Source of the DNA: Actinokineospora bangkokensis
Lineage (GTDB): Bacteria > Actinomycetota > Actinomycetes > Mycobacteriales > Pseudonocardiaceae
DNA length: 64,000 bases
Direction: 5' to 3'
Assembly: GCF_001940455.1 (NCBI RefSeq)
Contig: NZ_MKQR01000007.1
Span: forward strand, 333,378-397,377
Part shown: positions 1 through 64,000 of the stretch, in pieces
Position numbering within the stretch: the first letter of the stretch is position 1
How the letters are laid out: each line of letters begins with the position of its first letter
Translations under genes and position numbers: made by a program
Notes under the pieces: generated by a model
What the model saw: the letters and a program-made list of their open reading frames with translations, nothing else
Databases searched by the model: none
Told to the model about the DNA's origin: nothing

Positions 1-52
1 CCCCGTGGCGGGGGCTGGTGTGAGCAGCGATCCCCACCCTGGAGACAACACC

Positions 53-1069
53 GTGCAGTTCTCGCGCAGATCCGTGCTGACCATGCTCGCCGCGGCCCCC
101 GTGCTGGCCGCGTGCGGCGTCGGCGGCTCGTCGTCCTCCGGTGAGCGCAAGAAGGTGCGCATCGCCTACCAGAACTTCGCCGACAGCACCCTGCTGGTCA
201 AGGACCAGGGCACGCTGGAGAAGGCGCTGCCCGACCACGACATCGCCTGGACCCCGTTCGACTCCGGGGCGAGCATCAACACCGCGTTCCTCGGCGGCGC
301 CATCGACCTCGCGGTGATCGGCAGCAGCCCCGCCGCGGGCGGCCTGTGCCCGCCGCTGCAGATCCCCTACCAGGTCATCGAGCTGCTCAACGTCATCGGC
401 GACAGCGAGGCCCTGGTGGTGCGCAACGCCAGCGGCATCACCGACGTCAAGGGCCTGGTGGGCAAGAAGGTCGCGGCGCCGTTCAGCTCCACCGCGCACT
501 ACAGCCTGCTCGCCGCCCTCCAGCAGGGCGGGGTCGACCCGGCCTCGGTCACCCTCGTCGACCTGGAGCCGCAGAACATCCAGGCGGCCTGGCAGCGCGG
601 CGACATCGACGGCGCCTACGTCTGGACGCCCGTGCTCAGCGTGCTGCAGAAGGACGGCAAGACGCTGACCGACAGCGCCAAGCTCGCCGCCGCGGGAAAG
701 CCGACGCTCACCTTCACCGTGGCGCGCAAGGACTTCCTCGACGCCAACCCCGACGTCATCGCCCGCTGGCTCGCCGCGACCGACGCCGCGATCAAGCTCA
801 TCAAGACCGACCCGCAGCAGGTCGCCGCCGCGGTGAGCCGCCAGATCGGCGCCACCACCGAGGACGCCCTCTCGCAGCTCAAGCAGAACATCTACCTCGA
901 CCACGCCGAGCAGCGCTCGCCGGAGTACTTCGGCACCGCGCAGGCCCCCGGCAAGCTGGCCGAGCAGCTGCGGGCGACCGCGGAGTTCCTGCTGTCGCAG
1001 AAGAAGGTCGACTCGGTGCCCGACCTGTCGGTGTTCCAGTCCGCGCTGCGGGTGCCCACCGATGGCTGA
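53..1069 (+). CDS. tauA: Taurine ABC transporter substrate-binding lipoprotein
   Basis: Extracytoplasmic solute-binding lipoprotein that should capture taurine or related alkylsulfonates for an ABC importer. The N-terminus has a twin-arginine-like SRRS stretch, a hydrophobic core and a lipobox ending LAAC. The mature part keeps TauA signatures: FDSGAS, SEALVV (here DSEALVV), a serine/threonine-rich HYSLLAAL segment, AAWQRGDIDGAYVW and ARKDF. The GTG at 53 is preferred over the in-frame GTG at 5 because GGAGA sits about 7 bases upstream and the signal peptide then starts at the right place. The gene overlaps tauB by 8 bases. No permease gene (tauC) is visible, so it probably lies just left of the window. 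Family assignment is strong; substrate is inferred. Confidence 0.88.
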   Translation: MQFSRRSVLTMLAAAPVLAACGVGGSSSSGERKKVRIAYQNFADSTLLVKDQGTLEKALPDHDIAWTPFDSGASINTAFLGGAIDLAVIGSSPAAGGLCPPLQIPYQVIELLNVIGDSEALVVRNASGITDVKGLVGKKVAAPFSSTAHYSLLAALQQGGVDPASVTLVDLEPQNIQAAWQRGDIDGAYVWTPVLSVLQKDGKTLTDSAKLAAAGKPTLTFTVARKDFLDANPDVIARWLAATDAAIKLIKTDPQQVAAAVSRQIGATTEDALSQLKQNIYLDHAEQRSPEYFGTAQAPGKLAEQLRATAEFLLSQKKVDSVPDLSVFQSALRVPTDG

Positions 1070-1865
1070 CGCGCTGCTGGAGCTCGCGGGCGTCGAGCAC
1101 CACTACCGGACCAAGCGCGGCACCGTGCCCGCGCTCGGCCCCGTCGACCTGCGCGTCGAGCCGGGGGAGTTCCTGGTGGTGGTCGGCCCGTCCGGCTCCG
1201 GCAAGAGCACCCTGCTGCGGCTCGTGGCGGGCTTCGAGCGGCCCAGCACCGGCGCGGTGGCCCTCGACGGCCACCCGCCGGTGCCCGGCCGCGACGTGGG
1301 CGTGGTGTTCCAGCAGCCGCGGCTGTTCCCGTGGCAGACCGTCGGCGGCAACGTCGGCACCGCGCTGCGCTGGGCGGGCACCCCCAAGAACCAGCGCGCC
1401 GCGCGCACCCGCGAGCTGCTGGGCACCGTCGGCCTGGCGGACCTGGGGCCCCGGCGCACCTGGGAGATCTCCGGCGGCCAGCAGCAGCGGGTGGCCATCG
1501 CCCGCGCGCTGGCCACCCGGCCCCGGCTGCTGCTCATGGACGAGCCGTTCGCCGCGCTGGACGCGATGACCCGCGAGCGGCTGCAGGAGGACGTCCGCGC
1601 GTTCACCAGCACGGGCGAGCAGTCGGTCGTGTTCGTCACGCACAGCGTCGACGAGGCCGTCTTCCTCGCCACCCGGGTGATCGTGCTCAGCGACCGCCCC
1701 GGGCGCGTCACCCTGGACCTGCCCATCGACCTGCCCCGCACCGGGGCGGGCGCGGACGAGCTGCGCGGGTCGGCGGAGTTCGCCGGGTACCGCGGCGAGG
1801 TCTCCGCCGCCGTCCGCGCGGCAGTGCGCACCGGCACCGCCCAACCGGAAGGAGCCCAGCCATGA
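1062..1865 (+). CDS. tauB: Taurine/sulfonate ABC transporter ATP-binding protein
   Basis: Cytoplasmic ATPase subunit of the sulfonate importer, 267 residues, the normal length for TauB/SsuB. It shows Walker A GPSGSGKST (K48), a Q-loop region (FQQPRLFPW), the ABC signature SGGQQQR, Walker B LLLMDEPF and an H-loop VTHSVDEA. It begins inside the end of tauA and its TGA overlaps the ATG of tauD (ATGA), so the three genes are translationally coupled. The pairing with tauD favours taurine over aliphatic sulfonates in general. Confidence 0.9.
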   Translation: MADALLELAGVEHHYRTKRGTVPALGPVDLRVEPGEFLVVVGPSGSGKSTLLRLVAGFERPSTGAVALDGHPPVPGRDVGVVFQQPRLFPWQTVGGNVGTALRWAGTPKNQRAARTRELLGTVGLADLGPRRTWEISGGQQQRVAIARALATRPRLLLMDEPFAALDAMTRERLQEDVRAFTSTGEQSVVFVTHSVDEAVFLATRVIVLSDRPGRVTLDLPIDLPRTGAGADELRGSAEFAGYRGEVSAAVRAAVRTGTAQPEGAQP

Positions 1866-2746
1866 CCGCCCCCACCCTCGACCGGCTCACCCCCACCCTC
1901 GGCGCCCGCGTCGACGGCGTCGACCTGTCCCGCCCGCTGCCGCCCGAGCAGGTGGCGGCGGTGCGGGCGGCCCTGCTGGAGCACAAGGTGCTGGTGTTCC
2001 GCGGCCAGCAGGACCTCACCCCCACCCGGCACCGCGACTTCGCCGCGGGCCTGGGCGAGCTGACCCCGGCGCACCCGGTCGTGCCCGGCCTGGACGCCGA
2101 CCACCCGGAGATCTACGTCCTGGACGCGGGCGACGGCGGCAAGGCCCCGGTGTGGCACACCGACGTCACCTTCATGCGCCGCCCCCCGCTGGGCTCGGTG
2201 CTGCGCGCCGTCGAGCTGCCCCCAACCGGCGGCGACACCTGCTGGACCGACCTGGAGGCCGCCTACCTGCGGCTGTCCCCGCCCCTGCGCGACCTGGCCG
2301 ACGGCCTCACCGCCCTGCACGACGGCCGCGCGGACTTCGACGAGTACCTGCACAAGCGCCTCGGCGGCGAGGGCGGCACCTGGGAGGGCGAGCGGATCCG
2401 CTCCCTGGAGCCGGTCGAGCACCCGGTGGTGCGCGTGCACCCCGAGACCGGCCGCAGGTCCCTGTTCGTCAACCCCGGCTTCACCACCCGCGTCGTCGGC
2501 CTCACCCCCGCCGAGAGCCGCGCCCTCCTGGACGTGTTCTTCGCCGTCATCGGCCTCCCCGAGCACACCGTCCGCCACCGCTGGGCCCCCGGCGACCTGG
2601 TCATCTGGGACAACCGCGCCACCGCCCACTACGCCATCGACGACTACGGCGACCAGCGCCGCGTCATGCACCGGGTCACCCTGCGCGGCACCGAACCCTT
2701 CGGCCCCGGCGGCCGGATCCCGCACCAGGGCCGCGCGGCGGCCTGA
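1862..2746 (+). CDS. tauD: TauD/TfdA-family 2-oxoglutarate dioxygenase
   Basis: Iron(II)- and 2-oxoglutarate-dependent dioxygenase that would release sulfite from taurine in the cytoplasm. The 294-residue length fits TauD. The metal-binding facial triad is visible: H99 and D101 in the WHTDVTF motif and the distal H256 in the ATAHYAID motif, with the 2-oxoglutarate arginine expected in the following RRVMHRVTLRG stretch. The ATG overlaps the tauB stop by four bases. Context with tauA and tauB indicates use of sulfonates as a sulfur source, but other TfdA-family substrates cannot be excluded from sequence alone. Confidence 0.88.
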   Translation: MTAPTLDRLTPTLGARVDGVDLSRPLPPEQVAAVRAALLEHKVLVFRGQQDLTPTRHRDFAAGLGELTPAHPVVPGLDADHPEIYVLDAGDGGKAPVWHTDVTFMRRPPLGSVLRAVELPPTGGDTCWTDLEAAYLRLSPPLRDLADGLTALHDGRADFDEYLHKRLGGEGGTWEGERIRSLEPVEHPVVRVHPETGRRSLFVNPGFTTRVVGLTPAESRALLDVFFAVIGLPEHTVRHRWAPGDLVIWDNRATAHYAIDDYGDQRRVMHRVTLRGTEPFGPGGRIPHQGRAAA

Positions 2747-3006
2747 GGACGGCCCGCGGGAAAAGGCGCTTGACCGCCGAGAGCGAGGACTGGCACCATC
2801 GTCGGCATGCGCTACTGAGACGCCGAGACCCATCCCCCTGATCGGACCGCGGGCCTTCTCGCACCGCCTGTCCGGGGACTCTCGCTGCACACCACTTGAC
2901 CTCCCGTCGGTGGTACCCGCATGTCCACGCTCGGCCTGGTCCACGCTCAGCCAGGCCGATCCCTCGCATGAGCGCCTTCAGCACGACCTGCTCCGTGGAG
3001 GCCACC

Positions 3007-3189
3007 TTGGCTGCCAACAAGTCCCGCACCGCGTCCCTGGACGACATCCGCGACCGCTTCTCCCAGGCGCTCGCGCAGAAGAACCGCGGTTCGCACCCCC
3101 GCGAGTCGCACGTGGACAACCAGGTCCGCGGCGGGTCGTCCACCGTCCCGGTCCCGCGCAAGCACCAGCTGCGCCGCAAGACCGGCTGA
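3007..3189 (+). CDS. Small DUF5302-like actinobacterial protein
   Basis: A 60-residue basic, soluble protein with the layout of DUF5302: an acidic amphipathic helix (SLDDIRDRFSQALAQK), a Gly/Ser-rich linker and a C-terminal arginine/lysine cluster ending RRKTG. The TTG at 3007 is chosen because GGAGG lies five bases upstream and the product then matches the usual length; an in-frame ATG at 2968 would add 13 unlikely residues. Function is unknown. The 260 bases between tauD and this gene show nothing else I can name. A strong hairpin follows. Confidence 0.6.
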   Translation: MAANKSRTASLDDIRDRFSQALAQKNRGSHPRESHVDNQVRGGSSTVPVPRKHQLRRKTG

Positions 3190-3199
3190 CCCGGGAGCG

Positions 3200-3230
3200 C
3201 TGCCCCGGCGCGGGATCCGCGCCGGGGCAG
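3200..3230. terminator. Bidirectional hairpin terminator
   Basis: Perfect 13-bp inverted repeat (CTGCCCCGGCGCG and its complement) around a 5-base loop GGATC. It lies between the convergent DUF5302-like gene and yidC and could serve both. There is no U-tract, as is common in high-GC actinobacteria. Confidence 0.75.
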
Positions 3231-3238
3231 TCCCGTGT

Positions 3239-4030
3239 CTACTGTGGATCCGCCTTGACCGGCGCCGAGCCCTCCACGAAGGAGGGGAGGACGTGCGCTT
3301 GGCCCAGCGTCCACAGGTTGTTCGCGAGGAAGTACACCAGAACCCCGATCGGCACGGGGAACAGCAGCCCGGATACCAGCACCCCGACAGGCGCCAGGTA
3401 CCCCAGCCACCTGCCGATCGTCGCCGCCTGCCCGGTGGCGGGGTTGCGCCGCTGCGACACCCGGATCGACAGGAACGTCGCCAACCCGGCCAGCAGCATC
3501 AACGGCAACCCCACCCCGAGCACGTGCGCGCGATCGGTGGCGAACGCGGCCAGTTCGTGCGCGGGCTGGCTCACCCAGTTCCCCAACCGCGCCCCGAAGA
3601 GGTCCGCCCGCAGGAACGACTCCACCCCGGCCCGGTCGAACACGTGGTTGCCCGCGGCCCCGGGCGTGAAGTCGCGCAAGACCGCGTAGAGGCTCAGGAA
3701 CACCGGGATCTGCACCAGCGCGGGCACGATCGCCCCGAACGGGCTGGTCCCGTGCTCGGCGTAGAGCTCCTGCACCTCCCGCGCCAACCGGGCCCGATCA
3801 CCCCGGTGCTCCTCCTGGACCCGCTTCAGCGCGGGCGCAAGCGATTGCGCGACCCGCGCCGCCCGCAACTGCCGCACCGCGGACCGCACCAGCAGCAACC
3901 GCACGGTGAACACGAGGAACGCGATGGCCAACACCCACGCGGCCCCGCTGTCGGACCCGAAAAACCCCCCGAACACCCAGTGCCAGAACCAGAGCACGGC
4001 GGAAACGGGGTAGAGGAAGACGTCGAACAA
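3239..4030 (-). CDS. yidC: YidC/Oxa1-family membrane protein insertase
   Basis: Membrane insertase of the YidC/Oxa1/Alb3 family, 263 residues, inserting proteins into the cytoplasmic membrane with or without Sec. The protein has an N-terminal hydrophobic segment, a helix carrying the conserved groove arginine (LVFTVRLLLVRS), a basic cytoplasmic loop with coiled character (LKRVQEEHRGDRARL), then the GTSPFGAIVPALVQIPVFLSLY signature segment and further membrane helices with FPVPIGVLVYFLANNLWT near the C-terminus. It lies away from rpmH/rnpA and is followed upstream by DUF6412, so it is probably an accessory YidC paralogue and not the housekeeping copy. That last point is inference. Confidence 0.88.
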   Translation of the reverse strand: MFDVFLYPVSAVLWFWHWVFGGFFGSDSGAAWVLAIAFLVFTVRLLLVRSAVRQLRAARVAQSLAPALKRVQEEHRGDRARLAREVQELYAEHGTSPFGAIVPALVQIPVFLSLYAVLRDFTPGAAGNHVFDRAGVESFLRADLFGARLGNWVSQPAHELAAFATDRAHVLGVGLPLMLLAGLATFLSIRVSQRRNPATGQAATIGRWLGYLAPVGVLVSGLLFPVPIGVLVYFLANNLWTLGQAHVLPSFVEGSAPVKADPQ

Positions 4031-4099
4031 AGCAAGCTCCTGATGGGAGAGGTGGCGGACGAGGACGTCAACCGCCCACGCCGGAACCCTCCCGGCGCC

Positions 4100-4402
4100 C
4101 TACAGGACGGCGACCCCCGCGCCGGACGGAGCCCTCGGCCGCGTCCGCCCCCGCCCATCCGGATCCCGGAACCGCACCCCACCAACACCCCGGGCCCGCT
4201 CCCGCAGGCTGACCGCCCGAACCCCCGCAGGCGCGACCCCCACCACCACGACGCACAACAACGCCACGGCGATGACCACAGCCACACCAGCCGTCACCGT
4301 CGAGGCGACCAGCCCACCGCCGGAACCTCCGGGCAGGGCCAGGAAGAGGGCAGGCAGGAACAGCGCGAGCACGAACCGCAAGCGCGTCCCCGGGAACCCC
4401 AT
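4100..4402 (-). CDS. DUF6412-like small membrane protein
   Basis: A 100-residue protein with two predicted hydrophobic segments (around residues 7-25 and 32-55) and a basic C-terminal tail carrying RFRDPDGRGRTRPRAP. The RDPD.xGRxRPRAP tail is typical of DUF6412 proteins, which commonly sit beside accessory yidC genes in actinobacteria. It is transcribed in the same direction as yidC, 69 bases upstream, so the two probably form a unit. ATG at 4402 is preferred over an upstream start at 4444 because it puts the first hydrophobic segment close to the N-terminus. The molecular role is unknown. Confidence 0.6.
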   Translation of the reverse strand: MGFPGTRLRFVLALFLPALFLALPGGSGGGLVASTVTAGVAVVIAVALLCVVVVGVAPAGVRAVSLRERARGVGGVRFRDPDGRGRTRPRAPSGAGVAVL

Positions 4403-4419
4403 GCCCGCGATGCTACCCC

Positions 4420-5385
4420 TCACCTCACCACCGGGTCCCCCCACGCCAACTCCGGCGGTCGCCCGGCGAACGAGCCGGGCAGGGCAGGCGGGCGCTCCAT
4501 CTCCAGGCGGAGCACCTGACCCTGCACCACCACGTCGACGCGCTGCGGTTGCCCGATGCCCGCCGTGGCCTCCCAGCGCGGCTTGCCGTCCACCAGCACG
4601 CGGAACCGACCGGTCTGGAACCGCTCCACGGCGTCGTCCAGCACGCCCGCCACCGCGGTGAACCGGTGCCGCCCGGCGGGTAGTTCGACCTCGACGAACC
4701 CCTGCGCGGGCACCCCCGGGCTCAGCACGACGCTGTCAGCGTGCTCGACGCCGCCCAGCCGGGCGCCGCCCGCCCGCACCTGGGGGCTGCTGCGCAGCCA
4801 CCGCTCCTGCTCGCACACCCGCGCGGGCCCGGCCGCCGCGTCCCGCAGCACCCCGTCCGGCCCCACCTTGCCCAGCCACTGACCGCGCTTCTTCCGCTGG
4901 TGGCGCGCCACCCCGGTGATGGCCCGCACGATGTCGCCCAACCCCGCGGCCGAGACGTCCTGGACCAGGAAGTGGGTCATGGAGTGGGGGTTGAGGATCC
5001 GGGGGATGTCGTCGACGGTCCAGCCGGGCAGCACCACGGGGAGGATCTTCCGCGTGCCCGCCACCGCGTCCTCGGTCATGATGTCCCGGAGGATGCCGCC
5101 CTCGAACTGGGCGCCGCGCCCCTCGCCGGCGGCGGCTTCGCCGTCGATGCGCCGCCGGTAGTCGCGCGAGGCCACCGCGATGATCCGGTCCGCCGACCGC
5201 ATCTGGTGGGCGAACAAGCCCCAATCGATGCGGATGGCGTCCTCGTACTGGTCGAGCAGCACCTCCAGCCCCAGCTCCTCCTCCAGGCAGTCGGCGAACC
5301 TCCCCACCGCGTCCCGGTGGTGCTCGCTGTCGTGCGAATAGCTCATGAACACCCGCGGTGCCGCGTCGAGCACGGGTTCGGCCAT
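4420..5385 (-). CDS. SEFIR-domain protein with C-terminal NPCBM-like domain
   Basis: A 321-residue protein. Residues about 11-160 form a SEFIR domain of the TIR-like superfamily: strand RVFMSYSHDS with H18, DAVGRFADCLEEELGLEV, LDQYED, WGLFAHQMRSADRIIAVASRDY, and later ILPVVLPGW. After a linker, residues about 195-305 resemble an NPCBM/NEW2 carbohydrate-binding-type fold: GGVEHADSVVL, LPAGRHRFTAVAGVLDDAV, FRVLVDGKPRW and a final VDVVVQGQVLRLEM. No signal peptide is present, so it is cytoplasmic. ATG at 5385 follows GGAGGGGG at a suitable distance. It is divergent from an ABM gene and only about 600 bases from a TIR operon on the other strand. A role in signalling or defence is inferred, not shown. 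Confidence 0.75.
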   Translation of the reverse strand: MAEPVLDAAPRVFMSYSHDSEHHRDAVGRFADCLEEELGLEVLLDQYEDAIRIDWGLFAHQMRSADRIIAVASRDYRRRIDGEAAAGEGRGAQFEGGILRDIMTEDAVAGTRKILPVVLPGWTVDDIPRILNPHSMTHFLVQDVSAAGLGDIVRAITGVARHQRKKRGQWLGKVGPDGVLRDAAAGPARVCEQERWLRSSPQVRAGGARLGGVEHADSVVLSPGVPAQGFVEVELPAGRHRFTAVAGVLDDAVERFQTGRFRVLVDGKPRWEATAGIGQPQRVDVVVQGQVLRLEMERPPALPGSFAGRPPELAWGDPVVR

Positions 5386-5543
5386 CGTTCCCCCTCCACC
5401 TCCGGTCCGGGGCATTGTGACCCCCGAAGTGTGCCTGTGAACACCGCTCCGAACAGGCTGTCGCCCATTTGTCGCCCGCGCCGGAACAGGCGTGCCGGGC
5501 GGCCCGGTGGCATGCTGGGGGCACGCCCGGCGGAAGGAAAGAA

Positions 5544-5867
5544 ATGATCTTCATTACGGCCAAGTTCCAGGTCAAGCCCGAGGACGCCGACCAGTGGCCG
5601 GAGATCTCCCGCGAGTTCACCGAGGCCACCAGGGCCGAACCGGGGTGCCTGTGGTTCGACTGGTCCCGCTCCCTGGACGACCCCACCGAGTACGTCCTCG
5701 TCGAGGCCTTCCGCGACGGCGAGGCGGGCGGCGCGCACGTCAACGCCCCGCACTTCAAGAAGGCCCAGGAGACCCTCCCCCCGCACCTCGTCTCGACCCC
5801 GAAGATCGTCAACTTCGAGACCCCCGGCACGGAGTGGTCCCTGCTCGGCGAACTCGCCGTCGACTGA
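5544..5867 (+). CDS. Putative quinol monooxygenase (ABM domain)
   Basis: A 107-residue antibiotic-biosynthesis-monooxygenase (ABM, YgiN-like) protein of the dimeric ferredoxin-like fold. Diagnostic stretches are IFITAKFQVKPE at the start, EPGCLWFDWSRS in the middle and YVLVEAFRD followed by HVNAPHFKKA. Such proteins oxidise quinols or small aromatics without a bound metal or flavin. The ATG at 5544 follows GGAAGGA. It is monocistronic and ends at a strong hairpin (5928-5960). Substrate unknown. Confidence 0.8.
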   Translation: MIFITAKFQVKPEDADQWPEISREFTEATRAEPGCLWFDWSRSLDDPTEYVLVEAFRDGEAGGAHVNAPHFKKAQETLPPHLVSTPKIVNFETPGTEWSLLGELAVD

Positions 5868-5927
5868 TCACAACACGGTCCCGGCGCGCTTTTGTCTAGT
5901 TTTTGCCGGCCTCTCACCCCTGCCCAA

Positions 5928-5960
5928 GACCGGCCCGAGCGACCTACGCTCGGGCCGGTC
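5928..5960 (+). terminator. Strong hairpin between ABM gene and TIR operon
   Basis: Perfect 14-bp inverted repeat (GACCGGCCCGAGCG and its complement) with a 5-base loop. It is placed to terminate the ABM transcript, but it ends only 29 bases before the TIR start codon. Either the TIR promoter is squeezed between hairpin and gene, or the hairpin sits in the TIR leader and acts as an attenuator. An AT-rich patch at about 5890-5905 could hold a promoter upstream of the hairpin. Confidence 0.7.
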
Positions 5961-5989
5961 CTGTTGCGGCACAAGGGGAGTGGCTGGGC

Positions 5990-6568
5990 GTGTACCAGTA
6001 CGACGCGTTCATCAGCTATCAGCGCGGCAGCCGCGCGGGCGAGTGGGTCAAGACCCACTTCGAGCCTCGGCTGCGCGCCCTCCTCGACGAGAACTCCCTG
6101 CACGAGGTCCGGGTGTTCACGGTCGATTCCGGCAGGTCGGGCGGCAGGTGGCCGGATGACCTGCGGCACGCGCTCCTGCACGCCAAGGTCCTGATCCCGG
6201 TCTGCACCCCGAAGTACTTCACCAACGAGTGGTGCAAAGCCGAGTGGGCCTCGATGGAGGGCCGGGAACAGCTCCTCGGGCTGGGCGTCAACGACCCCCG
6301 GGGTCTGATTCACCCGGTGGTGTTCGGTGATGGCGACCTCTACCCGGACTGGGCCAGCCGCAGGCACATGACCAGCTTCAAGGACTACGCGCACCCGGAA
6401 CCGCAGTTCGCCAACAGCCAGGGGTACTTCGACTTCGTCAAGCTCATGTTGACGTTCGTCGAGGACCTGGTGATCGCGCTCGACGACGTGCCCCCGTGGG
6501 AGGACGGCTGGCCCATCCACACCCCCGACGTCGAGCCGCTCGGGCCGTCCCCCCTGCCGAGGTTGTGA
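5990..6568 (+). CDS. TIR-domain protein, first gene of a putative defence operon
   Basis: A 192-residue soluble protein that is essentially one TIR domain. It opens with YQYDAFISYQRG (strand A, box 1), continues with VRVFTVDSGRSGG, the helix of LRHALLHAKVLIPVCTPKYF, and the catalytic motif NEWCKAEW, where W81, C82 and E85 match the SxxWCxxE motif of TIR NAD-cleaving enzymes. The C-terminal third (from about residue 140) is less typical and ends in a proline-rich tail. GTG at 5990 follows AAGGGGAG and removes upstream unrelated codons. Only four bases separate it from the ATPase gene, so the two are surely co-transcribed. NADase or cyclic-ADP-ribose activity is inferred from the retained glutamate. 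Confidence 0.82.
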   Translation: MYQYDAFISYQRGSRAGEWVKTHFEPRLRALLDENSLHEVRVFTVDSGRSGGRWPDDLRHALLHAKVLIPVCTPKYFTNEWCKAEWASMEGREQLLGLGVNDPRGLIHPVVFGDGDLYPDWASRRHMTSFKDYAHPEPQFANSQGYFDFVKLMLTFVEDLVIALDDVPPWEDGWPIHTPDVEPLGPSPLPRL

Positions 6569-6572
6569 CGCC

Positions 6573-8183
6573 GTGCCCGGTTCGGTGATCACCTTCTACT
6601 CCTTCAAGGGCGGCGTCGGGCGCAGCTTCACCCTGGCCAACGTCGCGCTGCTGCTGGCCCGGTGGGGCTACTCGGTGCTCTGCGTCGACTGGGACCTGGA
6701 GGCGCCCGGCCTCAACTACTACTTCCAGGACATGCTCAGCAGCCCGCCGGAATCCGGGGTCATCGATCTCGTCGACGACTTCACCACCGACCCGGACGGC
6801 CCCCTCGTCGACCGCACCATCAGCCTCATCGGGGTGGGCGCGCTCGACCTGCTGGCCGCGGGCCGGGCCGACGCCCGCTACTCCGAGAGGGTGCAGGCGG
6901 CGGACTGGGACGGGCTCTACAAGCGCAGGTTCGGGGACTTCCTCGAACGCCACCGCGACGCCTGGCTGGCCAGGTACGACTACGTGCTGATCGACAGCCG
7001 CACCGGTGTGTCGGACACCGGCGGCATCTGCACCGCCCAACTCCCCGACCGGCTGGTGCTCGTCACGGTGCCCAACATGCAGAGCATCCGGGGCGTCGTG
7101 GACATCGCGACCCGCGCGGCGGCCGCCAGGGACGGGCTCCCGTACGACCGGAGCAGGTTGAGCGCGCTGCCGGTGCTCTCGCGGCTCGACACCAACGAAC
7201 TCGAACGGGCGGAGAGCTGGCACCGCCGCTTCCTCGAAGAAGCGCTCCCGCTCTACCGGAACTGGCTCGACGTCGGGGTGTCGGCGGAAGTGGTGTCGCG
7301 GCTCACCACCGTGCCCTACAGCGCCTACTGGAGCCTGGGGGAACAACTCCCCGCCGCGGCCGAGACCGAGCCGACCCCGGACCAGATCACCTACCCGCTG
7401 GAGACGATCGCCGCCCTGGTGGCGCAGGGCTTCGACCGCACAGACCTGCTGGGCGAGAACCGGGACGCCTACGTGACCCGCGTGCGGGAGCGGAACCGGG
7501 AGTTCTCGCACGAGGTCCTGGTCAGCGCCAACCGCCCGACGATGGAGTTGGCGGAGACCCTGGCCAAGGCGCTCGCGGAGCGCGGGGTGCGCGCGGAGCG
7601 GTCGCTGTCCGGTGACCGGTCTCTGATCCCCAGGGCGGAGGCGGAGGCCCGGCACCTGTGCCTGGTCGTCGACGGGAAGCTGACGCGCTGGCAGGAGGCC
7701 GAGGTCGAGCTGTTCCTGCACCGGACCATCGGCCAGGACCGCAGGGTCATCCCGATCCTCACCGAGACGGCGAACCCGGAGGAGTTGCCGGGGTTCATCG
7801 CCAACCTGCGCTACGTGCGGATGAGCCAGTCCCGGGGCGCCGACGAGGTCGCCAAGGCGGTGGTCGACCAGGTCCTCAAGCGGGTTCCGCTCGTCGACCA
7901 GGGCGACGCGGATTTCCCGGGCTTGCTCGCGAAGGTCTCGGCAGCCCGGTTGCCCGAAGCGCTCTGGGCGCTGATCGATGAACTGGTGGGTGAACTGCTC
8001 AGTGTTGTGGGCAGCGGAGACGCCGTCCTGGCCGCCGAGATCGCCGACGAGATCGCGGCGGTGATCACCCCTCGGCCCCGGCGGTCGACTGTGCCCAGGA
8101 CACCCGCGCCCAGGGACACCGTCGGCGCGATCGAGTGGGCGATCCGCGTCCTCAACGCGCGTGTGATCAACAAGCGCGAGTAG
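6573..8183 (+). CDS. KGGVGR-type ParA/MinD-like ATPase fused to a TIR-like domain
   Basis: A 536-residue protein. The N-terminal domain is a deviant-Walker P-loop ATPase: ITFYSFKGGVGRSF at residues 6-19 keeps the signature lysine K12 but has arginine R17 where ParA/MinD proteins have the P-loop lysine. VLCVDWDLEAPG (Walker A prime) and YDYVLIDSRTG (Walker B) follow. Residues about 311-416 look like a second TIR-like domain: FSHEVLVSANRP, ALAERGVRAERS, ARHLCLVVDG, then TRWQEAEVEL with W373 and E377 spaced like the TIR catalytic W and E, then RRVIPILTE and LPGFIANLRYVRM. The rest is helical. GTG at 6573 immediately follows the TIR gene. Probably a nucleotide-controlled sensor or switch for the system; function not established. 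Confidence 0.8.
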   Translation: MPGSVITFYSFKGGVGRSFTLANVALLLARWGYSVLCVDWDLEAPGLNYYFQDMLSSPPESGVIDLVDDFTTDPDGPLVDRTISLIGVGALDLLAAGRADARYSERVQAADWDGLYKRRFGDFLERHRDAWLARYDYVLIDSRTGVSDTGGICTAQLPDRLVLVTVPNMQSIRGVVDIATRAAAARDGLPYDRSRLSALPVLSRLDTNELERAESWHRRFLEEALPLYRNWLDVGVSAEVVSRLTTVPYSAYWSLGEQLPAAAETEPTPDQITYPLETIAALVAQGFDRTDLLGENRDAYVTRVRERNREFSHEVLVSANRPTMELAETLAKALAERGVRAERSLSGDRSLIPRAEAEARHLCLVVDGKLTRWQEAEVELFLHRTIGQDRRVIPILTETANPEELPGFIANLRYVRMSQSRGADEVAKAVVDQVLKRVPLVDQGDADFPGLLAKVSAARLPEALWALIDELVGELLSVVGSGDAVLAAEIADEIAAVITPRPRRSTVPRTPAPRDTVGAIEWAIRVLNARVINKRE

Positions 8184-8270
8184 CCGCCCCACGCCGTTCC
8201 ACCCACGAACCTGCTCCACCACCCCAGCGGGACACCCGGTCCCGCGTCTTCGGTGCGGAAGGAAAGTCGG

Positions 8271-8903
8271 ATGGCAGACCGTTTGTCGCACAAGCAGACC
8301 GCGGCCATGTTCGCGCTCATGGTGACGGCCCGGGAGGTGAGCAACCCCGACCTGACCGAGATCGCCGGGTTCCCCCTCAACGGGGCCGAGCGCAGGCAGC
8401 TCAACGACCTCGGGCTGGTCGTGAGCAGCAAGCAGGGGCGCTGCTACGTCCACGAGCTGACCGACGACGGCTGGGCCTGGTGCTCGGCCGAGCTGGCGGA
8501 GGGCACCCCGCCACCGCCGCAGCCCCGCAGCCTGCTCGTCGGCTCGTTCTACCTGGTGCTGGCCTCGCTGCACCGCTACCTGGCGCGGCAGGGGCACCCG
8601 CTGTCGGAGGTCTTCCGGCCGGTGGTCGACCTGACCGCGGAGCAGATCGAGGACCGCATCCGGGAGGCCTACACCAAGCTGGCCCGCAGGCCCCAGGACT
8701 GGGTGCGCCTCGCGGACCTGCGCCCCTTGCTCGACGGCGCCCCGAGCGCGGAGGTCGATGCTGTGCTGCTGGATCTGAGCAAGCTCGGCGCCGTGCACTT
8801 GGCGCCGCTGTCCGACCGCAAGCGCCTGACCCCGGCTGATCACGCGGCCGCGATCCGGGTCGGCGGTGCGGATAGCCACCTCGTCGTCGTCGAGGCGTCA
8901 TGA
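8271..8903 (+). CDS. Winged-helix-like protein of the TIR/HerA operon
   Basis: A 210-residue soluble protein I cannot assign to a named family. Residues about 5-75 look like a winged helix: LSHKQTAAMFALMV, then EIAGFPLNGAERRQLNDLGLV, then a beta-wing (SSKQGRCYVHELTDDGWAWC). This resembles MarR-like wHTH domains. The middle region (FYLVLASLHRYLARQ) is helical and the C-terminal part (LADLRPLLDGAPSAEVDAVLLDLSKLG) could be a second wHTH. ATG at 8271 follows GGAAGGA. The stop overlaps the start of the HerA-like gene (ATGA). It may be an adaptor between the ATPase motor and the TIR effectors, or a DNA-binding regulator. Confidence 0.7.
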   Translation: MADRLSHKQTAAMFALMVTAREVSNPDLTEIAGFPLNGAERRQLNDLGLVVSSKQGRCYVHELTDDGWAWCSAELAEGTPPPPQPRSLLVGSFYLVLASLHRYLARQGHPLSEVFRPVVDLTAEQIEDRIREAYTKLARRPQDWVRLADLRPLLDGAPSAEVDAVLLDLSKLGAVHLAPLSDRKRLTPADHAAAIRVGGADSHLVVVEAS

Positions 8904-11900
8904 GCGAGCAGTTGCGAGCGCTGTCCTCGCTCTACCTCGACTCCGCGGACACCCCCGACCACGTCTGGGTCGACTCCCAATACCACGTCGAGGGCCTGCA
9001 CGCTGAGGTCATCGATAGCATCGACCTGGGCATCCGTGCGGCGCAGATGAGTTCGAACGGAAGCCCTATCGGCTTGGTGCTGCAAGGGCTCAAAGGTGTG
9101 GGCAAGACCCACCTGCTCGGCACCGTGCGAAGGCGGGTGCACGCGGCTGAGGGCTACTTCTTCCTGAACGACCTCACCACGGGGGAGGCGTTCTGGGACA
9201 ACACGGTGGACGCCCTGCGCACCGGGTTCAACCGCCCTGACGCCTCCGGTGAGACGCAGCTGCGCAGCTTCTTGCGCCGCATCTGCGAGCAGGCGGACGT
9301 TCCCCCGGAGGTCACCAAGGTGATCCTGGGTGGCAAGCGGCTGACCCGGGAGCAGGTCGACGAGTTCGTCGTGGGTGTGCGTCGATTGGACCGCCAAGTG
9401 GGCGTGGAGTGCGCTGACATGGCCAGGTCCCTGGTGCTTTACGGGTCGGACAACCAAGAGCAGAACGACGTCGGGGAGGGATTCCTCGCCGGGTACACCG
9501 AGACCCGCCGGGGTGAGCGGGAGGTGTGGGGGATCCGGGCGAGGGTCCCGCGCGCGGAGTTCCGCGTCCGGGATGTGACCCGCCTGCTCGCACTCACCGG
9601 GCCGCTGGTGGTGGGGGTCGACCAGCTCGACACCCTGCTGAACCAAGCGGAGAAGCAGGCCGACGGCGATGGCAACAGCCAGATCGACCTGATGGTCGGT
9701 CAGGTCGCGGACGGACTGATGCGGTTGCGGGAGGTCACCCGCCGCACCCTGACGGTCCTGAGCTGCCTGCCGGACACGTGGCTGAAGATCGAGAACAAGG
9801 CCGCTGACACGGTGACGGACCGGTTCCGCCCATCGCGCATCCTGGGCCGCATCCGCGACGCCGAGGTGGGGAGGTCGCTCATCGCGCGCAGGCTCGAAGG
9901 CTCCTACGCGGCGGTCGGGTTCACCCCACCGCACTCGACGTGGCCGATCGCGCCGTCTGCCTTCGACAGCCACGGGTGGAACCAGTTCACCCCGCGGGTG
10001 CTGCTGCGGAAGCTGCACATGCACGTCGAGATGTGCCTGCGGGCGGGGCAGGTGTGGGAGTTGGTCTCGTTCGACGATGAGTCGCTGCCGCCGAACAAGG
10101 TCCCAGAGGTCGAGCCCGCGCCCGTCCAGGTGCAGAGCCAGAAGCAGGCCGCCCAGGCCCAGGCGCAGGTGGTGGACCGGCACGCGGAGCTGGACGAGCT
10201 GTTCGAGCGGCTGCGGGCCTCGGCGGACGTGCAGGGGATGCTCGACGCCCAGAACGAGGACGTCCTGATGCCGGAGCTGCTGTCCACTGTGCTGCGCGCG
10301 TGGATCACCGAGGTCGGTGACGACAACATGGAGTGGGAGTGCCGCACCTGGTCCAACCGCAACGAGGTGCACGCCTGGCTCACGCGCACGCTGGACGAGG
10401 AGAAGGACCTGGAGGAGCACTGGGCCTTCCGGTTCATCGCGGTGCCGGACCCCCGGGCGGCGCTGAGCCGGGTGCGCAAGGCGATCTCCGCGACGAAGCT
10501 GAACCAGGGGGCGGACAACCGGCACCTGGTGCTGATCCGCAACCTGAAGTGGTCGACGGGGCTGAAGACCCGGGAGGAGCTGGCGTCGTTCGACCAGGCG
10601 GGGGGCGATCGGCTGGCCTTCGCGGAGGACGACCTGCGCACGTACTGGGCGCTCAAGGAGCTGATCGCGGCGAACCGACCCGACCTGCACGACTGGCTGG
10701 TGGCGCGCAGGCCCGCCAGCCGCTCGGCGCTGCTGCGCGCGGTGCTGCCCGAGCCGCCGGCGGCGGGGGAGACGCACCCGCCGCCGGGGGACGGGGTGGT
10801 GGTGCTGGGCCGGGAGGTCGAGTCCGGGGCGGCGGTGGGCGTGGAGCTGGAGGCGCTGCGCAAGCACGCCGTGGTGTTCGCCGGGTCCGGGTCGGGCAAG
10901 ACGGTGCTGCTGCGCAGGATCATCGAGGAGTGCGCGCTGCTGGGCGTGTCGTCCATCGTGCTCGACCCGAACAACGACCTCGCGCGGCTCGGTGACCCGT
11001 GGCCGCAGCCGCCGACCGGGTGGGCGCCCGGTGACGCCGAGGCGGCGCGGCGGTACATCGAGGGCACCGAGGTGGTGGTGTGGACGCCCGCGCGCGCCAA
11101 CGGGCGGCCGCTGGCGTTCCAGCCGTTGCCGGACTTCGCCGGGGTGCTCGACGACCATGACGAGTTCGCCGCGGCCGTGGAGGTCGCGGTGGCCGCGCTG
11201 GCGCCGCAGGTGCGGTTGACCGGCAGCGGGCCGCGCAACCACATCAAGCTCGCCGTGCTCAAACAGGTCGTCGAGCACTTCGCCAGGGCGGGCTCGCGCA
11301 GCCTGCCGGGGCTGATCGCGCTGCTGGAGGAGCTGCCGGAGGACGTCAGCACGCTGCGCGACGCGGGCAAGATCGCCGCGGAGCTGGCCGAGGCGCTCAA
11401 GGCGGCCATGGTCAACGACCCGCTGTTCGCGGGGACGGGGACGCCGGTGGACCCGGGTGAGCTGCTCACCCCGAGCGTGGGGAAGCGCGCGCGGGTGTCG
11501 GTCATCAGCTTCGTCGGCCTCCAGTCGGACGCGCAGCGCCAGAGCTTCGTCAACCAGTTGCAGATGGAGCTGTTCTCCTGGTTCAAGCGCAACCCCGCCG
11601 GTGATCGGCCGCTCGGGGGTCTGTTCGTCATGGACGAAGCGCAGACCCTGGCGGCCGGGGGGACGATGACGGCGAGCACGCGGAGCACGATCGTGCTGGC
11701 GTCGCAGGCGCGCAAGTACGGGTTGGGGTTGTTGTTCGCCACGCAGGCGCCGAAGGGGTTGCACAACCAGATCACGGGGAACGCGATGACGCAGTTCTTC
11801 GGGCGGTTGAACAGCCCGGCGCAGATCGACGCGGCGAACGAGATGGCCAGGGCGAAGGGGAGCCAGGTGGCCGACATCTCCCGGTTGGAGCGTGCTCAGT

Positions 11901-12019
11901 TCTACGTGTCGGGGGAGGCGTTCGGGTTCCGGCAGGTGGCGACGCCGTTGTGCTTGAGCCACCACCCGGCGAGCCCGCTGCGGTTGGAGGAGGTGCTGGA
12001 ACGGGCTCGGCGGGGGTAG
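8900..12019 (+). CDS. Dual P-loop ATPase with HerA/FtsK-like C-terminal motor
   Basis: A 1039-residue protein with two nucleotide-binding sites. The N-terminal half has Walker A GLKGVGKT (residues 63-70, K69) in an AAA/ORC-like context, with GPLVVGVDQLDTLL as a likely Walker B and TVLSCLPDTW as a sensor-like strand. A Gln/Ala-rich linker (about 405-430) separates it from a middle helical region. The C-terminal half has a second Walker A GSGSGKT (662-668, K667), LDPNNDLARLGDPW, and Walker B LFVMDEAQ (D912, E913), then LASQARKYGLGLLFATQAP, as in HerA, VirB4 and TraG-type hexameric DNA motors. The gene starts within the preceding stop. The first third uses more A/T-ending codons than its neighbours, a hint of transfer. 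A DNA-sensing or translocating core of a defence system is the likeliest role. Confidence 0.8.
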   Translation: MSEQLRALSSLYLDSADTPDHVWVDSQYHVEGLHAEVIDSIDLGIRAAQMSSNGSPIGLVLQGLKGVGKTHLLGTVRRRVHAAEGYFFLNDLTTGEAFWDNTVDALRTGFNRPDASGETQLRSFLRRICEQADVPPEVTKVILGGKRLTREQVDEFVVGVRRLDRQVGVECADMARSLVLYGSDNQEQNDVGEGFLAGYTETRRGEREVWGIRARVPRAEFRVRDVTRLLALTGPLVVGVDQLDTLLNQAEKQADGDGNSQIDLMVGQVADGLMRLREVTRRTLTVLSCLPDTWLKIENKAADTVTDRFRPSRILGRIRDAEVGRSLIARRLEGSYAAVGFTPPHSTWPIAPSAFDSHGWNQFTPRVLLRKLHMHVEMCLRAGQVWELVSFDDESLPPNKVPEVEPAPVQVQSQKQAAQAQAQVVDRHAELDELFERLRASADVQGMLDAQNEDVLMPELLSTVLRAWITEVGDDNMEWECRTWSNRNEVHAWLTRTLDEEKDLEEHWAFRFIAVPDPRAALSRVRKAISATKLNQGADNRHLVLIRNLKWSTGLKTREELASFDQAGGDRLAFAEDDLRTYWALKELIAANRPDLHDWLVARRPASRSALLRAVLPEPPAAGETHPPPGDGVVVLGREVESGAAVGVELEALRKHAVVFAGSGSGKTVLLRRIIEECALLGVSSIVLDPNNDLARLGDPWPQPPTGWAPGDAEAARRYIEGTEVVVWTPARANGRPLAFQPLPDFAGVLDDHDEFAAAVEVAVAALAPQVRLTGSGPRNHIKLAVLKQVVEHFARAGSRSLPGLIALLEELPEDVSTLRDAGKIAAELAEALKAAMVNDPLFAGTGTPVDPGELLTPSVGKRARVSVISFVGLQSDAQRQSFVNQLQMELFSWFKRNPAGDRPLGGLFVMDEAQTLAAGGTMTASTRSTIVLASQARKYGLGLLFATQAPKGLHNQITGNAMTQFFGRLNSPAQIDAANEMARAKGSQVADISRLERAQFYVSGEAFGFRQVATPLCLSHHPASPLRLEEVLERARRG

Positions 12020-12024
12020 GCGGG

Positions 12025-12057
12025 TGGGCACCGGGCCCGGGGGTGGTCCGGTGCCCA
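12025..12057 (+). terminator. Hairpin after the TIR/HerA operon
   Basis: Perfect 10-bp inverted repeat TGGGCACCGG...CCGGTGCCCA with a 13-base loop, starting 6 bases after the stop codon of the HerA-like gene. With the hairpin at 5928-5960 it delimits the four-gene operon. Confidence 0.65.
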
Positions 12058-12161
12058 GACCGCGTGTGGCTCGACTTCGGGAACCGGGTGGGAGGAGGGG
12101 CCGTCGGACGGGGTGAATGGCATCCTGTTCGGCAACCGGTTGCCGGGGTGAGGAGTTCGTG

Positions 12162-12659
12162 GTGTCCGCTGAGTTGGATCGGCTCGCAGCCGAGTTCGGG
12201 AAGTTCCAGGCCAGGATCCGGGAGGCCGAGGCCCGGTTCGACGGCGTCGCGGCCGTGCAGGGGGAGTTGACCGCGCTGGAGGTGGTGGCGACCTCCCCGG
12301 ACCGGGCGGTGCGGGTGGTGGCCGGGGCCGGGGGCGCGGTCAAGGACATCCAGCTCGGGGCCGACGCGATGCGCAGGCCCGCGCAGGCGCTGGCGCAGAC
12401 CATCATGGCGACCCTGCGCGAGGCGGTGGCCGAGGCCGCGCGGCGGCAGGCCGGGATCGTCGACGGCGCCTTCGGGGGCGGGTTGGGCACCACCGGGCTC
12501 GTCGAGCGGGCCCAGCAGGAGGCCGCCGAGCAGCAGGCCGCGGGAACCGGCGGGCCCGCTGCGGCGTCCCAGCGCCGAGAGCGGCCGGCGCGGCGCACCG
12601 CGCCGGACGACGACTTCGACGACTACAGCGACCAGTCGATCTACCAGGGGCCCCGATGA
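12162..12659 (+). CDS. YbaB/EbfC-family protein of a type VII secretion-linked cluster
   Basis: A 165-residue YbaB/EbfC-like protein. The N-terminal helix (LAAEFGKFQARIREAEARF), the strand-forming TSPDRAVRVVAGAGGAVKDIQLG and the following helix with ALAQTIMATLREAVAEAARR match the family core. The tail is low-complexity, rich in Q, A, R and D, and ends DDYSDQSIYQGPR. GTG at 12162 follows AGGAG at six bases. The stop overlaps the next start (ATGA). In Pseudonocardiaceae, YbaB paralogues commonly precede WXG100-like type VII secretion substrates, and that is the arrangement here. DNA binding is assumed from the family, not visible. Confidence 0.75.
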   Translation: MSAELDRLAAEFGKFQARIREAEARFDGVAAVQGELTALEVVATSPDRAVRVVAGAGGAVKDIQLGADAMRRPAQALAQTIMATLREAVAEAARRQAGIVDGAFGGGLGTTGLVERAQQEAAEQQAAGTGGPAAASQRRERPARRTAPDDDFDDYSDQSIYQGPR

Positions 12660-12988
12660 CCACACCGGACCACATCGACGTCGACATCTCGGCGTTGCAG
12701 TCGTACTCGGGCCAGCTCGGGTACTACCAGTCCGAAGCGGACGGCTTCGGGCGGCTCATCGACGTCGCCGACGTCAGCGGCGAGGCCTGGGGCGTGATGG
12801 GCGCGTTCGCCAAGGGCCAGTACACCGAGAAGCTGACCGAGCTGCGGTCGCTGCTGGAGGAGATGAAGTCCGGCGTGGAGGCGCTGTCGACCAAGATCTC
12901 CGACACCGCCGCGACCTACCAGGGCACCGAGGACGACGCGGTGATGCGCTTCGGCGCGCACGAGGCCGTCATCGACGGTCCGCGATAA
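12656..12988 (+). CDS. Type VII secretion target-like protein (EspC/DUF2580-type)
   Basis: A 110-residue all-helical protein starting inside the YbaB stop codon. It has the size and layout of small ESX targets: an N-terminal VDISALQSYSGQL helix, a W-containing turn (SGEAWGVMGAFAKGQY), and a long second helix ending with SDTAATYQGTEDDAVMRF. The YQGTEDD stretch resembles the C-terminal YxxxD/E secretion signal. No ESX ATPase or channel genes lie in the window, so any secretion would use machinery encoded elsewhere. EspC/DUF2580 is my best family guess. Confidence 0.65.
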   Translation: MTTPDHIDVDISALQSYSGQLGYYQSEADGFGRLIDVADVSGEAWGVMGAFAKGQYTEKLTELRSLLEEMKSGVEALSTKISDTAATYQGTEDDAVMRFGAHEAVIDGPR

Positions 12989-12997
12989 GGGGGAGAC

Positions 12998-14110
12998 GTG
13001 ACCGAGCCCAAGCAGAGCATCTCCGGACAGCTGGACGTCTCCGCCTACGACGAGAGCTTCGGCGCCAACCTCGACCGCGCCGCCGAGGCGACCCCGGTCG
13101 TGGGCAACGTCTACTCCACCGGCAAGTCCATCGCCGAGCACGCCCAGCAGTTCGGCGAGGCCGACGGGCTGGCGGAGCTGGCGGCGGCGTCGAAGGGGCT
13201 GGCCTCCGACGGCGCGGCGTTCGTCGCCGGGGCCGCCGCGGACGTCACCACCTTCGCCATGGACCCGATCGGCTGGCTGGTCAGCAACGGGCTGAACATG
13301 CTGCTGGAGCTGGTGCAGCCGCTGCAGGACGCGCTGCACCAGGTCAGCGGCGACGGCCCGGCCATCGGCCACGCCTCGGGCAACTTCACCACCATCGCCC
13401 AGGGCTTCCTCGCCCTCGCCGACGACTTCGAGGCGACCGGGGACAAGGCGCTCAAGGACTGGCGCGACGAGGCGGGCGACGCCGCGCGCGAGGCGCTGGG
13501 CGAGTTCTCCACCGGCATCCGCGGCGTCGGGTCCAGCGCGGGCTCGGTGGCCGAGGTGCTGCAGATGTGGTCGATGGTCATGGTGGTCATCGAGGAGGTG
13601 ATCAAGGCGATCATCTCCGAGCTGGTGTCCTGGCTGATCACGCTGTGGCTGCCCGCGCTGGCCTCGTCGGTGATCACCCTCGGCGGCTCGGTGGCCGCGG
13701 CGATGACCGCCTCGATCGCCAAGGCCGCGACCGTGCTGGCCAAGGTCACCCGCTACCTGGGCAAGTTCGGCAAGCTGCTGGACGAGTTCATGCAGTTCCT
13801 GGTCAAGTACGCGGGCAAGCTGGAGAAGTTCGCCGAGCGCTTCCGCGTCGGCAAGGTCGTCGACTCCGGCGGCCGCCAGGTGTTCCAGCCCAGCAGGCGC
13901 GTGCTCACCACCGCGCTGGGCACCCACGCGGGCGTGACGCCGTTCCTCACCGGGGCGGGCATCAAGGCGGGCATCGGCGCGGGCAAGGCGCTCTACGAGG
14001 AGGCCGACCAGACCGCCCGCGAGGCGATCAGCGGGGACGCACCGGTGCGCAAGGGTGACATCGGCGGCGGTCAGAGCCCCGAGGAGACCCGCCGCAACCT
14101 CGACATCTAG
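12998..14110 (+). CDS. Large WXG100-like, type VII secretion-associated protein
   Basis: A 370-residue protein, GTG start after GGGGGAG, nine bases after the preceding gene. Its first 180 residues are helical with DPIGWLVSNGLNMLLELVQPLQDALHQVSGD followed by a long helix containing KDWRDEAGDAAREAL, resembling WXG-type four-helix units of polymorphic toxin carriers. Residues about 195-260 are strongly hydrophobic (two likely membrane segments, SMVMVVIEEVIKAIISELV and SSVITLGGSVAAAM). The C-terminus is basic then glycine-rich. It ends by sharing one base with the next gene. I do not recognise a toxin domain; a membrane-associated partner of the small target is a reasonable inference. Confidence 0.6.
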   Translation: MTEPKQSISGQLDVSAYDESFGANLDRAAEATPVVGNVYSTGKSIAEHAQQFGEADGLAELAAASKGLASDGAAFVAGAAADVTTFAMDPIGWLVSNGLNMLLELVQPLQDALHQVSGDGPAIGHASGNFTTIAQGFLALADDFEATGDKALKDWRDEAGDAAREALGEFSTGIRGVGSSAGSVAEVLQMWSMVMVVIEEVIKAIISELVSWLITLWLPALASSVITLGGSVAAAMTASIAKAATVLAKVTRYLGKFGKLLDEFMQFLVKYAGKLEKFAERFRVGKVVDSGGRQVFQPSRRVLTTALGTHAGVTPFLTGAGIKAGIGAGKALYEEADQTAREAISGDAPVRKGDIGGGQSPEETRRNLDI

Positions 14111-15279
14111 TGGGGGTCGCGCAGACCTCGGCGCTCGGCGGCGCGGTGGCCGTCGCCGCCCTCCTGCTCGGCGTGCTCGCGCAGAACCGGGGGTGGCGGC
14201 TCGCGTCGGCCGTGGCGTACGGGATCGCGGGCGGTGTCGGCGCGCTGACCACCGGGTATGCCGTGTCCGGCGGCACGTTCGACGGCGGCTGGTACCAGGT
14301 GTGGACGCTGCTGCCGCTCGCCTTCACCGTCCTGGTGTGGTGGCTGGGGCACCGCCAGGCGGGCTGGATGCGCAGGCTCGGCGTGGTGCTCGACGAGGGC
14401 ACCGCGCCGAGCTTCGGCGTGCTCCCCGGGCCCGTGGCCGCCGTGGCGCACGACGACCCCGCAGGCCGGTTCACCACCGCCGTCGAGTTCACCGCGCAGG
14501 GCCACCGCGTGCTGGCCGCCCAGTACACCTCGCACACCTCAGACCGGCCGGGCGTGCGGCCCGGGGGTCGCCTCGACCAGGCGATCACCCTCGTCGACGC
14601 CACGTGCGCGCTGGTGCAGGTGCGCGTCCCCCGCGTGCCCGCGGTCGTGCTGACCCCGGTGCCGGGCCACCACAACCCGGCCGAGGACGCCCGCACCACC
14701 CGCAACCTCGTCGGCGCGGTGCGCCCCGACGCCGTGCTGCACCCCGTCGAGGGCGCGATCACCCTGGCCGACCGGTTCGAGGTGCACGCCGAGGACCCGG
14801 ACGCCGCCCGCCTGCTGCTCACCCCGCGCGTGCAGGAGGCCATCGCGGGCGACCCGTGGTGCCGCGTGCGCCCGCTGGCCCTCGCCCACGGCGCGCTGTG
14901 GACCACCGAGGCGGGCCACCTCACCGAGACCGCCGCGCTCGACGGCTCCCGGCACCTCGCGCGCCTCGCCGCCGTCGTGCCGTGGGACGACGCCGACTAC
15001 GCCGCCACCGCCGCGGCCGCCGACACCTCGGCCGCGGCCTGGTACGGCGGCAGGCGCAGGCTGCTGGCGCGCGTCAACGACCGCCGCCTCGCCGCGGACC
15101 GGCCGCCGCTGTCGGCGGGGTCACTGGCGCGCAGGCTGCTGGTCCTCACCGCGGTCGACGCCCTGTGCCTGGGGGCCGCGACGCAGGGCGCCCAGCAGGC
15201 GTTCGCCGGTGTCCTCGTCGCCGCGCTGGCGACCCTGGTCGTGGTGCGCTGGACGTTCTTCCCGAAGCGCCAGGCCTAG
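14110..15279 (+). CDS. Membrane protein of the type VII secretion-linked cluster
   Basis: A 389-residue protein of no family I recognise. It has two or three N-terminal membrane segments (about 8-25, 30-50 and 62-78), a long soluble middle domain (about 95-320) and two C-terminal hydrophobic segments (about 338-380) ending in a short basic tail. The soluble part contains VVLTPVPGHHNPAEDARTTR, NLVGAVRPDAVLHPVEG and several Trp-rich strands but no motif that I can place. GTG at 14110 uses the last base of the preceding TAG, so it is the fourth gene of the YbaB operon. Confidence 0.6.
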   Translation: MGVAQTSALGGAVAVAALLLGVLAQNRGWRLASAVAYGIAGGVGALTTGYAVSGGTFDGGWYQVWTLLPLAFTVLVWWLGHRQAGWMRRLGVVLDEGTAPSFGVLPGPVAAVAHDDPAGRFTTAVEFTAQGHRVLAAQYTSHTSDRPGVRPGGRLDQAITLVDATCALVQVRVPRVPAVVLTPVPGHHNPAEDARTTRNLVGAVRPDAVLHPVEGAITLADRFEVHAEDPDAARLLLTPRVQEAIAGDPWCRVRPLALAHGALWTTEAGHLTETAALDGSRHLARLAAVVPWDDADYAATAAAADTSAAAWYGGRRRLLARVNDRRLAADRPPLSAGSLARRLLVLTAVDALCLGAATQGAQQAFAGVLVAALATLVVVRWTFFPKRQA

Positions 15280-15337
15280 GCGTTGTTCAGATCCGCCACC
15301 GTCCCCGGCCTGGCACCACGGCTGCCCCTCGTGCGGG

Positions 15338-15628
15338 CTAGCCCTTCTGGTAAGCCAGGTCCAGGTACTCGGGGTGGCGCTGCATCCACCCGGCGATGAA
15401 CGGGCAGGTCGCCAGCACCGGCACCCCGCGCTCGCGCACGTCGTCCAGCGCGGCCCTGGCCAGCGCCCCGCCGACGCCCTTGCCCTCGAACGCGCTGTCC
15501 ACCTCGGTGTGCGGCAGCACGACCAGGTTGTCGTGGCGCAGGTACTCGGCGAACCCGGCCAGCTTGCCGTCCACGCGGGCCTCGAAGCGCTTGCGCTCGG
15601 GCACGTCCACGACCTCGACTCCGCTCAT
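15338..15628 (-). CDS. YjdJ-type GNAT-like N-acetyltransferase
   Basis: A 96-residue short GNAT-fold protein of the COG2388/YjdJ group, too short for a full GNAT enzyme but normal for this group. It reads RFEARVDGKLAGFAEYLR, then LVVLPHTEVDSAFEGKGVGGALARAAL, where EGKGVGGAL is the acetyl-CoA pyrophosphate loop, then LATCPFIAGWMQRHPEY, the conserved C-terminal signature. Substrate unknown. It is convergent with the membrane protein gene to its left. Two hairpins lie upstream. Confidence 0.8.
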   Translation of the reverse strand: MSGVEVVDVPERKRFEARVDGKLAGFAEYLRHDNLVVLPHTEVDSAFEGKGVGGALARAALDDVRERGVPVLATCPFIAGWMQRHPEYLDLAYQKG

Positions 15629-15647
15629 GGCCCCACGCTACCCCGCA

Positions 15648-15688
15648 CCGGGGAGGGGACCGCCCCCCAGTGGCGGCCCCCTCCCCGG
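15648..15688 (-). terminator. Hairpin terminator of the DUF1772 gene (distal)
   Basis: 17-bp inverted repeat with one A:C mismatch (arms 15648-15664 and 15672-15688) and a 7-base loop, between the GNAT start and the DUF1772 stop. It belongs to a tandem pair and is oriented to end leftward transcription from DUF1772. Confidence 0.6.
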
Positions 15689-15693
15689 GGGGT

Positions 15694-15728
15694 GGGTGGT
15701 GGACAGACCCCCAGCCGGTCCACCACCC
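15694..15728 (-). terminator. Hairpin terminator of the DUF1772 gene (proximal)
   Basis: Perfect 11-bp inverted repeat GGGTGGTGGAC...GTCCACCACCC with a 13-base loop, directly after the stop codon of the leftward DUF1772 gene. Confidence 0.6.
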
Positions 15729-15732
15729 GGCT

Positions 15733-16194
15733 TCAGCAGCTCAGCGCGGCCAGGACGAGGCAGCCCAGGGCGGCGGTGGCGGCGACGACCCTGGCGTGGT
15801 TGGCCCGGGTCCACGGCCGCTCGTAGGCGGCCCGCGCGGCCGCGTGGTCCTCGCCCGCGGCGTCCAGGCGGTTGTTGAGCGGCACGTTGACCACCACCGT
15901 CGTGGCGAAGGCGACCAGGTAGCAGGCGAGCCCGGCCAGCGCCCACCCCGCCGCCGGGCCGTCGAGCGACCACGCCGCCGCGGCGGGCAGCACGGCGGCG
16001 CCGAAGAACGCCGCGAAGAACAGCGGGTTCTGGATGGCGGCGTTGGCCTGGCGCATCGCCTCGACGAACGTGCGGTCCGAGCCGCGCGCCAGGCCGGGCA
16101 GCACGGCCGCGCTGAAGGCGGCGAAGGTGCCCGCCACCAGCCCGGTCGCGATCGCGGCGGCGACCAGGAGCGCCTGCTGGGACATGATCGACAT
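15733..16194 (-). CDS. DUF1772 (anthrone oxygenase-like) membrane protein
   Basis: About 153 residues with four predicted membrane segments and the DUF1772 pattern: an N-terminal helix with TGLVAGTFAAFS, FVEAMRQANAAIQNPLFFAAFFGAAVLP, and NVPLNNRLDAAGEDHAAARAAYERPWTRANHAR, the most diagnostic part. Members are annotated as anthrone oxygenase-like but mostly lack a known function. The start is uncertain: ATGs at 16194 and 16185 and a GTG at 16200 are all possible, and none has a good ribosome-binding site. It is divergent from an AraC-type gene 100 bases away, which may control it. Confidence 0.78.
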   Translation of the reverse strand: MSIMSQQALLVAAAIATGLVAGTFAAFSAAVLPGLARGSDRTFVEAMRQANAAIQNPLFFAAFFGAAVLPAAAAWSLDGPAAGWALAGLACYLVAFATTVVVNVPLNNRLDAAGEDHAAARAAYERPWTRANHARVVAATAALGCLVLAALSC

Positions 16195-16294
16195 GAGCAC
16201 CAGTCAACAACGGCGGGGCGGCGCGCTCCATAGCCCACGAGCGCGCGCGCATCATCGAACGTCTACGCCGTGCCCAGCCACTACGATCGGGGCT

Positions 16295-17254
16295 GTGGAC
16301 GCCCTCGCCGCCCTCCTCGACGGGCCCCGCGCCCAGGGGGCCTTCCTGCTGCGCTCGGTGATGCGCGCGCCGTGGTCGCTGCGGGTCGTGGACGAGGCCC
16401 CGCTGACCCTGGTCGCCGCCGTGGCGGGCGAGTCCTGGCTGGTCGTCGACAGCCAGCCGCCGCTGCGCCTGCGCGCGGGCGACGTCGCGGTGCTGCGCGG
16501 CCCGGAGCACTACACCGCCGCCGACGACCCGGCCACCGAGCCGCAGATCGTCATCGGCCCCGACCAGGCCTGCCGCGCGCCCGACAGCGGCCCCGGCGGC
16601 GACTACCGCGACCTGGGCGTGCGGACCTGGGGCAACGACCCGGACGGGGAGACGGTGCTGCTCACCGGCACCTACAACCTGCGCGGGGCGGTCAGCGAGC
16701 GGTTGCTCAGCGCGCTGCCGCCGCTGGTCGCGCTGTCGGACGCGCCGCTGATCCCGCTGCTGGCCGCCGAGGTCGGCAAGGACGAACCCGGCCAGGCCGC
16801 CGTCCTCGACCGGCTGCTGGACCTGCTGCTCACCACCACCCTGCGCTCCTGGTTCGCCCGGCCGGACGCGATGGCCCCGGCCTGGTACCGGGCGCACACC
16901 GACGAGGTCGTCGGCGCCGCGCTGCGGCTGATGCACACCGAACCGGCCCGGCCCTGGACGGTGGACGCGCTGGCCAGGGCGACCGGGGTGTCCCGGGCGG
17001 CGCTGGCCCGCCGGTTCACCCGGCTGGTGGGCGAGCCGCCGATGGCCTTCCTCACCGGGTGGCGCCTGGCCCTGGCCGCCGACCTGCTGCGCGAGCCCGG
17101 CGCCACCGTCGGCTCGGTGGCGGCCAAGGTCGGCTACGGCAGCGGGTTCGCGCTGAGCACGGCGTTCAAGCGGGTGCACGGCGTCAGCCCGGCCCACCAC
17201 CGCAAGCACGAGTTGGCCGTGCACGGCATCGAGCAGCAGGACGCGGTCGTCTGA
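16295..17254 (+). CDS. AraC-family transcriptional regulator (cupin type)
   Basis: A 319-residue cytoplasmic regulator. The N-terminal half is a cupin-like sensor (LRLRAGDVAVLRGPEHY, then a short loop and TYNLRGAV strand). The C-terminal 100 residues contain the two AraC helix-turn-helix units: WTVDALARATGVSRAALARRF and VGSVAAKVGYGSGFALSTAFKRVHGVSPAHHR, close to the family consensus. GTG at 16295 gives a compact N-terminus. It is divergent from the DUF1772 gene, an arrangement common for this subfamily, so local control of that gene is likely. Ligand unknown. Confidence 0.87.
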   Translation: MDALAALLDGPRAQGAFLLRSVMRAPWSLRVVDEAPLTLVAAVAGESWLVVDSQPPLRLRAGDVAVLRGPEHYTAADDPATEPQIVIGPDQACRAPDSGPGGDYRDLGVRTWGNDPDGETVLLTGTYNLRGAVSERLLSALPPLVALSDAPLIPLLAAEVGKDEPGQAAVLDRLLDLLLTTTLRSWFARPDAMAPAWYRAHTDEVVGAALRLMHTEPARPWTVDALARATGVSRAALARRFTRLVGEPPMAFLTGWRLALAADLLREPGATVGSVAAKVGYGSGFALSTAFKRVHGVSPAHHRKHELAVHGIEQQDAVV

Positions 17255-17268
17255 GCGGGCCGGGGCCC

Positions 17269-17700
17269 TCAGACGGCGAAGACCTGGTCGTCGTCGGCGA
17301 ACGCCTTGAACTCCAGGGCGTTGCCCGCCGGGTCGAGCAGGAACATCGTCCACTGCTCGCCAGGCTGACCCGCGAAGCGCACGTGGGGCTCGATGACGAA
17401 CCCGGTGCCCGCGGCCCGCACCCGCTCGGCCAGCTCGTGGAACCGCTCGACGGTGAGGATCAGCCCGAAGTGCGGCACCGGCACGTCGTGGCCGTCAACC
17501 GGGTTGTGCACCCGGGCCTGCCGCCCGGGCGCGAGGTGGGTGACGAACTGGTGCCCGTGCAGGTCCCAGTCCACCCACCGCTCGGCGCTGCGCCCCTGTG
17601 TCAGGCCGAGCACGCCGCCGTAGAAGGCGCGGGCGGCGTCGAGGTCGTCGACCGGGACGGCCAAGTGGAAGCGCGGGATGGGGGAGTCCAGGACGCTCAC
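17269..17700 (-). CDS. VOC-family (glyoxalase/dioxygenase fold) protein
   Basis: A 143-residue vicinal-oxygen-chelate protein. It shows the two beta-alpha-beta-beta-beta modules: IPRFHLAVPVDDLDAARAFYGGVLGL with H11 as a likely metal ligand, and HFGLILTVERFHELAERV followed by WTMFLLDPAGNALEFKAF, where the final E is a typical ligand. GTG at 17700 follows GGAGG. The gene is divergent from a GntR gene with a palindrome between them, so it is a probable target. The substrate cannot be told. Confidence 0.85.
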   Translation of the reverse strand: MSVLDSPIPRFHLAVPVDDLDAARAFYGGVLGLTQGRSAERWVDWDLHGHQFVTHLAPGRQARVHNPVDGHDVPVPHFGLILTVERFHELAERVRAAGTGFVIEPHVRFAGQPGEQWTMFLLDPAGNALEFKAFADDDQVFAV

Positions 17701-17725
17701 GGTGCCTCCGTTCGTGGGATGTCTG

Positions 17726-17737
17726 GATGTTAACATC
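17726..17737. promoter_or_regulatory. Probable GntR operator palindrome
   Basis: Perfect 12-bp palindrome GATGTTAACATC in the 62-base gap between the divergent VOC and GntR genes. Its core TGTTAACA fits the general GntR-family pattern yGT(N)xACr. It would let the regulator control both promoters. Confidence 0.6.
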
Positions 17738-17762
17738 ACGACAAGTGAGCGGGGAGGACGCG

Positions 17763-18419
17763 ATGACCAGCCACGAGGTCCGCCCGGCCCGGCGCCGGGG
17801 CCTGTCCGACGAGGTGGCCGACCGCATCCGCGACGGCATCCTCGGCGGCGCCTACCCGCCCGGCGCCGCCCTGCGCGAGGTCGAGCTGGCCGGGGTGTTG
17901 CAGGTCAGCCGCGGGCCGGTGCGCGAGGCCCTGCGCGCGCTGGAGGGCGAGGGGCTGGTGCACGTCACCTGGCACCGCGGCGCCACCGTCACCGCGCTGT
18001 CGGACCAGGACGTCGTCGAGCTGGACAGCCTGCGCGGCGCGCTGGAGGAGCTGGCCGTGCGCGCCGCCGCCGCCCGCGCCACCGAGGCCGACCTCGACGC
18101 CGTCGACCGCGCCGCGGCGGCCATGGCCCGCGCCGCCGACCCGCACGAGCTGGCGGCCCGCGACATCGCCTTCCACGACGCGGTGTTCGCCGCCGCCCAC
18201 CACGGGCGGTTGGCGGCGGCGTGGCGCGCGATCCGCAACCAGGTGCACCTGTTCCTGCTCACCCGCATCGCCCGCAGCGCCGACGACTACCTCACCGGCG
18301 TCCCGGCCGAGCACCGCGCCCTCGCCGCCGCCCTGCGCGCCCGCGACGCCGCCACCGCGCTGCCGCTGTTCGCCGCGCACCGCAAGCAGGCCTTCGACGT
18401 CCTCACCGCCGGGCGCTGA
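17763..18419 (+). CDS. GntR-family (FadR/FCD subgroup) transcriptional regulator
   Basis: A 218-residue regulator. The N-terminal winged helix reads LSDEVADRIRDGILGGAYPPGAALREVELAGVLQVSRGPVREALRALEGEGLV, the standard GntR consensus. The C-terminal helical FCD ligand-binding domain holds the metal-type residues D and H in ARDIAFHDAVFAAAHH and a further H in VPAEHRALAAAL. ATG at 17763 follows GGGGAGGA. It is divergent from the VOC gene and has a matching palindrome in the gap, suggesting control of itself and of VOC by an organic acid. Confidence 0.88.
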   Translation: MTSHEVRPARRRGLSDEVADRIRDGILGGAYPPGAALREVELAGVLQVSRGPVREALRALEGEGLVHVTWHRGATVTALSDQDVVELDSLRGALEELAVRAAAARATEADLDAVDRAAAAMARAADPHELAARDIAFHDAVFAAAHHGRLAAAWRAIRNQVHLFLLTRIARSADDYLTGVPAEHRALAAALRARDAATALPLFAAHRKQAFDVLTAGR

Positions 18420-18482
18420 CCCGCCCGGGGCGCCCGCGCCCGGCCGGGCTGCGACGATGGGCGCGAGACCCGGGAGGGCGCT

Positions 18483-20366
18483 GTGGACAGCGGGACGCAC
18501 GTGCGGTTGGCGAACCACGCCTGGTCGGTGGCCGAACTGCTGCGCGGCAGCTACCGCCAGCACGACTACGGCAAGGTCATCCTGCCCTTCACCGTCCTGC
18601 GCAGGCTGGAGTGCGTCCTGGCGGCACCGGCCGGGCGGCCCGCGTTCGCCAACGCCAGCACCCACACCCTCGCCTCGATCGCGGCGGACCCCGAGCCCGC
18701 CGAGCGGCTGCTGGAGTACCTGGCGGCCTTCTCGCCGCAGGCGCGGGAGGTGCTGGACAGCTACGAGTTCCCCCAGCAGGTGCGCAGGCTGGCCGCGGCG
18801 GGCCTGCTGCCGCAGGTCGCGGCCCGCTTCGCCGACCTGGACCTGCGGCAGGAGGTCGTCGGCAACCACCAGGTCGGCTACGTCTTCGAGGACCTGATCC
18901 GCCGCTTCGCCGAGCAGTCGAACGAGACCGCGGGGGAGCACTTCACCCCGCGCGAGGTCGTCGAGCTGATGGTGGACCTGCTCGTGGCCCCCGACCGGGA
19001 CGCGCTCGCCGTGCCGGGGGTCGTGCGCACCGTGTTCGACCCGGCGTGCGGCACCGGCGGCATGCTCAGCGCCGCCGCCGAGCGCATCACCCGGCTCAAC
19101 CCGGACGCGCGCGTGGCGGTGTCCGGGCAGGAGCTCAACGGCGAGTCCTGGGCGATCTGCCGCTCCGACCTGCTCATCACCGGCCGCGACCCGGGCGCGA
19201 TCGCCCTCGGCAACTGCTTCAGCCACGACGGGCACCCCGGCGCGACCTTCGACTACCTGCTGGCCAACCCGCCCTTCGGCGTGGAGTGGAAGGTGGTGCG
19301 CGAGGTCGTCGAGCGCGAGCACGCCGACCTGGGCCACGACGGCCGCTTCGGCGCCGGGCTGCCGCCGATCAACGACGGCTCGCTGCTGTTCCTGCAGCAC
19401 ATGCTGGCCAAGGCCAAGCCGGTGGCCGAGGGCGGCAGCCGGGTCGCGCTGGTGTTCAACGGCTCCCCGCTGTTCTCCGGCGGCGCGGACTCCGGCCCGT
19501 CCCGGATCCGGCGGTGGGTGCTGGAGAACGACTGGCTCGAAGGCGTCGTGGCGCTGCCGGACCAGCTGTTCTACAACACCGCGATCTCCACGTACCTGTG
19601 GGTGCTGAGCAACCGCAAGCCCGCGCGGCTGCGCGGCAAGGTGATCCTGCTGGACGCGCGCGACCAGTGGCAGCGGATGCGGAAGTCGTTGGGGGACAAG
19701 CGCAAGCAGATCAGCCCCGAGCAGGTCGCGGAGATCACCCGGCGTTACACCACCGCGGACGGGAACTCGGACGCGGTGAAGGTCCTGCGCACCGAGGACT
19801 TCGGCTACCGGCGCATCACCGTGGAACGCCCGCTGCGCCTGCGGTTCGAGGTCACCGAGGAGGCGCTGTCGGCGCTGGCGGCGGCCAAACCCGTCCAGCG
19901 CGCCACGGACGCGGCGGCCCTGGCGGACGCGCTGCGCCCGCTGCTGGGCGAGCGCTGGCCCGACAAGGCGACCGCGTGGGCGGCGGTGCGCGCCGCGGCC
20001 GACTCGGCGGGCGTGCCGTGGCCGACCACGGCCACCGCCGCCAAGGCCCTGCGCGACATCCTCGGCACCCGCGACCCCGATGGCGAGCCCCAGCGCGCCA
20101 AGGGGACCCCCGAACCCGACCCCGACCTGCGCGACCAGGAGAACGTCCCGCTCACCGAGGACCCCGAGGACTTCCTCCGCCGCGAAGTCCACCCGCACGC
20201 CCCGGACGCCTGGATCGACCCCGCCAAGACCCGGATCGGCTACGAGATCCCCTTCACCCGCCACTTCCACGTCGAACGCCCGCTGCGCCCCCTCGCCGAG
20301 ATCGACGCCGAGATCCGCGCGCTGGACGCCGAGATCCGCGCCCTCCTCGCCAAGGTCATCGACTGA
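18483..20366 (+). CDS. Solitary type I N6-adenine DNA methyltransferase (HsdM-like)
   Basis: A 627-residue SAM-dependent DNA methyltransferase of the type I restriction-modification M-subunit family. The N-terminal HsdM_N-like helical domain includes LRGSYRQHDYGKVILPFTVLRRLE; the catalytic domain has motif I DPACGTGGM (D186) and motif IV NPPFGVEW (N262). The C-terminal third is charged, with EIDAEIRALDAEIRALLAKVID, a coiled coil that usually contacts a specificity subunit. GTG at 18483 follows GGGAGGG. Neither an HsdS specificity gene nor an HsdR nuclease gene is adjacent: the next gene is a lipase-like SGNH hydrolase. It may be a solitary methylase, a remnant, or work with a distant HsdS. 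Confidence 0.85.
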   Translation: MDSGTHVRLANHAWSVAELLRGSYRQHDYGKVILPFTVLRRLECVLAAPAGRPAFANASTHTLASIAADPEPAERLLEYLAAFSPQAREVLDSYEFPQQVRRLAAAGLLPQVAARFADLDLRQEVVGNHQVGYVFEDLIRRFAEQSNETAGEHFTPREVVELMVDLLVAPDRDALAVPGVVRTVFDPACGTGGMLSAAAERITRLNPDARVAVSGQELNGESWAICRSDLLITGRDPGAIALGNCFSHDGHPGATFDYLLANPPFGVEWKVVREVVEREHADLGHDGRFGAGLPPINDGSLLFLQHMLAKAKPVAEGGSRVALVFNGSPLFSGGADSGPSRIRRWVLENDWLEGVVALPDQLFYNTAISTYLWVLSNRKPARLRGKVILLDARDQWQRMRKSLGDKRKQISPEQVAEITRRYTTADGNSDAVKVLRTEDFGYRRITVERPLRLRFEVTEEALSALAAAKPVQRATDAAALADALRPLLGERWPDKATAWAAVRAAADSAGVPWPTTATAAKALRDILGTRDPDGEPQRAKGTPEPDPDLRDQENVPLTEDPEDFLRREVHPHAPDAWIDPAKTRIGYEIPFTRHFHVERPLRPLAEIDAEIRALDAEIRALLAKVID

Positions 20367-20559
20367 CCGCGCAACACCCCGAGCGGGTGCCCCAGTAGTG
20401 CCGGCCACGCTTCTGTTCCGGGCATCCCGGGCGGTCCACGAGTGGCGGCGGCGAGCCCGGACTGGGGGAGGGCCTCCCGCCGACTGCGGCGCAGCGCGGA
20501 CCGGTCGGCCCTGTCCGACCCGAGCGCCCGCCGAAGCAGCCTGCTGAACCGGCGTGCCA

Positions 20560-20607
20560 CACCCCTCACCAGCCCCGATCGTCGTCGACCGGAGGTGGTG
20601 AGGGGTG
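20560..20607. terminator. Inverted repeat between hsdM-like and SGNH genes
   Basis: Perfect 12-bp arms CACCCCTCACCA and TGGTGAGGGGTG separated by 24 bases, in the convergent gap between the methyltransferase and SGNH hydrolase genes. Likely a bidirectional terminator, though the loop is long. Confidence 0.5.
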
Positions 20608-20623
20608 GTCGAAGCCCGTCGGG

Positions 20624-21916
20624 TCAGGCGGGCGTGCCCCACCGCTGGGTCGCGGACCCGGTGCAGGTGGACAGGAACAGCTGTCCCGTGCCGCCGTCGG
20701 CGGGGGCGGTGAGGCAGAGCCCGCTCTGCGGGTTGCGCAGGCCGTCCGCCCCGTTCCTGGTCCAGCGCTGGGTCCGTGCGCCGCTGCACGGGTCCATCTC
20801 GACCAGGGTGCCGTTCGCCGCGGGGACGGCGGTCACGGTGACGCAGCTCTTGACCGCGCGCAGGGAGCCGCCGCTGGCCGGTGTCCACGCCCACTTCTGG
20901 GCGGCGATGTCCGAGCACGGGTAGACCCGGACCGGGGTGCCCGGATCGGAGGACCCGCCCTTGACGCTGAGGCACTTGCCGTCGAAGCCGGAGGTGGCCG
21001 ACCCGTAGGCGGTGAGCCCGAGCGTGACCAGCGTGGACTTGACCAGCTGCGCCGCCCTCCCCATGCCCTCCTCCGTCGGGTGCCACTTGCCGCTCGGGGC
21101 GGAGTAGTCGAAGATCCACGAGTCGGCGGCGCACACGTCGTGGCGGTCGGTGGCGGTGCTCTCCGCCTCCATGTCGATCACCGTCGTCCCGGTGGACTCC
21201 CGGGCCGCTTCCCGGATCTTCTTGTTGACCTCTGTCCCCGCCGCCGAGATGGTCGACCACTGGGCCGAGGTGAGGGGCACGTTCGCGCACAGGTGGGTGC
21301 TGTCCAGCGGTGTGATGCTGCCGAAGTCGGGGAGGATCTTGAAGTAGGTGAACAGCAGGACCCGCACGTCGGCACCCGCCCTGGAGCGGATCTCCGCGAT
21401 GACGTTCTTGATGTTGCCCTTCATGGCGTCGTAGTTGCCGGACGGGTTCTTCGAGCACGCGGGGATGTTGTCGGGGGTGTTGGTGTTGCGCGCGGTGCAC
21501 TGGGCGTCCTGGATCAGGCTGCCGACGTAGCCGACGTCGTTGCCGCCGATGGTCAGCGTCACCAGCTTGGTCCCGCTCTGGACGGCGTTGATCTGCGCCG
21601 GTTGGCCGTGCTGGCCGGTGACCAGGACGTTGTTCGTCGTCGCGCTGCTGCAACTGACGTCGGTGAGGTTGGCGCCCAGGTCGCGGCCGAGCTGGTTGGC
21701 GTAGTTGTCGTTGGACCGCTCGCAGTCGGACGCGGCGGTCCCGGCCTGGGTCGGCTTGATGCCGGGCCCCGCCGCGAAGGAGCTGCCCAGGGCCACGAAG
21801 GGCAGCCCGGCGGGATCGGCAACCGTGTCCGCCACCGCCTGCCCGGCGCCCGCGGTGGCGAGGGCCACCAGTCCTGCGACCAGCGCGGCGAGCCGTTTCC
21901 CGTTGCGGGATCTCAT
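20624..21916 (-). CDS. Secreted SGNH hydrolase with C-terminal ricin-B lectin domain
   Basis: A 430-residue exported esterase/lipase. Residues 1-30 are a Sec signal peptide (basic start, hydrophobic core, AVADT cleavage region). The catalytic domain begins VALGSSFAAGPG with S46 as likely nucleophile in a GSS variant of the GDSL block, then TLTIGGNDVGY (block III) and GKWHPTEEG with the catalytic histidine (block V). Several cysteines suggest disulfides. From about residue 300 there is a ricin-B beta-trefoil with repeated QKWAW, QRWTR and QRWGT motifs, which normally binds carbohydrate. Lying next to the cellobiose operon, it may act on plant polymer esters, but that is only inference. Confidence 0.85.
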   Translation of the reverse strand: MRSRNGKRLAALVAGLVALATAGAGQAVADTVADPAGLPFVALGSSFAAGPGIKPTQAGTAASDCERSNDNYANQLGRDLGANLTDVSCSSATTNNVLVTGQHGQPAQINAVQSGTKLVTLTIGGNDVGYVGSLIQDAQCTARNTNTPDNIPACSKNPSGNYDAMKGNIKNVIAEIRSRAGADVRVLLFTYFKILPDFGSITPLDSTHLCANVPLTSAQWSTISAAGTEVNKKIREAARESTGTTVIDMEAESTATDRHDVCAADSWIFDYSAPSGKWHPTEEGMGRAAQLVKSTLVTLGLTAYGSATSGFDGKCLSVKGGSSDPGTPVRVYPCSDIAAQKWAWTPASGGSLRAVKSCVTVTAVPAANGTLVEMDPCSGARTQRWTRNGADGLRNPQSGLCLTAPADGGTGQLFLSTCTGSATQRWGTPA

Positions 21917-21934
21917 GGTGTTCCTCGGGGTGTC

Positions 21935-21966
21935 GGTGTTGTCGTGGTGCGGTGTTGTCGTGGTGC
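21935..21966. repeat. Tandem 16-bp repeat upstream of the SGNH gene
   Basis: Two exact copies of GGTGTTGTCGTGGTGC, followed by a partial third (GGTG), 19 bases upstream of the SGNH hydrolase start. It lies in its leader or promoter region. It may be a repeated regulator half-site or a simple duplication. Confidence 0.7.
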
Positions 21967-22401
21967 GGTGCGGGTCGGGGGGCCCGGCGGCCGGGAAAGC
22001 GTAGGACCCGGCAGGCGCACGATTCCAGGACCGAATCGGGAAATGGGAACCGCATACCCTTCGGCAGCTTCACTCGGCGACGAATTGTCCGATTCAATTC
22101 CCCGGAGCACGTCGACGACCTGCGGAAACGAAGATTACCAGCGTGCGCCAGCAATGCAACCGGGTCGATCCGACCATTGACAACGGCGTCGAACTTGTCC
22201 ACCGCGCGGGGTTTTCGGGCAAGAATCCAGTCCATTTGGCCACGGCGGGCGATCGAGGAAAAGCGGATCGACAGTGGTTGTGGGGGGTGGGGGCGCGATC
22301 GACACCGACCGCGCCGACGCAGGCTGGCTCGGCTCCCTCCCGTGACCCGGCGCGCTCGGCCCCGCCTGTGTCGGAGGTCGGTTCCTGGCGTGCCGCCACT
22401 T
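21967..22401. other. Intergenic region without a gene
   Basis: About 435 bases between the SGNH hydrolase and the ceb operon. It is visibly less GC-rich than its flanks near 22020-22260, with AATTC and AACCGA patches, and presumably holds the SGNH promoter. The short frames on both strands have no sensible start or family signature. Confidence 0.6.
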
Positions 22402-22415
22402 TGGGAGCGCTCTCA
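22402..22415. promoter_or_regulatory. CebR box, imperfect
   Basis: TGGGAGCGCTCTCA, one mismatch from the CebR operator TGGGAGCGCTCCCA known from Streptomyces. It lies 174 bases upstream of the cebE start and 107 bases before the perfect box, so it could support looping or a second promoter. Confidence 0.7.
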
Positions 22416-22508
22416 CCCGCGCGGAGGGGATTGGCGCAGGTAGGCATGGCGCTGAGCAGGTGATGCTTGACGAGCGCGCGTGTGCTGGACCACACTTCAC
22501 CCGTCCTT

Positions 22509-22526
22509 ATTGGGAGCGCTCCCAAT
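22509..22526. promoter_or_regulatory. CebR box, perfect
   Basis: Perfect 18-bp palindrome ATTGGGAGCGCTCCCAAT containing the exact CebR operator. It ends 49 bases before the cebE start, where repressor binding would block transcription; release by cellobiose or cello-oligosaccharides is the known behaviour of the family. Confidence 0.88.
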
Positions 22527-22575
22527 TTCCAGACGCCGGGGTCGTGGTGGCCCGGGTGGTACCCGAGGGGTCGAT

Positions 22576-23862
22576 GTGCGCCAACGAATGTGCAGAGCCG
22601 TGGCTCTGGCAGCCGCCATCGCGGTGGTGGGGGGAGGGCTGGCCGCCTGCGGTGGGGGCCAGGAGCAGGCGAGCGGGGGGAAGGTCGAGCTGAGCATCGG
22701 GACGTTCACCGAGTTCGGCTACGAGGAGCTGCTGGCCGAGTACCAGCGGCTGCACCCCGGGATCACGGTCAAGCACAACAAGACCGGGCAGGGCGGGCCC
22801 TACCACCAGCAGCTGTTCACCAAGCTCGGGGCGAACAAGGGCCTGGAGGACGTGGTGGCGGTCGAGGAGGGCTACCTCTCCGACGTGCTGGCCAAGTCGA
22901 ACCTGTTCAACAACCTGGAGGAGATCGGCCCGGAGGACGTCACCGCCGCGCGGTGGCTGGACTGGAAGTACCAGGCGGGCAAGGACAAGAAGGGCGCGCT
23001 GATCGGCTACGGGACCGACGTCGGGCCGCTGGCCATGTGCTACCGCAAGGACCTGTTCGAGGCCGCGGGGCTACCCAGCGACCCCGAGGCGGTCAAGCCG
23101 CTGTTCGCCAGCTGGGACGCCTACTTCGCCGCCGGTGACGAGTACGTGCGCAAGACCGGCAAGGCGTGGTTCGACTCCGACGCGCAGATCTTCAACGCCA
23201 TGCACAACCAGCTGCCCACCGGGTTCTTCACCCCCGACGACACCCTCGCCATCGAGTCCAACGCCGCGATCCGGCAGAACTGGAACACCGTCACCGCCGC
23301 GGGCGCGCGCGGGCAGACGGCCAAGCTCACCGCCTTCTCCAACGAGTGGAACTCCGGGTTCAAGTCCGCGGCCTTCGCCACCAAGACCTGCCCGTCGTGG
23401 ATGCTCGGGGTGGTCAAGGCGCAGGCCGGGCCGGAGAACGCGGGCAAGTGGGCGGTCACCGCGGCGTTCCCCGGTGGCGGCGGCAACTGGGGCGGGTCGT
23501 ACCTGACCGTGCCCAAGCAGAGCAAGCACCCCAGGGAGGCCGCCGAGCTCGCCGCCTGGCTGACCGCCCCCGAGCAGCAGATCAAGGCGTTCCTCAAGAC
23601 CGGCAACTTCCCCAGCCAGGTCGCGGCGCTGGAGTCCCCGCAGCTGCTCGACACCACCGACGCCTACTTCGGCGGGATCAAGTCCGGGCAGCTGTTCGCC
23701 GAGCAGGCCCGCAAGGTCGCCAAGCCGCAGTACAAGGGCCCCGGCGACGGGCGCATCCAGGAGACCGTCACCAGCACCGCCCTGCAGGCCGTGGAGCAGG
23801 GCGCCACCCCCGACGAGGGGTGGCAGCGGGTGGTCGACGGCGCCGAGAAGATCGCCCGGTAG
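22576..23862 (+). CDS. cebE: Cellobiose ABC transporter substrate-binding lipoprotein
   Basis: A 428-residue extracellular sugar-binding lipoprotein (family 1 solute-binding). From the GTG at 22576 the signal peptide runs MRQRMCRAVALAAAIAVV with lipobox LAAC (lipidated C25). Characteristic parts are IGTFTEFGYEELLAEYQRLHPGI, EEGYLSDVLAKSNLFNNL, CYRKDLFEAAGLP and WMLGVVKAQAG. This start is chosen because GAGGGG lies five bases upstream and earlier in-frame starts would bury the signal peptide and run across the operator. The gene heads the ceb operon behind two CebR boxes and is two bases from cebF. Confidence 0.87.
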   Translation: MRQRMCRAVALAAAIAVVGGGLAACGGGQEQASGGKVELSIGTFTEFGYEELLAEYQRLHPGITVKHNKTGQGGPYHQQLFTKLGANKGLEDVVAVEEGYLSDVLAKSNLFNNLEEIGPEDVTAARWLDWKYQAGKDKKGALIGYGTDVGPLAMCYRKDLFEAAGLPSDPEAVKPLFASWDAYFAAGDEYVRKTGKAWFDSDAQIFNAMHNQLPTGFFTPDDTLAIESNAAIRQNWNTVTAAGARGQTAKLTAFSNEWNSGFKSAAFATKTCPSWMLGVVKAQAGPENAGKWAVTAAFPGGGGNWGGSYLTVPKQSKHPREAAELAAWLTAPEQQIKAFLKTGNFPSQVAALESPQLLDTTDAYFGGIKSGQLFAEQARKVAKPQYKGPGDGRIQETVTSTALQAVEQGATPDEGWQRVVDGAEKIAR

Positions 23863-23864
23863 CC

Positions 23865-24848
23865 GTGGTCAGCACCCGGCAGTCCCCGGCTCCCGCCCCC
23901 GCGCGGGAGCCGGGGCCCGCGCCCCGCCCGGCCTGGCGGGACCGGTTGACCCGCTGGGACGTCAAGGCCTCCCCGTACCTCTACATCGCCCCGTTCTTCG
24001 TCGTCTTCGCCGTGGTGGGGCTGTTCCCGCTGCTCTACACCGGCTACCTGTCGCTGTTCGACCGGGACCTGCTCGACGACAGCCCGACGTTCGTGGGCCT
24101 GGGCAACTACGCCGACCTGCTCGCCGACGCGCAGTTCTGGAACGCGCTGGTGAACACCCTCAGCATCTTCCTGCTCTCCACCGTCCCGCAGATCACCGTC
24201 GCCGTCGGGCTCGCCGCGCTGCTCAACACCCGGCTTCGGCTGCCGACGGCGTGGCGGGTCAGCGTGCTGCTGCCGTACGTGGCGAGCCTGGTCGCGCTCG
24301 GGATCATCTTCGCGAACCTGTTCGGCCCGCAGTACGGGCTGGTCAACGGCGTGCTGGAGACGCTGGGCCTGGACCGGGTGGACTGGCAGGCCGACCGGTT
24401 CTCCAGCCACGTCGCCATCGCCGTGATGGTGAACTGGCGGTGGACCGGCTACAACGCCCTGATCGTGCTCGCCGCGATGCAGGCCATCCCCAAGGACCTG
24501 CACGAGGCGGCCACCGTCGACGGCGCCGGGCCGCTGCGCCGGTTCACCTCGATCACCCTGCCGCTGCTGCGCCCGACGCTGATCTTCGTGGTGATCACCT
24601 CGACGATCGGCGGGTTGCAGGTGTTCACCGAGCCCAAGCTGTTCGACGCCATGCCGGGGTCGAACAACGGCGGTGCGGTGAACCAGTTCCAGACCGTGAC
24701 GCTCTACATGTACCAGTCGGCGTTCGAGACCCAGCACCTCGGCTACGCCTCGGCGATCGCGTGGGTGCTCTTCCTCGTCGTCATCGTGATCGCGCTGGTC
24801 AACTTCCTGCTCACGCGCAGGATCGCGGGCACCGGGGGTGAGCGGTGA
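23865..24848 (+). CDS. cebF: Cellobiose ABC transporter permease
   Basis: A 327-residue MalF-type inner-membrane permease. It has a soluble Pro/Ala-rich N-terminus, about six membrane segments, and the EAA loop EAATVDGAGPLRRFTSITLPLLRPTLIF, which docks on the shared ATPase. No ATPase gene is in the operon; in Streptomyces the Ceb permeases use MsiK encoded elsewhere, and the same is likely here. GTG at 23865 lies two bases after the cebE stop, and the end overlaps cebG by four bases. Confidence 0.87.
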   Translation: MVSTRQSPAPAPAREPGPAPRPAWRDRLTRWDVKASPYLYIAPFFVVFAVVGLFPLLYTGYLSLFDRDLLDDSPTFVGLGNYADLLADAQFWNALVNTLSIFLLSTVPQITVAVGLAALLNTRLRLPTAWRVSVLLPYVASLVALGIIFANLFGPQYGLVNGVLETLGLDRVDWQADRFSSHVAIAVMVNWRWTGYNALIVLAAMQAIPKDLHEAATVDGAGPLRRFTSITLPLLRPTLIFVVITSTIGGLQVFTEPKLFDAMPGSNNGGAVNQFQTVTLYMYQSAFETQHLGYASAIAWVLFLVVIVIALVNFLLTRRIAGTGGER

Positions 24849-25720
24849 CGCTGACCCTGCCGCGCGCGCTGCGCCGCTCGGCGCGCAACGAGGAGCGCTC
24901 CTCCGGGGGCCGCGCCCGCTTCTGGACCTACGGGCTGCTGATCGCGTTCGTCGCGGGCTCGGCCTTCCCGTTCTACTGGTCGTTCCTGGTGGCCAGCCGC
25001 GACTCCGGCATGCTCACCGAGACCGTGCCGCCGCTGCTGCCCGGTGGCAACTTCCTCGCCAACGCCCAGCGCGTGTTCGACTCGGTGCCGTTCTGGAAGG
25101 CGCTGGGCAACAGCGTCGTCGTCTCCGGCACGGTGACCCTGACGACCGTGCTGTTCTCCACCCTGGCCGGGTTCGCCTTCGCCAAGCTGCGCTTCCGCGG
25201 GCGCAACGCGCTGTTCCTGTTCGTGGTGGCGACCCTGGCCGTGCCGACCCAGCTCGGCATCATCCCGCTCTACCTGGCGATGTCGGAGCTGGGCTGGGCG
25301 GGCGGGTTGCAGGCGGTGGTCGTGCCGAACCTGGTCACCGCGATCGGGGTGTTCTGGATGCGCCAGTACACCGTGGAGGCCGTGCCGTTCGAGCTGATCG
25401 AGGCGGCCAGGGTGGACGGCTGCTCGATGCTGCGGGTGTTCTGGCACGTCTGCCTGCCCGCGGTGCGCCCGGCGGCGGCGTTCCTGGGCATGTTCACGTT
25501 CATGACCAGCTGGAACGACTTCCTCTGGCCGCTGGTCGTGCTCGACGCGGAGAACCCCACCGTGCAGCTGGCGCTGGAGCGGTTGCAGTCGGGGTTCTAC
25601 GTGGACTACTCGCTGGTGCTGGCCGGGACGACGCTGGCCACCATCCCCGTCCTCGTCGTGTTCGTCCTGCTCGGCCGCCAGATCGTGGCCGGGATCATGC
25701 AAGGTGCCGTGAAGGGATGA
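24845..25720 (+). CDS. cebG: Cellobiose ABC transporter permease
   Basis: A 291-residue MalG-type permease with six membrane segments and the EAA loop EAARVDGCSMLRVFWHVCLPAVRPAAAF. It forms the heteromeric channel with CebF. The GTG start overlaps the cebF stop, and the TGA overlaps the ATG of the downstream beta-glucosidase gene, so translation is coupled throughout. Confidence 0.87.
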   Translation: MTLTLPRALRRSARNEERSSGGRARFWTYGLLIAFVAGSAFPFYWSFLVASRDSGMLTETVPPLLPGGNFLANAQRVFDSVPFWKALGNSVVVSGTVTLTTVLFSTLAGFAFAKLRFRGRNALFLFVVATLAVPTQLGIIPLYLAMSELGWAGGLQAVVVPNLVTAIGVFWMRQYTVEAVPFELIEAARVDGCSMLRVFWHVCLPAVRPAAAFLGMFTFMTSWNDFLWPLVVLDAENPTVQLALERLQSGFYVDYSLVLAGTTLATIPVLVVFVLLGRQIVAGIMQGAVKG

Positions 25721-27144
25721 GACCCGTGTCCGTTCAACCCGTGCCCGCCGGACCCCGAGCCGCCGCAGGCGCGCTGGAGTTCCCGCCGGGGTTCGTCTGG
25801 GGGGCCGCGACCGCGGCGTTCCAGGTGGAGGGGTCCACCACCGCCGACGGGCGCACCGAGTCCATCTGGGACGCCTTCTGCCGACAGCCCGGCCGGGTCG
25901 TCGGCGGCGACACCGGGGAGCCGGGCGCCGACCACTACCTGCGGATGCGCTCGGACGTGGCGCTGATGCGGGAGCTGGGCCTGGGCGCCTACCGGTTCTC
26001 CATCGCCTGGCCCCGTGTGCGCCCCGACGGCGGCGGGCCCAACCACCGCGGGATCGCCTTCTACGACGCCCTGGTCGACGAACTGCTCGACAACGGCATC
26101 ACCCCGGTCGCCACGCTCTACCACTGGGACCTGCCGCAGGCGCTGGAGGACGCGGGCGGCTGGACCTCCCGCGACACCGCGGCCCGCTTCGCCGAGTACG
26201 CCGACACCGCCACCGCCGTGCTCGGTGACCGCGTGTCGATGTGGACGACGCTGAACGAGCCGTGGTGCTCGGCGTTCCTCGGCTACGGCAGCGGCGTGCA
26301 CGCCCCCGGCCGCACCGACCCCGCGGCAGCGCTGGCCGCCGCGCACCACCTGCTGCTCGCGCACGGCCTGGCGGTGCCGGTGATCCGCTCGAACGTCCCC
26401 GGCGCGGTCGCGGGCATCACGCTCAACCTGTTCCCCGTGCTGCCCGCGAGCCCGTCCGCCGCGGACGCCGACGCCGCCCGCCGGGTGGACGCCCTGCAGA
26501 ACCGGCTCTTCCTCGACCCGGTGCTGCGCGGCGGCTACCCGCCCGACCTGCTCTCCGACGTCGCCCACCTCGGGTTCGCCGAGCACGTCCGGCCCGGGGA
26601 CGCGCAGGTGATCGCCGCGCCGGTCGACTTCGTGGGGGTCAACTTCTACCGCGACCACCACGTCGCCGCCGGGGGCGCGGGGGAGCGGGCGGGCGGGGCG
26701 TGGCCGGGCAGTGAGCACCTGGTGTTCCCGCCGCGCGGGCTGCCCGTCACCGCCGCCGGGTGGGAGATCCGCGCCGAGGGGCTGCGCGACCTGCTGGTCG
26801 ACCTCGACCGCGGGTACCCGGGCGTCACCTGGTACGTCACCGAGAACGGCGCCGCCTTCGACGACCGGGTCGAGGCGGGCCAGGTGTTCGACCACGACCG
26901 GCGCGACTACCTGGAGGGCCACCTGCGCGCCGCGCACGCCGCCATCGCCGCGGGCGTCGACCTGCGCGGCTACTTCGCCTGGTCGCTGCTGGACAACTTC
27001 GAGTGGGCCGAGGGCTACGCCAAGCGGTTCGGCATCGTCCACGTCGACTACGCCACGCAGGCGCGCGCGGTGAAGCTCAGCGGGCGCTGGTATGCCAAGG
27101 TGGCAGCGGAGAACCGGGTGCCGGGCGGTGCGGAGGTGCGGTGA
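25717..27144 (+). CDS. bglC: Family 1 beta-glucosidase
   Basis: Cytoplasmic GH1 enzyme that hydrolyses imported cellobiose to glucose. The 475-residue length is normal. The N-terminus reads FPPGFVWGAATAAFQVEGS, the GH1 signature. The acid/base glutamate is E181 in TTLNEPWCS and the nucleophile is E376 in YVTENGAAF; the aglycone-side motif WSLLDNFEWAEGY is intact. There is no signal peptide. The ATG at 25717 overlaps the cebG stop; a GTG nine bases on is a possible alternative. The operon order cebE-cebF-cebG-bglC is that of Streptomyces. Confidence 0.92.
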   Translation: MRPVSVQPVPAGPRAAAGALEFPPGFVWGAATAAFQVEGSTTADGRTESIWDAFCRQPGRVVGGDTGEPGADHYLRMRSDVALMRELGLGAYRFSIAWPRVRPDGGGPNHRGIAFYDALVDELLDNGITPVATLYHWDLPQALEDAGGWTSRDTAARFAEYADTATAVLGDRVSMWTTLNEPWCSAFLGYGSGVHAPGRTDPAAALAAAHHLLLAHGLAVPVIRSNVPGAVAGITLNLFPVLPASPSAADADAARRVDALQNRLFLDPVLRGGYPPDLLSDVAHLGFAEHVRPGDAQVIAAPVDFVGVNFYRDHHVAAGGAGERAGGAWPGSEHLVFPPRGLPVTAAGWEIRAEGLRDLLVDLDRGYPGVTWYVTENGAAFDDRVEAGQVFDHDRRDYLEGHLRAAHAAIAAGVDLRGYFAWSLLDNFEWAEGYAKRFGIVHVDYATQARAVKLSGRWYAKVAAENRVPGGAEVR

Positions 27145-28163
27145 GCGGACTGGAGCCGGGGGAGCGCGACGCGGCGACCCTGGAGGAGGTGGCCAGGATC
27201 GCGGGGGTGTCGCGCTCCACGGTGTCCCGGGTGGTCAACAACTCCCCGGGGGTCAGCGCCAGGGCCAGGGCGGCGGTGTCCGAGGCCATCGCCGCCACCC
27301 GCTACGTGCCCAACCCCGCCGCCCGCAACCTCGCCACCCGCCGCACCGACACCATCGCCCTGGTCGTCTCCGAGGACGGCGAGCGCGTGTTCGGCGACCC
27401 GTTCTTCGCGGGGGTGCTGCGCGGGGTGTCGGCCACCGTCGCCGCCGCCGACCGGCAGATGGTGCTGGTGATGAGCCACGGCGCCGACCGCGAGCGCCTG
27501 GAGCAGTACCTCGCCGCGGGCCACGTCGACGGCGCGGTGGTGGTCAGCCTGCACGGGATGGACCCGCTGCCGCAGCGGCTCACCGACGCCGGGGTGGCCG
27601 TTGCCCTGCTCGGCCGCCCGCTCACCGCCACGACCGTGCCCTACGTCGACGCGGACAACCTCGGCGGCGCGCTGGCCGCCACCCGCCACCTCGCCGCGAC
27701 CGGGCGGCGGCGCATCGGCACCATCGCGGGCCCGCAGGACATGGCGGCGGGCATCGACCGGCTGCTCGGCTGGCGGCGGGCGATGGGCGAGCTGGGCCAC
27801 CGGGCGGACGCGGTGGTGCACGCGGACTTCACCGTCGAGGCCGGGGCGGCGGCCATGGCCGAGCTGCTGGCCGCCCACCCCGACCTCGACGCCGTGTTCG
27901 CCGCGGCCGACCTGCTCGCCGTCGGCGCCCTGCGGCACCTGCGCTCGCGCGGGGTCCGGGTGCCCGACGACCTCGCCGTGGTCGGCTTCGACGACTCGGT
28001 CCTGGCCACGACGACGAACCCGACCCTGACCACGGTGCGCCAGCCGGTCGAGGAGCTGGGCCGCAGCACCGCGTGGCGCCTGCTGGCCCAGCTGGCGGGG
28101 GAGCGGCACCTGCCCCCCTCGGTGCTGCTCCCCACCGAACTGGTCGTGCGCGACTCGACCTGA
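27141..28163 (+). CDS. cebR: LacI-family repressor of the ceb operon
   Basis: A 340-residue LacI-family repressor. The headpiece reads ATLEEVARIAGVSRSTVSRVVNNSPGVSARARAAVSEAIAATRYVPNPAARNLATRRTDTIALVV, followed by a periplasmic-binding-protein-like sensor with PFFAGVLRG, VDADNLGGALAATRHL and the C-terminal VVGFDDSVLATTTNPTLTTVRQP. The GTG overlaps the bglC stop by four bases. Unlike Streptomyces, where cebR is separate and upstream, here it is the last gene of the operon it should repress, implying autoregulation. The two boxes upstream of cebE match its expected operator. Confidence 0.85.
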   Translation: MSGLEPGERDAATLEEVARIAGVSRSTVSRVVNNSPGVSARARAAVSEAIAATRYVPNPAARNLATRRTDTIALVVSEDGERVFGDPFFAGVLRGVSATVAAADRQMVLVMSHGADRERLEQYLAAGHVDGAVVVSLHGMDPLPQRLTDAGVAVALLGRPLTATTVPYVDADNLGGALAATRHLAATGRRRIGTIAGPQDMAAGIDRLLGWRRAMGELGHRADAVVHADFTVEAGAAAMAELLAAHPDLDAVFAAADLLAVGALRHLRSRGVRVPDDLAVVGFDDSVLATTTNPTLTTVRQPVEELGRSTAWRLLAQLAGERHLPPSVLLPTELVVRDST

Positions 28164-28184
28164 CCCCCGGCTCCCGGCCCGGTG

Positions 28185-29057
28185 TCAGCCCGGCTCCACC
28201 GGCAGCCACAGCTCGCAGGTGGCGGTGCTGAAGTCCGCGGCGCGGTCGAGGATGGCCACGATCGACGGGCCCGGCCGCAGCCGCCACGGGTTCGACGGGA
28301 ACCACTCGGTCGCCGTGGCCGCCCACGTGTCCTGCAACGCCCGGGGGTGCGGGCCGCTGGTGCGGAACACCGCCCACCGGCCCGCGGCCACCTCGATGCC
28401 GTCGAGGTCGTCGGGCACCGGGGTGCCCGCGGCCACGGCGACCCCGTGCAGGTAGGTCAGCTCGGTGCCCTCGGCGGCGTCGGGCGCCAGGTCGTCGGTG
28501 ACCTGGAGCAGGCCGGGTGGCTCGGCGTCACCGAGGTCCTTGAGCCGCTGGTGCTCCTGCGGCGTGAGCGTGGCGACGTGGCGCTGGATGTGCTCGTTGA
28601 CGCCGCGGTGGACCAGCGGCACGCGGGCGGCGTGCCCGACGAGCCGGAACGCGGGCTTGTCGACGACGCGGGTGTCCATGGGGGTGCTCCCTTCGACGGT
28701 CAGGCGGAACCTGAGCTGCGGTTGTGCGCGCAGGGGGCCGCCGTCGCGGCGGACCTCGCCGGGACCGGCGCCGTGCACGGACCGGAACGCCCGCCCGAAC
28801 GCCTCGGTCGAGCCGTACCCGTACCGCACGGCGATGCCCAGCAGGTCGTCGTCGCCGCGCACCACCTCGGCCGCCGCGACGGTCATCCGCCGCCGCCGGA
28901 CGTACTCCGACAGCGGCATGCCCGCCAGCGTGGAGAACATCCGCCGCAGGTGGTGCTCGGTCGTCCCGGTGGCCCTGGCCAGCCGGTCGAGGTCGACACC
29001 GCCGTCGGTCAGGGTGTCCTCGACCAGGTCGACCAGGCAGTTGAGCGCTGAGATCAC
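28185..29057 (-). CDS. AraC-family regulator with GyrI-like effector domain
   Basis: A 290-residue regulator of the Rob/SoxS-like type with N-terminal DNA-binding. Residues 1-110 hold both HTH motifs: DLDRLARATGTTEHHLRRMFSTLAGMPLSEYVRRRRM and LLGIAVRYGYGSTEAFGRAFRSVHGAGPGEVRR. Residues about 125-290 form a GyrI/AraC effector-binding domain (RVVDKPAFRLVGHAARVP, YLHGVAVAAG, EVAAGRWAVFRTSGPHP, LWLPV). It resembles multidrug or toxin-responsive regulators. It is convergent with cebR and shares no obvious target nearby; the next gene leftward is in a separate transcript. Confidence 0.87.
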   Translation of the reverse strand: MISALNCLVDLVEDTLTDGGVDLDRLARATGTTEHHLRRMFSTLAGMPLSEYVRRRRMTVAAAEVVRGDDDLLGIAVRYGYGSTEAFGRAFRSVHGAGPGEVRRDGGPLRAQPQLRFRLTVEGSTPMDTRVVDKPAFRLVGHAARVPLVHRGVNEHIQRHVATLTPQEHQRLKDLGDAEPPGLLQVTDDLAPDAAEGTELTYLHGVAVAAGTPVPDDLDGIEVAAGRWAVFRTSGPHPRALQDTWAATATEWFPSNPWRLRPGPSIVAILDRAADFSTATCELWLPVEPG

Positions 29058-29129
29058 CAGGCCCCCTTTCGCCTGTCCAGCTTGTCCCGGGGCACCGCCC
29101 GCGCGCCCGATCGCGGCGGTCGCGTTCGA

Positions 29130-29597
29130 TCAGCCGGTGCGCTTGGCCGTCGACCGCCGCTCGATCGCCGCGCCGACGCCCGCGATCGCCCCCCGGATCA
29201 TCTCGCCGTAGCCGTCGTCGCCGAGCGCGTGCTGCCGCTCCCGCGCGGCGTCGAGGTGGTGCCGGGCGGCGTCGAACGACCCCAGCCTGCGGAAGTTGTC
29301 CGCGAGGTTGAGGTGCAGGGAGGGGTAGAAGCCCGCCACGTGCAGGCTGGCGTGGTGGTCGCGCACCCGCTCGTCGGTGAGGGACGCGGCGGCGTCGAGC
29401 GCGCGGACGTCCCACACGAGCGCTTGCGCGGGGTCGTCGTGGAGGTCAGCGAGGTAGTGCGACAGCACGCAGCGGTGGAAGGCGTCCCCCGCCGGGCCGA
29501 TCTCGTCCCACAGCTCACCCAGCCGGGCGCGGGCGGTGTCGGGGTCCCCGGCGTGCCCGAGGGCGACGGCCTCGGTGATCCGGTCGATGGTGGTCAC
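29130..29597 (-). CDS. Helical repeat (TPR-like) protein coupled to the MerR gene
   Basis: A 155-residue all-helical protein resembling a short TPR array: AVALGHAGDPDTARARLGELWDEIG, FHRCVLSHYLADLHDDPAQALVWDVRALDAA, and LHLNLADNFRRLGSFDAARHHLDAARERQHAL match the alternating A/B helix pattern. The C-terminus is basic. GTG at 29597 overlaps the MerR gene stop (GTGA), so it is translated with that gene and probably works with it, perhaps as a sensor or partner. Function unknown. Confidence 0.72.
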   Translation of the reverse strand: MTTIDRITEAVALGHAGDPDTARARLGELWDEIGPAGDAFHRCVLSHYLADLHDDPAQALVWDVRALDAAASLTDERVRDHHASLHVAGFYPSLHLNLADNFRRLGSFDAARHHLDAARERQHALGDDGYGEMIRGAIAGVGAAIERRSTAKRTG

Positions 29598-30637
29598 GTG
29601 GTGGTTCCTCCTGGCTCTGGCCGCACCGGCATGACGAGGGTGGTCACGTCGCCGTCGTCGGCGGAACGGATGACAACGGGCTGGTCCGCCCCGGCGAGGT
29701 CGAGCATCACGTCCGGCCCCACCGCGCTGCTGACCGCCGGGTGCAGGGTGGTGACGGCGAAGTGGACGGTGGTGGGCGGCCCGTCCACCACGGCGTCGAC
29801 GGCGCGTCCCAAGGAGACGGCCGCGTCGGTGACGTCCAGCCGCACGACGGGGTCGTGGTGCTGCTCCAGCGCCTCCACCAGCGCGTTGCGGGCCACGACC
29901 ACCCGGGTGGACACCGGCGGCAGCGACTCCAGCACCTGCCGGTAGTCGGGGAAGGGCTCGGCGAGCACGCGGCACTCGCGCACCGCGTCGTCCCCGGCGA
30001 GCTGGAGCACCCACGACCGCACGCCGATCCGCAGGTGGTGCTGGCGCCGCACCCACGCCATCGCCAACCGCAGGTCGTCGGCGTGCGCGGTGGCGGTCCA
30101 CCCGTCCTCACCGGACTCGTCCGGGACCAGCGTGCGCGTCGACAGCCGGTACCTGTCGGTGGCGGTCAACCCGATCGCGCCCGCCGACACCTCGACGTGC
30201 ACCCCGTTCAGCACGGGCACGTCGCCCTCCGGTGCCGTCGCCGTGAGCACCTGCTCCACAGCGGCCGCGAACACCGCTCCCCGGACCCGCACGACCGGCA
30301 CCGGCGCCGCCCCCAGCGCCGCCTTGACCGCCACCGCCACCTCCCGGGCGCGGTCCACCCGCCGCACCAACCCGGCGACGTGCTCGTCCACCAGGCGCGC
30401 GGCCCCCTGCCCGCCCGCCAGCACCCGCGCGACCTGCTCCAGCGGCATGTCGATCTCCCGCAACCGCCGGATCAGCTCGGCCCGCGGCACCTGCTCGACC
30501 GCGTAGTACCGGTACCCCGTCGCCCCCACGCTCGCGGGCGCGAGCAGGCCGGAGTCGGCGTAGAAGCGCAGCGCGCTGGCCGTCACCCCGCACGCCCGCG
30601 CGAAGTCCCCGATGGTCAGCAGCTCGGACTTGGGCAC
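29594..30637 (-). CDS. MerR-type regulator fused to a DNA sliding-clamp-like domain
   Basis: A 347-residue fusion. Residues 5-75 are a MerR winged helix (LTIGDFARACGVTASALRFYADSGLLAPASVGATGYRYY) and a short coiled-coil follows to about 105. From about 115 the protein reads like the beta clamp DnaN: VFAAAVEQVLTA, PVLNGVHVEVSAGAIGLTATDRYRLSTRTL (compare PVLNGV...ATDGHRL in DnaN), FPDYRQVLESLPP, VVVARNALVEALEQ, and a final strand segment ending TTLVMPVRPEPGG. Two clamp-fold units are likely, not the full three. Such fusions occur in actinobacteria but their function is not known to me. The TPR-like gene is translationally coupled downstream. Confidence 0.8.
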   Translation of the reverse strand: MPKSELLTIGDFARACGVTASALRFYADSGLLAPASVGATGYRYYAVEQVPRAELIRRLREIDMPLEQVARVLAGGQGAARLVDEHVAGLVRRVDRAREVAVAVKAALGAAPVPVVRVRGAVFAAAVEQVLTATAPEGDVPVLNGVHVEVSAGAIGLTATDRYRLSTRTLVPDESGEDGWTATAHADDLRLAMAWVRRQHHLRIGVRSWVLQLAGDDAVRECRVLAEPFPDYRQVLESLPPVSTRVVVARNALVEALEQHHDPVVRLDVTDAAVSLGRAVDAVVDGPPTTVHFAVTTLHPAVSSAVGPDVMLDLAGADQPVVIRSADDGDVTTLVMPVRPEPGGTTT

Positions 30638-30670
30638 GCCCCCATCATCGGGCTTCGACCAACTCGAAGG

Positions 30671-32008
30671 TCAAGCCCCGTCCCGGGGCGTGATGAGCCC
30701 GCGCTTGCGGCGGACGGCGGTGACGGCGGCGAACACGGCGCCCACGGCGAGGACGATGCCGCCGCGCACCCAGACCGCGCCCTCCACGCGGGTCAGCAGG
30801 AGCAGGCAGGAGGCGATGCCGAGCCAGGGCACGACCACGGGGACGCGGAAGTGCCCCGGCTCGCCGGGGGCGCGGCGCAGGGCGATCACCGCGGCGTTGA
30901 CGACGGCGAACACGATCACCAGCAGCAGCACCAGGGTGCCCGCCAGCGCGTCGACCTCGCCGGTCAGCGCCAGCAGCAGGGCCAACCCCGCCGTGGCCAG
31001 GGCCGCCACCCACGGCGTGCGCCTGCCGGGCAGGACCTTGGCCAGCGCGGCGGGCAGCAGCCCGTCGCGGGCCATGCCGAAGGCGAGCCGGGACGACATG
31101 ATGCCGGTCAGCAGCGCCGTGTTGGCCACGGCGACCACGGCGATGGCGCCGAACAGCCACGTCGGCACGCCCCCGGCCACCCGCACGACCTCCAGCAGCG
31201 GCGCCGACGACCCGGCCAGGGTGCCCGCGGGCACGGCGGCCCCCGCCACGACGCCGATCAGCACGTAGAGCACCCCGGCCGCGGCGAGCGCCCCGAACAA
31301 CGCCCGCGGGTAGGACCGGCGCGGGTCCTTGGTCTCCTCGGCGACGTTCACCGACGTCTCGAACCCCACGAACGAGTAGTACGCCAGCACGGTCGCGGCC
31401 AGCACGCCGCTGACCGCCCCGCCCCCGCTGCCGCTGAAGTCCGTCAGCCGCCCCAGGTCCGCGTCGCCGCGCAGCACCACCCACAACCCCAGCACGACCA
31501 CCAGCACCAACCCACCGGCCTCCACGCACGTCGCGACCACGTTCGCCCCCAGGGACTCCCGGATCCCGCGGATGTTCAGCAACGCCAACGCGGCCAGGAA
31601 CACCACGGCGGCCACCACGACCGGCACGGTCACGAACTCCGCCAGGTAGTCACCCCCGAACGCCCGCGCCAGCGCCCCCACGGAGACGATCCCCGCGGCG
31701 AGCATGCAGAACCCCGTGAGGGCACCGGCCACCGGCCCGAACGCCTCCTGCGCGTAGTGCGCGGCCCCGCCCGCTCGCGGGTACTTCGTCACCAGTTCCG
31801 CGTACGACCCCGCCGTCAGCGCGGCCAACCCGAGCGCCACCACCATCGGCACCCACAACGCGCCGCCCACCTGCTCGGCAACCGTCCCCACGAGCACGTA
31901 CACCCCGGCCCCGAGGATGTCCCCGAGCACGAAGAGGAACAACAGCGGTGTGCTCACCGCCCGGCGCAACGTCTCAGCCATCCTGGCAGTCTCGCCGGAC
32001 CCGCTCAC
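30671..32008 (-). CDS. APC-superfamily amino acid permease
   Basis: A 445-residue membrane protein with about twelve hydrophobic segments. The first helix holds the APC glycine motif FLFVLGDILGAGVYVLVG; the typical YPRAGGAAHYAQEAFGP and FVGFETSVNVAEETKDPRRSYPRALFGAL motifs follow. It is a proton- or exchange-driven transporter of amino acids or amines; substrate unknown. The start may be GTG at 32008 or ATG at 31981, which removes nine polar residues. It stands alone, 33 bases before the MerR gene in the same direction of genes only by strand, so co-transcription is uncertain. Confidence 0.87.
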   Translation of the reverse strand: MSGSGETARMAETLRRAVSTPLLFLFVLGDILGAGVYVLVGTVAEQVGGALWVPMVVALGLAALTAGSYAELVTKYPRAGGAAHYAQEAFGPVAGALTGFCMLAAGIVSVGALARAFGGDYLAEFVTVPVVVAAVVFLAALALLNIRGIRESLGANVVATCVEAGGLVLVVVLGLWVVLRGDADLGRLTDFSGSGGGAVSGVLAATVLAYYSFVGFETSVNVAEETKDPRRSYPRALFGALAAAGVLYVLIGVVAGAAVPAGTLAGSSAPLLEVVRVAGGVPTWLFGAIAVVAVANTALLTGIMSSRLAFGMARDGLLPAALAKVLPGRRTPWVAALATAGLALLLALTGEVDALAGTLVLLLVIVFAVVNAAVIALRRAPGEPGHFRVPVVVPWLGIASCLLLLTRVEGAVWVRGGIVLAVGAVFAAVTAVRRKRGLITPRDGA

Positions 32009-32051
32009 CCCCGCACGCCGTGCGTCACGGCCCTGTCACGCGGGGCCGGGG

Positions 32052-34253
32052 TCAGGCCGTGATTCCCAGGCGGTGCTGTTCGGCGCGGACGATGCCCTGC
32101 TCGGTGACCGCGGCGCCGTCGTCGGCGGGGCGGTGCTCGGTGGTGTCCGTGGCCCTGCGGTCGGCGTCCTTGGCGTCGCTCTTGCGCGCGAACTCGTCGA
32201 ACAGCGTGCTCTTGCGCTCCTGGACCTCGCGGATGCGCTCGTCGACGCTGGACTGGGCGAGCAGCCGGTGCACCTGGACCTTGCGCACCTGGCCCATCCG
32301 GTGCGCGCGGGCGATGGCCTGCTCCTCGGTGCCGGGCTTCCACTGCGGCTCGGCGATGATGACGACGGACGCGGCCTGGACGTTGAGGCCGACACCGCCC
32401 GCGTCGATCTGGCTGAGCAGCACGGCGTGGCCCTCGCGGCGGGTGAAGTCGTCGACCACCCGCTGGCGGGCCGCGGGGGGCACGGCGCCCGTGATCACCC
32501 CCACCACGGCCGCGCCCAGCGCCACCCGCACGACCTCCAGGACGTCCAGGAAGGTCGAGAACACGAGCACCTTGAGGCCGTCCTCCCGGGCTTCCCGCAC
32601 CACCTCCACGAGCCGTTCGAGCTTGGCCGACTGGGACGAGGCGAAGGCCGCCCGCCGCATGGCCATGAAGTTCCCGCTGCGCACGGCCTGCTCGTAGGCG
32701 GCGCTGTCGTCGGGGGAGAAGCGCACCCAGTCCTCGACCTCGATCTTGTCGGGCAGTTCGGTGAGGACGTCCTCCTGGTTGCGGCGCAGGTACACCGACG
32801 CCACGGCGCGCCGGAACCGCTTGGCCCCCGCCAGGGCGTCCGCTGGGTCCAAGCCGCGCGCGACCGCGGGTTGCAAGTGCTCGACCAGGTTGCGGAACTC
32901 CTCGACCCGGTTCTCCATCGGCGTGCCGGTGAGGAACAGCGCCCGCTGCGCCTCACCCACCACCGCCGCCACGTGCCGCGCGCGTTGGGCGTTGGGGTTC
33001 TTCACGTAGTGCGCCTCGTCGACCACCACCAGCGCGATGCCCGACCCGGTGATGCCGGTCAGCTTGCCCAGGGTGGTGAACGTCGTGACCGCGACACCGC
33101 CGGTGCGCAGCCAGTGGTGCATGGCGATGAGCCGGTCCGCGCCGTGCAGGCTGTGCCCGGTGAGATCGGTGTGCTTGCTGATCTCGTTGAGCCAGTTGAC
33201 CTGCACGCTCGCCGGGCACACCACCAGGAAGCGCGTTTGCCCGTTCGCCGCCAGGTGCGCGATGGTTGCCAGCGCCTGCACGGTCTTGCCCAGCCCCATC
33301 TCGTCGCCCAGCACCGCGCGCTCCCGGTGGATGGCGTACTGCGCGCCGAAGACCTGGTACCCGCGCAGGGTGGCCCGCAGGCGCCTGGTGTCCAGCGGGA
33401 CGGCGCTGATCGCCTGGCGCAGCTCGTCGGGCAGGAAGCCCTGCGCCGCTTCGCGTTCGTCGTCGCGGTGGCCGGTGAGCGTGGACACCAGCGCGGTGAA
33501 CGCGGCGGCGTCCTGCCCGAACTCCCGCCACACCTGGTCCGGCCGGTGGGTGGCGGGGTCGACGGCCCGCTCCAGCTGTTCCACTTCCTGGAACAGGGCC
33601 CTGGTGCTCGGGTCGGACAGCAGCGCGTCGAGCCGGGCGAGCGCGACGAGCGCGTCCTGCTTCCGGCTGCCGAAGCGGAACAGCATGCCCGCCCGGCTGC
33701 TCGTCGGCTCCGCGGCTCGCACCAGGGCCTCGGCCCGCGCCACGAACCGCCGCAACGGCTCCTGCGGGACGCCGCCTGCCCGGCGGGCGGCGGCGAGGGT
33801 CGCGAGCAGTTGCGTCTCCGCCGGGCGCTTGCGGTCGGGGTCGAAGCGGAAGCGGACTTCCAGCCGGGTGTCGCGCGCGAGCCGCCGCGCGGCGGCGTGG
33901 ACCTGCCTGGCGGACTGCTGCCCGACCCCCTGCACGGCTTGCAACCGGTGGACGTCGACACGCAGGACGCGCTCGACCGTGCTGTACCCGGCGTCGTCGA
34001 GGACGTTCAGCCGCACGCCCTTGCCCACCAGCCCGCGCAGGTCGGTGATCGGGCGCTGGGCGAGTTCGGTCCTCACCAGCTCGTCCAGCAGCCCGCCGAG
34101 CTGGTCGCCCGCCCGCTCCCGCAGCGCCTCCGACGCGCCGAGCAGCGCGTGCGCGCGGCCCGCCAACACGCCCGCCCTCGCCATCAACGCCTTGGCCGCA
34201 GCGCCGACCATCCCCCGCGCGGACGCGAGATCGCCCGCGTGTCCCTCGGTCAC
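32052..34253 (-). CDS. SNF2-family DEAD/DEAH-box helicase
   Basis: A 733-residue SNF2 ATPase acting on DNA or DNA-protein complexes. A helical N-terminal region of about 290 residues contains a helix-hairpin-helix-like segment (VHRLQAVQGVGQQSARQV). The motor has motif I GDEMGLGKTVQ, motif II VVDEAHYVKN, motif III LFLTGTPMEN, motif V QIDAGGVGLNVQAASVVI and motif VI ARAHRMGQVRKVQVHRL. GTG at 34253 follows an AGGGGGA. No restriction, methylase or defence gene is adjacent, so it looks like a free-standing repair or remodelling enzyme. Confidence 0.88.
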   Translation of the reverse strand: MTEGHAGDLASARGMVGAAAKALMARAGVLAGRAHALLGASEALRERAGDQLGGLLDELVRTELAQRPITDLRGLVGKGVRLNVLDDAGYSTVERVLRVDVHRLQAVQGVGQQSARQVHAAARRLARDTRLEVRFRFDPDRKRPAETQLLATLAAARRAGGVPQEPLRRFVARAEALVRAAEPTSSRAGMLFRFGSRKQDALVALARLDALLSDPSTRALFQEVEQLERAVDPATHRPDQVWREFGQDAAAFTALVSTLTGHRDDEREAAQGFLPDELRQAISAVPLDTRRLRATLRGYQVFGAQYAIHRERAVLGDEMGLGKTVQALATIAHLAANGQTRFLVVCPASVQVNWLNEISKHTDLTGHSLHGADRLIAMHHWLRTGGVAVTTFTTLGKLTGITGSGIALVVVDEAHYVKNPNAQRARHVAAVVGEAQRALFLTGTPMENRVEEFRNLVEHLQPAVARGLDPADALAGAKRFRRAVASVYLRRNQEDVLTELPDKIEVEDWVRFSPDDSAAYEQAVRSGNFMAMRRAAFASSQSAKLERLVEVVREAREDGLKVLVFSTFLDVLEVVRVALGAAVVGVITGAVPPAARQRVVDDFTRREGHAVLLSQIDAGGVGLNVQAASVVIIAEPQWKPGTEEQAIARAHRMGQVRKVQVHRLLAQSSVDERIREVQERKSTLFDEFARKSDAKDADRRATDTTEHRPADDGAAVTEQGIVRAEQHRLGITA

Positions 34254-34302
34254 CCGTCCCCCTGTCCCGCGCAGCACATCGCCTGGGCGGTCGGGGACGT
34301 TT

Positions 34303-35448
34303 CTACCCGCCGACCCGGCGGCCCGGCGAGCGCGTCCCCCGGACGGCCGAGCCGCCCGGCAGCCGCACCTCGACGCGCAGGCCGCCCGCGCGCAGCGGCG
34401 CGAGGTCCAGGGTCCCGTCGTGGGCGCGCACGATGCTGTGCACGATCGCGAGGCCGAGCCCGACGCCCGCGTGCTCGTCCGACCGGGTGCGCTCGGTCCC
34501 GCGGCGGAAGGGCTCGACCAGGGTCGGCACCAGGTCGGCGGGCAGCACCGGCCCGGTGTTCTCGACGGCGAGCACGGTGGTGGCGCCCTCGGTGCCGGTG
34601 CGGACCGCCGCGCGGCCACCCGCAGGCAGGTTGTGCACGACGGAGTTCTGCACGAGGTTCACGACCACCTGCGTGAGCAGGTCCGCCGAACCGGAGGTGG
34701 GGGCGGGGCTCGCGGTGACGGTCAAGCCGACTCCGCGCTGCTCTGCGAGAGGAAGCAGGGTCTCCACCGCGTCCTCCGCGAGCAGCGACAGGTCCACCGG
34801 CCCGCGGGCGAACGCTCCCCGGTCGCCCCGGCTGAGCAGCAGCAGCGACTCGGTGAGGTGGATGGCGCGCTCGTTGACCGCGTGCAGGCGCGCCACGAGT
34901 TCGCGGGGGTCGTGGTCGGGGTCGGTGCGGGCGACGTCGAGCAGCGTGCGGGAGATGGCCAGCGGGGTGCGCAGCTCGTGCGAGGCGTTGGCGGCGAAGC
35001 GCTGCTGCTCGGCGGCGTTGGCCTCCAGCTGGGCGAGCATCGAGTCGAACGCGTCGGCCAGCTCGCGGAACTCGTCGGCGCGGCCCGCCAACCGGATCCG
35101 GTGCGCCAGCGACCCGCCCGCGGCCACCCGGGTGGCGTGGGTGATGCGGGTCAGCGGCGCGAGCATCCTGCCCGCCAGGAACCACCCGCCGAGCAGGCCG
35201 AACCCCAGCAGGAGCAGCAGCACGACCGCGGCCCGGGGCGCGAAGGCGGCCAGCAGGTCGGCCCGGTCCGGGATGAACAGCCCCGGCTGCCCCGGCGGGC
35301 CCAGCGGGTAGCTGACGATCACCTCAGGCACGTAGCGCAGCAGGAACACCCACACCGTCGCCATGAGCAGCGCCCCGGCGACCACGACGAACCCGGCGTA
35401 GCTCAGCGCGAGCCGCAGGCGCGCGCTCATCCCGGGCGCCCTGGTCAT
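34303..35448 (-). CDS. Two-component sensor histidine kinase
   Basis: A 381-residue membrane kinase. Two membrane segments (about 13-33 and 72-92) frame a short extracytoplasmic loop; a HAMP linker (RMLAPLTRITHATRVAAGG) leads to the HisKA dimerisation helix with the phospho-acceptor in FAANASHELRTPL. The ATPase has the N box LTQVVVNLVQNSVVH and G box GVGLGLAIVHSIVRAHDG. Its ATG overlaps the response regulator stop (ATGA), so they are a pair. The sensed signal is unknown; the adjacent VanZ gene may hint at an envelope or glycopeptide link. Confidence 0.9.
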   Translation of the reverse strand: MTRAPGMSARLRLALSYAGFVVVAGALLMATVWVFLLRYVPEVIVSYPLGPPGQPGLFIPDRADLLAAFAPRAAVVLLLLLGFGLLGGWFLAGRMLAPLTRITHATRVAAGGSLAHRIRLAGRADEFRELADAFDSMLAQLEANAAEQQRFAANASHELRTPLAISRTLLDVARTDPDHDPRELVARLHAVNERAIHLTESLLLLSRGDRGAFARGPVDLSLLAEDAVETLLPLAEQRGVGLTVTASPAPTSGSADLLTQVVVNLVQNSVVHNLPAGGRAAVRTGTEGATTVLAVENTGPVLPADLVPTLVEPFRRGTERTRSDEHAGVGLGLAIVHSIVRAHDGTLDLAPLRAGGLRVEVRLPGGSAVRGTRSPGRRVGG

Positions 35449-36122
35449 CGACCCGCTCGCTCACCGGTGTCGATGCGGTAGCCCACCCCCGGCACGGTCG
35501 CGATCACCCACGGTTCGCCCAGGCGCTTGCGCAGCGCGGACACGGTGATCCGCACGGCGTTGGTGAACGGGTCGGCGTTGCCGTCCCAGGCCCGCTCCAG
35601 CAGGTCCTCGGCGCTGACCACCCCGCCCTCGGCGGCGAGCAGCACCTCCAGCACCGCGAACTGCTTGCGGGTGAGCGCGACGTAGCGCCCGTCGCGGAAC
35701 ACCTCCCGGCGGAACGGGTCGAGCCGCAGCCCCGCCAGCTCGCGCACCGGTGGCCGGGCGTGCCCGCGCCTGCGGTCGAGCGCCCGCAGCCGCAGCACCA
35801 GCTCGCGCAGCACGAACGGCTTGGTCAGGTAGTCGTCGGCGCCCAGCTCGAACCCGGAGGCCTTGTCGTCGATGCGGTCGGCGGCGGTGAGCATGATGAT
35901 CGGGGTGCCGCTGCCGGAGGCCACGATGTGCCGGGCCACCTCGTCGCCGGAGGGGCCGGGGACGTCGCGGTCGAGCACGGCGATGTCGTAGGTGTTGACC
36001 GCCAGCAGCTCCAGCGCGGTGCCGCCGTCGGCCGCGATGTCGGCGGCGATCGCCGCCAGCCGCAGGCCGTCCCGGATGGCCTCGGCCAGGTACGGCTCGT
36101 CCTCCACGATCAGCACGCGCAT
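35445..36122 (-). CDS. OmpR/PhoB-type response regulator
   Basis: A 225-residue regulator. The receiver domain has the acidic pair in VEDEPYLAEA, phospho-acceptor D51 in VLDRDVPG, the switch threonine in IIMLTAADR and lysine in DDYLTKPF. The C-terminal winged helix reads LTRKQFAVLEVLLAAEGGVVSAEDLLERAWDGNADPFTNAVRITVSALRKRL, then a TVPGVGYRID ending. It precedes and overlaps the kinase gene and lies nine bases after the VanZ gene, so all three likely form one transcript. Confidence 0.92.
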   Translation of the reverse strand: MRVLIVEDEPYLAEAIRDGLRLAAIAADIAADGGTALELLAVNTYDIAVLDRDVPGPSGDEVARHIVASGSGTPIIMLTAADRIDDKASGFELGADDYLTKPFVLRELVLRLRALDRRRGHARPPVRELAGLRLDPFRREVFRDGRYVALTRKQFAVLEVLLAAEGGVVSAEDLLERAWDGNADPFTNAVRITVSALRKRLGEPWVIATVPGVGYRIDTGERAGR

Positions 36123-36131
36123 GAGCTGAGC

Positions 36132-36815
36132 CTAGGAGCCGTGCGCGGCGGTGGCGGCGCGGTCACCGTCGTGGCGCGCGTCCCGCCGCCACCAGCGGCG
36201 CGAAGCGAGCGCCGCCAGGGCGGCGCCCGCGGCGTTGAGCAGCACGTCGTCCACCGACGACACCCGGTCGAGGCGGAAGGCGAACTGCGCCACCTCCACC
36301 AGCGCCGAGCACACCGCCCCGAGCGCCAGGACCCGCGGCAGCGACGCCAGGGCGGCGAAGCGCACCGGGGCGAAGAACCCCAGCGCGGCGAACACCAGCA
36401 GGTTGCCCGCGATCCCGAGCGCCCCCATCGTGGCGAGGTCGCGCAGCGGCACCAGGCTCACCCGACCGGGGACGACCCCGGCGCCCGATCCCGGCATCAG
36501 CGTCAGCCACACCCACGGCACCGTCCCGTAGACCAGGCCCACCTCGGCCAGCGACCTGCGCCACGCCCACCCGGCCCCGCCCGCCCGCCGGGCGCGCGCC
36601 AGCGCCCACGCCACCAGGACGGCCAGCGGGACCCCGGCCAGCATCGCCAGCAGGACGCCGTTCACCGTGTCCAGGCAGCCGTGCCACCGCCCCGCCACGC
36701 AGGCCGGGGCGGCCATCAGCAGCGGTCGCCGCAGGAGGAACACCCCGGCGGCGACCAGGACGAGCGCGCAGCAGGCGAGGACGACAGGCGAGCGGCGGGA
36801 CGGGCTGTGGTTCAC
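36132..36815 (-). CDS. VanZ-family membrane protein
   Basis: A 227-residue membrane protein with about five hydrophobic segments and the VanZ pattern: VPLRDLATMGALGIAGNLLVFAALGFFAPVRF with the NLLxFxPLG-like helix, then VEVAQFAFRLDRVSSVDDVLLNAAGAALA. VanZ homologues lower teicoplanin binding in some bacteria, but most chromosomal ones are of unknown role. GTG at 36815 gives a short cytoplasmic lead. It is the first gene of the probable VanZ-response regulator-kinase operon. Confidence 0.85.
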   Translation of the reverse strand: MNHSPSRRSPVVLACCALVLVAAGVFLLRRPLLMAAPACVAGRWHGCLDTVNGVLLAMLAGVPLAVLVAWALARARRAGGAGWAWRRSLAEVGLVYGTVPWVWLTLMPGSGAGVVPGRVSLVPLRDLATMGALGIAGNLLVFAALGFFAPVRFAALASLPRVLALGAVCSALVEVAQFAFRLDRVSSVDDVLLNAAGAALAALASRRWWRRDARHDGDRAATAAHGS

Positions 36816-36882
36816 GCCCCCAGTGAAGGCGACGCGGGGTTGCCGGGGCGTACGCGGTTGCGCATACGCCTGCGATACGCGG

Positions 36883-37266
36883 TCAGGCCGGGTCGACGAG
36901 CACGCGCTGGAGGGCGTCCTCCACGCTGGTCGTGGCGGGCAGGGCCGTGCTGAGCACACCGGTGAGGTCGAGCGCCCGGCGCACGGCCTGGTCCTCGTCC
37001 ATGCACAGCACCAGCTCCACCCCGCGCAGGCTGCAATTGGCGCTCAGCAGCATCAGCGCCGAGATCCCCACCGAGGACAGGAAGCCGACCTGGCGCAGGT
37101 CCACGATGAGCAACCCCGCCCCGGCCCGCACCGCGGCCACGGCGGCCCGCTCCCACTTCGTCTGCACCCCGTCGGCCGTGCTGAGGTCGACGTCCTCGGT
37201 GGTGGTCACCACCACCGCCCGTCCCCCCGCCACCAGCTCGAAGGCGTTCTCCCGCGCCTCGTCCAT
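36883..37266 (-). CDS. STAS-domain protein (anti-anti-sigma factor-like)
   Basis: A 127-residue single STAS domain. The pattern VVVTTTEDVDLSTADGVQTKWERA, LLIVDLRQVGFLSSVGISALMLL and LRGVELVLCMDEDQAVRRALDLTGV fits SpoIIAA/RsbV-like antagonists, with S64/S65 in FLSSVGIS at the phosphorylation site. Such proteins release a sigma factor from an anti-sigma kinase. No sigma or kinase gene is next to it, so its partner is elsewhere. ATG at 37266. Confidence 0.85.
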   Translation of the reverse strand: MDEARENAFELVAGGRAVVVTTTEDVDLSTADGVQTKWERAAVAAVRAGAGLLIVDLRQVGFLSSVGISALMLLSANCSLRGVELVLCMDEDQAVRRALDLTGVLSTALPATTSVEDALQRVLVDPA

Positions 37267-37328
37267 GCCGCCAGTCAACCACCGGTCGGCCCGTCCCACC
37301 GGACGGCCCGTCCCACCGACGAGGGAGG

Positions 37329-38348
37329 TCAGCCCTCGACGTCCACCAGGACCTTGCCGACGGTGCCCGCCTCCACCGCGCGGTGGGCGTCGGCGGTGCG
37401 GGCGAGGGGGAAGCGGACCAGGGGCAGCCCGTGCTCCTCCCCGACCGGCAGCGCCCCGTCCCGCACGGCGGCGGCGACGTCCTCGGCGCCCGCGGTCAGG
37501 GCGGCCTGGCCGACGGTGTAGAGGACGAGGAACTGGAAGCGGGTGTTGAGCATCATGTTCTGGCGCACGTCCAGGCCCACGGGCTTGTCGCCGTCGTTGG
37601 CGTAGGTCGAGATGGTGCCCCGGGTGCGCAGGACGGACAGGTCCAGGGCGAGGTTGGCGCCCAACGCGACCTCCGCGATGAGGTCGACCCCGTCCGGGGC
37701 CAGCTCGCGGATGCGCGCCGCGGGGTCGCCCTCGCGGTAGTTCACGACGTGGTGCGCGCCCGCGGCCGTGGCCAGGCGGGCCTTGTCCGGGCCGCTGATC
37801 GTGCTGATCACCGTGGCCCCCGCCCACCGCGCGAGCTGGATGACGGCGTGGCCCACGGCCCCCGCCCCGCCCGCGGCCAGCACGACCTTCCCGGCCAGCG
37901 CCCCCGGTGCCAGCCGCGTCGGCCCGTCCTCGGCCACCGTCAGCGCCCGGTGCGCGGTCACCGCGGGCACGCCCAGCGAGGCGCCCAGGTCGAACCCGGC
38001 GCCCTCGGGCAGCGGCACGGCCAGCTCTCCCGGGACCACCAGGAACTCCGCGGCGGTGCCGAACGGGCGCCCCACGGTCGCCATGAACAGCCACACCCGC
38101 TGGCCCACCCGACCCGGGTCGACGCCATCCCCGACCGCGTCGACGACGCCCGCGCCGTCGAGGTGCGGGGTGACCTCGGGGAACTGCTTGGGGTTGGTGG
38201 CGCCCGCCCGCGTCTTCCAGTCGGTCGGGTTCACCCCCGACACCACCACCCGCACCCGGACCTCGCCGGGGCCGGGCTCGGGCAGGTCGCGCTCGACCAG
38301 CTCCAGCACCTCGGGTCCGCCGTTGTCCCGGTAGATGACCGCCTTCAT
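37329..38348 (-). CDS. NADPH:quinone oxidoreductase (MDR superfamily)
   Basis: A 339-residue medium-chain dehydrogenase/reductase of the zeta-crystallin/Qor type without structural zinc. It shows MKAVIYRDNGGPEVLELVE at the start, VVVSGVNPTDWKTRAG, HLDGAGVVDAVGDGVD, and the Rossmann motif AAGGAGAVGHAVIQLARWAGATV. The final HRAVEAGTVGKVLVDVEG is typical. It reduces quinones or enals. ATG at 38348 is chosen as the family start; a strong terminator just upstream separates it from what lies to the right. Confidence 0.9.
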   Translation of the reverse strand: MKAVIYRDNGGPEVLELVERDLPEPGPGEVRVRVVVSGVNPTDWKTRAGATNPKQFPEVTPHLDGAGVVDAVGDGVDPGRVGQRVWLFMATVGRPFGTAAEFLVVPGELAVPLPEGAGFDLGASLGVPAVTAHRALTVAEDGPTRLAPGALAGKVVLAAGGAGAVGHAVIQLARWAGATVISTISGPDKARLATAAGAHHVVNYREGDPAARIRELAPDGVDLIAEVALGANLALDLSVLRTRGTISTYANDGDKPVGLDVRQNMMLNTRFQFLVLYTVGQAALTAGAEDVAAAVRDGALPVGEEHGLPLVRFPLARTADAHRAVEAGTVGKVLVDVEG

Positions 38349-38430
38349 GGGGGTCCGCCTCCTGTCCGCTCGGGTGCACCTCTCCGGGCCAACACGACCC
38401 GCACCCGGTTTATTCGGCCCCCGCACGCGC

Positions 38431-38466
38431 CGAGGCCCCCGGAGCGGGGGTGCTCCGGGGGCCTCG
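38431..38466 (-). terminator. Strong hairpin terminator
   Basis: Perfect 15-bp inverted repeat CGAGGCCCCCGGAGC and complement, 6-base loop GGGGGT. It is upstream of the leftward oxidoreductase gene and 18 bases beyond the stop of a 15-codon leftward frame, so it terminates a separate short transcript there. It is the strongest hairpin in the window. Confidence 0.8.
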
Positions 38467-38484
38467 GGTGGTCGTCATCGGGGG

Positions 38485-38532
38485 TTAGTCGTAACCGCGG
38501 ATGATGTGGTCGGGGTCGATGGCGTCTTCCAC
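38485..38532 (-). CDS. Possible 15-residue peptide gene
   Basis: A very short frame, MEDAIDPDHIIRGYD then TAA, translated leftward from a GTG at 38532. It is preceded by GAGAGGGGGG five bases before the start, a strong ribosome-binding site, and followed after 18 bases by the strongest terminator of the window. This layout supports a small independent transcript. The peptide is acidic and has no signal sequence; I do not recognise it. It could be a leader, a RiPP-like precursor core without visible modification genes, or chance. Confidence 0.4.
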   Translation of the reverse strand: MEDAIDPDHIIRGYD

Positions 38533-38859
38533 CGGTGCCCCCCTCTCAACGAAAGGGCCGGACAGGCGAGGGCCTGCGGGGCGCGAGTGCGAGGTCGGGC
38601 GGCGCGGGTACATGGGCTGCGGCGGCCTGTGGGCCGTCGCGGTGCCGCGGCCGCCGGGGCGGCCTGCTCTCCGGGGGACGGGTGGCCTCGTCCCGCTCGG
38701 ATGTCCCGTTCGCTCGATCCGATCATGGTGGACCCGGTCGTGGTGTCCGCCACGACAAGTTGTACCGCAAACGGCGGCTGATCGCGAGCTGAACTGCACG
38801 TTGCGGCAACCGGGTAACATCATGGATCTGGAAACACATCGTCACGGAATGGGCTGTCG
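38533..38859. other. Intergenic region with possible promoters
   Basis: About 330 bases between the tiny frame and the rightward TetR gene. It should hold both promoters. Small dyads GTTGCGGCAAC (38800-38810) and ACAAGTTGT (38755-38763) lie within 110 bases of the TetR start and could be operators, but they are too short to claim. Confidence 0.4.
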
Positions 38860-39468
38860 ATGATCAGGTTGTCCCGCGCGGAGCAGCAGCGGCAGACCCG
38901 CGAACGCCTGCTCGCGGCCGGTGCGGCGGTGTTCGCCCGGCGCGGGTTCCTCGCCGCCACGGTCGAGGAGGTCGTGGCCGAGGCCGGGTACACGCGGGGC
39001 GCGCTCTACAAGCACTTCGGCGGCAAGGAGGGCCTGTGGCAGGCGATCTCCGACGCCCAGGTCGAGCACCACCTGCGCCACCTCGCGGACCGGCTGGACC
39101 AGGTCGAAGACCGGGCGGGGTTGATCGCGGCGCTGGTCCCCGTCGGCCCCGCGTTCGGGGCGGACGAACCGCGGTGGGGGGTGGCCGCGCACGAGTTCGC
39201 CACGTGGGTCGCAGGTCACCCTGAGCTGTCGGTCACCGTCCTGTCCGCCCAGCGGGAGCGCGAGCGGCGGATCGAGGCGGCGGTGGCCCGCGCCTGCGCG
39301 CGGCTGGGCGTGCGCGCCGCGATGCCGCTGGCGCAGGTCGTGGTCGTCATCGGCGCGCTCGGCGGCAGCCTCGCCCTGCGCCGGGCGGTCGACCCGGGCA
39401 CCGACGTGCACGCCATCGCCGCGGGCACGGTCGCGGCCCTGTTCCCCGAGCCGAAGGGGGCCGCATGA
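38860..39468 (+). CDS. TetR-family transcriptional regulator
   Basis: A 202-residue repressor. The N-terminal HTH reads RERLLAAGAAVFARRGFLAATVEEVVAEAGYTRGALYKHFGGKEGLWQAI, a clear TetR_N domain. The C-terminal helical ligand domain (WGVAAHEFATWVAGHPEL, AQRERERRIEAAVARAC) is not specific enough to predict a ligand. No divergent partner exists within 300 bases except the tiny reverse frame. A small membrane protein gene follows by 49 bases and may be co-transcribed. Confidence 0.9.
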   Translation: MIRLSRAEQQRQTRERLLAAGAAVFARRGFLAATVEEVVAEAGYTRGALYKHFGGKEGLWQAISDAQVEHHLRHLADRLDQVEDRAGLIAALVPVGPAFGADEPRWGVAAHEFATWVAGHPELSVTVLSAQRERERRIEAAVARACARLGVRAAMPLAQVVVVIGALGGSLALRRAVDPGTDVHAIAAGTVAALFPEPKGAA

Positions 39469-39517
39469 CCACCCGAGCGGCGCGCGACAGCGAGCCCGCG
39501 ACCGGGAGCGCCGCCCC

Positions 39518-39757
39518 ATGACCGCCCTCGCCGCACCCCTGATCGTCCTGACCCTGTTCGCGACGGTGCTCGCGGGCCTGCCCTGGCTCGCCTCCCGCGT
39601 CCGCCGCCGCGGTGTGGGCAGCGAGGTGCTGGGCCCGTTCGAGGAGATGTGGCACCCCGCCGCCGTCCGCACCCGGGTCGAGGTCCAGGCCCAGGAGGAG
39701 CGGCCCGCCCCCACACCGAACCCCGGCGACCCGCCGCTCCTGCCGTGGGAGCTGTGA
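39518..39757 (+). CDS. Small single-pass membrane protein
   Basis: A 79-residue protein: one N-terminal membrane helix (APLIVLTLFATVLAGLPWLA), a basic stop-transfer cluster RVRRR, then a soluble tail with GPFEEMWHPAAVRTRVEVQAQEERPAP and a proline-rich end. The GPFEEMWHPAA motif is conserved among small actinobacterial proteins of unknown function. It ends 9 bases before the convergent DUF72 gene. Confidence 0.7.
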   Translation: MTALAAPLIVLTLFATVLAGLPWLASRVRRRGVGSEVLGPFEEMWHPAAVRTRVEVQAQEERPAPTPNPGDPPLLPWEL

Positions 39758-39766
39758 CCGACCAGG

Positions 39767-40618
39767 TCAGAACAGGGTGGCGGGCTCGACCGGGTCCGGT
39801 TCGGGCAGCGGGGTCAGGTCGGGGACGAGCGCCCGGACGTCCTCGTGGAACCGGCGGGCCAGGGCGGGGGCGTCGTCGTTGTCGGGGGTGTGCAGGAAGA
39901 CCGTGGGGGAGCGGCCCTCGCGCAGCCACCCCGCCACCACCTCGACCCACGGCCGCCACCCCGCGACCGTCTCCTCCGCCGTCTCCCCGCCCAGGTAGCG
40001 CACGACCGGGTGGTCGGTGAGCGCCCGGGTGCGGCGGGGCAGGCGGGGCTTGCGCTCCCAGGCCTCCTGGGCGGCGGCGGTGGTCGGCGGGCGCTGGAAG
40101 AAGACCGTGGTGTCGAACGGCACCCACTCGGCGTCGGCGCCCGCGAGCGCCCTCTCCAGCAGCGAGGTCGAGCGCGGGTCGGTGAAGAAGCCGGGGTGGC
40201 GCACCTCCACGGCCCGCCGCAGGCCCGCGGGGAGCCTGCGCAGGAAGCGGGCGAGGGCGTCGACCTCGCCCGCGCCGAACGAGCCCGGCAGCTGGGTCCA
40301 CAGCACCGCCCGGTCGCCGAGGGGCTCGACGGCGTCGAGGAACGCCCGCATCTCGGCCTCCACCCCGACCAACCGGCGCTCGTGGGTGACGGTCTTGGGC
40401 ACCTTGACCACGAACCGGAAGTCGGGGCCGGTCTGCTCGGCCCAGGACTCGACGGTCGTGCGGGCGGGCGTGGCGTAGAAGGTGGTGTTGCCCTCCACCG
40501 CGTTGCACCAGCCCGCGTAGGCCCGCAGCCGCTCCTTCGCGGGCACCGACTGCGCCACGAACCGCCCCGCCCACGCCTTGTGGGTCCACATCGCGCAGCC
40601 GACGTGCAGCCGTGCCAC
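39767..40618 (-). CDS. DUF72 (YecE-like) TIM-barrel protein
   Basis: A 283-residue DUF72 protein. It starts LHVGCAMWTHKAWAGRF, with the family GTSGWxY-like strand replaced by GCAMW, and continues YAGWCNAVEGNTTFYATPA, the FYA/NSTFY motif, VKVPKTVTHERRL, and LWTQLPGSFGAGEVDALARFLRRLP. The VEVRHPGFF and FLHTPDNDDAPALARRFHED motifs are also typical. The family has no firm biochemical role, though iron-sulfur or nuclease functions have been suggested for some. Monocistronic. Confidence 0.88.
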   Translation of the reverse strand: MARLHVGCAMWTHKAWAGRFVAQSVPAKERLRAYAGWCNAVEGNTTFYATPARTTVESWAEQTGPDFRFVVKVPKTVTHERRLVGVEAEMRAFLDAVEPLGDRAVLWTQLPGSFGAGEVDALARFLRRLPAGLRRAVEVRHPGFFTDPRSTSLLERALAGADAEWVPFDTTVFFQRPPTTAAAQEAWERKPRLPRRTRALTDHPVVRYLGGETAEETVAGWRPWVEVVAGWLREGRSPTVFLHTPDNDDAPALARRFHEDVRALVPDLTPLPEPDPVEPATLF

Positions 40619-40731
40619 CCGGTTCGCTCCTCGTCGCTCGTGGTCCCCGCGCGTCCGCGGGGTCGCGCGACCATCCTCCCACCACCCGTTCGGGCGGCGG
40701 CACGGCCTGGGCGGGGGTGATCACTCCTAGG

Positions 40732-41259
40732 ATGGGCGGGGTGAGCGACGACAACCACCGGCGCCTGGTGCTGCTGCGCCACGGCCACGCCGAGTGGGCC
40801 GACGTGCCCGACCGCGACCGCCTCCTCACCGACCGGGGACGCGCCGCCGCGACGGGCGTGGGCCGGTGGCTCCAGAGCACCGGTGTCGCCCCGGACCTGG
40901 TGCTGTGCTCCCCCGCGGTGCGCACCCGCGAGACGTGGAAGCTCGTGGCGGCCCAGTTGGCCCGCCGCCCGCGCACTGTCTACGAGGACCGCGTGTACGA
41001 GGCCTCGCCCGGTGAGCTGATCGCCCTCCTCAACGAGCTGCCCGACGATGCCACCGCGGTCGCCGTCATCGGGCACAACCCCGGCCTGCACGGGCTCGCG
41101 CAGGTCCTCGCGGGCGACGCCGCGGACGACCTCGCGGCGCGGCTCCAGCGCGAGGGCTTCCCCGCCGCCGCGGCCGCCGTCCTGACCTTCGACGGCGGCT
41201 GGCCGGACCTCGAACCGGGTGTGGGCACGCTCGTGTCCCTGCGGCAGTCGGAGTCCTGA
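40732..41259 (+). CDS. SixA-like histidine phosphatase
   Basis: A 175-residue histidine-phosphatase superfamily protein. The catalytic RHG motif is in LVLLRHGHAEWAD, with the second histidine in AVIGHNPGLHGLAQ, and CSPAVRTRETWKL supplies the conserved arginine. Size and sequence match SixA-type phosphohistidine phosphatases. The start may be ATG 40732 or GTG 40741; neither has a convincing ribosome-binding site. No phosphorelay partner is adjacent. Confidence 0.88.
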   Translation: MGGVSDDNHRRLVLLRHGHAEWADVPDRDRLLTDRGRAAATGVGRWLQSTGVAPDLVLCSPAVRTRETWKLVAAQLARRPRTVYEDRVYEASPGELIALLNELPDDATAVAVIGHNPGLHGLAQVLAGDAADDLAARLQREGFPAAAAAVLTFDGGWPDLEPGVGTLVSLRQSES

Positions 41260-41279
41260 CCCGGTCCAGGTGACCGCGC

Positions 41280-42221
41280 TCAGGTGGTGGGCAGGACGAT
41301 GACCTTGCCCGCGAGGGTTCCCGCCGCCGCGCGGGCGTGGACGGTGACGAGCTCGTCCAGTCGGACCCGCTCGGTGACGGCGACGGTCAGCTCACCGCGG
41401 TCGACCCGGGCGGACAGCTCGGCCAGCTGGGCGGCGTCGCTGCGGACGAAGACGTCGATGCCGCGCACGCCGCGGGTGTCGTCGGAGGGCGCGGGCATCC
41501 ACACGGTCGTGTTGACCACGACCCCGCCGTCGCCGACCCGGGCCGCCAGGGCGGCGAACTGCTCCGGGGTGATGGGCGCCAGGTTCAGCAGGACGTCGAC
41601 CGGCGCGTCGAGCGCGGCCGCCACGTCGGCGGTGGCGTGGTCGATGACCTCGTCGGCGCCCTGGGCCCGGACCTGCTCGCGGCTGCGGGCGCTCGCCGTG
41701 GCGATGACGTGGGCACCCGTGGCCTTGGCCAGCTGCACGGCGTAGCCGCCCACGGCGCCGCCCGCGCCGTTGACCAGCACGCGCTGCCCGGCCCGCAGGC
41801 CGGCGTGGTCGAACAGGGCCTGCCGGGCGGTGAGCCCCACCAGCGGCAGCGCCGCCGCGTCCGCCAGGGGGATGCTGGTGGGCGCCGGTGCCAGGTCCGC
41901 GGCGGCGACCAGCACGTGCTCGGCCGCGGCGCCGTCGTCGCCGAACGGCAGGAAGCCGATCACCGGGTCGCCCACCCCCAGCCCGGTCACCCCGTCGCCG
42001 AGGGCGTCGACGGTCCCGGCCACGTCCAGGCCCGGGGTGTGCGGGAGGTCCATCGGCATCGGGCCCTGCATGAGCCCCGCCCGGATGTTGCCGTCCACCC
42101 CGTTGAACGACGTCGCGGCGACCCGCACCCGCACCTGCCCGGCGCCGGGGGTGGGCACGTCGACGTCCTCCACCCGCAGCACCTCGGGGTCGCCGTACTC
42201 GTGGAAGCGCACTGCCTTCAT
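41280..42221 (-). CDS. NADP-dependent quinone oxidoreductase, MarR-controlled
   Basis: A 313-residue MDR oxidoreductase without the zinc site. It shows MKAVRFHEYGDPEVLRVEDV, SFNGVDGNIRAGLM, TPGLDVAGTVDALGDGV and the Rossmann motif VLVNGAGGAVGGYAVQLAKATGAHV, then a DVLLNLAPITPEQF stretch. Likely role: reduction of quinones or reactive enals. It is divergent from a MarR gene, and two 18-bp palindromes lie between the start codons, so it is very probably the target of that repressor and induced by an electrophile or oxidant. Confidence 0.9.
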   Translation of the reverse strand: MKAVRFHEYGDPEVLRVEDVDVPTPGAGQVRVRVAATSFNGVDGNIRAGLMQGPMPMDLPHTPGLDVAGTVDALGDGVTGLGVGDPVIGFLPFGDDGAAAEHVLVAAADLAPAPTSIPLADAAALPLVGLTARQALFDHAGLRAGQRVLVNGAGGAVGGYAVQLAKATGAHVIATASARSREQVRAQGADEVIDHATADVAAALDAPVDVLLNLAPITPEQFAALAARVGDGGVVVNTTVWMPAPSDDTRGVRGIDVFVRSDAAQLAELSARVDRGELTVAVTERVRLDELVTVHARAAAGTLAGKVIVLPTT

Positions 42222-42245
42222 GGCTGGTCCTCGTCTCCGTCTCGA

Positions 42246-42263
42246 TGCTTCGAATTCGAAGCA
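42246..42263. promoter_or_regulatory. MarR operator 1 (perfect palindrome)
   Basis: TGCTTCGAATTCGAAGCA, a perfect 18-bp palindrome in the 99-base gap between the oxidoreductase and MarR genes. It lies 24 bases upstream of the oxidoreductase start. Confidence 0.82.
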
Positions 42264-42281
42264 CTGGAGCGACCGTAGCAC

Positions 42282-42299
42282 TGCTTCAAATTCGAAGCA
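42282..42299. promoter_or_regulatory. MarR operator 2 (one-mismatch palindrome)
   Basis: TGCTTCAAATTCGAAGCA, identical to operator 1 except one base, 36 bp away centre to centre. It lies 21 bases before the MarR start. Two sites would let one repressor control both divergent promoters. Confidence 0.82.
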
Positions 42300-42320
42300 A
42301 CAGTCGGTACGCTCACCCCC

Positions 42321-42821
42321 ATGACCGGCCAGCGACCCCAGCTCGACCCCGCCCAGCTGCGGGCGTACTTCGCCCTCATGGAGGTCGCGGGCCTGCTGCG
42401 GCACGGCGTCGAGCAGCAGCTGCGCGAGGCGGGCGACCTCAGCTACGTGCAGTTCCACCTGCTCGCCCAGCTCGGCATCGACGCCCCCACCGGCAGCCGC
42501 CGCATGACCGACCTCGCCGACGGCGTCGTCTACAGCCGCAGCGGCCTGACCTACCAGGCGGGCCTGCTGGAGAAGGCGGGCCTGGTCGAGCGCGGCCCCT
42601 CCCCGGACGACGAGCGCAGCGTCATGGTCACCATCACCCCCGCGGGCCGCGACCGCCTCGCCCGCGTCCTCCCCGGCCACGTCGAGGTCCTGCGCGCCCT
42701 GTTCCTGGCCCCCCTCACCCCCACCGACGTCGACGCCCTCGCCGCCCTGCTCACCCCCGTGCGCGACCACATGCGCGCCACCACCCAGCCCTCCACCGCC
42801 CGCCGCCGCCGCAACACCTGA
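42321..42821 (+). CDS. MarR-family transcriptional regulator
   Basis: A 166-residue MarR repressor. The DNA-binding core reads LSYVQFHLLAQLGIDAPTGSRRMTDLADGVVYSRSGLTYQAGLLEKAGLVERGPSPDDERSVMVTITPAGRDRL, a standard winged helix. It contains no cysteine, so sensing by thiol oxidation is unlikely and ligand binding more probable. Divergent from the quinone oxidoreductase with two shared operators. Confidence 0.9.
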   Translation: MTGQRPQLDPAQLRAYFALMEVAGLLRHGVEQQLREAGDLSYVQFHLLAQLGIDAPTGSRRMTDLADGVVYSRSGLTYQAGLLEKAGLVERGPSPDDERSVMVTITPAGRDRLARVLPGHVEVLRALFLAPLTPTDVDALAALLTPVRDHMRATTQPSTARRRRNT

Positions 42822-42873
42822 CCGCGACCGCCTGGCACACTGCGGTGCTGCCGGAACGTCTGGGGAGGCCACG

Positions 42874-43233
42874 ATGGGCGTGTTCGTCCGGGTCCGCGGC
42901 TGGCTCGACTGCGACGAGGACCACCTGGCAGGCGCCCGCGCCGTGATCGCCGCGCACGCCCACGAGCACTACAGCCGCGGGTGGGTGATCCGGGACCACA
43001 TCCCCGGCTACACCCCGTGCGTCCTGTACACCGGCGACCTCCGCGAGCACTGGCTCGACTGGCTGCTCACCCAGGTGCGGGCCATCGCCGCTCTGCCCGC
43101 CCGCGACGACGACCACGTGCGGGGGCTGTTCTTCGCCATGCACGAAACCCGCGGCACGACGACCTGGCGGGTCCACGCGGGCCAGGTGAGCCCAGCCTCG
43201 CCACCGCAAGGTTTGGCATACCTGGACGAGTGA
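42874..43233 (+). CDS. Conserved hypothetical protein
   Basis: A 119-residue soluble protein I do not recognise. It has VFVRVRGWLDCDEDHLAGARAVIAAH, a Tyr/Trp-rich middle (YTPCVLYTGDLREHWLDWLLTQV) and a C-terminal half with LFFAMHETRGTTTWRVHAGQV that suggests a beta-rich fold. ATG at 42874 follows GGGGAGG. The stop overlaps the next start (GTGA), so the two small genes are coupled; an immunity-like or accessory pair is possible but unsupported. Confidence 0.65.
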   Translation: MGVFVRVRGWLDCDEDHLAGARAVIAAHAHEHYSRGWVIRDHIPGYTPCVLYTGDLREHWLDWLLTQVRAIAALPARDDDHVRGLFFAMHETRGTTTWRVHAGQVSPASPPQGLAYLDE

Positions 43234-43520
43234 GCCACGCTGACCCCGTGGAGCCCGCGCCGCGCCAGACCCCAACCACCCCGGACAAGGTGGACCTGAA
43301 GTTCACCGCCTCGGAGAGCGGCCCCATCCAGGTCTCCTTCGAGCCGATAGGCACCTTCTTCGTCCTGGAACCAGACGAGTCCATCTACCTCCGCACCCCC
43401 ATCGGCACCCTGGACTCCCTCCAGGTCGTCTGGTGGACCGGCGGCATCGAGGTGTGGGTCGACCACCCCGGCGACCACACGGTCCTCGACGAAAACGGAA
43501 CCGAACTCGACACCCTCTGA
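43230..43520 (+). CDS. Hypothetical beta-rich protein
   Basis: A 96-residue protein with a proline-rich start and then predicted beta-strands: KVDLKFTASESGPIQVSFEP, IGTFFVLEPDESIYLRTP, DSLQVVWWTGGIEVWVDHPGDH. It may be a small beta-sandwich. GTG at 43230 overlaps the preceding stop; an in-frame GTG at 43248 is possible. No family recognised. Confidence 0.6.
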   Translation: MSHADPVEPAPRQTPTTPDKVDLKFTASESGPIQVSFEPIGTFFVLEPDESIYLRTPIGTLDSLQVVWWTGGIEVWVDHPGDHTVLDENGTELDTL

Positions 43521-43588
43521 GCGCCCACCGCAACCACCGTGCACTCGCTGGCGCCCGACAACCCCAGGGGCGCCGGAGCGCCGGCGGG

Positions 43589-44272
43589 TCAGGTGTCGCC
43601 GCGGGCCAGGCGCATGAGGTCGGTGTCGAAGTCGACGTCGGCCGCGGTGTGGGGGGAGCGGGTGGCGTTCCCGGCGAAGTTGTGCTGGTGGTCGTCCCAG
43701 TTGGTCTCGGTGATGGCGCGGGTGATGCCGCTGGTCATGAGGGCGGCGAGTTCGGCCGCGGCGCGTGAGGTGCGGGTGCCGAGGCCGGGGGAGGCCCAGT
43801 CCTCGGGGGTGGCGAACAGCGACGTCGGGGCGGGCAGGGCGCGCAGGAAGGCGAACAGGGGCCGCAGGTGGTCGTCGACCACCATGGCGTGCCGCGCGCT
43901 GCCCGCGGTGGCGGCCAGGAGGACCGGTTTCGCGATCAGCAGGTCGTTGTCGAGCAGGTCGACGAAGGACTTGAACAGGCCGCTGAGGCCCGCCTTGTAG
44001 ACCGGGGTGGAGACGACGACCCCGTCGGCGGTGGCCACGGCGTCGATCGCGGGTTGCACGGCGGCGTTCGGGAAGCCGGTGACCAGGCTCTGGGCGATCC
44101 CGACGGCGATCGGGGCGAGTTCGACGACGGTGACCGCGGGGTCGTGGCCCGACCGCCGGAGCCGTTCGGTGGTCGCCTGCACGGCCCGGTCGGCGAGCAT
44201 CCTCGTGGTCGACGGGTCGGACGTGCCCGCGCTGATGGCGACGAGCCGCAGGGGTGCTCCCGGCGCGTTCAC
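43589..44272 (-). CDS. NADPH-dependent FMN reductase
   Basis: A 227-residue flavodoxin-fold reductase of the CE1759/MsuE-like group. It reads LRLVAISAGTSDPSTTRMLADRA at the FMN phosphate loop, VVVSTPVYKAGLSGLFKSFVDLLDND at the flavin-binding loop, and LLAATAGSARHAMVVDDHLRPLFAFLRA. It should supply reduced FMN to the adjacent LLM-class monooxygenase. GTG at 44272 overlaps the monooxygenase stop by four bases, so the two are coupled. Confidence 0.88.
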   Translation of the reverse strand: MNAPGAPLRLVAISAGTSDPSTTRMLADRAVQATTERLRRSGHDPAVTVVELAPIAVGIAQSLVTGFPNAAVQPAIDAVATADGVVVSTPVYKAGLSGLFKSFVDLLDNDLLIAKPVLLAATAGSARHAMVVDDHLRPLFAFLRALPAPTSLFATPEDWASPGLGTRTSRAAAELAALMTSGITRAITETNWDDHQHNFAGNATRSPHTAADVDFDTDLMRLARGDT

Positions 44273-45456
44273 GCGTACCTCGGCATCTGCGCCACCTTGG
44301 CGGGGTCGCTGTCGAGGTAGGGGAGGGGACCGGAGGTGTTGTCGCCGCTGTTGGGGCGGGGGCGGGCCTGCCGGGGTTCGGCGTCGCCGTAGGCGGCGCG
44401 CACCAGGGAGGCGTGCGTGGGGGCGTCGGGCACGCCGGGGGCGCGGCGGGACTCCATCTCCTTGCGCAGCACCGGCACGACCTCGGTCGCCAGCAGCTCC
44501 ACCTGCTCCAGCGCGACCTCGACGGGGATGGAGCCGATGTCCATCGCCCACAGCTGCCGCTGGTAGTCGCCGAAGCCCTCGCGGAAGGTGAGGGTCTTGT
44601 CGATGACCTGCTGCGGCGAGCCGACCGACAGCGGCGTGCCCTCGGCCATCTGCTCCAGGCTCGTGCCCCGGAACATCGGGTAGGACTCGAAGTACGGGCG
44701 GAACCGGGCGAAGGCGTCCTGCGAGCGGTGCGCGAGGAACGCCTGCCCGCCCAGGCCGACGATCGCGTCCTGCGCCCGGCCGTGGCCGTGGTGCTCGTAG
44801 CGCTGCCGGTAGAACTCGACCAGGGGCTTGAAGTGGAAGTTGGGGGCGAGGATGTGGTTGGCGAAGTACCCGTTGCCGTAGTACGCCGCCTGCTCGGCGA
44901 TCTCCGGCGTGCGGATCGCCCCGTGCCAGACGAACGGCGGCACCCCGTCCAGCGGGCGCGGCGTGGCGGTGAACCCCTGCAGCGGCGTGCGGAAGCGGCC
45001 CTCCCAGTCCACGACGTCCTCGCGCCAGAGCCGGTGCAGCAGGTTGTAGTTCTCCAGCGCCAGCGGCACGCCCTCGCGGATGTCCTGGCCGAACCACGGG
45101 TAGACCGGCACGGTGTTGCCGCGCCCCAGCATCACGTCCACGCGGCCCTGCGCGACGTGCTGGAGGAAGGCGTAGTCCTCCGCGACCTTCACCGGGTCGT
45201 TGGTCGTGATCAGCGTGATCGAGGTGGACAGGGTGATCCGCTTCGTCCTGGCCGCGACGTGCGCGAGCAGCACCGGCGGGGCGGACGCCACGAACGGCGG
45301 GTTGTGGTGCTCGCCGAAGGCGAACACGTCCAGGCCCAGCTCGTCCGCGGCCTCCGCCACCCGGATCGTGTCCTGGATGCGCTGCGCCTCCGACCGCGGG
45401 ACGCCGGTGGTCGGGTCGGGGGCGATGTCCCCGACCCCGAAGATGCCGAACTGCAT
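44269..45456 (-). CDS. LLM-class flavin-dependent monooxygenase
   Basis: A 395-residue bacterial luciferase-like monooxygenase of the CE1758 group. Markers are FGIFGVGDIAPDPTTG, AEAADELGLDVFAFGEHHNPPF with the EHH motif, TKRITLSTSITLITTNDPVKVAEDYAFLQHVAQGRVDVMLGRGN and PPFVWHGAIRTPEIAEQAAYYGNGYFAN. It uses reduced FMN from the partner reductase to oxidise an unknown small molecule, possibly a sulfonate, amine or terpenoid. ATG at 45456. A MarR gene lies 88 bases upstream on the same strand. Confidence 0.9.
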   Translation of the reverse strand: MQFGIFGVGDIAPDPTTGVPRSEAQRIQDTIRVAEAADELGLDVFAFGEHHNPPFVASAPPVLLAHVAARTKRITLSTSITLITTNDPVKVAEDYAFLQHVAQGRVDVMLGRGNTVPVYPWFGQDIREGVPLALENYNLLHRLWREDVVDWEGRFRTPLQGFTATPRPLDGVPPFVWHGAIRTPEIAEQAAYYGNGYFANHILAPNFHFKPLVEFYRQRYEHHGHGRAQDAIVGLGGQAFLAHRSQDAFARFRPYFESYPMFRGTSLEQMAEGTPLSVGSPQQVIDKTLTFREGFGDYQRQLWAMDIGSIPVEVALEQVELLATEVVPVLRKEMESRRAPGVPDAPTHASLVRAAYGDAEPRQARPRPNSGDNTSGPLPYLDSDPAKVAQMPRYA

Positions 45457-45544
45457 GGTGGAGCCCTTTCGCTGAGGAGGAGCGAAGGGACCGTGCGGGT
45501 GCGTGCGTGCCGTGGCGCGCGGTCTCCTCGGAGGAGGGTGGTGC

Positions 45545-46009
45545 TCAGGTGCGCGCGTCCCACCCGAGGTGGGCGCGCAGCGCGGTGGTCAGGGCGTCGA
45601 GCTGGTCGAGCTGGCGGGCGTCGAACGCGTCGACGAACGTCTCGCGGACCGCGCGCAGGTGCGGGACGGAACTGGCGCGGAAGGCCGCCGCGCCCTGGTT
45701 CGTCAGCGCGATCTCCGCGCCCCGGCTGTCGTCCGCGCACGGGGTCCGCTGGAGCAGCCCGCGCTTCTCCATGCGCCCCAGGTGGTGCGAGAGGCGGCTG
45801 CGCTCCCACCCGATCAGCTCCGCCAGCGCGGACGAGCGCAGGTTGCGCCCCTCCGCCTCGCTCAGCGCGAGCAGCACCTGGTAGTCGGCCGACGAGATGC
45901 CCGACTCGCCCTGCAGGCGGCTGCCCAGCAGCGACCGCAACGCCTCCGCGGTCTCGATGTAGTCGCGCCACACCCGCAGCTGGTCCTTCGTCGGCAGCGC
46001 CCGCGCCAT
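45545..46009 (-). CDS. MarR-family regulator of the LLM monooxygenase operon
   Basis: A 154-residue MarR regulator: ISSADYQVLLALSEAEGRNLRSSALAELIGWERSRLSHHLGRMEKRGLLQRTPCADDSRGAEIALTNQGAAAF. One cysteine sits just before the wing (TPCADD) and could be redox-active. ATG at 46009 follows AGGGAGG. It heads the strand of monooxygenase and reductase genes, with two dyads upstream, so autoregulation and control of the operon are likely. Confidence 0.9.
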   Translation of the reverse strand: MARALPTKDQLRVWRDYIETAEALRSLLGSRLQGESGISSADYQVLLALSEAEGRNLRSSALAELIGWERSRLSHHLGRMEKRGLLQRTPCADDSRGAEIALTNQGAAAFRASSVPHLRAVRETFVDAFDARQLDQLDALTTALRAHLGWDART

Positions 46010-46021
46010 CCCGACCTCCCT

Positions 46022-46037
46022 GATTGACACGTCAATC
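46022..46037. promoter_or_regulatory. MarR operator dyad
   Basis: GATTGACACGTCAATC, 7-bp arms around AC, 12 bases upstream of the MarR start. Length and position fit a MarR dimer site controlling the leftward operon. Confidence 0.75.
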
Positions 46038-46052
46038 GTAGAGCCGTGATGA

Positions 46053-46064
46053 CTGACGTGTCAA
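46053..46064. promoter_or_regulatory. Second, weaker MarR dyad
   Basis: CTGACGTGTCAA, on the reverse strand TTGACACGTCAG, matches the core of the dyad at 46022-46037. It lies toward the rightward EACC1-like gene, which could share the control. Confidence 0.6.
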
Positions 46065-46116
46065 CTACCAGGGGAGGGCGCGGACGTCGGCGTCCCGGTG
46101 CTCGCGGAGCGCTATC

Positions 46117-46485
46117 GTGCACCGCATGGTCGACATCGTCATCACCGTCGGCGGCTCGGACCCCTCGCTGGTCGACGAGGACGCCCGGCAGCTGCACGCG
46201 GAGCTGGAACCGCTGCCCGCCCAGGACGTCCGGTTCGCCCCGGCCGAACCCGCGCCGGGCGGTGCCAAGGGGCTGGACGCGGCGTCGGTGACCACGATCA
46301 TCGTCGCCCTGGCCAGCTCGCCCGTGCTGCGCCAGCTCGGGTTGGTGCTGCGGGACTGGGTCAACCGCGACCAGCACCGCAAGCTGGTCGCCCGCCGCGG
46401 CGAGGACGAGGTCGAGATCGTCGGACGGCTCGACGCCGAGCAGGAGAAGCTGGTGGAGGAGTTCTTCCGCAGGCAGGTCGAGTAG
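46117..46485 (+). CDS. EACC1-like effector-associated component
   Basis: A 122-residue protein that resembles effector-associated constant component 1: strand VDIVITVGG, then DEDARQLHAELEPLP, VRFAPAEPAPGGAKGLDAASVTTIIVAL, LRQLGLVLRDWVNRDQHRKLVARRGEDEVEIVGRLD and a C-terminal helix. The PGxxKGL segment and the following helices match the family, whose members usually accompany caspase-like or trypsin-like effectors and STAND ATPases. No such partner is present here. GTG at 46117 follows GGAG by seven bases; an ATG at 46126 is an alternative. Family call is moderate. Confidence 0.6.
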   Translation: MHRMVDIVITVGGSDPSLVDEDARQLHAELEPLPAQDVRFAPAEPAPGGAKGLDAASVTTIIVALASSPVLRQLGLVLRDWVNRDQHRKLVARRGEDEVEIVGRLDAEQEKLVEEFFRRQVE

Positions 46486-46488
46486 CGG

Positions 46489-46507
46489 GCCCCGCCCCGG
46501 GCGGGGC
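46489..46507. terminator. Bidirectional hairpin terminator
   Basis: GCCCCGC...GCGGGGC, 7-bp arms with a 5-base loop, between the convergent EACC1-like gene and the beta-propeller gene. A second GC-rich dyad overlaps it. Confidence 0.6.
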
Positions 46508-46527
46508 GCCCGGGGCGAGGGGCGGCG

Positions 46528-47808
46528 TCAGGCGGTGGGGCCGGTCCAGCCCGCGGGGAGGTGGGCCAGGCGGACGCGCTGGGGGTGGTCCCCGACGGGG
46601 ATGGAGACGATCTTGCGGCCGGTGGCGAAGCTGATGGCGGTCACCTGGTCGGCGTCGCTCTCGGAGATGACGCAGGCCGTGCCGTCGCCGCTGACGGTGG
46701 CCCAGTAGGGCTTGGCGGCGGGCACCAGCGGGCCCTGCTGGAGGGTCGCGCGGTCGACGACGGTGGCGTAGTCGTCCATCGTGCCCGCGACGCAGAGCTT
46801 GCCGCCGTCCGGGCTCATCGACAGGCCGTGGTGGCGGGAGTCGTTGACGTAGGTGGTGCGGTCGTCGCTGGTGGCGGGGTTCTTCGGCAACACCTTCACG
46901 CGGGTGATCCGGTCCGCGGCGATGTCGTACTCGAAGAAGCCGTTGAAGAACGACACCTGGAAGTACAGCGTCGACTCGTCCGGGGTGAAGGCGACCGGCC
47001 GCACCGCGTCGGAGAAGTCCCGGCCTCCGGGGAAGGCGTCCAGGCGCTGCCGCATGTCGATCGTCCTGACGACCCGCAGGGTGCGGGCGTCGGCGATGGT
47101 GATCTTGCGGTCGCCCTTGAGGAAGTCCTGCCACGGCGCGTCGAAGTCGTTGTTGACGTCCCCGATCGACATGTTCCACAGCTCGCCGTCGCGGGTGAAG
47201 GTGTTCTCGTGCGGCTTGTCGCCGGTGGCGAACGAGCCCACCGGGGCGCCCGTGCGGATGTCCAGGACGTGCACGGTGTTGCCGGTGGAGGCCGACACCG
47301 CCACCCGGGCGCCGTCGGGGGAGACCGCCATGTGGTCGGCCCGGAAGCCCGCGACGCGGAAGCGCCACCGCAGCCTGCCCGTGGCGGTGTCGATGGAGGC
47401 GACGTCGCCGAAGCTGGGGCGCGACACCACGATCGCCGAGCCGTCCGGGGTGGTGTACATGTCGTCGATGTACTGGTCGTGGCCCTCGCCCACGGTCTCC
47501 CGGATGCCCAGGAAGAACACCAGGCGGATCGGGTCGGCGTAGATCTCCCGCAGCCGTTCGCCCTTGTCCGGCACGAGGTTGACACGCCCGATCCTGGCGA
47601 AGGTCCCGCTCGACCTGATGACGTCCGCGACGCCCTCCCAGTTGTTGCCGACCAGCATCACCTCCTGGAGCGCGGGTGCGGCCTCCGCGGGCGCGATAGC
47701 GGGTGCGAGCAGCCCAGCGCCGACGGTCACGGCGGCCGCGGCGGCTGTCCTCCGCCAGGAACGCCTGCGGCCTGCGCGGTCCGGGCCTGTGGGTGCGGGG
47801 GTGTCCAT
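46528..47808 (-). CDS. Exported YncE-like beta-propeller protein
   Basis: A 426-residue secreted protein. Residues 1-45 form a signal peptide with RRSWRRTAAAAAV twin-arginine-like basic region and AEA cleavage site. The body is made of beta-propeller blades with repeated SPDG motifs: DGSAIVVSRPSFGDVASIDTATGRL, SPDGARVAVSASTGNTVHVLDIRTG, TRDGELWNM, TPDESTLYFQVS, SPDGGKLCVAGTMDDYATVVDRATL, SGDGTACVISESDADQVTAISFATGR. It looks like a seven-bladed propeller that may bind ligands or electron carriers. Monocistronic. Confidence 0.82.
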   Translation of the reverse strand: MDTPAPTGPDRAGRRRSWRRTAAAAAVTVGAGLLAPAIAPAEAAPALQEVMLVGNNWEGVADVIRSSGTFARIGRVNLVPDKGERLREIYADPIRLVFFLGIRETVGEGHDQYIDDMYTTPDGSAIVVSRPSFGDVASIDTATGRLRWRFRVAGFRADHMAVSPDGARVAVSASTGNTVHVLDIRTGAPVGSFATGDKPHENTFTRDGELWNMSIGDVNNDFDAPWQDFLKGDRKITIADARTLRVVRTIDMRQRLDAFPGGRDFSDAVRPVAFTPDESTLYFQVSFFNGFFEYDIAADRITRVKVLPKNPATSDDRTTYVNDSRHHGLSMSPDGGKLCVAGTMDDYATVVDRATLQQGPLVPAAKPYWATVSGDGTACVISESDADQVTAISFATGRKIVSIPVGDHPQRVRLAHLPAGWTGPTA

Positions 47809-48063
47809 CAGGGCTCAGTCCTTCCTGGGGTGGAGGGGGTGGTGGCGTGAGCGCGCTGCGATGGCGGGCTCATCGGAAGCACCCGGGCGGTCGGGAGCCC
47901 AGTCCCGAGAAGCGCTTGTCGCCGCTCAGGTCGGGGGATTGCGCCGGCTGTTACGCTCCGGCAACCACAAGGAAACCACCCGCTCAGCGTGGGGGGTAGG
48001 GCCTCACCCCCAAGGTCATCCGCGGTGGTTGTGGGCCGTTCACAACGACGTCGCGGAGGTGCC

Positions 48064-49206
48064 GTGGACCAGCGCTCGCGGGACGCGGCCACGCGGGTGC
48101 TGACCGCGCTGGCCGCGGACGACGCCCTCGTGTCCGCCGTCGTCGACGCCGCCCGCGCGCGCTCGCCCGAGGTCGCCCGGTTGCCGGCCGAGGAGAACCG
48201 CAGGCACATCGCCTCCCTCATCGCGGGGGCCGCCGCCCACGTCGAGCGCGGGGGCGCCCACGACGACGGCGACTTCTCCGCCGCCTGCGCCCTGGGCGCC
48301 GACCGGGCCGCGCAGGGGGTGCCGATCGCGGACGTGCTGCGCGGGGTGCGGGCGGGGCGCGGTGAGGTCGTGCGCACCTGCCGGGCGCTCGCCCGCGGGC
48401 TGGGCGTCGACGACGGCGTGGTGCTGGACGTAGTCGTCGACCTCGACGACTACGTCGGGCTGCTCCAGCAGCACATCGTCAGCGGGCACCGCGCCGCCGA
48501 GCTGGAGCTGTCGCGCACCAGCCGCGAGCTGACCACCCAGGTCCTGCGGCGGCTCCTGCTGCCCGGCGGCGGGCCGCCCGCGGACGCCGAGCTCCGGCAG
48601 GCGGGCCTGCGCCCCGGCCAGGACTACCACTGCGCCGTGTCGGCGGAGACCGACCCGGGCCGCGCGCGGCGGCTGGAGCAGCGGCTGGCCCCCTTCGGCG
48701 GCGTCTTCGGCTTCGTGGAGGGCACGCTGAGCGGGCTGCTGCACGCGGTGCCGGTGCTCCCCGAGGACGCGCCGCTGGTGGTTGTCTCCCCGGCCAAGCC
48801 GCTGCACGACCTGCGCGTGCACTACCCCGTGTGCACCCAGGCCGTGCGCGTCGCCGCGGCCCAGGGGCGCACCGGCGTGCACGCGCTGGCCTCGCTCGGC
48901 GCGGAGACCGCGCTCGCGGGCTACCCGGTCCTCGCCGCCGCGCTCGTTGACGACCTGCTCGGCGCGCTGGACCCGGGCAACGACTTCCACCGCGAACTCG
49001 CCGCCACCGCCCTGTCCTTCCTCGACCGCGGCTGCGGCCTGGCCGTGACGGCGAAGGCGCTGCACGTCCACGCCAACACCGTCCGGTACCGCCTCGACCG
49101 CTTCCGCGAGCTGACCGACGTCGACGTGACCGACACCAACCGCAGGTTCGTCCCCACCCTCCAGGCGTGGTGGGCGTTGCGCACGTGGCTCGACAGCTGT
49201 CGATGA
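48064..49206 (+). CDS. PucR/CdaR-type transcriptional regulator
   Basis: A 380-residue regulator. The N-terminal part (about 20-160) is a helical RsbRD-like sensor (AENRRHIASLIAGAAAHVERG, DVLRGVRAGRGEVVRTCR); a GGDEF-like central domain of the CdaR type follows (YHCAVSAETDPGRARRLEQRL). The C-terminal PucR HTH is ATALSFLDRGCGLAVTAKALHVHANTVRYRLDRFRELTDVDV. GTG at 48064 follows GGAGG. No obvious target gene is adjacent. Confidence 0.87.
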   Translation: MDQRSRDAATRVLTALAADDALVSAVVDAARARSPEVARLPAEENRRHIASLIAGAAAHVERGGAHDDGDFSAACALGADRAAQGVPIADVLRGVRAGRGEVVRTCRALARGLGVDDGVVLDVVVDLDDYVGLLQQHIVSGHRAAELELSRTSRELTTQVLRRLLLPGGGPPADAELRQAGLRPGQDYHCAVSAETDPGRARRLEQRLAPFGGVFGFVEGTLSGLLHAVPVLPEDAPLVVVSPAKPLHDLRVHYPVCTQAVRVAAAQGRTGVHALASLGAETALAGYPVLAAALVDDLLGALDPGNDFHRELAATALSFLDRGCGLAVTAKALHVHANTVRYRLDRFRELTDVDVTDTNRRFVPTLQAWWALRTWLDSCR

Positions 49207-49349
49207 CCGGCGGTCCGGGGCGGGCTCGGAGCGGGTGTGGAGTCCACCCGCGACGGTGACACCCGTTGGTGTTGCTCGGATTGCTGCGCACGGGTGCGTC
49301 GCTACTTTGACGGCACTTGTCGGAAGTCGATCTCGTGGGAGTGGGCGTC

Positions 49350-51389
49350 ATGGCGCGCGGAGTCGGGGTGCGGGTGGGGTTGGTGGTGCCCGTGGTGGTC
49401 GCCGTGGTGGGGGCCGTGGGGGTGGTGACGATCGCCAACGCGGCCCGGGAGGACGCCGCGGGGAGCGCGGCGATCGCGATCAGCGAGGAGACCGGGCTCT
49501 CGGAACTGGTGGTGTACAAGGGGGCGAAGCCCAGCGAGTACGCCACGTTGATGGCCAGGCCCGACCGGGTGCGCGGGGACATCCACGACGGGGACTTTTA
49601 CGGGCTGATGGGCGTGTCCTCCCCGGCGCGGGCGGCGGGGGCCAGCATCTCCGCGGTCAGCTACGACAACGGGGTCTCCGACGACGAGGGCGCGCAGCCC
49701 GACAGCGAGGACGACTGCCCGGACCGCCCCGCCGCGCACTGCCTCCCCGAGGAGACCGAACTCCCCGAGGTCGACGGGCCGGACGAGGCAGGCGGGCCCG
49801 ACGAGGACGAGGCGCCGGAGGACGAGGCGCAGGAGGACGGCGGTGCCGACGAGCGGTCGAGTTGCCCGGGCGGGTGCAGGCGCTACGTCACCGTCGCCGA
49901 GGCGGGCGGGATCGTCAAGTACACCGTCCCCGGGCCGCTGGACCTGATCACCGTCGAGCACCCCGCCGACACCGACCCGTCCGAGGTGGCGAAGGCGGTG
50001 AAGGCGGAGTACGGCATCGATCAGGGCAAGAACCTCGTCGCGGAGCTGCACCGCGACGGCAGGCACAAGGCGCTGCGGCTGCGGGCCACGACGGCGAACG
50101 GCTCGGTGCGCGAAGACCTCGTCGTCCCGTGGCAGTTCACCGAGGACAGCAGCAAGCCGGTCAAGGTCGAGAGCGCGCGCGCGTTCGACGGCATCGCCAA
50201 CTACGAGTCCGGCAGGCCAGGGCCTGAACCGTCGTGGACGCAGGCCGCCGAGCTCAAGCGCGCCGCCGAGTGCGAGCGCGCCGACGGGGACCGGCTCGTC
50301 TCGGCGTTCTGCTCGCTGAGCCAGGACCAGCTCGACCAGGCGGTCGCGGACGCGCAGGCCACCGCGCACCAGGTCATCGACGACCCGCGCAGCTTCGAGC
50401 TGCCGGAGTTGGCGAAGGGCCAGGTGCTCTCCGAGCAGGAGTTGGCGGCGCTGGCGAACGGGGTGGCGCAGGACGTGGCGGCGGCGAACTCCGGTGGCGA
50501 GCGGGCCATCGTGCCTGCGTACGTGACCAGGGCGCTCAGCAAGGCCATCCCCGCGATCGCCGAGCACGGGCACGACGCCTTCCTCAAGGTCTCCGCCGTC
50601 GAGGGCGTGCTCACCGAGGGCAACGGGGCGCTGGCGAAGGTGACCTCGGTGGTCGGGCCGGTGCCCGTCCTGGGCAGCCTGGCGGGCATCGTCAACGAGG
50701 CCGTGGGCATCAGCGCCGACGACCCGCCCGCCGCGATCGCGCAGAAGGCGCTGGAGATCGCCAAGAACGTCGCGGGCGTCGCCCTGACCGTCATGGCCAT
50801 CGCGTTCCCGCCGTTCGCCCCGGTCGCCGCCCTGGCCACCGCGGCCTGGGAGGTGGGCGCGGCCCTGGGCAAGTACCTGCTCGGTTTCCTGCTGCCCGAC
50901 CCGCCGGACCCGCGCGAGGCGCCCTACCAGCAGAACCAGGCCCAGCTCACCGCCGCGGGCGTGCAGGCGCAGTGGGAGTACGAGCGCTACGGCACCGTGC
51001 AGGCCAACCGGAAGGGCGCGAACGTGACCCAATCGCTCGTCCTGCAACCCACCGCGGGCAACAAGGCGGCGGGGATCGCGCTCGGCGGCTTCGACGACGT
51101 GGGCTACCGCCAGTTCTACCTGCGCACCGAGGCCGTCCGCGTCTACCGCGACGGGGTCCGCGACGTCGACCTCACGTGCGAGTTCGACGAGAGCGGGTAC
51201 GGCAGCGACACCTGCACCAGCCCCATCCCGCTCCTCGCCACCCGGGACCACCCCCTGCGCGTGGAGTTCTCCTACACCAGCCAAGGCCCGTGCGGCAGCG
51301 GGACGGTGTGCCGCAACCGCGACGCGTCCATGGACCTCGTGCGCCCCGGCGAGCCTGCCCTGCCCCTGTACTACACGGTCTACGGCTGA
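49350..51389 (+). CDS. Large exported protein with hydrophobic C-terminal segment
   Basis: A 679-residue protein with a signal peptide or anchor (MARGVGVRVGLVVPVVVAVVGAVGVVTIANA). An acidic low-complexity linker (about 115-165) precedes a Cys-rich CPGGCRRYVTV segment. A central region is helical with repeated Ala (LDQAVADAQATAHQVIDD). Residues about 465-515 are strongly hydrophobic (AKNVAGVALTVMAIAFPPFAPVAALATAAWEVGAALGKYLLGFLLP), like a membrane-inserting hairpin. The C-terminal 160 residues are beta-rich with paired cysteines and end in an Ig- or lectin-like strand set. I do not recognise the family; a pore-forming or cell-surface protein is possible. ATG at 49350 follows GGGAG. Confidence 0.65.
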   Translation: MARGVGVRVGLVVPVVVAVVGAVGVVTIANAAREDAAGSAAIAISEETGLSELVVYKGAKPSEYATLMARPDRVRGDIHDGDFYGLMGVSSPARAAGASISAVSYDNGVSDDEGAQPDSEDDCPDRPAAHCLPEETELPEVDGPDEAGGPDEDEAPEDEAQEDGGADERSSCPGGCRRYVTVAEAGGIVKYTVPGPLDLITVEHPADTDPSEVAKAVKAEYGIDQGKNLVAELHRDGRHKALRLRATTANGSVREDLVVPWQFTEDSSKPVKVESARAFDGIANYESGRPGPEPSWTQAAELKRAAECERADGDRLVSAFCSLSQDQLDQAVADAQATAHQVIDDPRSFELPELAKGQVLSEQELAALANGVAQDVAAANSGGERAIVPAYVTRALSKAIPAIAEHGHDAFLKVSAVEGVLTEGNGALAKVTSVVGPVPVLGSLAGIVNEAVGISADDPPAAIAQKALEIAKNVAGVALTVMAIAFPPFAPVAALATAAWEVGAALGKYLLGFLLPDPPDPREAPYQQNQAQLTAAGVQAQWEYERYGTVQANRKGANVTQSLVLQPTAGNKAAGIALGGFDDVGYRQFYLRTEAVRVYRDGVRDVDLTCEFDESGYGSDTCTSPIPLLATRDHPLRVEFSYTSQGPCGSGTVCRNRDASMDLVRPGEPALPLYYTVYG

Positions 51390-51941
51390 TCAGTCCGGGG
51401 TGGACGGTGCCGCGAGCGGTGCCAGCCACGCGTCGAACACCGCCGCCGTCCTGGCCGGGTCGGCGGTGGTGAGCGGCGCGAGGTCGAGGAAGTGCCGCGC
51501 GATGGTGAGCCCGAGGATGCTGGAGACGATGACGGCGGCGCGCAGTTCGCCGTCGTCATCGGGCATCGCGCCTGCCAGCACCGATGCCCGTTCCTGGAGG
51601 TAGTCCCGCATCACCGAGGTGGCCTCCGGTGAGGTGAGCATCGACCGCATCAGCGCCCGGGTGGCGGGGGGCAGGTCGCGCATGCGCGCGTCCAGCACCT
51701 CGCCCAGGTGGCCCGCGACGTCGTCGGCCCGCAGTTCCGCGACCGGGCGGACGGCGAGGGCGAACAGCTCCTGCTTCGAGCCGTAGTGCTGGAGCACCAG
51801 CGACGGGTCGACGCCCGCGCGCCGGGCGATGGAGCGCACCGTCGCGCTCTCGCCCCGCTCACCGAACTCGGCCCGGGCCGCTTCGAGGATCTTGGCCGCG
51901 GTCGCCGCGCGCCGCTCGGCCCTGGTTCGTCCCTGTTCCAC
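51390..51941 (-). CDS. TetR-family regulator of the SDR cluster
   Basis: A 183-residue repressor. HTH: AAKILEAARAEFGERGESATVRSIARRAGVDPSLVLQHYGSKQELFALA. The C-terminal domain (TRALMRSMLTSPEATSVMRDYLQERASVLAG) resembles TetR_C of the AcrR-like group. It is divergent from the SDR gene, with 85 bases between them containing an inverted repeat. It starts one base after the end of the large exported protein gene on the other strand. Confidence 0.9.
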   Translation of the reverse strand: MEQGRTRAERRAATAAKILEAARAEFGERGESATVRSIARRAGVDPSLVLQHYGSKQELFALAVRPVAELRADDVAGHLGEVLDARMRDLPPATRALMRSMLTSPEATSVMRDYLQERASVLAGAMPDDDGELRAAVIVSSILGLTIARHFLDLAPLTTADPARTAAVFDAWLAPLAAPSTPD

Positions 51942-51959
51942 GAATCACACTCTACAAGC

Positions 51960-51989
51960 GTTGAGCGAATCGTGCTACGTTGGCTCAAC
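51960..51989. promoter_or_regulatory. Candidate TetR operator
   Basis: Inverted repeat GTTGAGC...GCTCAAC with a 16-base spacer, in the gap between the TetR and SDR genes. A partial direct repeat (TTGAGCGAA, ATGAGCGAA) continues to about 52003. Position fits a shared operator. Confidence 0.55.
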
Positions 51990-52026
51990 AAGTGATGAGC
52001 GAAAGTGGAGCCAGGAGGAAGCGCCG

Positions 52027-52731
52027 ATGAACACCACTGCTGTCCAGGACGTCTTGGTCGTGGGGGCCTCGCGGGGGCTAGGGGAGGCCTTGGTCGAGGA
52101 GTACGCGGGCCGCGGGGCGCACGTCGTGGCGACGGTGCGCGATGACCGTCCCTCGCCGCTGCTGGACTTCGCGGGCCGCAACCCGGGGTCGGTCGAGGTC
52201 GAGCACGTCGACATCACCGACCGGGAGCGGCTGGCGGGGCTGCGCGACCGCCTGTCCGCGCGGCGGTTCGACCTGCTCTGGGTCGTGGCGGGGGTGTCCC
52301 TGGCCGACCAGCAGGCGGTCGGCGTGGACATCGCGGACGACGACTTCGACCTGATGATGCGCACCAACGTCCTGGGCGTGATGCGCGCGGTCGAGACCTT
52401 GCAGGACCTGGTCGACCCCGAGGGCACCATCGCCGTCATGTCCTCCGGGCAGGGCAGCGTCGCGGACAACACCAAGGGCGGCTTCGAGGTCTACCGGGCG
52501 ACCAAGTCCGCGCTCAACCAGATGTTCCGCAGCTACGCGGTGCGCCACCGCGACGACCGGCGCGCGCTGCTGCTCATGGCCCCGGGCTGGGTCAAGACCG
52601 AACTCGGCGGGCCGAACGCGGTCCTGGGCATCGAGGACAGCATCCCGCCACTGGTGGACGCGGTCGACGCCGAGCGCGGCACCCCCGGGCTGCGCTACCT
52701 CGACCGGTTCGGCAAGGCGGTGAACTGGTGA
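52027..52731 (+). CDS. Short-chain dehydrogenase/reductase
   Basis: A 234-residue classical SDR. The nucleotide loop is VVGASRGLGEAL (G13-G19), the NAG-like segment is VVAGVS, and the catalytic dyad is Y156 and K160 in EVYRATKSA, with the serine in VMSSGQGS. It likely oxidises or reduces an alcohol/ketone in the degradation of an aromatic or cyclic compound. ATG at 52027 follows AGGAGG. The stop overlaps the amidohydrolase start (GTGA). Confidence 0.9.
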   Translation: MNTTAVQDVLVVGASRGLGEALVEEYAGRGAHVVATVRDDRPSPLLDFAGRNPGSVEVEHVDITDRERLAGLRDRLSARRFDLLWVVAGVSLADQQAVGVDIADDDFDLMMRTNVLGVMRAVETLQDLVDPEGTIAVMSSGQGSVADNTKGGFEVYRATKSALNQMFRSYAVRHRDDRRALLLMAPGWVKTELGGPNAVLGIEDSIPPLVDAVDAERGTPGLRYLDRFGKAVNW

Positions 52732-53726
52732 CCCTTATCGGCATCGAGGAGCACTGGGCGCTCGACCGCGTCGACCGCGCCCTGCGCGCGCTCCCGCCGG
52801 GGCGCGTCGACGACAGCCTCGTCCTCAACGAGCACGGCGACGCGGGCCCCCGGCTGCACGACCTCGGCGCCCTGCGGACCGGCGTGATGGACCAGCAGGG
52901 GGTCGACGTCCACATCCTCTCCCTCGCCCCGCCCGGCGCCCAGGTCGCCTCGCCCGCCGAGGCGGTGGCGCTGAGCCGCGAGGCCAACGACGTGGCCGCC
53001 GACGCGGTCCGGGCGAACCCGCACCGCTTCCGCGCCATGGCGACGCTGCCGCTGGCCGATCCGACGGCCGCGGCGGGCGAGCTCGAACGCGCCGCGGCGC
53101 TCGGGCTCACCGGCGTGATGGTCTACGGCCGGGTCGGTGACGTGCCGCTCGACGACCCGCGCTTCGACGACGTGTGGGCGGTCGCGGAGCGCTTGCGCCA
53201 GCCGGTGTTCCTCCACCCGCAGATCCCGCCGGACGCCGTGCGCCGGGCCGCTTACGACGGCCTCGGTGACCCGGTGGACCTGGCCCTGGCCACGTTCGGC
53301 TGGGGCTGGCACCTCGAAGCCGGGACCGCGGCCCTGCGCCTGATGGCCGCGGGCACCCTCGACCGGTACCCGCACCTGCGCCTCGTCCTCGGCCACTGGG
53401 GCGAGCTGCTGCTGTTCTGGCACCGGCGGGCGGACAGCGTGGCGAGGGTGGCGGGCCTGGACCGGAGCATCACCGAGTACCTGCGGCAGAACGTGTGGAT
53501 CACCGCGTCCGGCATGCTCGACCCCGCGCTGCTCGACCACGCCCTGAGCGTGACCACGCCCGACCGGCTCCTGTTCTCCACCGACTACCCCTTCCAGGCG
53601 CCGACGCGGCAGGACATCGACCGGTTCCTGCGCGCCTTCCCGGACGACGCCTCCCGGGATGCCTTCACCTCGACCAACGCCCGCCGCCTCTACCTCGAGG
53701 ACGCCCGGGTGGGGGCGTCGGAATAG
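52728..53726 (+). CDS. Amidohydrolase-2 family decarboxylase/hydrolase
   Basis: A 332-residue metal-dependent TIM-barrel protein of the amidohydrolase-2 group that includes gamma-resorcylate and 5-carboxyvanillate decarboxylases. Metal ligands are likely in GIEEHW (E7/E8 and H9), H163 in FLHPQIPP, H223 in LGHWGELL and D286 in FSTDYPF. HILSLAPPGAQ and RFRAMATLPLADP are further signatures. The GTG overlaps the SDR stop. Decarboxylation of a hydroxyaromatic acid is the likely chemistry. Confidence 0.87.
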   Translation: MTLIGIEEHWALDRVDRALRALPPGRVDDSLVLNEHGDAGPRLHDLGALRTGVMDQQGVDVHILSLAPPGAQVASPAEAVALSREANDVAADAVRANPHRFRAMATLPLADPTAAAGELERAAALGLTGVMVYGRVGDVPLDDPRFDDVWAVAERLRQPVFLHPQIPPDAVRRAAYDGLGDPVDLALATFGWGWHLEAGTAALRLMAAGTLDRYPHLRLVLGHWGELLLFWHRRADSVARVAGLDRSITEYLRQNVWITASGMLDPALLDHALSVTTPDRLLFSTDYPFQAPTRQDIDRFLRAFPDDASRDAFTSTNARRLYLEDARVGASE

Positions 53727-53727
53727 T

Positions 53728-53746
53728 TGTATACTTGCTGTATACA
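53728..53746. promoter_or_regulatory. GntR (FCD) operator candidate
   Basis: TGTATAC-TTGCT-GTATACA, perfect 7-bp arms with a 5-base spacer, 20 bases before the CMD gene. TGTATACA-type sites are typical for FCD-class GntR proteins; the GntR gene lies at 54400. Confidence 0.72.
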
Positions 53747-53766
53747 GCTCACGAGAGAGGTGGACC

Positions 53767-54339
53767 ATGGGACGTCCGACGCCCTACGCGACGCAGGTGA
53801 CCGTGCCGATGCCCGACGAGGACTCCACCCGGGCCGTGATCGGTGACTCCTACGACCCCGCGACGGCGCTCAACGTCGTGCGGATGTTCGCCGGGACCGA
53901 GGAGTTCTACCCGGCGCTGATCGGCATGGTGCAGGCGGTGTTCGGCACGCCGGACATCTCCGCCCCGCACCGCGAGGTGATCATCCTGCGGGCGGCGGCG
54001 GTGCTCAACGTGCCCTACGAGTGGCAGGCCAACGAGCAGATGGCGCACAACGCGGGACTGACGAGCGCGCAGGTCGACGCGCTGGCCGCGGACGGGCCGG
54101 TGACCGGCCTCGACCCCGAGCCCGCGCTGCTGGCCACCGCCACGGACGAGATGCTGACGACCGGCACCCTCACCGACCCGACGCTCCAGTCCCTGCTCGA
54201 CGCCTTCGGCGCGGTGGTCACGCGCAAGTACATCGCCACGATCGCGTGGTTCAGCATGCTCAGCCTGTTCCTCAACGCCACGCGCGTGCCGCTGGAGACC
54301 ACCGACAAGATCGGTGACCGGGTCAGCCCCTTGGGGTAG
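53767..54339 (+). CDS. Carboxymuconolactone decarboxylase-family protein
   Basis: A 190-residue helical CMD/AhpD-like protein. The core reads FGTPDISAPHREVIILRAAAVLNVPYEWQANEQMAHNAGLTSAQVDAL. It has no cysteine, so the AhpD redox CxxC is absent and it belongs to the CMD-like side, where E and H in the YEWQANEQMAHNAG stretch are expected to act. ATG at 53767 follows GAGAGAGG. It is probably part of the SDR-amidohydrolase pathway with its own promoter under the GntR site. Confidence 0.85.
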   Translation: MGRPTPYATQVTVPMPDEDSTRAVIGDSYDPATALNVVRMFAGTEEFYPALIGMVQAVFGTPDISAPHREVIILRAAAVLNVPYEWQANEQMAHNAGLTSAQVDALAADGPVTGLDPEPALLATATDEMLTTGTLTDPTLQSLLDAFGAVVTRKYIATIAWFSMLSLFLNATRVPLETTDKIGDRVSPLG

Positions 54340-54399
54340 GCCGTGTCCGCGCGAGGGGCGGGTCGGGGCCGCCGCGCCCCACCGCCTAACGTCCGGGGC

Positions 54400-55089
54400 A
54401 TGGCGACACGCGGGATCGACGTCTACTCGGCGCTGCTGGCCGACATCACCTCGTGGCAGCTGCCGCCGGGCGACCCGCTGCGCGAAGAGGAACTAGCCGC
54501 TCGCCTGGGCGTCTCGCGCACCCCGGTGCGCGAGGCCCTGGCGCGGCTGCGCGCCGACGGCCTCGTCGAGCAGCGCTCCGGCCAGATCGCCACCGTGTCG
54601 GCCGTGGGCGTGGACGCCACCATCGCCGTGTACCAGGCGCGCGACGCCCTGGAGACCTACGCCGTCCAGCTCGCCGCGCTGTCGCCGCAGCGCACGCTGT
54701 TCGCCCCGCTGGCGGACGACTACGCCCGCTTCGCCGACGACGCGCAGGACCCGGACCGCTCGGTCGACCGCCTGTACGGGATCTCGGACGCGTTCGACCA
54801 GGCCCTGCTGCGCGCCGTGCCGAACCCCCACCTGCTCGGCCCGCTGCAAGCCACTCGCGCACTCCTGCTGCGCCTGCGGCGACTGTCCTCTGCGGACCCG
54901 TCCCGGATGACGACCGCCGCGCGCCACCGCGCCGAGGAGTGCCGCGCCATCGCGGCGGGCGACGCGGGCGAGGCGGGCCGGATCAGCCACGACCGCATCC
55001 AGTCCTCCCTCCAGCACATGGTCACCACCCTGCTCGCGGGCCGCGCGGCCGACCTCGTGCCCCCGGCGCTGCACCTCACCGAGCCCTGA
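54400..55089 (+). CDS. GntR-family (FCD) regulator of the catabolic cluster
   Basis: A 229-residue GntR protein. HTH: VYSALLADITSWQLPPGDPLREEELAARLGVSRTPVREALARLRADGLVEQRSGQIATVSAV. The FCD domain follows with YGISDAFDQALLRAVPNPHLL and the C-terminal RISHDRIQSSLQHMVTTL. ATG at 54400. It most likely controls the cluster through the TGTATAC dyad at 53728. Confidence 0.88.
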   Translation: MATRGIDVYSALLADITSWQLPPGDPLREEELAARLGVSRTPVREALARLRADGLVEQRSGQIATVSAVGVDATIAVYQARDALETYAVQLAALSPQRTLFAPLADDYARFADDAQDPDRSVDRLYGISDAFDQALLRAVPNPHLLGPLQATRALLLRLRRLSSADPSRMTTAARHRAEECRAIAAGDAGEAGRISHDRIQSSLQHMVTTLLAGRAADLVPPALHLTEP

Positions 55090-55254
55090 CCAGGCCTGGG
55101 CGGCTCCACCGCGAACCACCGCACACCAGATGAGATGGAGCACATTCCGGTCGAGGCCGTGACGTTCGCGCCGCTGCTGTGTCCCACCAGTGTTGGAACG
55201 CCTCACCCCGACCGTGCGGATCGGGACCGCGCAGATCCTGGCAAGGAGGACACC

Positions 55255-55509
55255 ATGACCCCGGCGAACCTGGGCCTGCTCACCCACGTCGTGCTCGGTT
55301 TCACCGTTGTCTTCGGCGGGCTGGGTGCCGTCCTGATCGTGCTGTTCTTCAGCGCTGTCGCCACCGGCGGCACCGGGGCGGGAGCGTTCCGCAGGCGCGA
55401 GCGCCTGCGTTCCCGCAGGCTGGGCCTGCGCGCTTCGCGGCTCGGGCCGCCGCCCACCGGCGGGCTCGGCGGGACCCGGGTCCGGCGCGACGACCGTCGA
55501 CCGACCTGA
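55255..55509 (+). CDS. Small membrane protein
   Basis: An 84-residue protein with one hydrophobic helix ([26 protein letters not shown]) and a strongly basic, Arg/Gly-rich tail ([17 protein letters not shown]). ATG at 55255 follows AAGGAGGA. The tail may bind nucleic acid or phospholipid heads. No family recognised. Confidence 0.65.
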
Positions 55510-55526
55510 TCCGCGGAGAGATCCCC

Positions 55527-55913
55527 GTGCCTTCCCGTTCCCCAGCACCGCAGCCCAAGACGTGCCAGTCGTGCGGGCGGTCGATCGAGTGGCGCAAGAA
55601 GTGGGAGCGCGACTGGGACAGCGTCCGCTACTGCTCCACCGCGTGCCGCAAGCGCGGCGTGACCCAGGTCGACCGGCAACTCGAAGACGCGATCCTGGAC
55701 CTGCTGGCGCGGAGTCCCGCCTCCGCCGCGGTCAGCCCGTCCGACGCGGCGCGCGTGGTCGCAGGCGACGACGGGTGGCAGGACCTGGTGGAGCCTGCGC
55801 GCCGGGCCGCTCGCCGGTTGGTCGAGCGGGACCAAGTGGAGATCGTCCAGCACGGCAGGGTGGTCGACCCGTCGACGGCGCGCGGGCCGATCCACATCCG
55901 GCGCGCCCGCTGA
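55527..55913 (+). CDS. DUF2256-DUF3253 fusion protein
   Basis: A 128-residue protein. Residues 9-44 match DUF2256: [33 protein letters not shown], a four-cysteine zinc-knuckle. Residues about 48-125 match DUF3253, a winged-helix-like fold: [29 protein letters not shown] and [35 protein letters not shown]. The two families usually occur as separate or fused small proteins in actinobacteria; function unknown, DNA or RNA binding likely. GTG at 55527 follows GGAGAG. Confidence 0.85.
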
Positions 55914-55947
55914 CCCGGACGGCGGGTCGGCGGGCGCTCGGGACGCG

Positions 55948-56925
55948 TCAGGGGCGCAGGAGGACCTTGCCGCGGCGGCCGGGTGCGGTGTTCGCCCGGG
56001 CGGCGTCGCTGATCTCCGCCAGCGGGTAGACGTGCTCGACGGGCAGGGTGAGCGCGCCGGAGGCGATGCCCTCGACCAGCTCGCCCAGCAGGGCGGCCCG
56101 CTTGTCGGCGGCCATGGCCGGGAAGACCTTGCTGCCCCAGAAGCCGGTGATGGTGAGCTGCTTGAAGATCACCTCTCCCGAGGGGATCTGGAGCGTGGGG
56201 GAGTGCATGGCGCCGAACACCACCAGCGCGCCGTCCTCGGCCAGCAGCGAGACGAGGTCGCCCGCCGCGGCGCCGCCGACCGAGTCGACCGCCGCCTTGA
56301 GCGGGGCGTCGCCGACGACCTCGCGGACCCGGTCGCGCCAGCCGTCGTCGTCGGTGGCGACGACGTCGTCGATGCCCTGCTCGCGCAGCTCGGCCACCCC
56401 CTCCGCGCGGCGCACGAGGCCCAGGACGCGGATGCCGCGGGCCGCGGCGAGCTGGGCGACGAGCCTGCCGACGGCGCCGTTGGCGGCGTTCTGGACGAAC
56501 CAGTCGCCCGCGGCCAGGCCGAGCGAGTCGAGCAGCGCGATGGCGGAGAAGGGCATCGACACCAGCTGGCTGGCGGCCTCGTCCCCGATGGCGTCGGGCA
56601 CCGGGATCAGCGCGCGGGCGGGCGCCACCACCAGCTCGGCCCACGCGCCGAAGGTGCCGCCGGAGGCGACCCGCTGGCCGACCGCGAGACCGTCCACGCC
56701 CGCGCCGAGCGCCTCGACGACGCCGACCAGCTCGGTGCCGGAGCGCGCGGGCAGCTCGGGCTTGAAGCCGTAGTCGCCGCGCACGGTCCACAGGTCGTGG
56801 TTGTGGATGGGGGACAGCAGCACCCGCACCAGGGCCTGACCGGGACCGGGCTGGGGGTCGGGCACCTCCTGCACGGCGAGGACCTCGGCCGGGTCACCGA
56901 ACTTCTGCTGGACCAGTGCGCGCAT
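55948..56925 (-). CDS. Zinc-independent NADPH:quinone oxidoreductase
   Basis: A 325-residue MDR protein. It shows MRALVQQKFGDPAEVLAVQEV, LLSPIHNHDLWTVRG, ARSGTELVGVVEALGAGVDG, and a Rossmann segment in NAANGAVGRLVAQLAAARGIRVLGLVRRAEGV. The HNHD segment near residue 42 resembles the substrate pocket of the 2-haloacrylate or enoyl reductases. ATG at 56925. It is convergent with the DUF2256 gene. Confidence 0.88.
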   Translation of the reverse strand: MRALVQQKFGDPAEVLAVQEVPDPQPGPGQALVRVLLSPIHNHDLWTVRGDYGFKPELPARSGTELVGVVEALGAGVDGLAVGQRVASGGTFGAWAELVVAPARALIPVPDAIGDEAASQLVSMPFSAIALLDSLGLAAGDWFVQNAANGAVGRLVAQLAAARGIRVLGLVRRAEGVAELREQGIDDVVATDDDGWRDRVREVVGDAPLKAAVDSVGGAAAGDLVSLLAEDGALVVFGAMHSPTLQIPSGEVIFKQLTITGFWGSKVFPAMAADKRAALLGELVEGIASGALTLPVEHVYPLAEISDAARANTAPGRRGKVLLRP

Positions 56926-57015
56926 GACGTGCCTTTCGTGGTGCGGGTGCCGCCGGGAGCCCCGGTGGGCGTGCCCCCCAGCCTGCCCCACGCCGGGTCG
57001 AGGCGGCGGCGGGCG

Positions 57016-57807
57016 TCACGCGGTCCGGTGACGGCGCACGGCGACGGCCGCGTAGCCGACGATCGCCACCGCCAGGACCAGCGCGGTGAGCGCGGCGGAG
57101 GTGACCACGCCCCACTGCTCGACGACGATGGCGATCAAGCCCCACGCCACCGCCGCGGCGTACGCGACCGTGCCCGCGACCGGCCCGCGCGAGCTGGACC
57201 GGACCACCGCGACCGCGACCGCGGTGGCGACCAGCAGCAGCACGATCCCGGGCACGGCGCCCGCCTGGCCGCTGCCGGACAGCCCGGTCGAGACGAGCGT
57301 GTTGGCGAAGCCGACGAACGTGGCCGCGGTGAGCCAGCCCGCGACCAGCCCGTGGGCGGTGCCGACCAGGCCGCCGACCGGGCGGTCCCGCGGGTCGGCC
57401 GCCGCCTGGAGCCGGACGAGGGCCAGGACCGCCGTCACCGCGCCGACGACGATCACCACCTGCGCCAGGGTGAACAGCCGCTGGGGGAAGAGCAGCACCC
57501 AGACCGCGTTGCAGGCGTAGGCGACCGCGATCAACCAGCCGCTCGCGCGCAGGGCGGGTCTGCCCATGACCGAGGGTCGCAGGGACACCGCGGCGGCCAC
57601 CAGCGACACCAGGAAGATCAACCCCCAGATGGCGAAGGCGTAGCCCGCGGGCAGGATCGCCGAGACGTCCTCCCGGGCGACACCGCCCACCGACTGCCCG
57701 AAGAACGACGAGGTCACGACCTGGGCGATGGCGGCCAGCAGCACCACGACCTGCCTCGTGCGGTCGGCGGCGGTGGCGCGAATTGATTCATTCACTGAGA
57801 TATTCAT
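57016..57807 (-). CDS. TspO/MBR-like tryptophan-rich membrane protein
   Basis: A 263-residue integral membrane protein with about seven segments, longer than the 160-residue TspO but sharing its hallmark ILPAGYAFAIWGLIFLVSL, plus CNAVWVLLFPQRLFTLAQ. TspO proteins bind porphyrins and affect tetrapyrrole export or degradation. Only 22 bases separate it from the divergent MarR gene, so their promoters overlap and MarR control is likely. Confidence 0.75.
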   Translation of the reverse strand: MNISVNESIRATAADRTRQVVVLLAAIAQVVTSSFFGQSVGGVAREDVSAILPAGYAFAIWGLIFLVSLVAAAVSLRPSVMGRPALRASGWLIAVAYACNAVWVLLFPQRLFTLAQVVIVVGAVTAVLALVRLQAAADPRDRPVGGLVGTAHGLVAGWLTAATFVGFANTLVSTGLSGSGQAGAVPGIVLLLVATAVAVAVVRSSSRGPVAGTVAYAAAVAWGLIAIVVEQWGVVTSAALTALVLAVAIVGYAAVAVRRHRTA

Positions 57808-57829
57808 GGGATGAGGCTAAGCTGGCCCG

Positions 57830-58327
57830 GTGACCGCCCGCAACTCGACGACCCGCCGCATCGGCCTGCTCCTGCGGACCTACGGGCTGCTCGGCCTGCG
57901 CCTGGGGGAGACGATCTCCGGCCGCCTCGGCATGGAGCACGTCGACATGCGCGCGCTGACCCTGATCGGCCAAGCCCAGCAGGACGGCGCCCCCACCACC
58001 GTCAGCGACCTGCGCCAGCGCCTCGGCCTGTCCTCCGGCGGCACCACCCTCGTCCTGGACCGGCTCGAACGGCTGGGCCACGTCCGCAGGGTCCGCGACC
58101 ACCGCGACCGCCGCGTCGTGCGCCTGGAGGTCACCACCGAGGGCACCAGGACCGGCCACCGCTACTTCGGCGGGCTCGCCACCCGCCTGGCCGCCGTGGG
58201 CGAGGACTTCACCGAGGACGAACTGGCCACCGTGCACCGCTTCCTGGAAGCCGTGGTCGACATGACCAGCGCCCACCTGGACGACGTCCTCGCTGACGCG
58301 GGCGCGGGTCCCGGCGACGCCCGCTGA
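57830..58327 (+). CDS. MarR-family regulator divergent from the TspO-like gene
   Basis: A 165-residue MarR protein: VDMRALTLIGQAQQDGAPTTVSDLRQRLGLSSGGTTLVLDRLERLGHVRRVRDHRDRRVVRLEVTTEGTRTG. It contains no cysteine. GTG at 57830 is 22 bases from the start codon of the divergent membrane-protein gene, so one operator must serve both; I see no clear palindrome in so short a gap, and the site may lie inside the coding ends. Confidence 0.88.
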   Translation: MTARNSTTRRIGLLLRTYGLLGLRLGETISGRLGMEHVDMRALTLIGQAQQDGAPTTVSDLRQRLGLSSGGTTLVLDRLERLGHVRRVRDHRDRRVVRLEVTTEGTRTGHRYFGGLATRLAAVGEDFTEDELATVHRFLEAVVDMTSAHLDDVLADAGAGPGDAR

Positions 58328-58339
58328 CCGGCCGCGCGC

Positions 58340-59062
58340 TCACCCCGCCACGGGGACGCACTCGGTGAGCAGGTCGACGACGTCGCGCCAGGCCCGCTGC
58401 GCGTGCCGCGGGTGGTGGCCGACGCCGGGCAGGGTGGCGTGGTCGACCGCCGGGTGGTGGAAGGCGTGCAGCGCGCCGCCGTAGACCACCAGGCGCCAGT
58501 CGACGCCCGCGGCCTGCATCTCGGCGGTGAACGCCTCCCGCTGCGCGGGCGGCATGATCGGGTCGTCGGACCCGACACCGGCCCACACCGGGCAGCGGAT
58601 GCGGGCGGCCTCGCCCGGCCTGCCCGTGGTCACGGCGTTGACCGTCCCGATCGCGCGCAGGTCGACGCCGTCGCGGCCGAGTTCGAGCCCGATGGCGCCC
58701 CCGGTGCCGTAGCCGATGGCGGCGATCCGGTCGGGGTCGCTGCGCGGTTCGGCGCGCAGCACCGCGAGGGCGGCGTGGCCGATGTCCCGCATCCGGTCGG
58801 GGTCGGCCAGCAGCGGCAGGCAGCGGGCCAGCATCTCGTCGGGGTCGGCCAGGTAGCGCCCGCCGTGCAGGTCGAAGGCCAGCGCCACGTACCCCAACCC
58901 CGCGAGCGCGTCGGCCCGGCGGCGCTCGACGTCGCTGAGCCCGGTGCCCTCCGGTCCGACCAGCACCGCGGGTCGGCGGTCGACGCCTGCCGGGAGCGCG
59001 AGGTGCCCCACCATCGTCAGGCCGTCGGCCGTGTATCGGACCTCGCGCGTGGTGATCCCCAT
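58340..59062 (-). CDS. Dienelactone hydrolase-like protein lacking the nucleophile
   Basis: A 240-residue alpha/beta-hydrolase of the dienelactone hydrolase family: RPAVLVGPEGTGLSDVERRRADALAGLGYVALAFDLHGG, then AAIGYGTGGAIGLELG, where the usual catalytic cysteine of GYCFGG is glycine (GYGTGG). The other triad members are kept: the acid in GVGSDDPIMP and the histidine in LHAFHHP. Loss of the nucleophile suggests an inactive or differently acting protein. The codon reads GGC directly, so sequencing error would need two changes. Confidence 0.82.
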   Translation of the reverse strand: MGITTREVRYTADGLTMVGHLALPAGVDRRPAVLVGPEGTGLSDVERRRADALAGLGYVALAFDLHGGRYLADPDEMLARCLPLLADPDRMRDIGHAALAVLRAEPRSDPDRIAAIGYGTGGAIGLELGRDGVDLRAIGTVNAVTTGRPGEAARIRCPVWAGVGSDDPIMPPAQREAFTAEMQAAGVDWRLVVYGGALHAFHHPAVDHATLPGVGHHPRHAQRAWRDVVDLLTECVPVAG

Positions 59063-59129
59063 GGGCTCGACGCTAGCCGTGGTCGAGCCCGGTCGGACCG
59101 GGGTTCACAGCGAGCAGAACAGCGGGGGG

Positions 59130-59969
59130 TCAGGTGAGGTTGTCGATCAGGGTTTCGAGGTGGCGCTCGCCCTCGCGGGTCTGCGCGCCCGCGGCGAGGG
59201 CCGCTCGGCCGAGGCGGGCGGCGGCGGGGGTGCCGAAGAGGTCGTGGAGGAGGCGGTCGGCGGTGCGCAGCCCGTGGGCGGTCGAGGTGGCGGCGGCGTC
59301 GACGGCCTCGACCGCCGCGCGCGCGACACCCGGCGCGAGGGCGGCGATGCGGGCGGCGAGGGTGTCGACGACGTGGTCGAGCTCGGCGCCCGGGACGGCG
59401 CGGTTCACCCAGCCGATCCGCTCGGCGGTGACGGCGTCGACGAGCCCGGCGCCGAGGATGACCTCCAGCGCGCGGGCGCGGCCGAGCAGCCCGGGCAGGT
59501 AGGCGGTCGCGCCCGCGCCGGGGATGATGCCCATCCTGGCCTCCGGGTGGGCCAAGCCCGCGCGCTCGCGGGCGGCGAAGCGCATGTCCATCGCGGAGAG
59601 CAGTTCCGCGCCGCCCCCGCGGGCCACCCCGCGCAGCTTGGCGATGGTGATCTGCGGCAGCGCCCGCACGCGCTCGTGCAGGCGCATCATCGGGTTCAGC
59701 GCCGGGTCCTGCTCCGGGGCCGTGTCCAGCGCGGCGAACGCCACGGGGTCCTGCGCGATGCGCATGTCGCCGTGCGCGACGAAGAAGTCCGGGTCGGCGC
59801 TGTCGAAGACCACCACCCGCACCTCGGGGTCCCGCGCCACCGCGCCCGCGAACCGGTCCAGGTCGGTCATGAGGGCGGCGTCGAGCAGGTTGACGGGCGG
59901 GTTGTCGATCACGACGTGCGCCACGCCGCCCGCGGCGGAGACCCGCAGGGTCGAGTAGGTGTCGGTCAT
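59130..59969 (-). CDS. Enoyl-CoA hydratase/isomerase-family protein
   Basis: A 279-residue crotonase-fold protein. It has VAHVVIDNPPVNLLDAALMTDLDRFAGAV, VFDSADPDFFVAHGDM, LRGVARGGGAELLSAMDMRFA, where GGGAEL carries the oxyanion-hole glycine and a glutamate, and HPEARMGIIPGAGATAYLPGLLGRARALEVILGA, with the second glutamate E at the expected site. The motif RGGGAELLSAMD differs slightly from GGGxELAL, so substrate type is uncertain. It is divergent from an HxlR regulator with shared dyads. Confidence 0.87.
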   Translation of the reverse strand: MTDTYSTLRVSAAGGVAHVVIDNPPVNLLDAALMTDLDRFAGAVARDPEVRVVVFDSADPDFFVAHGDMRIAQDPVAFAALDTAPEQDPALNPMMRLHERVRALPQITIAKLRGVARGGGAELLSAMDMRFAARERAGLAHPEARMGIIPGAGATAYLPGLLGRARALEVILGAGLVDAVTAERIGWVNRAVPGAELDHVVDTLAARIAALAPGVARAAVEAVDAAATSTAHGLRTADRLLHDLFGTPAAARLGRAALAAGAQTREGERHLETLIDNLT

Positions 59970-59992
59970 GGTGGCCTCCAGCCGGTCGGGAA

Positions 59993-60047
59993 CCAGGTAT
60001 CCGAGGTATATCTGATACCTTCCAGGTACTTCAACGAGACCAGGTAT
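59993..60047. promoter_or_regulatory. HxlR operator cluster
   Basis: Perfect inverted repeat AGGTAT-ATCTG-ATACCT at 60004-60020, flanked by further half-sites CCAGGTAT (59993-60000), CCAGGTAC (60022-60029) and CCAGGTAT (60040-60047). The GTAT..ATAC layout is typical of HxlR sites. It lies between the divergent hydratase and HxlR genes. Confidence 0.75.
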
Positions 60048-60063
60048 CGCCGAGGAGACCGCC

Positions 60064-60426
60064 ATGGCCGGGATGGACCTCGACGACGAGGGGCGCCGCC
60101 TGCTCGACCAGCTCTTCGACAAGTGGTCGCTGCTGGTGCTCAACGCCCTCTGCGACCGCCCCCAGCGCTTCAACGAACTCCGCCAGCACCTGCCCGCCGT
60201 CACCCCCAAGTCCCTCACCGCGTGCCTGCGCAGGCTCGAACGCAACGGCGTGGTCGACCGCGTGGTCCTCTCCACCGAACCGGTGGCGGTCGAATACCGC
60301 ATCTCCCCCTTGGGCCGCACCCTCCAAGCCCCCTTGCAAACCCTCCTGGCGTGGGTCGTCGACAACCTCGCCACCGTCGACACCGCCCGCTCCGACTACG
60401 ACGAGCGCCACCCCCACGACCACTGA
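60064..60426 (+). CDS. HxlR-family transcriptional regulator
   Basis: A 120-residue HxlR winged helix: LLDQLFDKWSLLVLNALCDRPQRFNELRQHLPAVTPKSLTACLRRLERNGVVDRVVLSTEPVAVEYRISPLGRTL. It has two cysteines (LCDRP and TACLRR); a conserved N-terminal cysteine of the thiol-sensing subgroup is not in the usual place. It is divergent from the enoyl-CoA hydratase with operator repeats between. Confidence 0.9.
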   Translation: MAGMDLDDEGRRLLDQLFDKWSLLVLNALCDRPQRFNELRQHLPAVTPKSLTACLRRLERNGVVDRVVLSTEPVAVEYRISPLGRTLQAPLQTLLAWVVDNLATVDTARSDYDERHPHDH

Positions 60427-60728
60427 CGTTGGTCGGTGGCTCCGCTGTGACCAGATGTTCCCGGTACCTCGACCGGCGCGCTTGTGGGATGGGAGCTTGC
60501 CGAAGCGCGTTGAGATGCCGAACGGATCTGTAGACGCACGTTGTAGAGGTAGCTGCCCGTCCATCGAGGATGGCACTTGAGTGAGCTTGGGTGCGTCCAC
60601 CCAAGTTGCGGATTACTCTGCGGGCGATGCTCCAGCGCAAGGGCCTCTGGTTGAGACGTGAGCACGAGCCCGGTCGGCAGACGGCTTGGGGATAGTACCG
60701 AGCTGGAAGATGGGAAGGTGCGCTAGCA
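60427..60728. other. Intergenic region at the left edge of a lower-GC island
   Basis: About 300 bases with no gene. Base composition falls from here to 62.8 kb. No direct repeat, tRNA end or integrase gene is seen that would mark an attachment site. A promoter for the orphan gene presumably lies in it. Confidence 0.5.
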
Positions 60729-62258
60729 GTGTCGAGAAATCCGCCGCGTGCAGCTGTGATTGAGGTGCCTTCCTGGCTATGGGGTGGCGACCCGGTTGCC
60801 TACTTCAAGACTGTCGAGATGCACGCCACGCGCGAAGCCGATACCGACGCATGGCGCATCCAGCCGGTGGAGCGGTACCGGAACGTCGCCCCCAACCTGG
60901 TGGAGGTTCAGCACATCGCTGGTGCCCGCAGGCGTCCGCCCAGATTCGACATCCTCGGGCATGCCCAACCACCACCCGGCGGAACCCAAGCGCACATCGA
61001 GTACCAGCGGGCCCGTGGACGCATTGCCGCCAAGGTGGCAGCCGTAGGATCGGCGGTCAACACGTTCAACCTCGTGAGACTTGATACGAGTTTCGCTTCC
61101 GAGGCAGATCTACCTGCCACCGTCGAGACTGCGCTGAAAAGGCTGAAAAGCCTCCCAGGTCAGAACGGTGACCCCTACTTCACTGACCCGGGTGTTCACG
61201 TGGTCAGCGGTCGCCGTGAGCTCCAGTTCCGCATGCGGATGCCGGGCACCCTCGCCCGCGTCCAGTACGACAGCCGGTTGGCGGCGGGAGATACCAGTGG
61301 GGTGCGCGCGGCCTTGGAGGCGGATGACCTGGCGTTCGCGTCTTCGGAACACCTGCTCGACGGTGCCACCTTGATGGACGCCTACCTCGGGCCACTGCTC
61401 GGTGCGCTCACGCCAGCGGTCTGGGCCCAGCACGCTGTCCGCCCCGCAGGGGTTATCGTCTACACCTTCGGGCGGTGCCTCCCTGGCGCGTCGGGCGAGG
61501 CGGTGGAGCCACTGCAAGCACTCCCCCTGCGCACAGCGGACAAGGCCGTCCTGGGAACTGCGATCAGTCCTGCTGCGTGCGCGGATGCGATCGAGTGGTG
61601 GGTGTCGAAGATCGACAAGATGCTCGGGGTTCTGACCGACCCGGCTGTGTTCACCGACGCTGCGGGCAACTACTCCTCGGCCAAGCACATCCAGGGGCTC
61701 AGCACTGTGGAACAGCTCTTCCGCAGAGTGTGTTCGCTGCAAGCCGCGCACCGCGATCTAGAAGCGCGGCGTGTTCTGTTGTTCTCCACTCTCGACACCG
61801 TGCAGAGACTTACGGCGCAAAACATCGAAGGCATCGCTTCATTGAAGTTCGCGACCACCACGTTGCACCGGCTCGAGCAGGCCATCCCCGAGGGCGCCAA
61901 ACCGATCCTCCTACCGGCCGCCGCTCGTGCGGTTGAGGCACTGCGCCAAGTCCAGTACGGCTTCTACGTCGCGCGCCAAGCGGGTGCAACATCCATTGAC
62001 GTCCTTGACCGCGGACGTGTCATCGAGAAGATGTCGCTAGAAGCAGCAGCTGCCGAGTATGTCAAGCTGCTGCGGAACGCGACCCACGGATTTGGAAGCA
62101 ATAGAGCGAACGCGCAGAACCGGGTCAAGGCCCTCATGGCACACCACACTGGAGAGGTGCCCCCCGACCTGTCCCTTCTGGGTTATCTCTACCTGTTGGA
62201 TCTGCTGATCGATCCGGACCGACTCCGGCGCGTCCTCTACCGCAACGGCGAGGAGTGA
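60729..62258 (+). CDS. Orphan 509-residue protein, HEPN-like C-terminus
   Basis: I do not recognise this protein. It has no signal peptide or membrane segment. The N-terminal 200 residues are mixed (VEMHATREADTDAWRIQPVERY, FNLVRLDTSFASEADLPATVE). The middle has VIVYTFGRCLPGASGEAVEPL. The C-terminal 200 residues are helical, with EYVKLLRNATHGFGSNRANA at about 443-462; R449, N450 and H453 give an RN..H motif like that of HEPN nucleases, spaced R-x3-H. Codons end in A/T more often than in the neighbours, suggesting transfer. GTG at 60729. A defence or toxin role is possible but unproven. Confidence 0.6.
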   Translation: MSRNPPRAAVIEVPSWLWGGDPVAYFKTVEMHATREADTDAWRIQPVERYRNVAPNLVEVQHIAGARRRPPRFDILGHAQPPPGGTQAHIEYQRARGRIAAKVAAVGSAVNTFNLVRLDTSFASEADLPATVETALKRLKSLPGQNGDPYFTDPGVHVVSGRRELQFRMRMPGTLARVQYDSRLAAGDTSGVRAALEADDLAFASSEHLLDGATLMDAYLGPLLGALTPAVWAQHAVRPAGVIVYTFGRCLPGASGEAVEPLQALPLRTADKAVLGTAISPAACADAIEWWVSKIDKMLGVLTDPAVFTDAAGNYSSAKHIQGLSTVEQLFRRVCSLQAAHRDLEARRVLLFSTLDTVQRLTAQNIEGIASLKFATTTLHRLEQAIPEGAKPILLPAAARAVEALRQVQYGFYVARQAGATSIDVLDRGRVIEKMSLEAAAAEYVKLLRNATHGFGSNRANAQNRVKALMAHHTGEVPPDLSLLGYLYLLDLLIDPDRLRRVLYRNGEE

Positions 62259-62807
62259 ACGTCAAGTCGGATCACTCCATCGCTGGCGTGCTCCAGTTGG
62301 CTGTCGTACGCCTACGGCTCCAGCAGAGAGGTGTCGGAGGTATGCGGGGCGTCGGGCAAGAGCTTGGCGATGACCGGGTACTCGGCGGATCCGTTCCCAC
62401 TGCGCCGCGTTATCGCCGCTGTCCTCGACGGATGAAGACCGGGACAGCAGTTGGCAGTTGCGTACTCCCAAACTGGCGGTGGCACCACGCGGCTGCGTGC
62501 GCGTTCGCGCGGCGTCGGCCGTGTTCGCTGGGGAGTCCGCGATCCTTGAGTCGTCAACAGGCACCGTCCCAGCCGTGCCGAGCACGCTATGCGGCAAGAG
62601 TTGAACGTCCACGGTTAAGCGCGGCAAACATTCTTGGCGCCTTGTCAGGGATCTCTACCACCGTCCGCAAGGGACATTGCAACACGGTGATTAACGGGAT
62701 TTCCGGGGGGTAGCCGCACCTTCGTCTGGGGGGCCGCGGTGCGGATGTCACCGCGACGCTCGTCCGGGCTCGGACGGACAGGGCGCGATCGGATGCGGAG
62801 GCTGCTC
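62259..62807. other. Gene-free region at the right of the lower-GC island
   Basis: About 550 bases with no convincing gene. A leftward frame at 62262-62627 and short rightward frames have odd composition and no family signature. The region could be a decayed gene or the flank of an inserted segment. Confidence 0.5.
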
Positions 62808-63809
62808 ATGGCGCACCACCCGGCACGACGTACGGCAGGGCGAGCGGGGCGGGAGGGGGTGCGGCGGCGGGGTCGGTTGCTGGGGTGGCTCAGCCTCGGG
62901 CTGGGTGCGGCGCAGCTGGTGGCACCGGACCGGGTGCGCCGGATCAGCGGTGTGGACGACTCCGCGCGGTCGCGGGTGGTCGTGCCGCTGGTCGGGGCTC
63001 GGGAGCTGGTGCACGCCGCCGGGCTCCTGACCAGCGGGCGCAAGGGCTTCTGGGCGTGGACCAGGGTCGCGGGCGACGCGATGGACCTGACCGCGCTGGG
63101 CGTGGCCCTCTCCCACCGCACCGGGGCCCGGCGGCGGCGGCTCGTGGGCATCACCGGCGCCATAGCCGGGATCACCCTCGTGGACGTGCTGACCGCGGTG
63201 CGGGCCGGTCGAGCGAAGGACACCGACCCCGCGCCCGGTGCGCGGGGCGCACGCGAAGGAGAACCCATGGACCTGACCGCGACGACGACCATCCGCAAAC
63301 CCGCGACGGAGGTGTACGCGTTCTGGCGCGACCTGGAGAACCTCCCCACCTTCATGGCGCACCTGGAGGAGGTGCGCACCACCGGCGACCGGACGAGCCA
63401 CTGGTCGGCCAGCGCACCGTTCGGCAAGAGCGTCGAGTGGGACGCGGAGATCACCGGCGAGACCGCCGACGAGCGGATCGAGTGGCGCTCGACCGGGGAC
63501 GCCGCCGTGCCGAACCAGGGCGCCGTCCGGTTCGTCCCCGCCCCGGACGGGGTGAGCACCGAGGTGCACGTGGCGCTGGCCTACGAGATCCCGGGCGGCG
63601 CGGTGGGCAAGGCGGTCGCCAAGTACTTCGGCGAGGAACCGCACCAGCAGCTCGACGACGACCTGCGCAGGCTCAAGCAGGTGCTGGAGACCGGGGAGGT
63701 GGCCCGGTCCGACGGCGCCCCCTGGGGCAAGCGGGCGCGCCAGGAGTTCCCGCAGCGCCCCGCGCAGCCGTTGTCCGACGCCGAACTGGAGAAGGGAGCG
63801 GGCGCATGA
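62808..63809 (+). CDS. SRPBCC-domain protein with N-terminal membrane region
   Basis: A 333-residue protein. The N-terminal 150 residues are basic at first ([19 protein letters not shown]) then hold two to three hydrophobic helices ([36 protein letters not shown]). Residues about 160-320 form a SRPBCC (polyketide cyclase/START-like) domain: [34 protein letters not shown] and [26 protein letters not shown] at 62808 follows GGAGG by six bases. Its stop overlaps the dehydrogenase start (ATGA). Related proteins are often paired with such dehydrogenases, possibly in lipid or aldehyde handling. Confidence 0.8.
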
Positions 63810-64000
63810 GGGCGAACACCTGGGCGGGCCGCAACAAGGTCGAGGTCCGCGACGTGCCGGACCCGAAGATCCTCAACGGCCGCGACGCCATTGTCCGGAT
63901 CACCTCCACCGCGATCTGCGGCTCGGACCTGCACCTGGTCGACGGGTACGTGCCGACGATGCAGGACGGCGACATCCTCGGCCACGAGTTCATGGGCGAG
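63806..64000 (+). CDS. Zinc-dependent alcohol dehydrogenase (partial, runs off the window)
   Basis: The first 65 residues of an MDR dehydrogenase of the glutathione-independent formaldehyde dehydrogenase type: [48 protein letters not shown], then [12 protein letters not shown]. The catalytic zinc ligands Cys (AICGSDLH) and His (LGHEFMGE) are present. The ATG overlaps the preceding stop. The rest lies beyond base 64000. Confidence 0.85.

Follow-up and report, generated by a model that had tools for sequence, protein, structure and literature searches.

The window analysed here is a stretch of 64,000 nucleotides from Actinokineospora bangkokensis (contig NZ_MKQR01000007.1). An earlier note on this DNA had described four genes in one direction, with a 4-base gap, a gap of about 90 bases and an ATGA overlap, and this layout was recovered (Table 1): all four open reading frames lie on the forward strand, genes 1 and 2 are 4 bases apart, and genes 3 and 4 overlap by ATGA. 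The longer gap places the start of gene 3 at the ATG at 8271 (87 bases after gene 2, preceded by GGAAGGAAAG) and not at GTG 8253, the start given in the open reading frame list; the protein database entry P0131, which is the window's copy of gene 3, has 210 aa. For gene 1, 8 of 14 aligned homologues share the same Met-Tyr beginning, according to the starts set by our own codon-usage caller. The two flanking hairpins were both located by arm pairing; a terminator scan reported neither of them.

Table 1. Genes and hairpins of the locus, in window positions.
Feature	Position	Strand	Description
Hairpin 5' of gene 1	5925..5963	+	between ABM gene and gene 1; arms 5925-5941/5947-5963, 17 nt, 94% complementary
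Gene 1	5990..6568	+	TIR protein, 192 aa, GTG start; predicted NAD-consuming effector
Gene 2	6573..8183	+	GTG start; ParA/MinD-like ATPase with KGGVGR P-loop, then second TIR-like domain (residues 315-424)
Gene 3	8271..8903	+	double winged-helix protein, 210 aa; core partner of gene 4
Gene 4	8900..12019	+	1039 aa; AAA+ (about 1-396), middle alpha/beta (about 430-625), HerA/FtsK motor (about 630-1030)
Hairpin just 3' of gene 4	12025..12057	+	arms 12025-12037/12045-12057, 13 nt, 92%; possible transcript end
SEFIR + NPCBM-like gene	4420..5385	-	divergent; recurrent partner in the window's clade; alternative start 5415
ABM monooxygenase gene	5544-5867		between SEFIR gene and gene 1

Domains of the four proteins and of a divergent SEFIR partner

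Profile scans covered nine genes in 4420-14107 (Pfam) and five proteins (PADLOC), the SEFIR gene being read from the start at 5415. The gene 1 protein matched TIR_2 (PF13676) with 41.6 bits, over the Pfam cut-off of 28, and FxsC_Nterm with 51.1 bits, below the NCBIfam cut-off of 130; its profile matches plant TIRs, weakly AbTIR, and Toll-like receptors too. The intact W-C-E that had been read in this protein is present and widely kept, with C82 and E85 found in 48 of 49 called homologues and W81 in 46. Gene 2 likewise proved to encode a KGGVGR ATPase with a second TIR-like domain, both AAA_KGGVGR (NF047398; 152.5 bits, cut-off 90) and TIR_2 (31, cut-off 28) scoring over threshold, and PADLOC matched it to PDC-M28B (81.4 bits). 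The KGGVGR motif and W373 are invariant (52/52 each) and E377 is nearly so (50/52). In this P-loop Arg occupies the position where Walker A normally has Lys, and gene 2 may therefore be no more than a scaffold. Judging from the conserved Glu, the TIR proteins of genes 1 and 2 are predicted NAD+ consumers. A literature search on KGGVGR, run largely outside subscription journals, returned nothing related.

The winged-helix character proposed for gene 3 is supported at the level of the fold, with two winged helices that resemble MarR-like folds and the centromere-binding AspA. The window copy matched no family in the Pfam and NCBIfam scans and nothing better than E 0.09 in a sequence search of the PDB, and its 77 homologues gave only scattered weak matches in PADLOC and Pfam.

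Gene 4 exceeded the cut-offs for DUF87/HerA (PF01935; 35.4 vs 23.2) and AAA_22 (31.5 vs 27), and its residues 653-1005 matched PADLOC mad8 with 66.5 bits. It had been described as a dual-motor protein. The HerA/FtsK motor stood, its motifs (Walker A Lys, Walker B DE) being intact in 101 of 101 proteins; a second motor is not supported, since the N-terminal P-loop domain keeps a Walker A while its Walker B position reads Asp-Gln in all 101 of 101, and 'dual-motor' is an overstatement. With this Walker B, the AAA+ domain probably binds ATP and hydrolyses it poorly. Fold matching, which covered residues 1-396, pointed to an ORC/TnsC/BrxC-like fold, with matches that fit other AAA+ proteins, NSF for example, equally well; model confidence was low for the HerA half. 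The middle alpha/beta domain is present in the model and conserved in the alignment, where, by our reading, no D-(E/Q)xK motif is conserved among 23 aligned sequences.

The divergent SEFIR protein matched PF08357 (49.7, cut-off 23) and PADLOC bSEFIR (78 bits), with NPCBM just below its cut-off (22.8 vs 23.9). It accompanies TIR/KGGVGR at 20 of 52 loci and belongs to the gene set in the window's clade. The composition given in the earlier note held for its four genes but was incomplete: it omitted the SEFIR gene, and TIR/KGGVGR is one of several effector sets that occur on this core. The ABM gene was dropped as a member and taken as an insertion, because our gene calls place none there at the other 19 loci with both the SEFIR and the TIR gene.

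Conservation of the core and diversity of its neighbours

We compared the window with 104 fetched loci; these are related, and the counts below are not independent. Strong or partial matches in G565, G680, G714, G722, G750, G757, G777, G783 and G807, as well as a partial second match in G522, lie outside this set, and a scan of genome contigs gave one locus, at the same place as L031. Gene 3 stands directly upstream of gene 4 at 105/105 loci (103 by gene calls, 2 by re-check), and in 75 of the 103 called pairs the two genes overlap by exactly 4 bases. The KGGVGR-ATPase/TIR gene occurs at 52 of the 105 loci, spread over 11 genera within a single family, and is accompanied by the TIR gene at all 52 (48 by gene calls, 4 by re-check), with a spacing of at most 16 bases in 48/48 called pairs. 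The re-checked cases are genes missed by our caller (gene 3 in L093 and L121; gene 1 in L038, L044, L068 and L073), and a six-frame profile check found the missing open reading frame in all six. Among 41 relatives, 17 of 20 KGGVGR-family matches adjoin a gene-4 match. The earlier note had named a lack of co-occurrence in other genomes as a refutation, and this refutation did not come about. The four-gene set recurs at 51 loci besides the window across the 11 genera, which is more than chance clustering would give, and that explanation was set aside.

At the remaining loci genes 3 and 4 stand beside other proteins: a DUF559 nuclease (13/105), the PADLOC candidates PDC-M02A/B (11/105), a WD40/STAND-type protein (6/105), AIPR/AbiU (4/105); a further 17 of the 105 are unclassified, with no recognised effector. 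At two loci (L039, L040) they are found with SEFIR and without TIR/KGGVGR. DUF559 was over its cut-off in both representatives scanned, and representatives reached 207.5 bits for PDC-M02A, 179.5 for PDC-M02B and 384.2 for AbiU; PADLOC assigned no defence family to the DUF559 protein, to the TIR-like protein encoded downstream or to two other neighbours.

Carriage on mobile elements was considered and dropped. Three records of the plasmid collection matched, from Methylobacterium aquaticum (a different phylum), Tsukamurella and Nonomuraea, and two of them, one of 11.85 Mb and another that carries genes for ribosomal proteins, are probably chromosomal. No phage record matched gene 4, and none of 49 pattern stretches from an IMG/VR scan was confirmed as gene 4, an absence that holds for the phage collections searched.

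Relation to known systems

In line with the earlier note, no described system of the same composition was found: there was no whole-system match in the PADLOC and NCBIfam scans, nor among the literature matches listed, from a search largely outside subscription journals. Thoeris, FxSxx-COOH and Nezha were each dropped because their defining parts are missing. For Thoeris, the ThsB profile reached E 0.022 with gene 1 and 0.0048 with the SEFIR protein, and ThsA was absent from the five proteins (PADLOC) and nine genes (Pfam) scanned. A pair of TIR and KGGVGR genes also occurs at L138 with a radical SAM-like gene, a locus that we take to be of the FxSxx-COOH peptide type with a TIR-like FxsC and a KGGVGR ATPase; however, the L138 ATPase has 1302 aa and L138 lacks genes 3 and 4, whereas in the window FxsC_Nterm stayed below cut-off and no peptide, FxsA/FxsB or radical SAM gene was found among the nine genes scanned. 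MADS combines mad8 with methylation genes; the HerA half of gene 4 shares its mad8 profile, and no other mad protein was found among the five proteins, nor a methyltransferase among the nine genes. The bSEFIR family has the SEFIR domain in common with the window, but here the protein is a divergently encoded partner in a set of several genes and carries an NPCBM-like tail.

Three further systems were compared. In Nezha (SIR2-HerA), phage immunity requires both the NADase site and HerA (PMC11559045). The operon shares with it a NADase-type effector, here a predicted one, paired with a HerA/FtsK motor; it differs in having TIR/SEFIR instead of SIR2 (no SIR2 appeared in the Pfam results for the nine genes), a motor fused to AAA+, and additional wHTH and KGGVGR proteins. 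On the best reading, by analogy, the operon would work like Nezha while being differently composed. DUF4297-HerA is activated by assembly (PMC11291478), and also couples a HerA ring to an effector, but has a nuclease effector, two genes and a stand-alone HerA. Finally, the 'HerA-FtsK capture' neighbourhoods of PMC10853773 (section 22) combine ORC/CDC6, HerA/FtsK, wHTH and an REase. They resemble our loci in joining AAA+, HerA/FtsK and wHTH, with a nuclease gene in the DUF559 and DUF4365 relatives, and differ in that TIR/KGGVGR-TIR and SEFIR here take the place of the nuclease, with no active REase gene in the Pfam results for the operon; in that section, TIR is mentioned as an ORC/CDC6 fusion in neighbourhoods without HerA/FtsK.

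A candidate immune role and its alternatives

We favour, with a probability of about 0.6, the reading that this is an immune operon of the abortive-infection type, in which the wHTH and AAA-HerA core switches on NAD-consuming TIR/SEFIR effectors. Genes 3 and 4 would act on DNA as the core that senses and activates, with the AAA+ part loading or clamping the complex and the HerA ring running along the clamped DNA. An encounter with invading DNA would lead this core to promote assembly of the effectors (genes 1 and 2, with SEFIR in the window's clade), and these would use up NAD+ and halt the cell before the invader can multiply. That the core senses DNA, that the complex forms, that NAD is lost and that the operon serves defence are steps that we infer. 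The intact HerA motifs, the Glu kept in both TIR domains, the tight linkage, the shifting sites of the window's clade and the precedents of Nezha and DUF4297-HerA argue for this reading, and it is better founded because the core of relatives adjoins proteins filed by PADLOC as defence or candidate families (PDC-M02A/B, AbiU, bSEFIR). Different predicted killer proteins on one DNA-motor pair suggest immunity against invading DNA with an exchangeable part. Weighing against the reading are the 17 loci with no recognised effector, the neighbours to which PADLOC gave no defence family, the altered P-loop of gene 2, the low model confidence for the HerA half, the ambiguous AAA+ fold matches and the fixed site of the sister clade described below.

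The sites themselves bear on a different explanation, which we consider unlikely, namely that the operon regulates chromosome or plasmid movement, division or sporulation, its TIRs serving as protein-interaction domains. The flank comparison is meaningful for the two TIR clades, since in the other groups the effector genes stayed in the flanks. In the window's clade, a flanking gene family of any kind is common to both loci in 17 of 186 pairs. In the sister clade, whose 28 loci have a TIR-like gene downstream, flanking families are shared in 365/365 pairs, which points to one fixed, apparently vertically kept chromosomal place and would suit housekeeping as much as defence. Nine loci of this sister group also have, 4-5 genes upstream of gene 4, a gene family whose representative is SsgA, a sporulation/division protein. 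The ParA/MinD-, FtsK- and wHTH-type parts, the likeness of gene 3 to MarR-like folds and AspA, and the TIR profile's match to non-enzymatic Toll-like receptors would suit such a regulator as well. Against it, nucleases and AbiU/AIPR elsewhere replace the TIRs on the core, the TIR Glu is conserved, the KGGVGR P-loop is altered throughout, and the genes are patchy in the genus (a strong gene-4 match in 13 of 16 genomes, with TIR/KGGVGR beside it in 11).

Two further alternatives keep a defence role and change its output. The presence of two different TIR-type proteins, plus a SEFIR protein with an extra C-terminal domain, would fit Thoeris-like signalling, where genes 3 and 4 act as trigger and the KGGVGR-TIR and/or SEFIR-NPCBM killers read an ADP-ribose-type messenger produced by the TIR protein. 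We judge this improbable: Pfam showed no SLOG, Macro or SAVED domain in the system genes, and the two SEFIR-only loci argue that SEFIR there does not depend on a messenger made by gene 1. Least probable, in our view, is a restriction-like system that attacks incoming DNA directly, in which genes 3 and 4 are the translocating DNA reader and the TIR set replaced an ancestral nuclease. The order DUF559-gene 3-gene 4 in all three plasmid-collection records, including the one from a different phylum, is in its favour, but Pfam recognised no nuclease in the operon, and by our reading the middle domain of gene 4 has no conserved D-(E/Q)xK motif in the 23 aligned sequences.

The immune reading may be carried a step further, and only tentatively. 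An ATP-locked, ORC-like loader fused to HerA, with a double-wHTH adaptor, might license any adjacent effector set (TIR + KGGVGR-TIR, SEFIR, DUF559 or DUF4365 nucleases, AbiU, a WD40/STAND-type protein). A single DNA-sensing event could then lead to NAD loss, DNA cleavage or proteolysis, and the KGGVGR protein might form a ParA-like filament that brings TIR domains together in active assemblies. Should this hold, many unrelated effectors are served by a single DNA-motor core, and what HerA-type defence motors sense becomes directly testable with a nuclease or NADase read-out; the TIR + KGGVGR pair, found here and in a separate, core-less locus type, would also gain a function. An AAA+ domain that is conserved and always has Asp-Gln at Walker B makes the ATP-locked loader a specific hypothesis. 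On the gene-4 tree (FastTree only, 24 of 98 inner branches open), which like the motif counts leaves out 4 of the 105 proteins (850 aa or shorter), effector state needs 16 changes against a least possible 8, unclassified loci counting as their own state and TIR loci being split in three. The window's nearest row in this tree is L049, one of the 19 loci without the ABM gene.

A conserved pair of genes beside varying putative effectors

The four open reading frames described in the earlier note are all present, as are the two hairpins flanking them, in a genome of 7.45 Mb and 32 contigs where the window corresponds to positions 333378-397377 of contig C7. An Rfam scan of window positions 4000-13000 gave no match.

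Features of the operon and its flanks, in window coordinates
Feature	Coordinates	Strand	Remarks
SEFIR gene	4420-5385	-	Beyond the small ABM monooxygenase gene, seen from gene 1
ABM monooxygenase gene (small)	5544-5867	+	Between SEFIR gene and gene 1
Gene 1	5990-6568	+	ORF confirmed; stand-alone TIR protein
Gene 2	6573-8183	+	ORF confirmed; KGGVGR P-loop ATPase + TIR-like domain
Gene 3	8271 (best start)	+	ORF confirmed; wHTH fold
Gene 4	8900-12019	+	ORF confirmed; AAA+ and HerA domains
YbaB-like and EspC/WXG100-like genes	12159-14110	+	After gene 4; EspC/WXG100-like matches below cut-off

At E <= 1e-20, gene 4 has matches in 61 of 200 genomes of the family (17 of 46 genera), 57 of 298 of the order and 6 of 396 of the phylum; gene 3 was found in 2 of 149 phylum genomes. 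Genes were called with our own script in 105 gene-4 loci, namely the window and 104 fetched neighbourhoods (L027-L050, L056-L135). Gene 3 lies directly upstream of gene 4 in 103 of the 105 by gene calls and in the other two by a six-frame check, and in 75 of the 103 called pairs the overlap between the two genes is exactly 4 bases.

The genes beside this core differ among loci. The TIR and KGGVGR set occurs in 52 of the 105, from 11 genus codes of the family (gene 1 was called in 48, and a re-check found it in 4); 20 of these 52 also carry SEFIR, and 28 a downstream opposite-strand TIR-like gene. The remaining loci have SEFIR without TIR/KGGVGR (2), a DUF559 nuclease (13), PDC-M02A (DUF4365) and/or PDC-M02B (11), a small protein alongside a WD40 protein some 1350 aa long (6) or AIPR (4), or are unclassified (17). 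Pfam scores of representatives were 42.4 and 36.3 bits for DUF559 (cut-off 20.6), 45.2 for DUF4365 (cut-off 24.3) and 138.8 for AIPR (cut-off 25), and PADLOC scores were 207.5 for PDC-M02A, 179.5 for PDC-M02B and 384.2 for AbiU. The PADLOC scan of the DUF559 protein and of the downstream TIR-like protein returned no family; the single representative scanned of the latter reached 19.7 bits for Pfam TIR_2, below the cut-off of 28. WD40/beta-propeller families made up the best 25 of 44 Pfam hits of the WD40 protein, which by our reading of its sequence may also have trypsin-like and STAND parts. In L034 (12913-17121), gene 4 is followed immediately by a second SEFIR protein and then by a protein with matches to caspase and to DEAD-type helicases, for which PADLOC matched PDC-M23B, SngC, HamB and caspase.

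With PADLOC and NCBIfam, individual parts were matched but no whole system, and no description of the whole system appears among the papers surveyed. The nearest described class combines ORC/CDC6, HerA/FtsK, inactive REase and wHTH with an active nuclease in varying arrangements (PMC10853773, section 22). The DUF559 and DUF4365 relatives of the core may belong to it, and the AAA+/HerA fusion may already be listed in that paper, the comparison resting on the text of section 22. We would place the form with TIR, KGGVGR and SEFIR among HerA-type defence systems, as a variant new to that group.

Apparent effector exchange and genomic placement

In a FastTree phylogeny built from 101 gene-4 proteins, one starred group of 54 rows contains the TIR/KGGVGR loci together with the two SEFIR-only loci. 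Six broad effector labels required five changes on this tree, which is the minimum when the 14 unclassified rows are set aside; effector sets therefore seem to have been swapped a few times, deep in the tree, and more changes would be needed if the unclassified loci represent real losses or other effectors. The SEFIR-only loci sit inside the TIR+SEFIR branch, which suggests joint loss of TIR and KGGVGR with SEFIR retained.

Of 186 pairs of TIR+SEFIR loci below 85% gene-4 identity, 17 shared a flanking gene family; under the same limit, all 365 pairs from the sister clade did. The window's clade changes place whereas its sister is fixed at one chromosomal site, and this fixed site counts against a purely mobile-defence view. 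In the sister clade (L027, L041-L047 and most of L068-L089) the opposite-strand TIR-like gene after gene 4 has a median length of 296 aa, and an SsgA-family gene lies upstream in nine loci.

Our script called no ABM gene between SEFIR and gene 1 in any of the 19 further TIR+SEFIR loci; a close ABM relative lies 3' of gene 4 in L122-L125, on the opposite side of the core from that in the window. L049, the nearest row to the window in the gene-4 tree, likewise has a YbaB-like relative after gene 4.

Beyond the actinobacteria, a DUF559-gene 3-gene 4 triad is present on a 1.57 Mb plasmid of Methylobacterium aquaticum, from another phylum (L142, 6246-11255). The same triad occurs in Tsukamurella and Nonomuraea. 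In Tsukamurella tyrosinosolvens (L143, 5293-10261) it is flanked by ribosomal protein genes, on the rplN side at one end and the rpsQ side at the other, and in L135 a gene that we read as L14-like adjoins gene 3; this site is a possible insertion hotspot.

Conserved residues and a proposed mechanism

The gene 1 profile matched the solved plant TIRs flax L6, RUN1, RPP1 and ROQ1 (E 2e-8 to 2.3e-6). A weaker match was to AbTIR, a bacterial NAD+ hydrolase (E 0.0044). Since the profile also matched Toll-like receptors (E 2.3e-5 to 0.008), a profile match alone is no proof of an enzyme. Of the 49 called homologues, 48 retain Cys82 and Glu85, the remaining one having a gap there, and 46 retain Trp81. 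The ParA/MinD-type P-loop of gene 2 reads KGGVGR in all 52 homologues, Arg replacing the usual Walker A Lys while the first (signature) Lys is retained. PMC7159879 describes MinD/ParA-like domains, predicted by its authors to be inactive, in conflict systems of actinobacteria. In the TIR-like domain of gene 2, Trp373 is kept in 52 of 52 homologues and Glu377 in 50; their spacing equals that of W81 and E85 in gene 1, to which they would be equivalent.

We consider that the operon serves defence, with a probability of about 0.75. Their overlap, their universal pairing in the sample, the wHTH fold and the HerA/AAA+ domains suggest that genes 3 and 4 would work jointly on DNA, probably as a sensor-activator, with foreign DNA supplying a putative trigger. 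Its Asp-Gln suggests that the N-terminal domain of gene 4 may be ATP-bound, holding rather than turning over. The outputs would be TIR, KGGVGR-TIR and SEFIR, judging from the conserved Glu residues and from the nuclease and AbiU genes beside the core in other loci. The biochemistry of TIR and SEFIR domains fits NAD loss and growth arrest; from this, and by analogy with Nezha, both may be expected here, and NAD consumption is probably the output if the operon is defensive. Phage immunity by Nezha requires both the NADase site and HerA (PMC11559045).

TIR and KGGVGR proteins away from the core

The window's own genome contains three more TIR_2 matches (C9:766745, C9:44721 and C13:188454; L139-L141), all without an adjoining core, as this genome holds a single gene-4 match. 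In 41 relatives, 17 of 20 KGGVGR-family matches adjoin a gene-4 match, and the loci of the other three were inspected. L136 encodes a 438-aa protein with the top family score of that search (194.5 bits) and no TIR match nearby, and L137 a 1286-aa protein near a TIR-matching gene. L138 (4725-13786) combines a similar 1302-aa KGGTGR protein with two TIR-matching genes and a radical SAM-like gene; it is a TIR and KGGVGR pair apart from the HerA core, and we take it to be an FxSxx-COOH-type locus.
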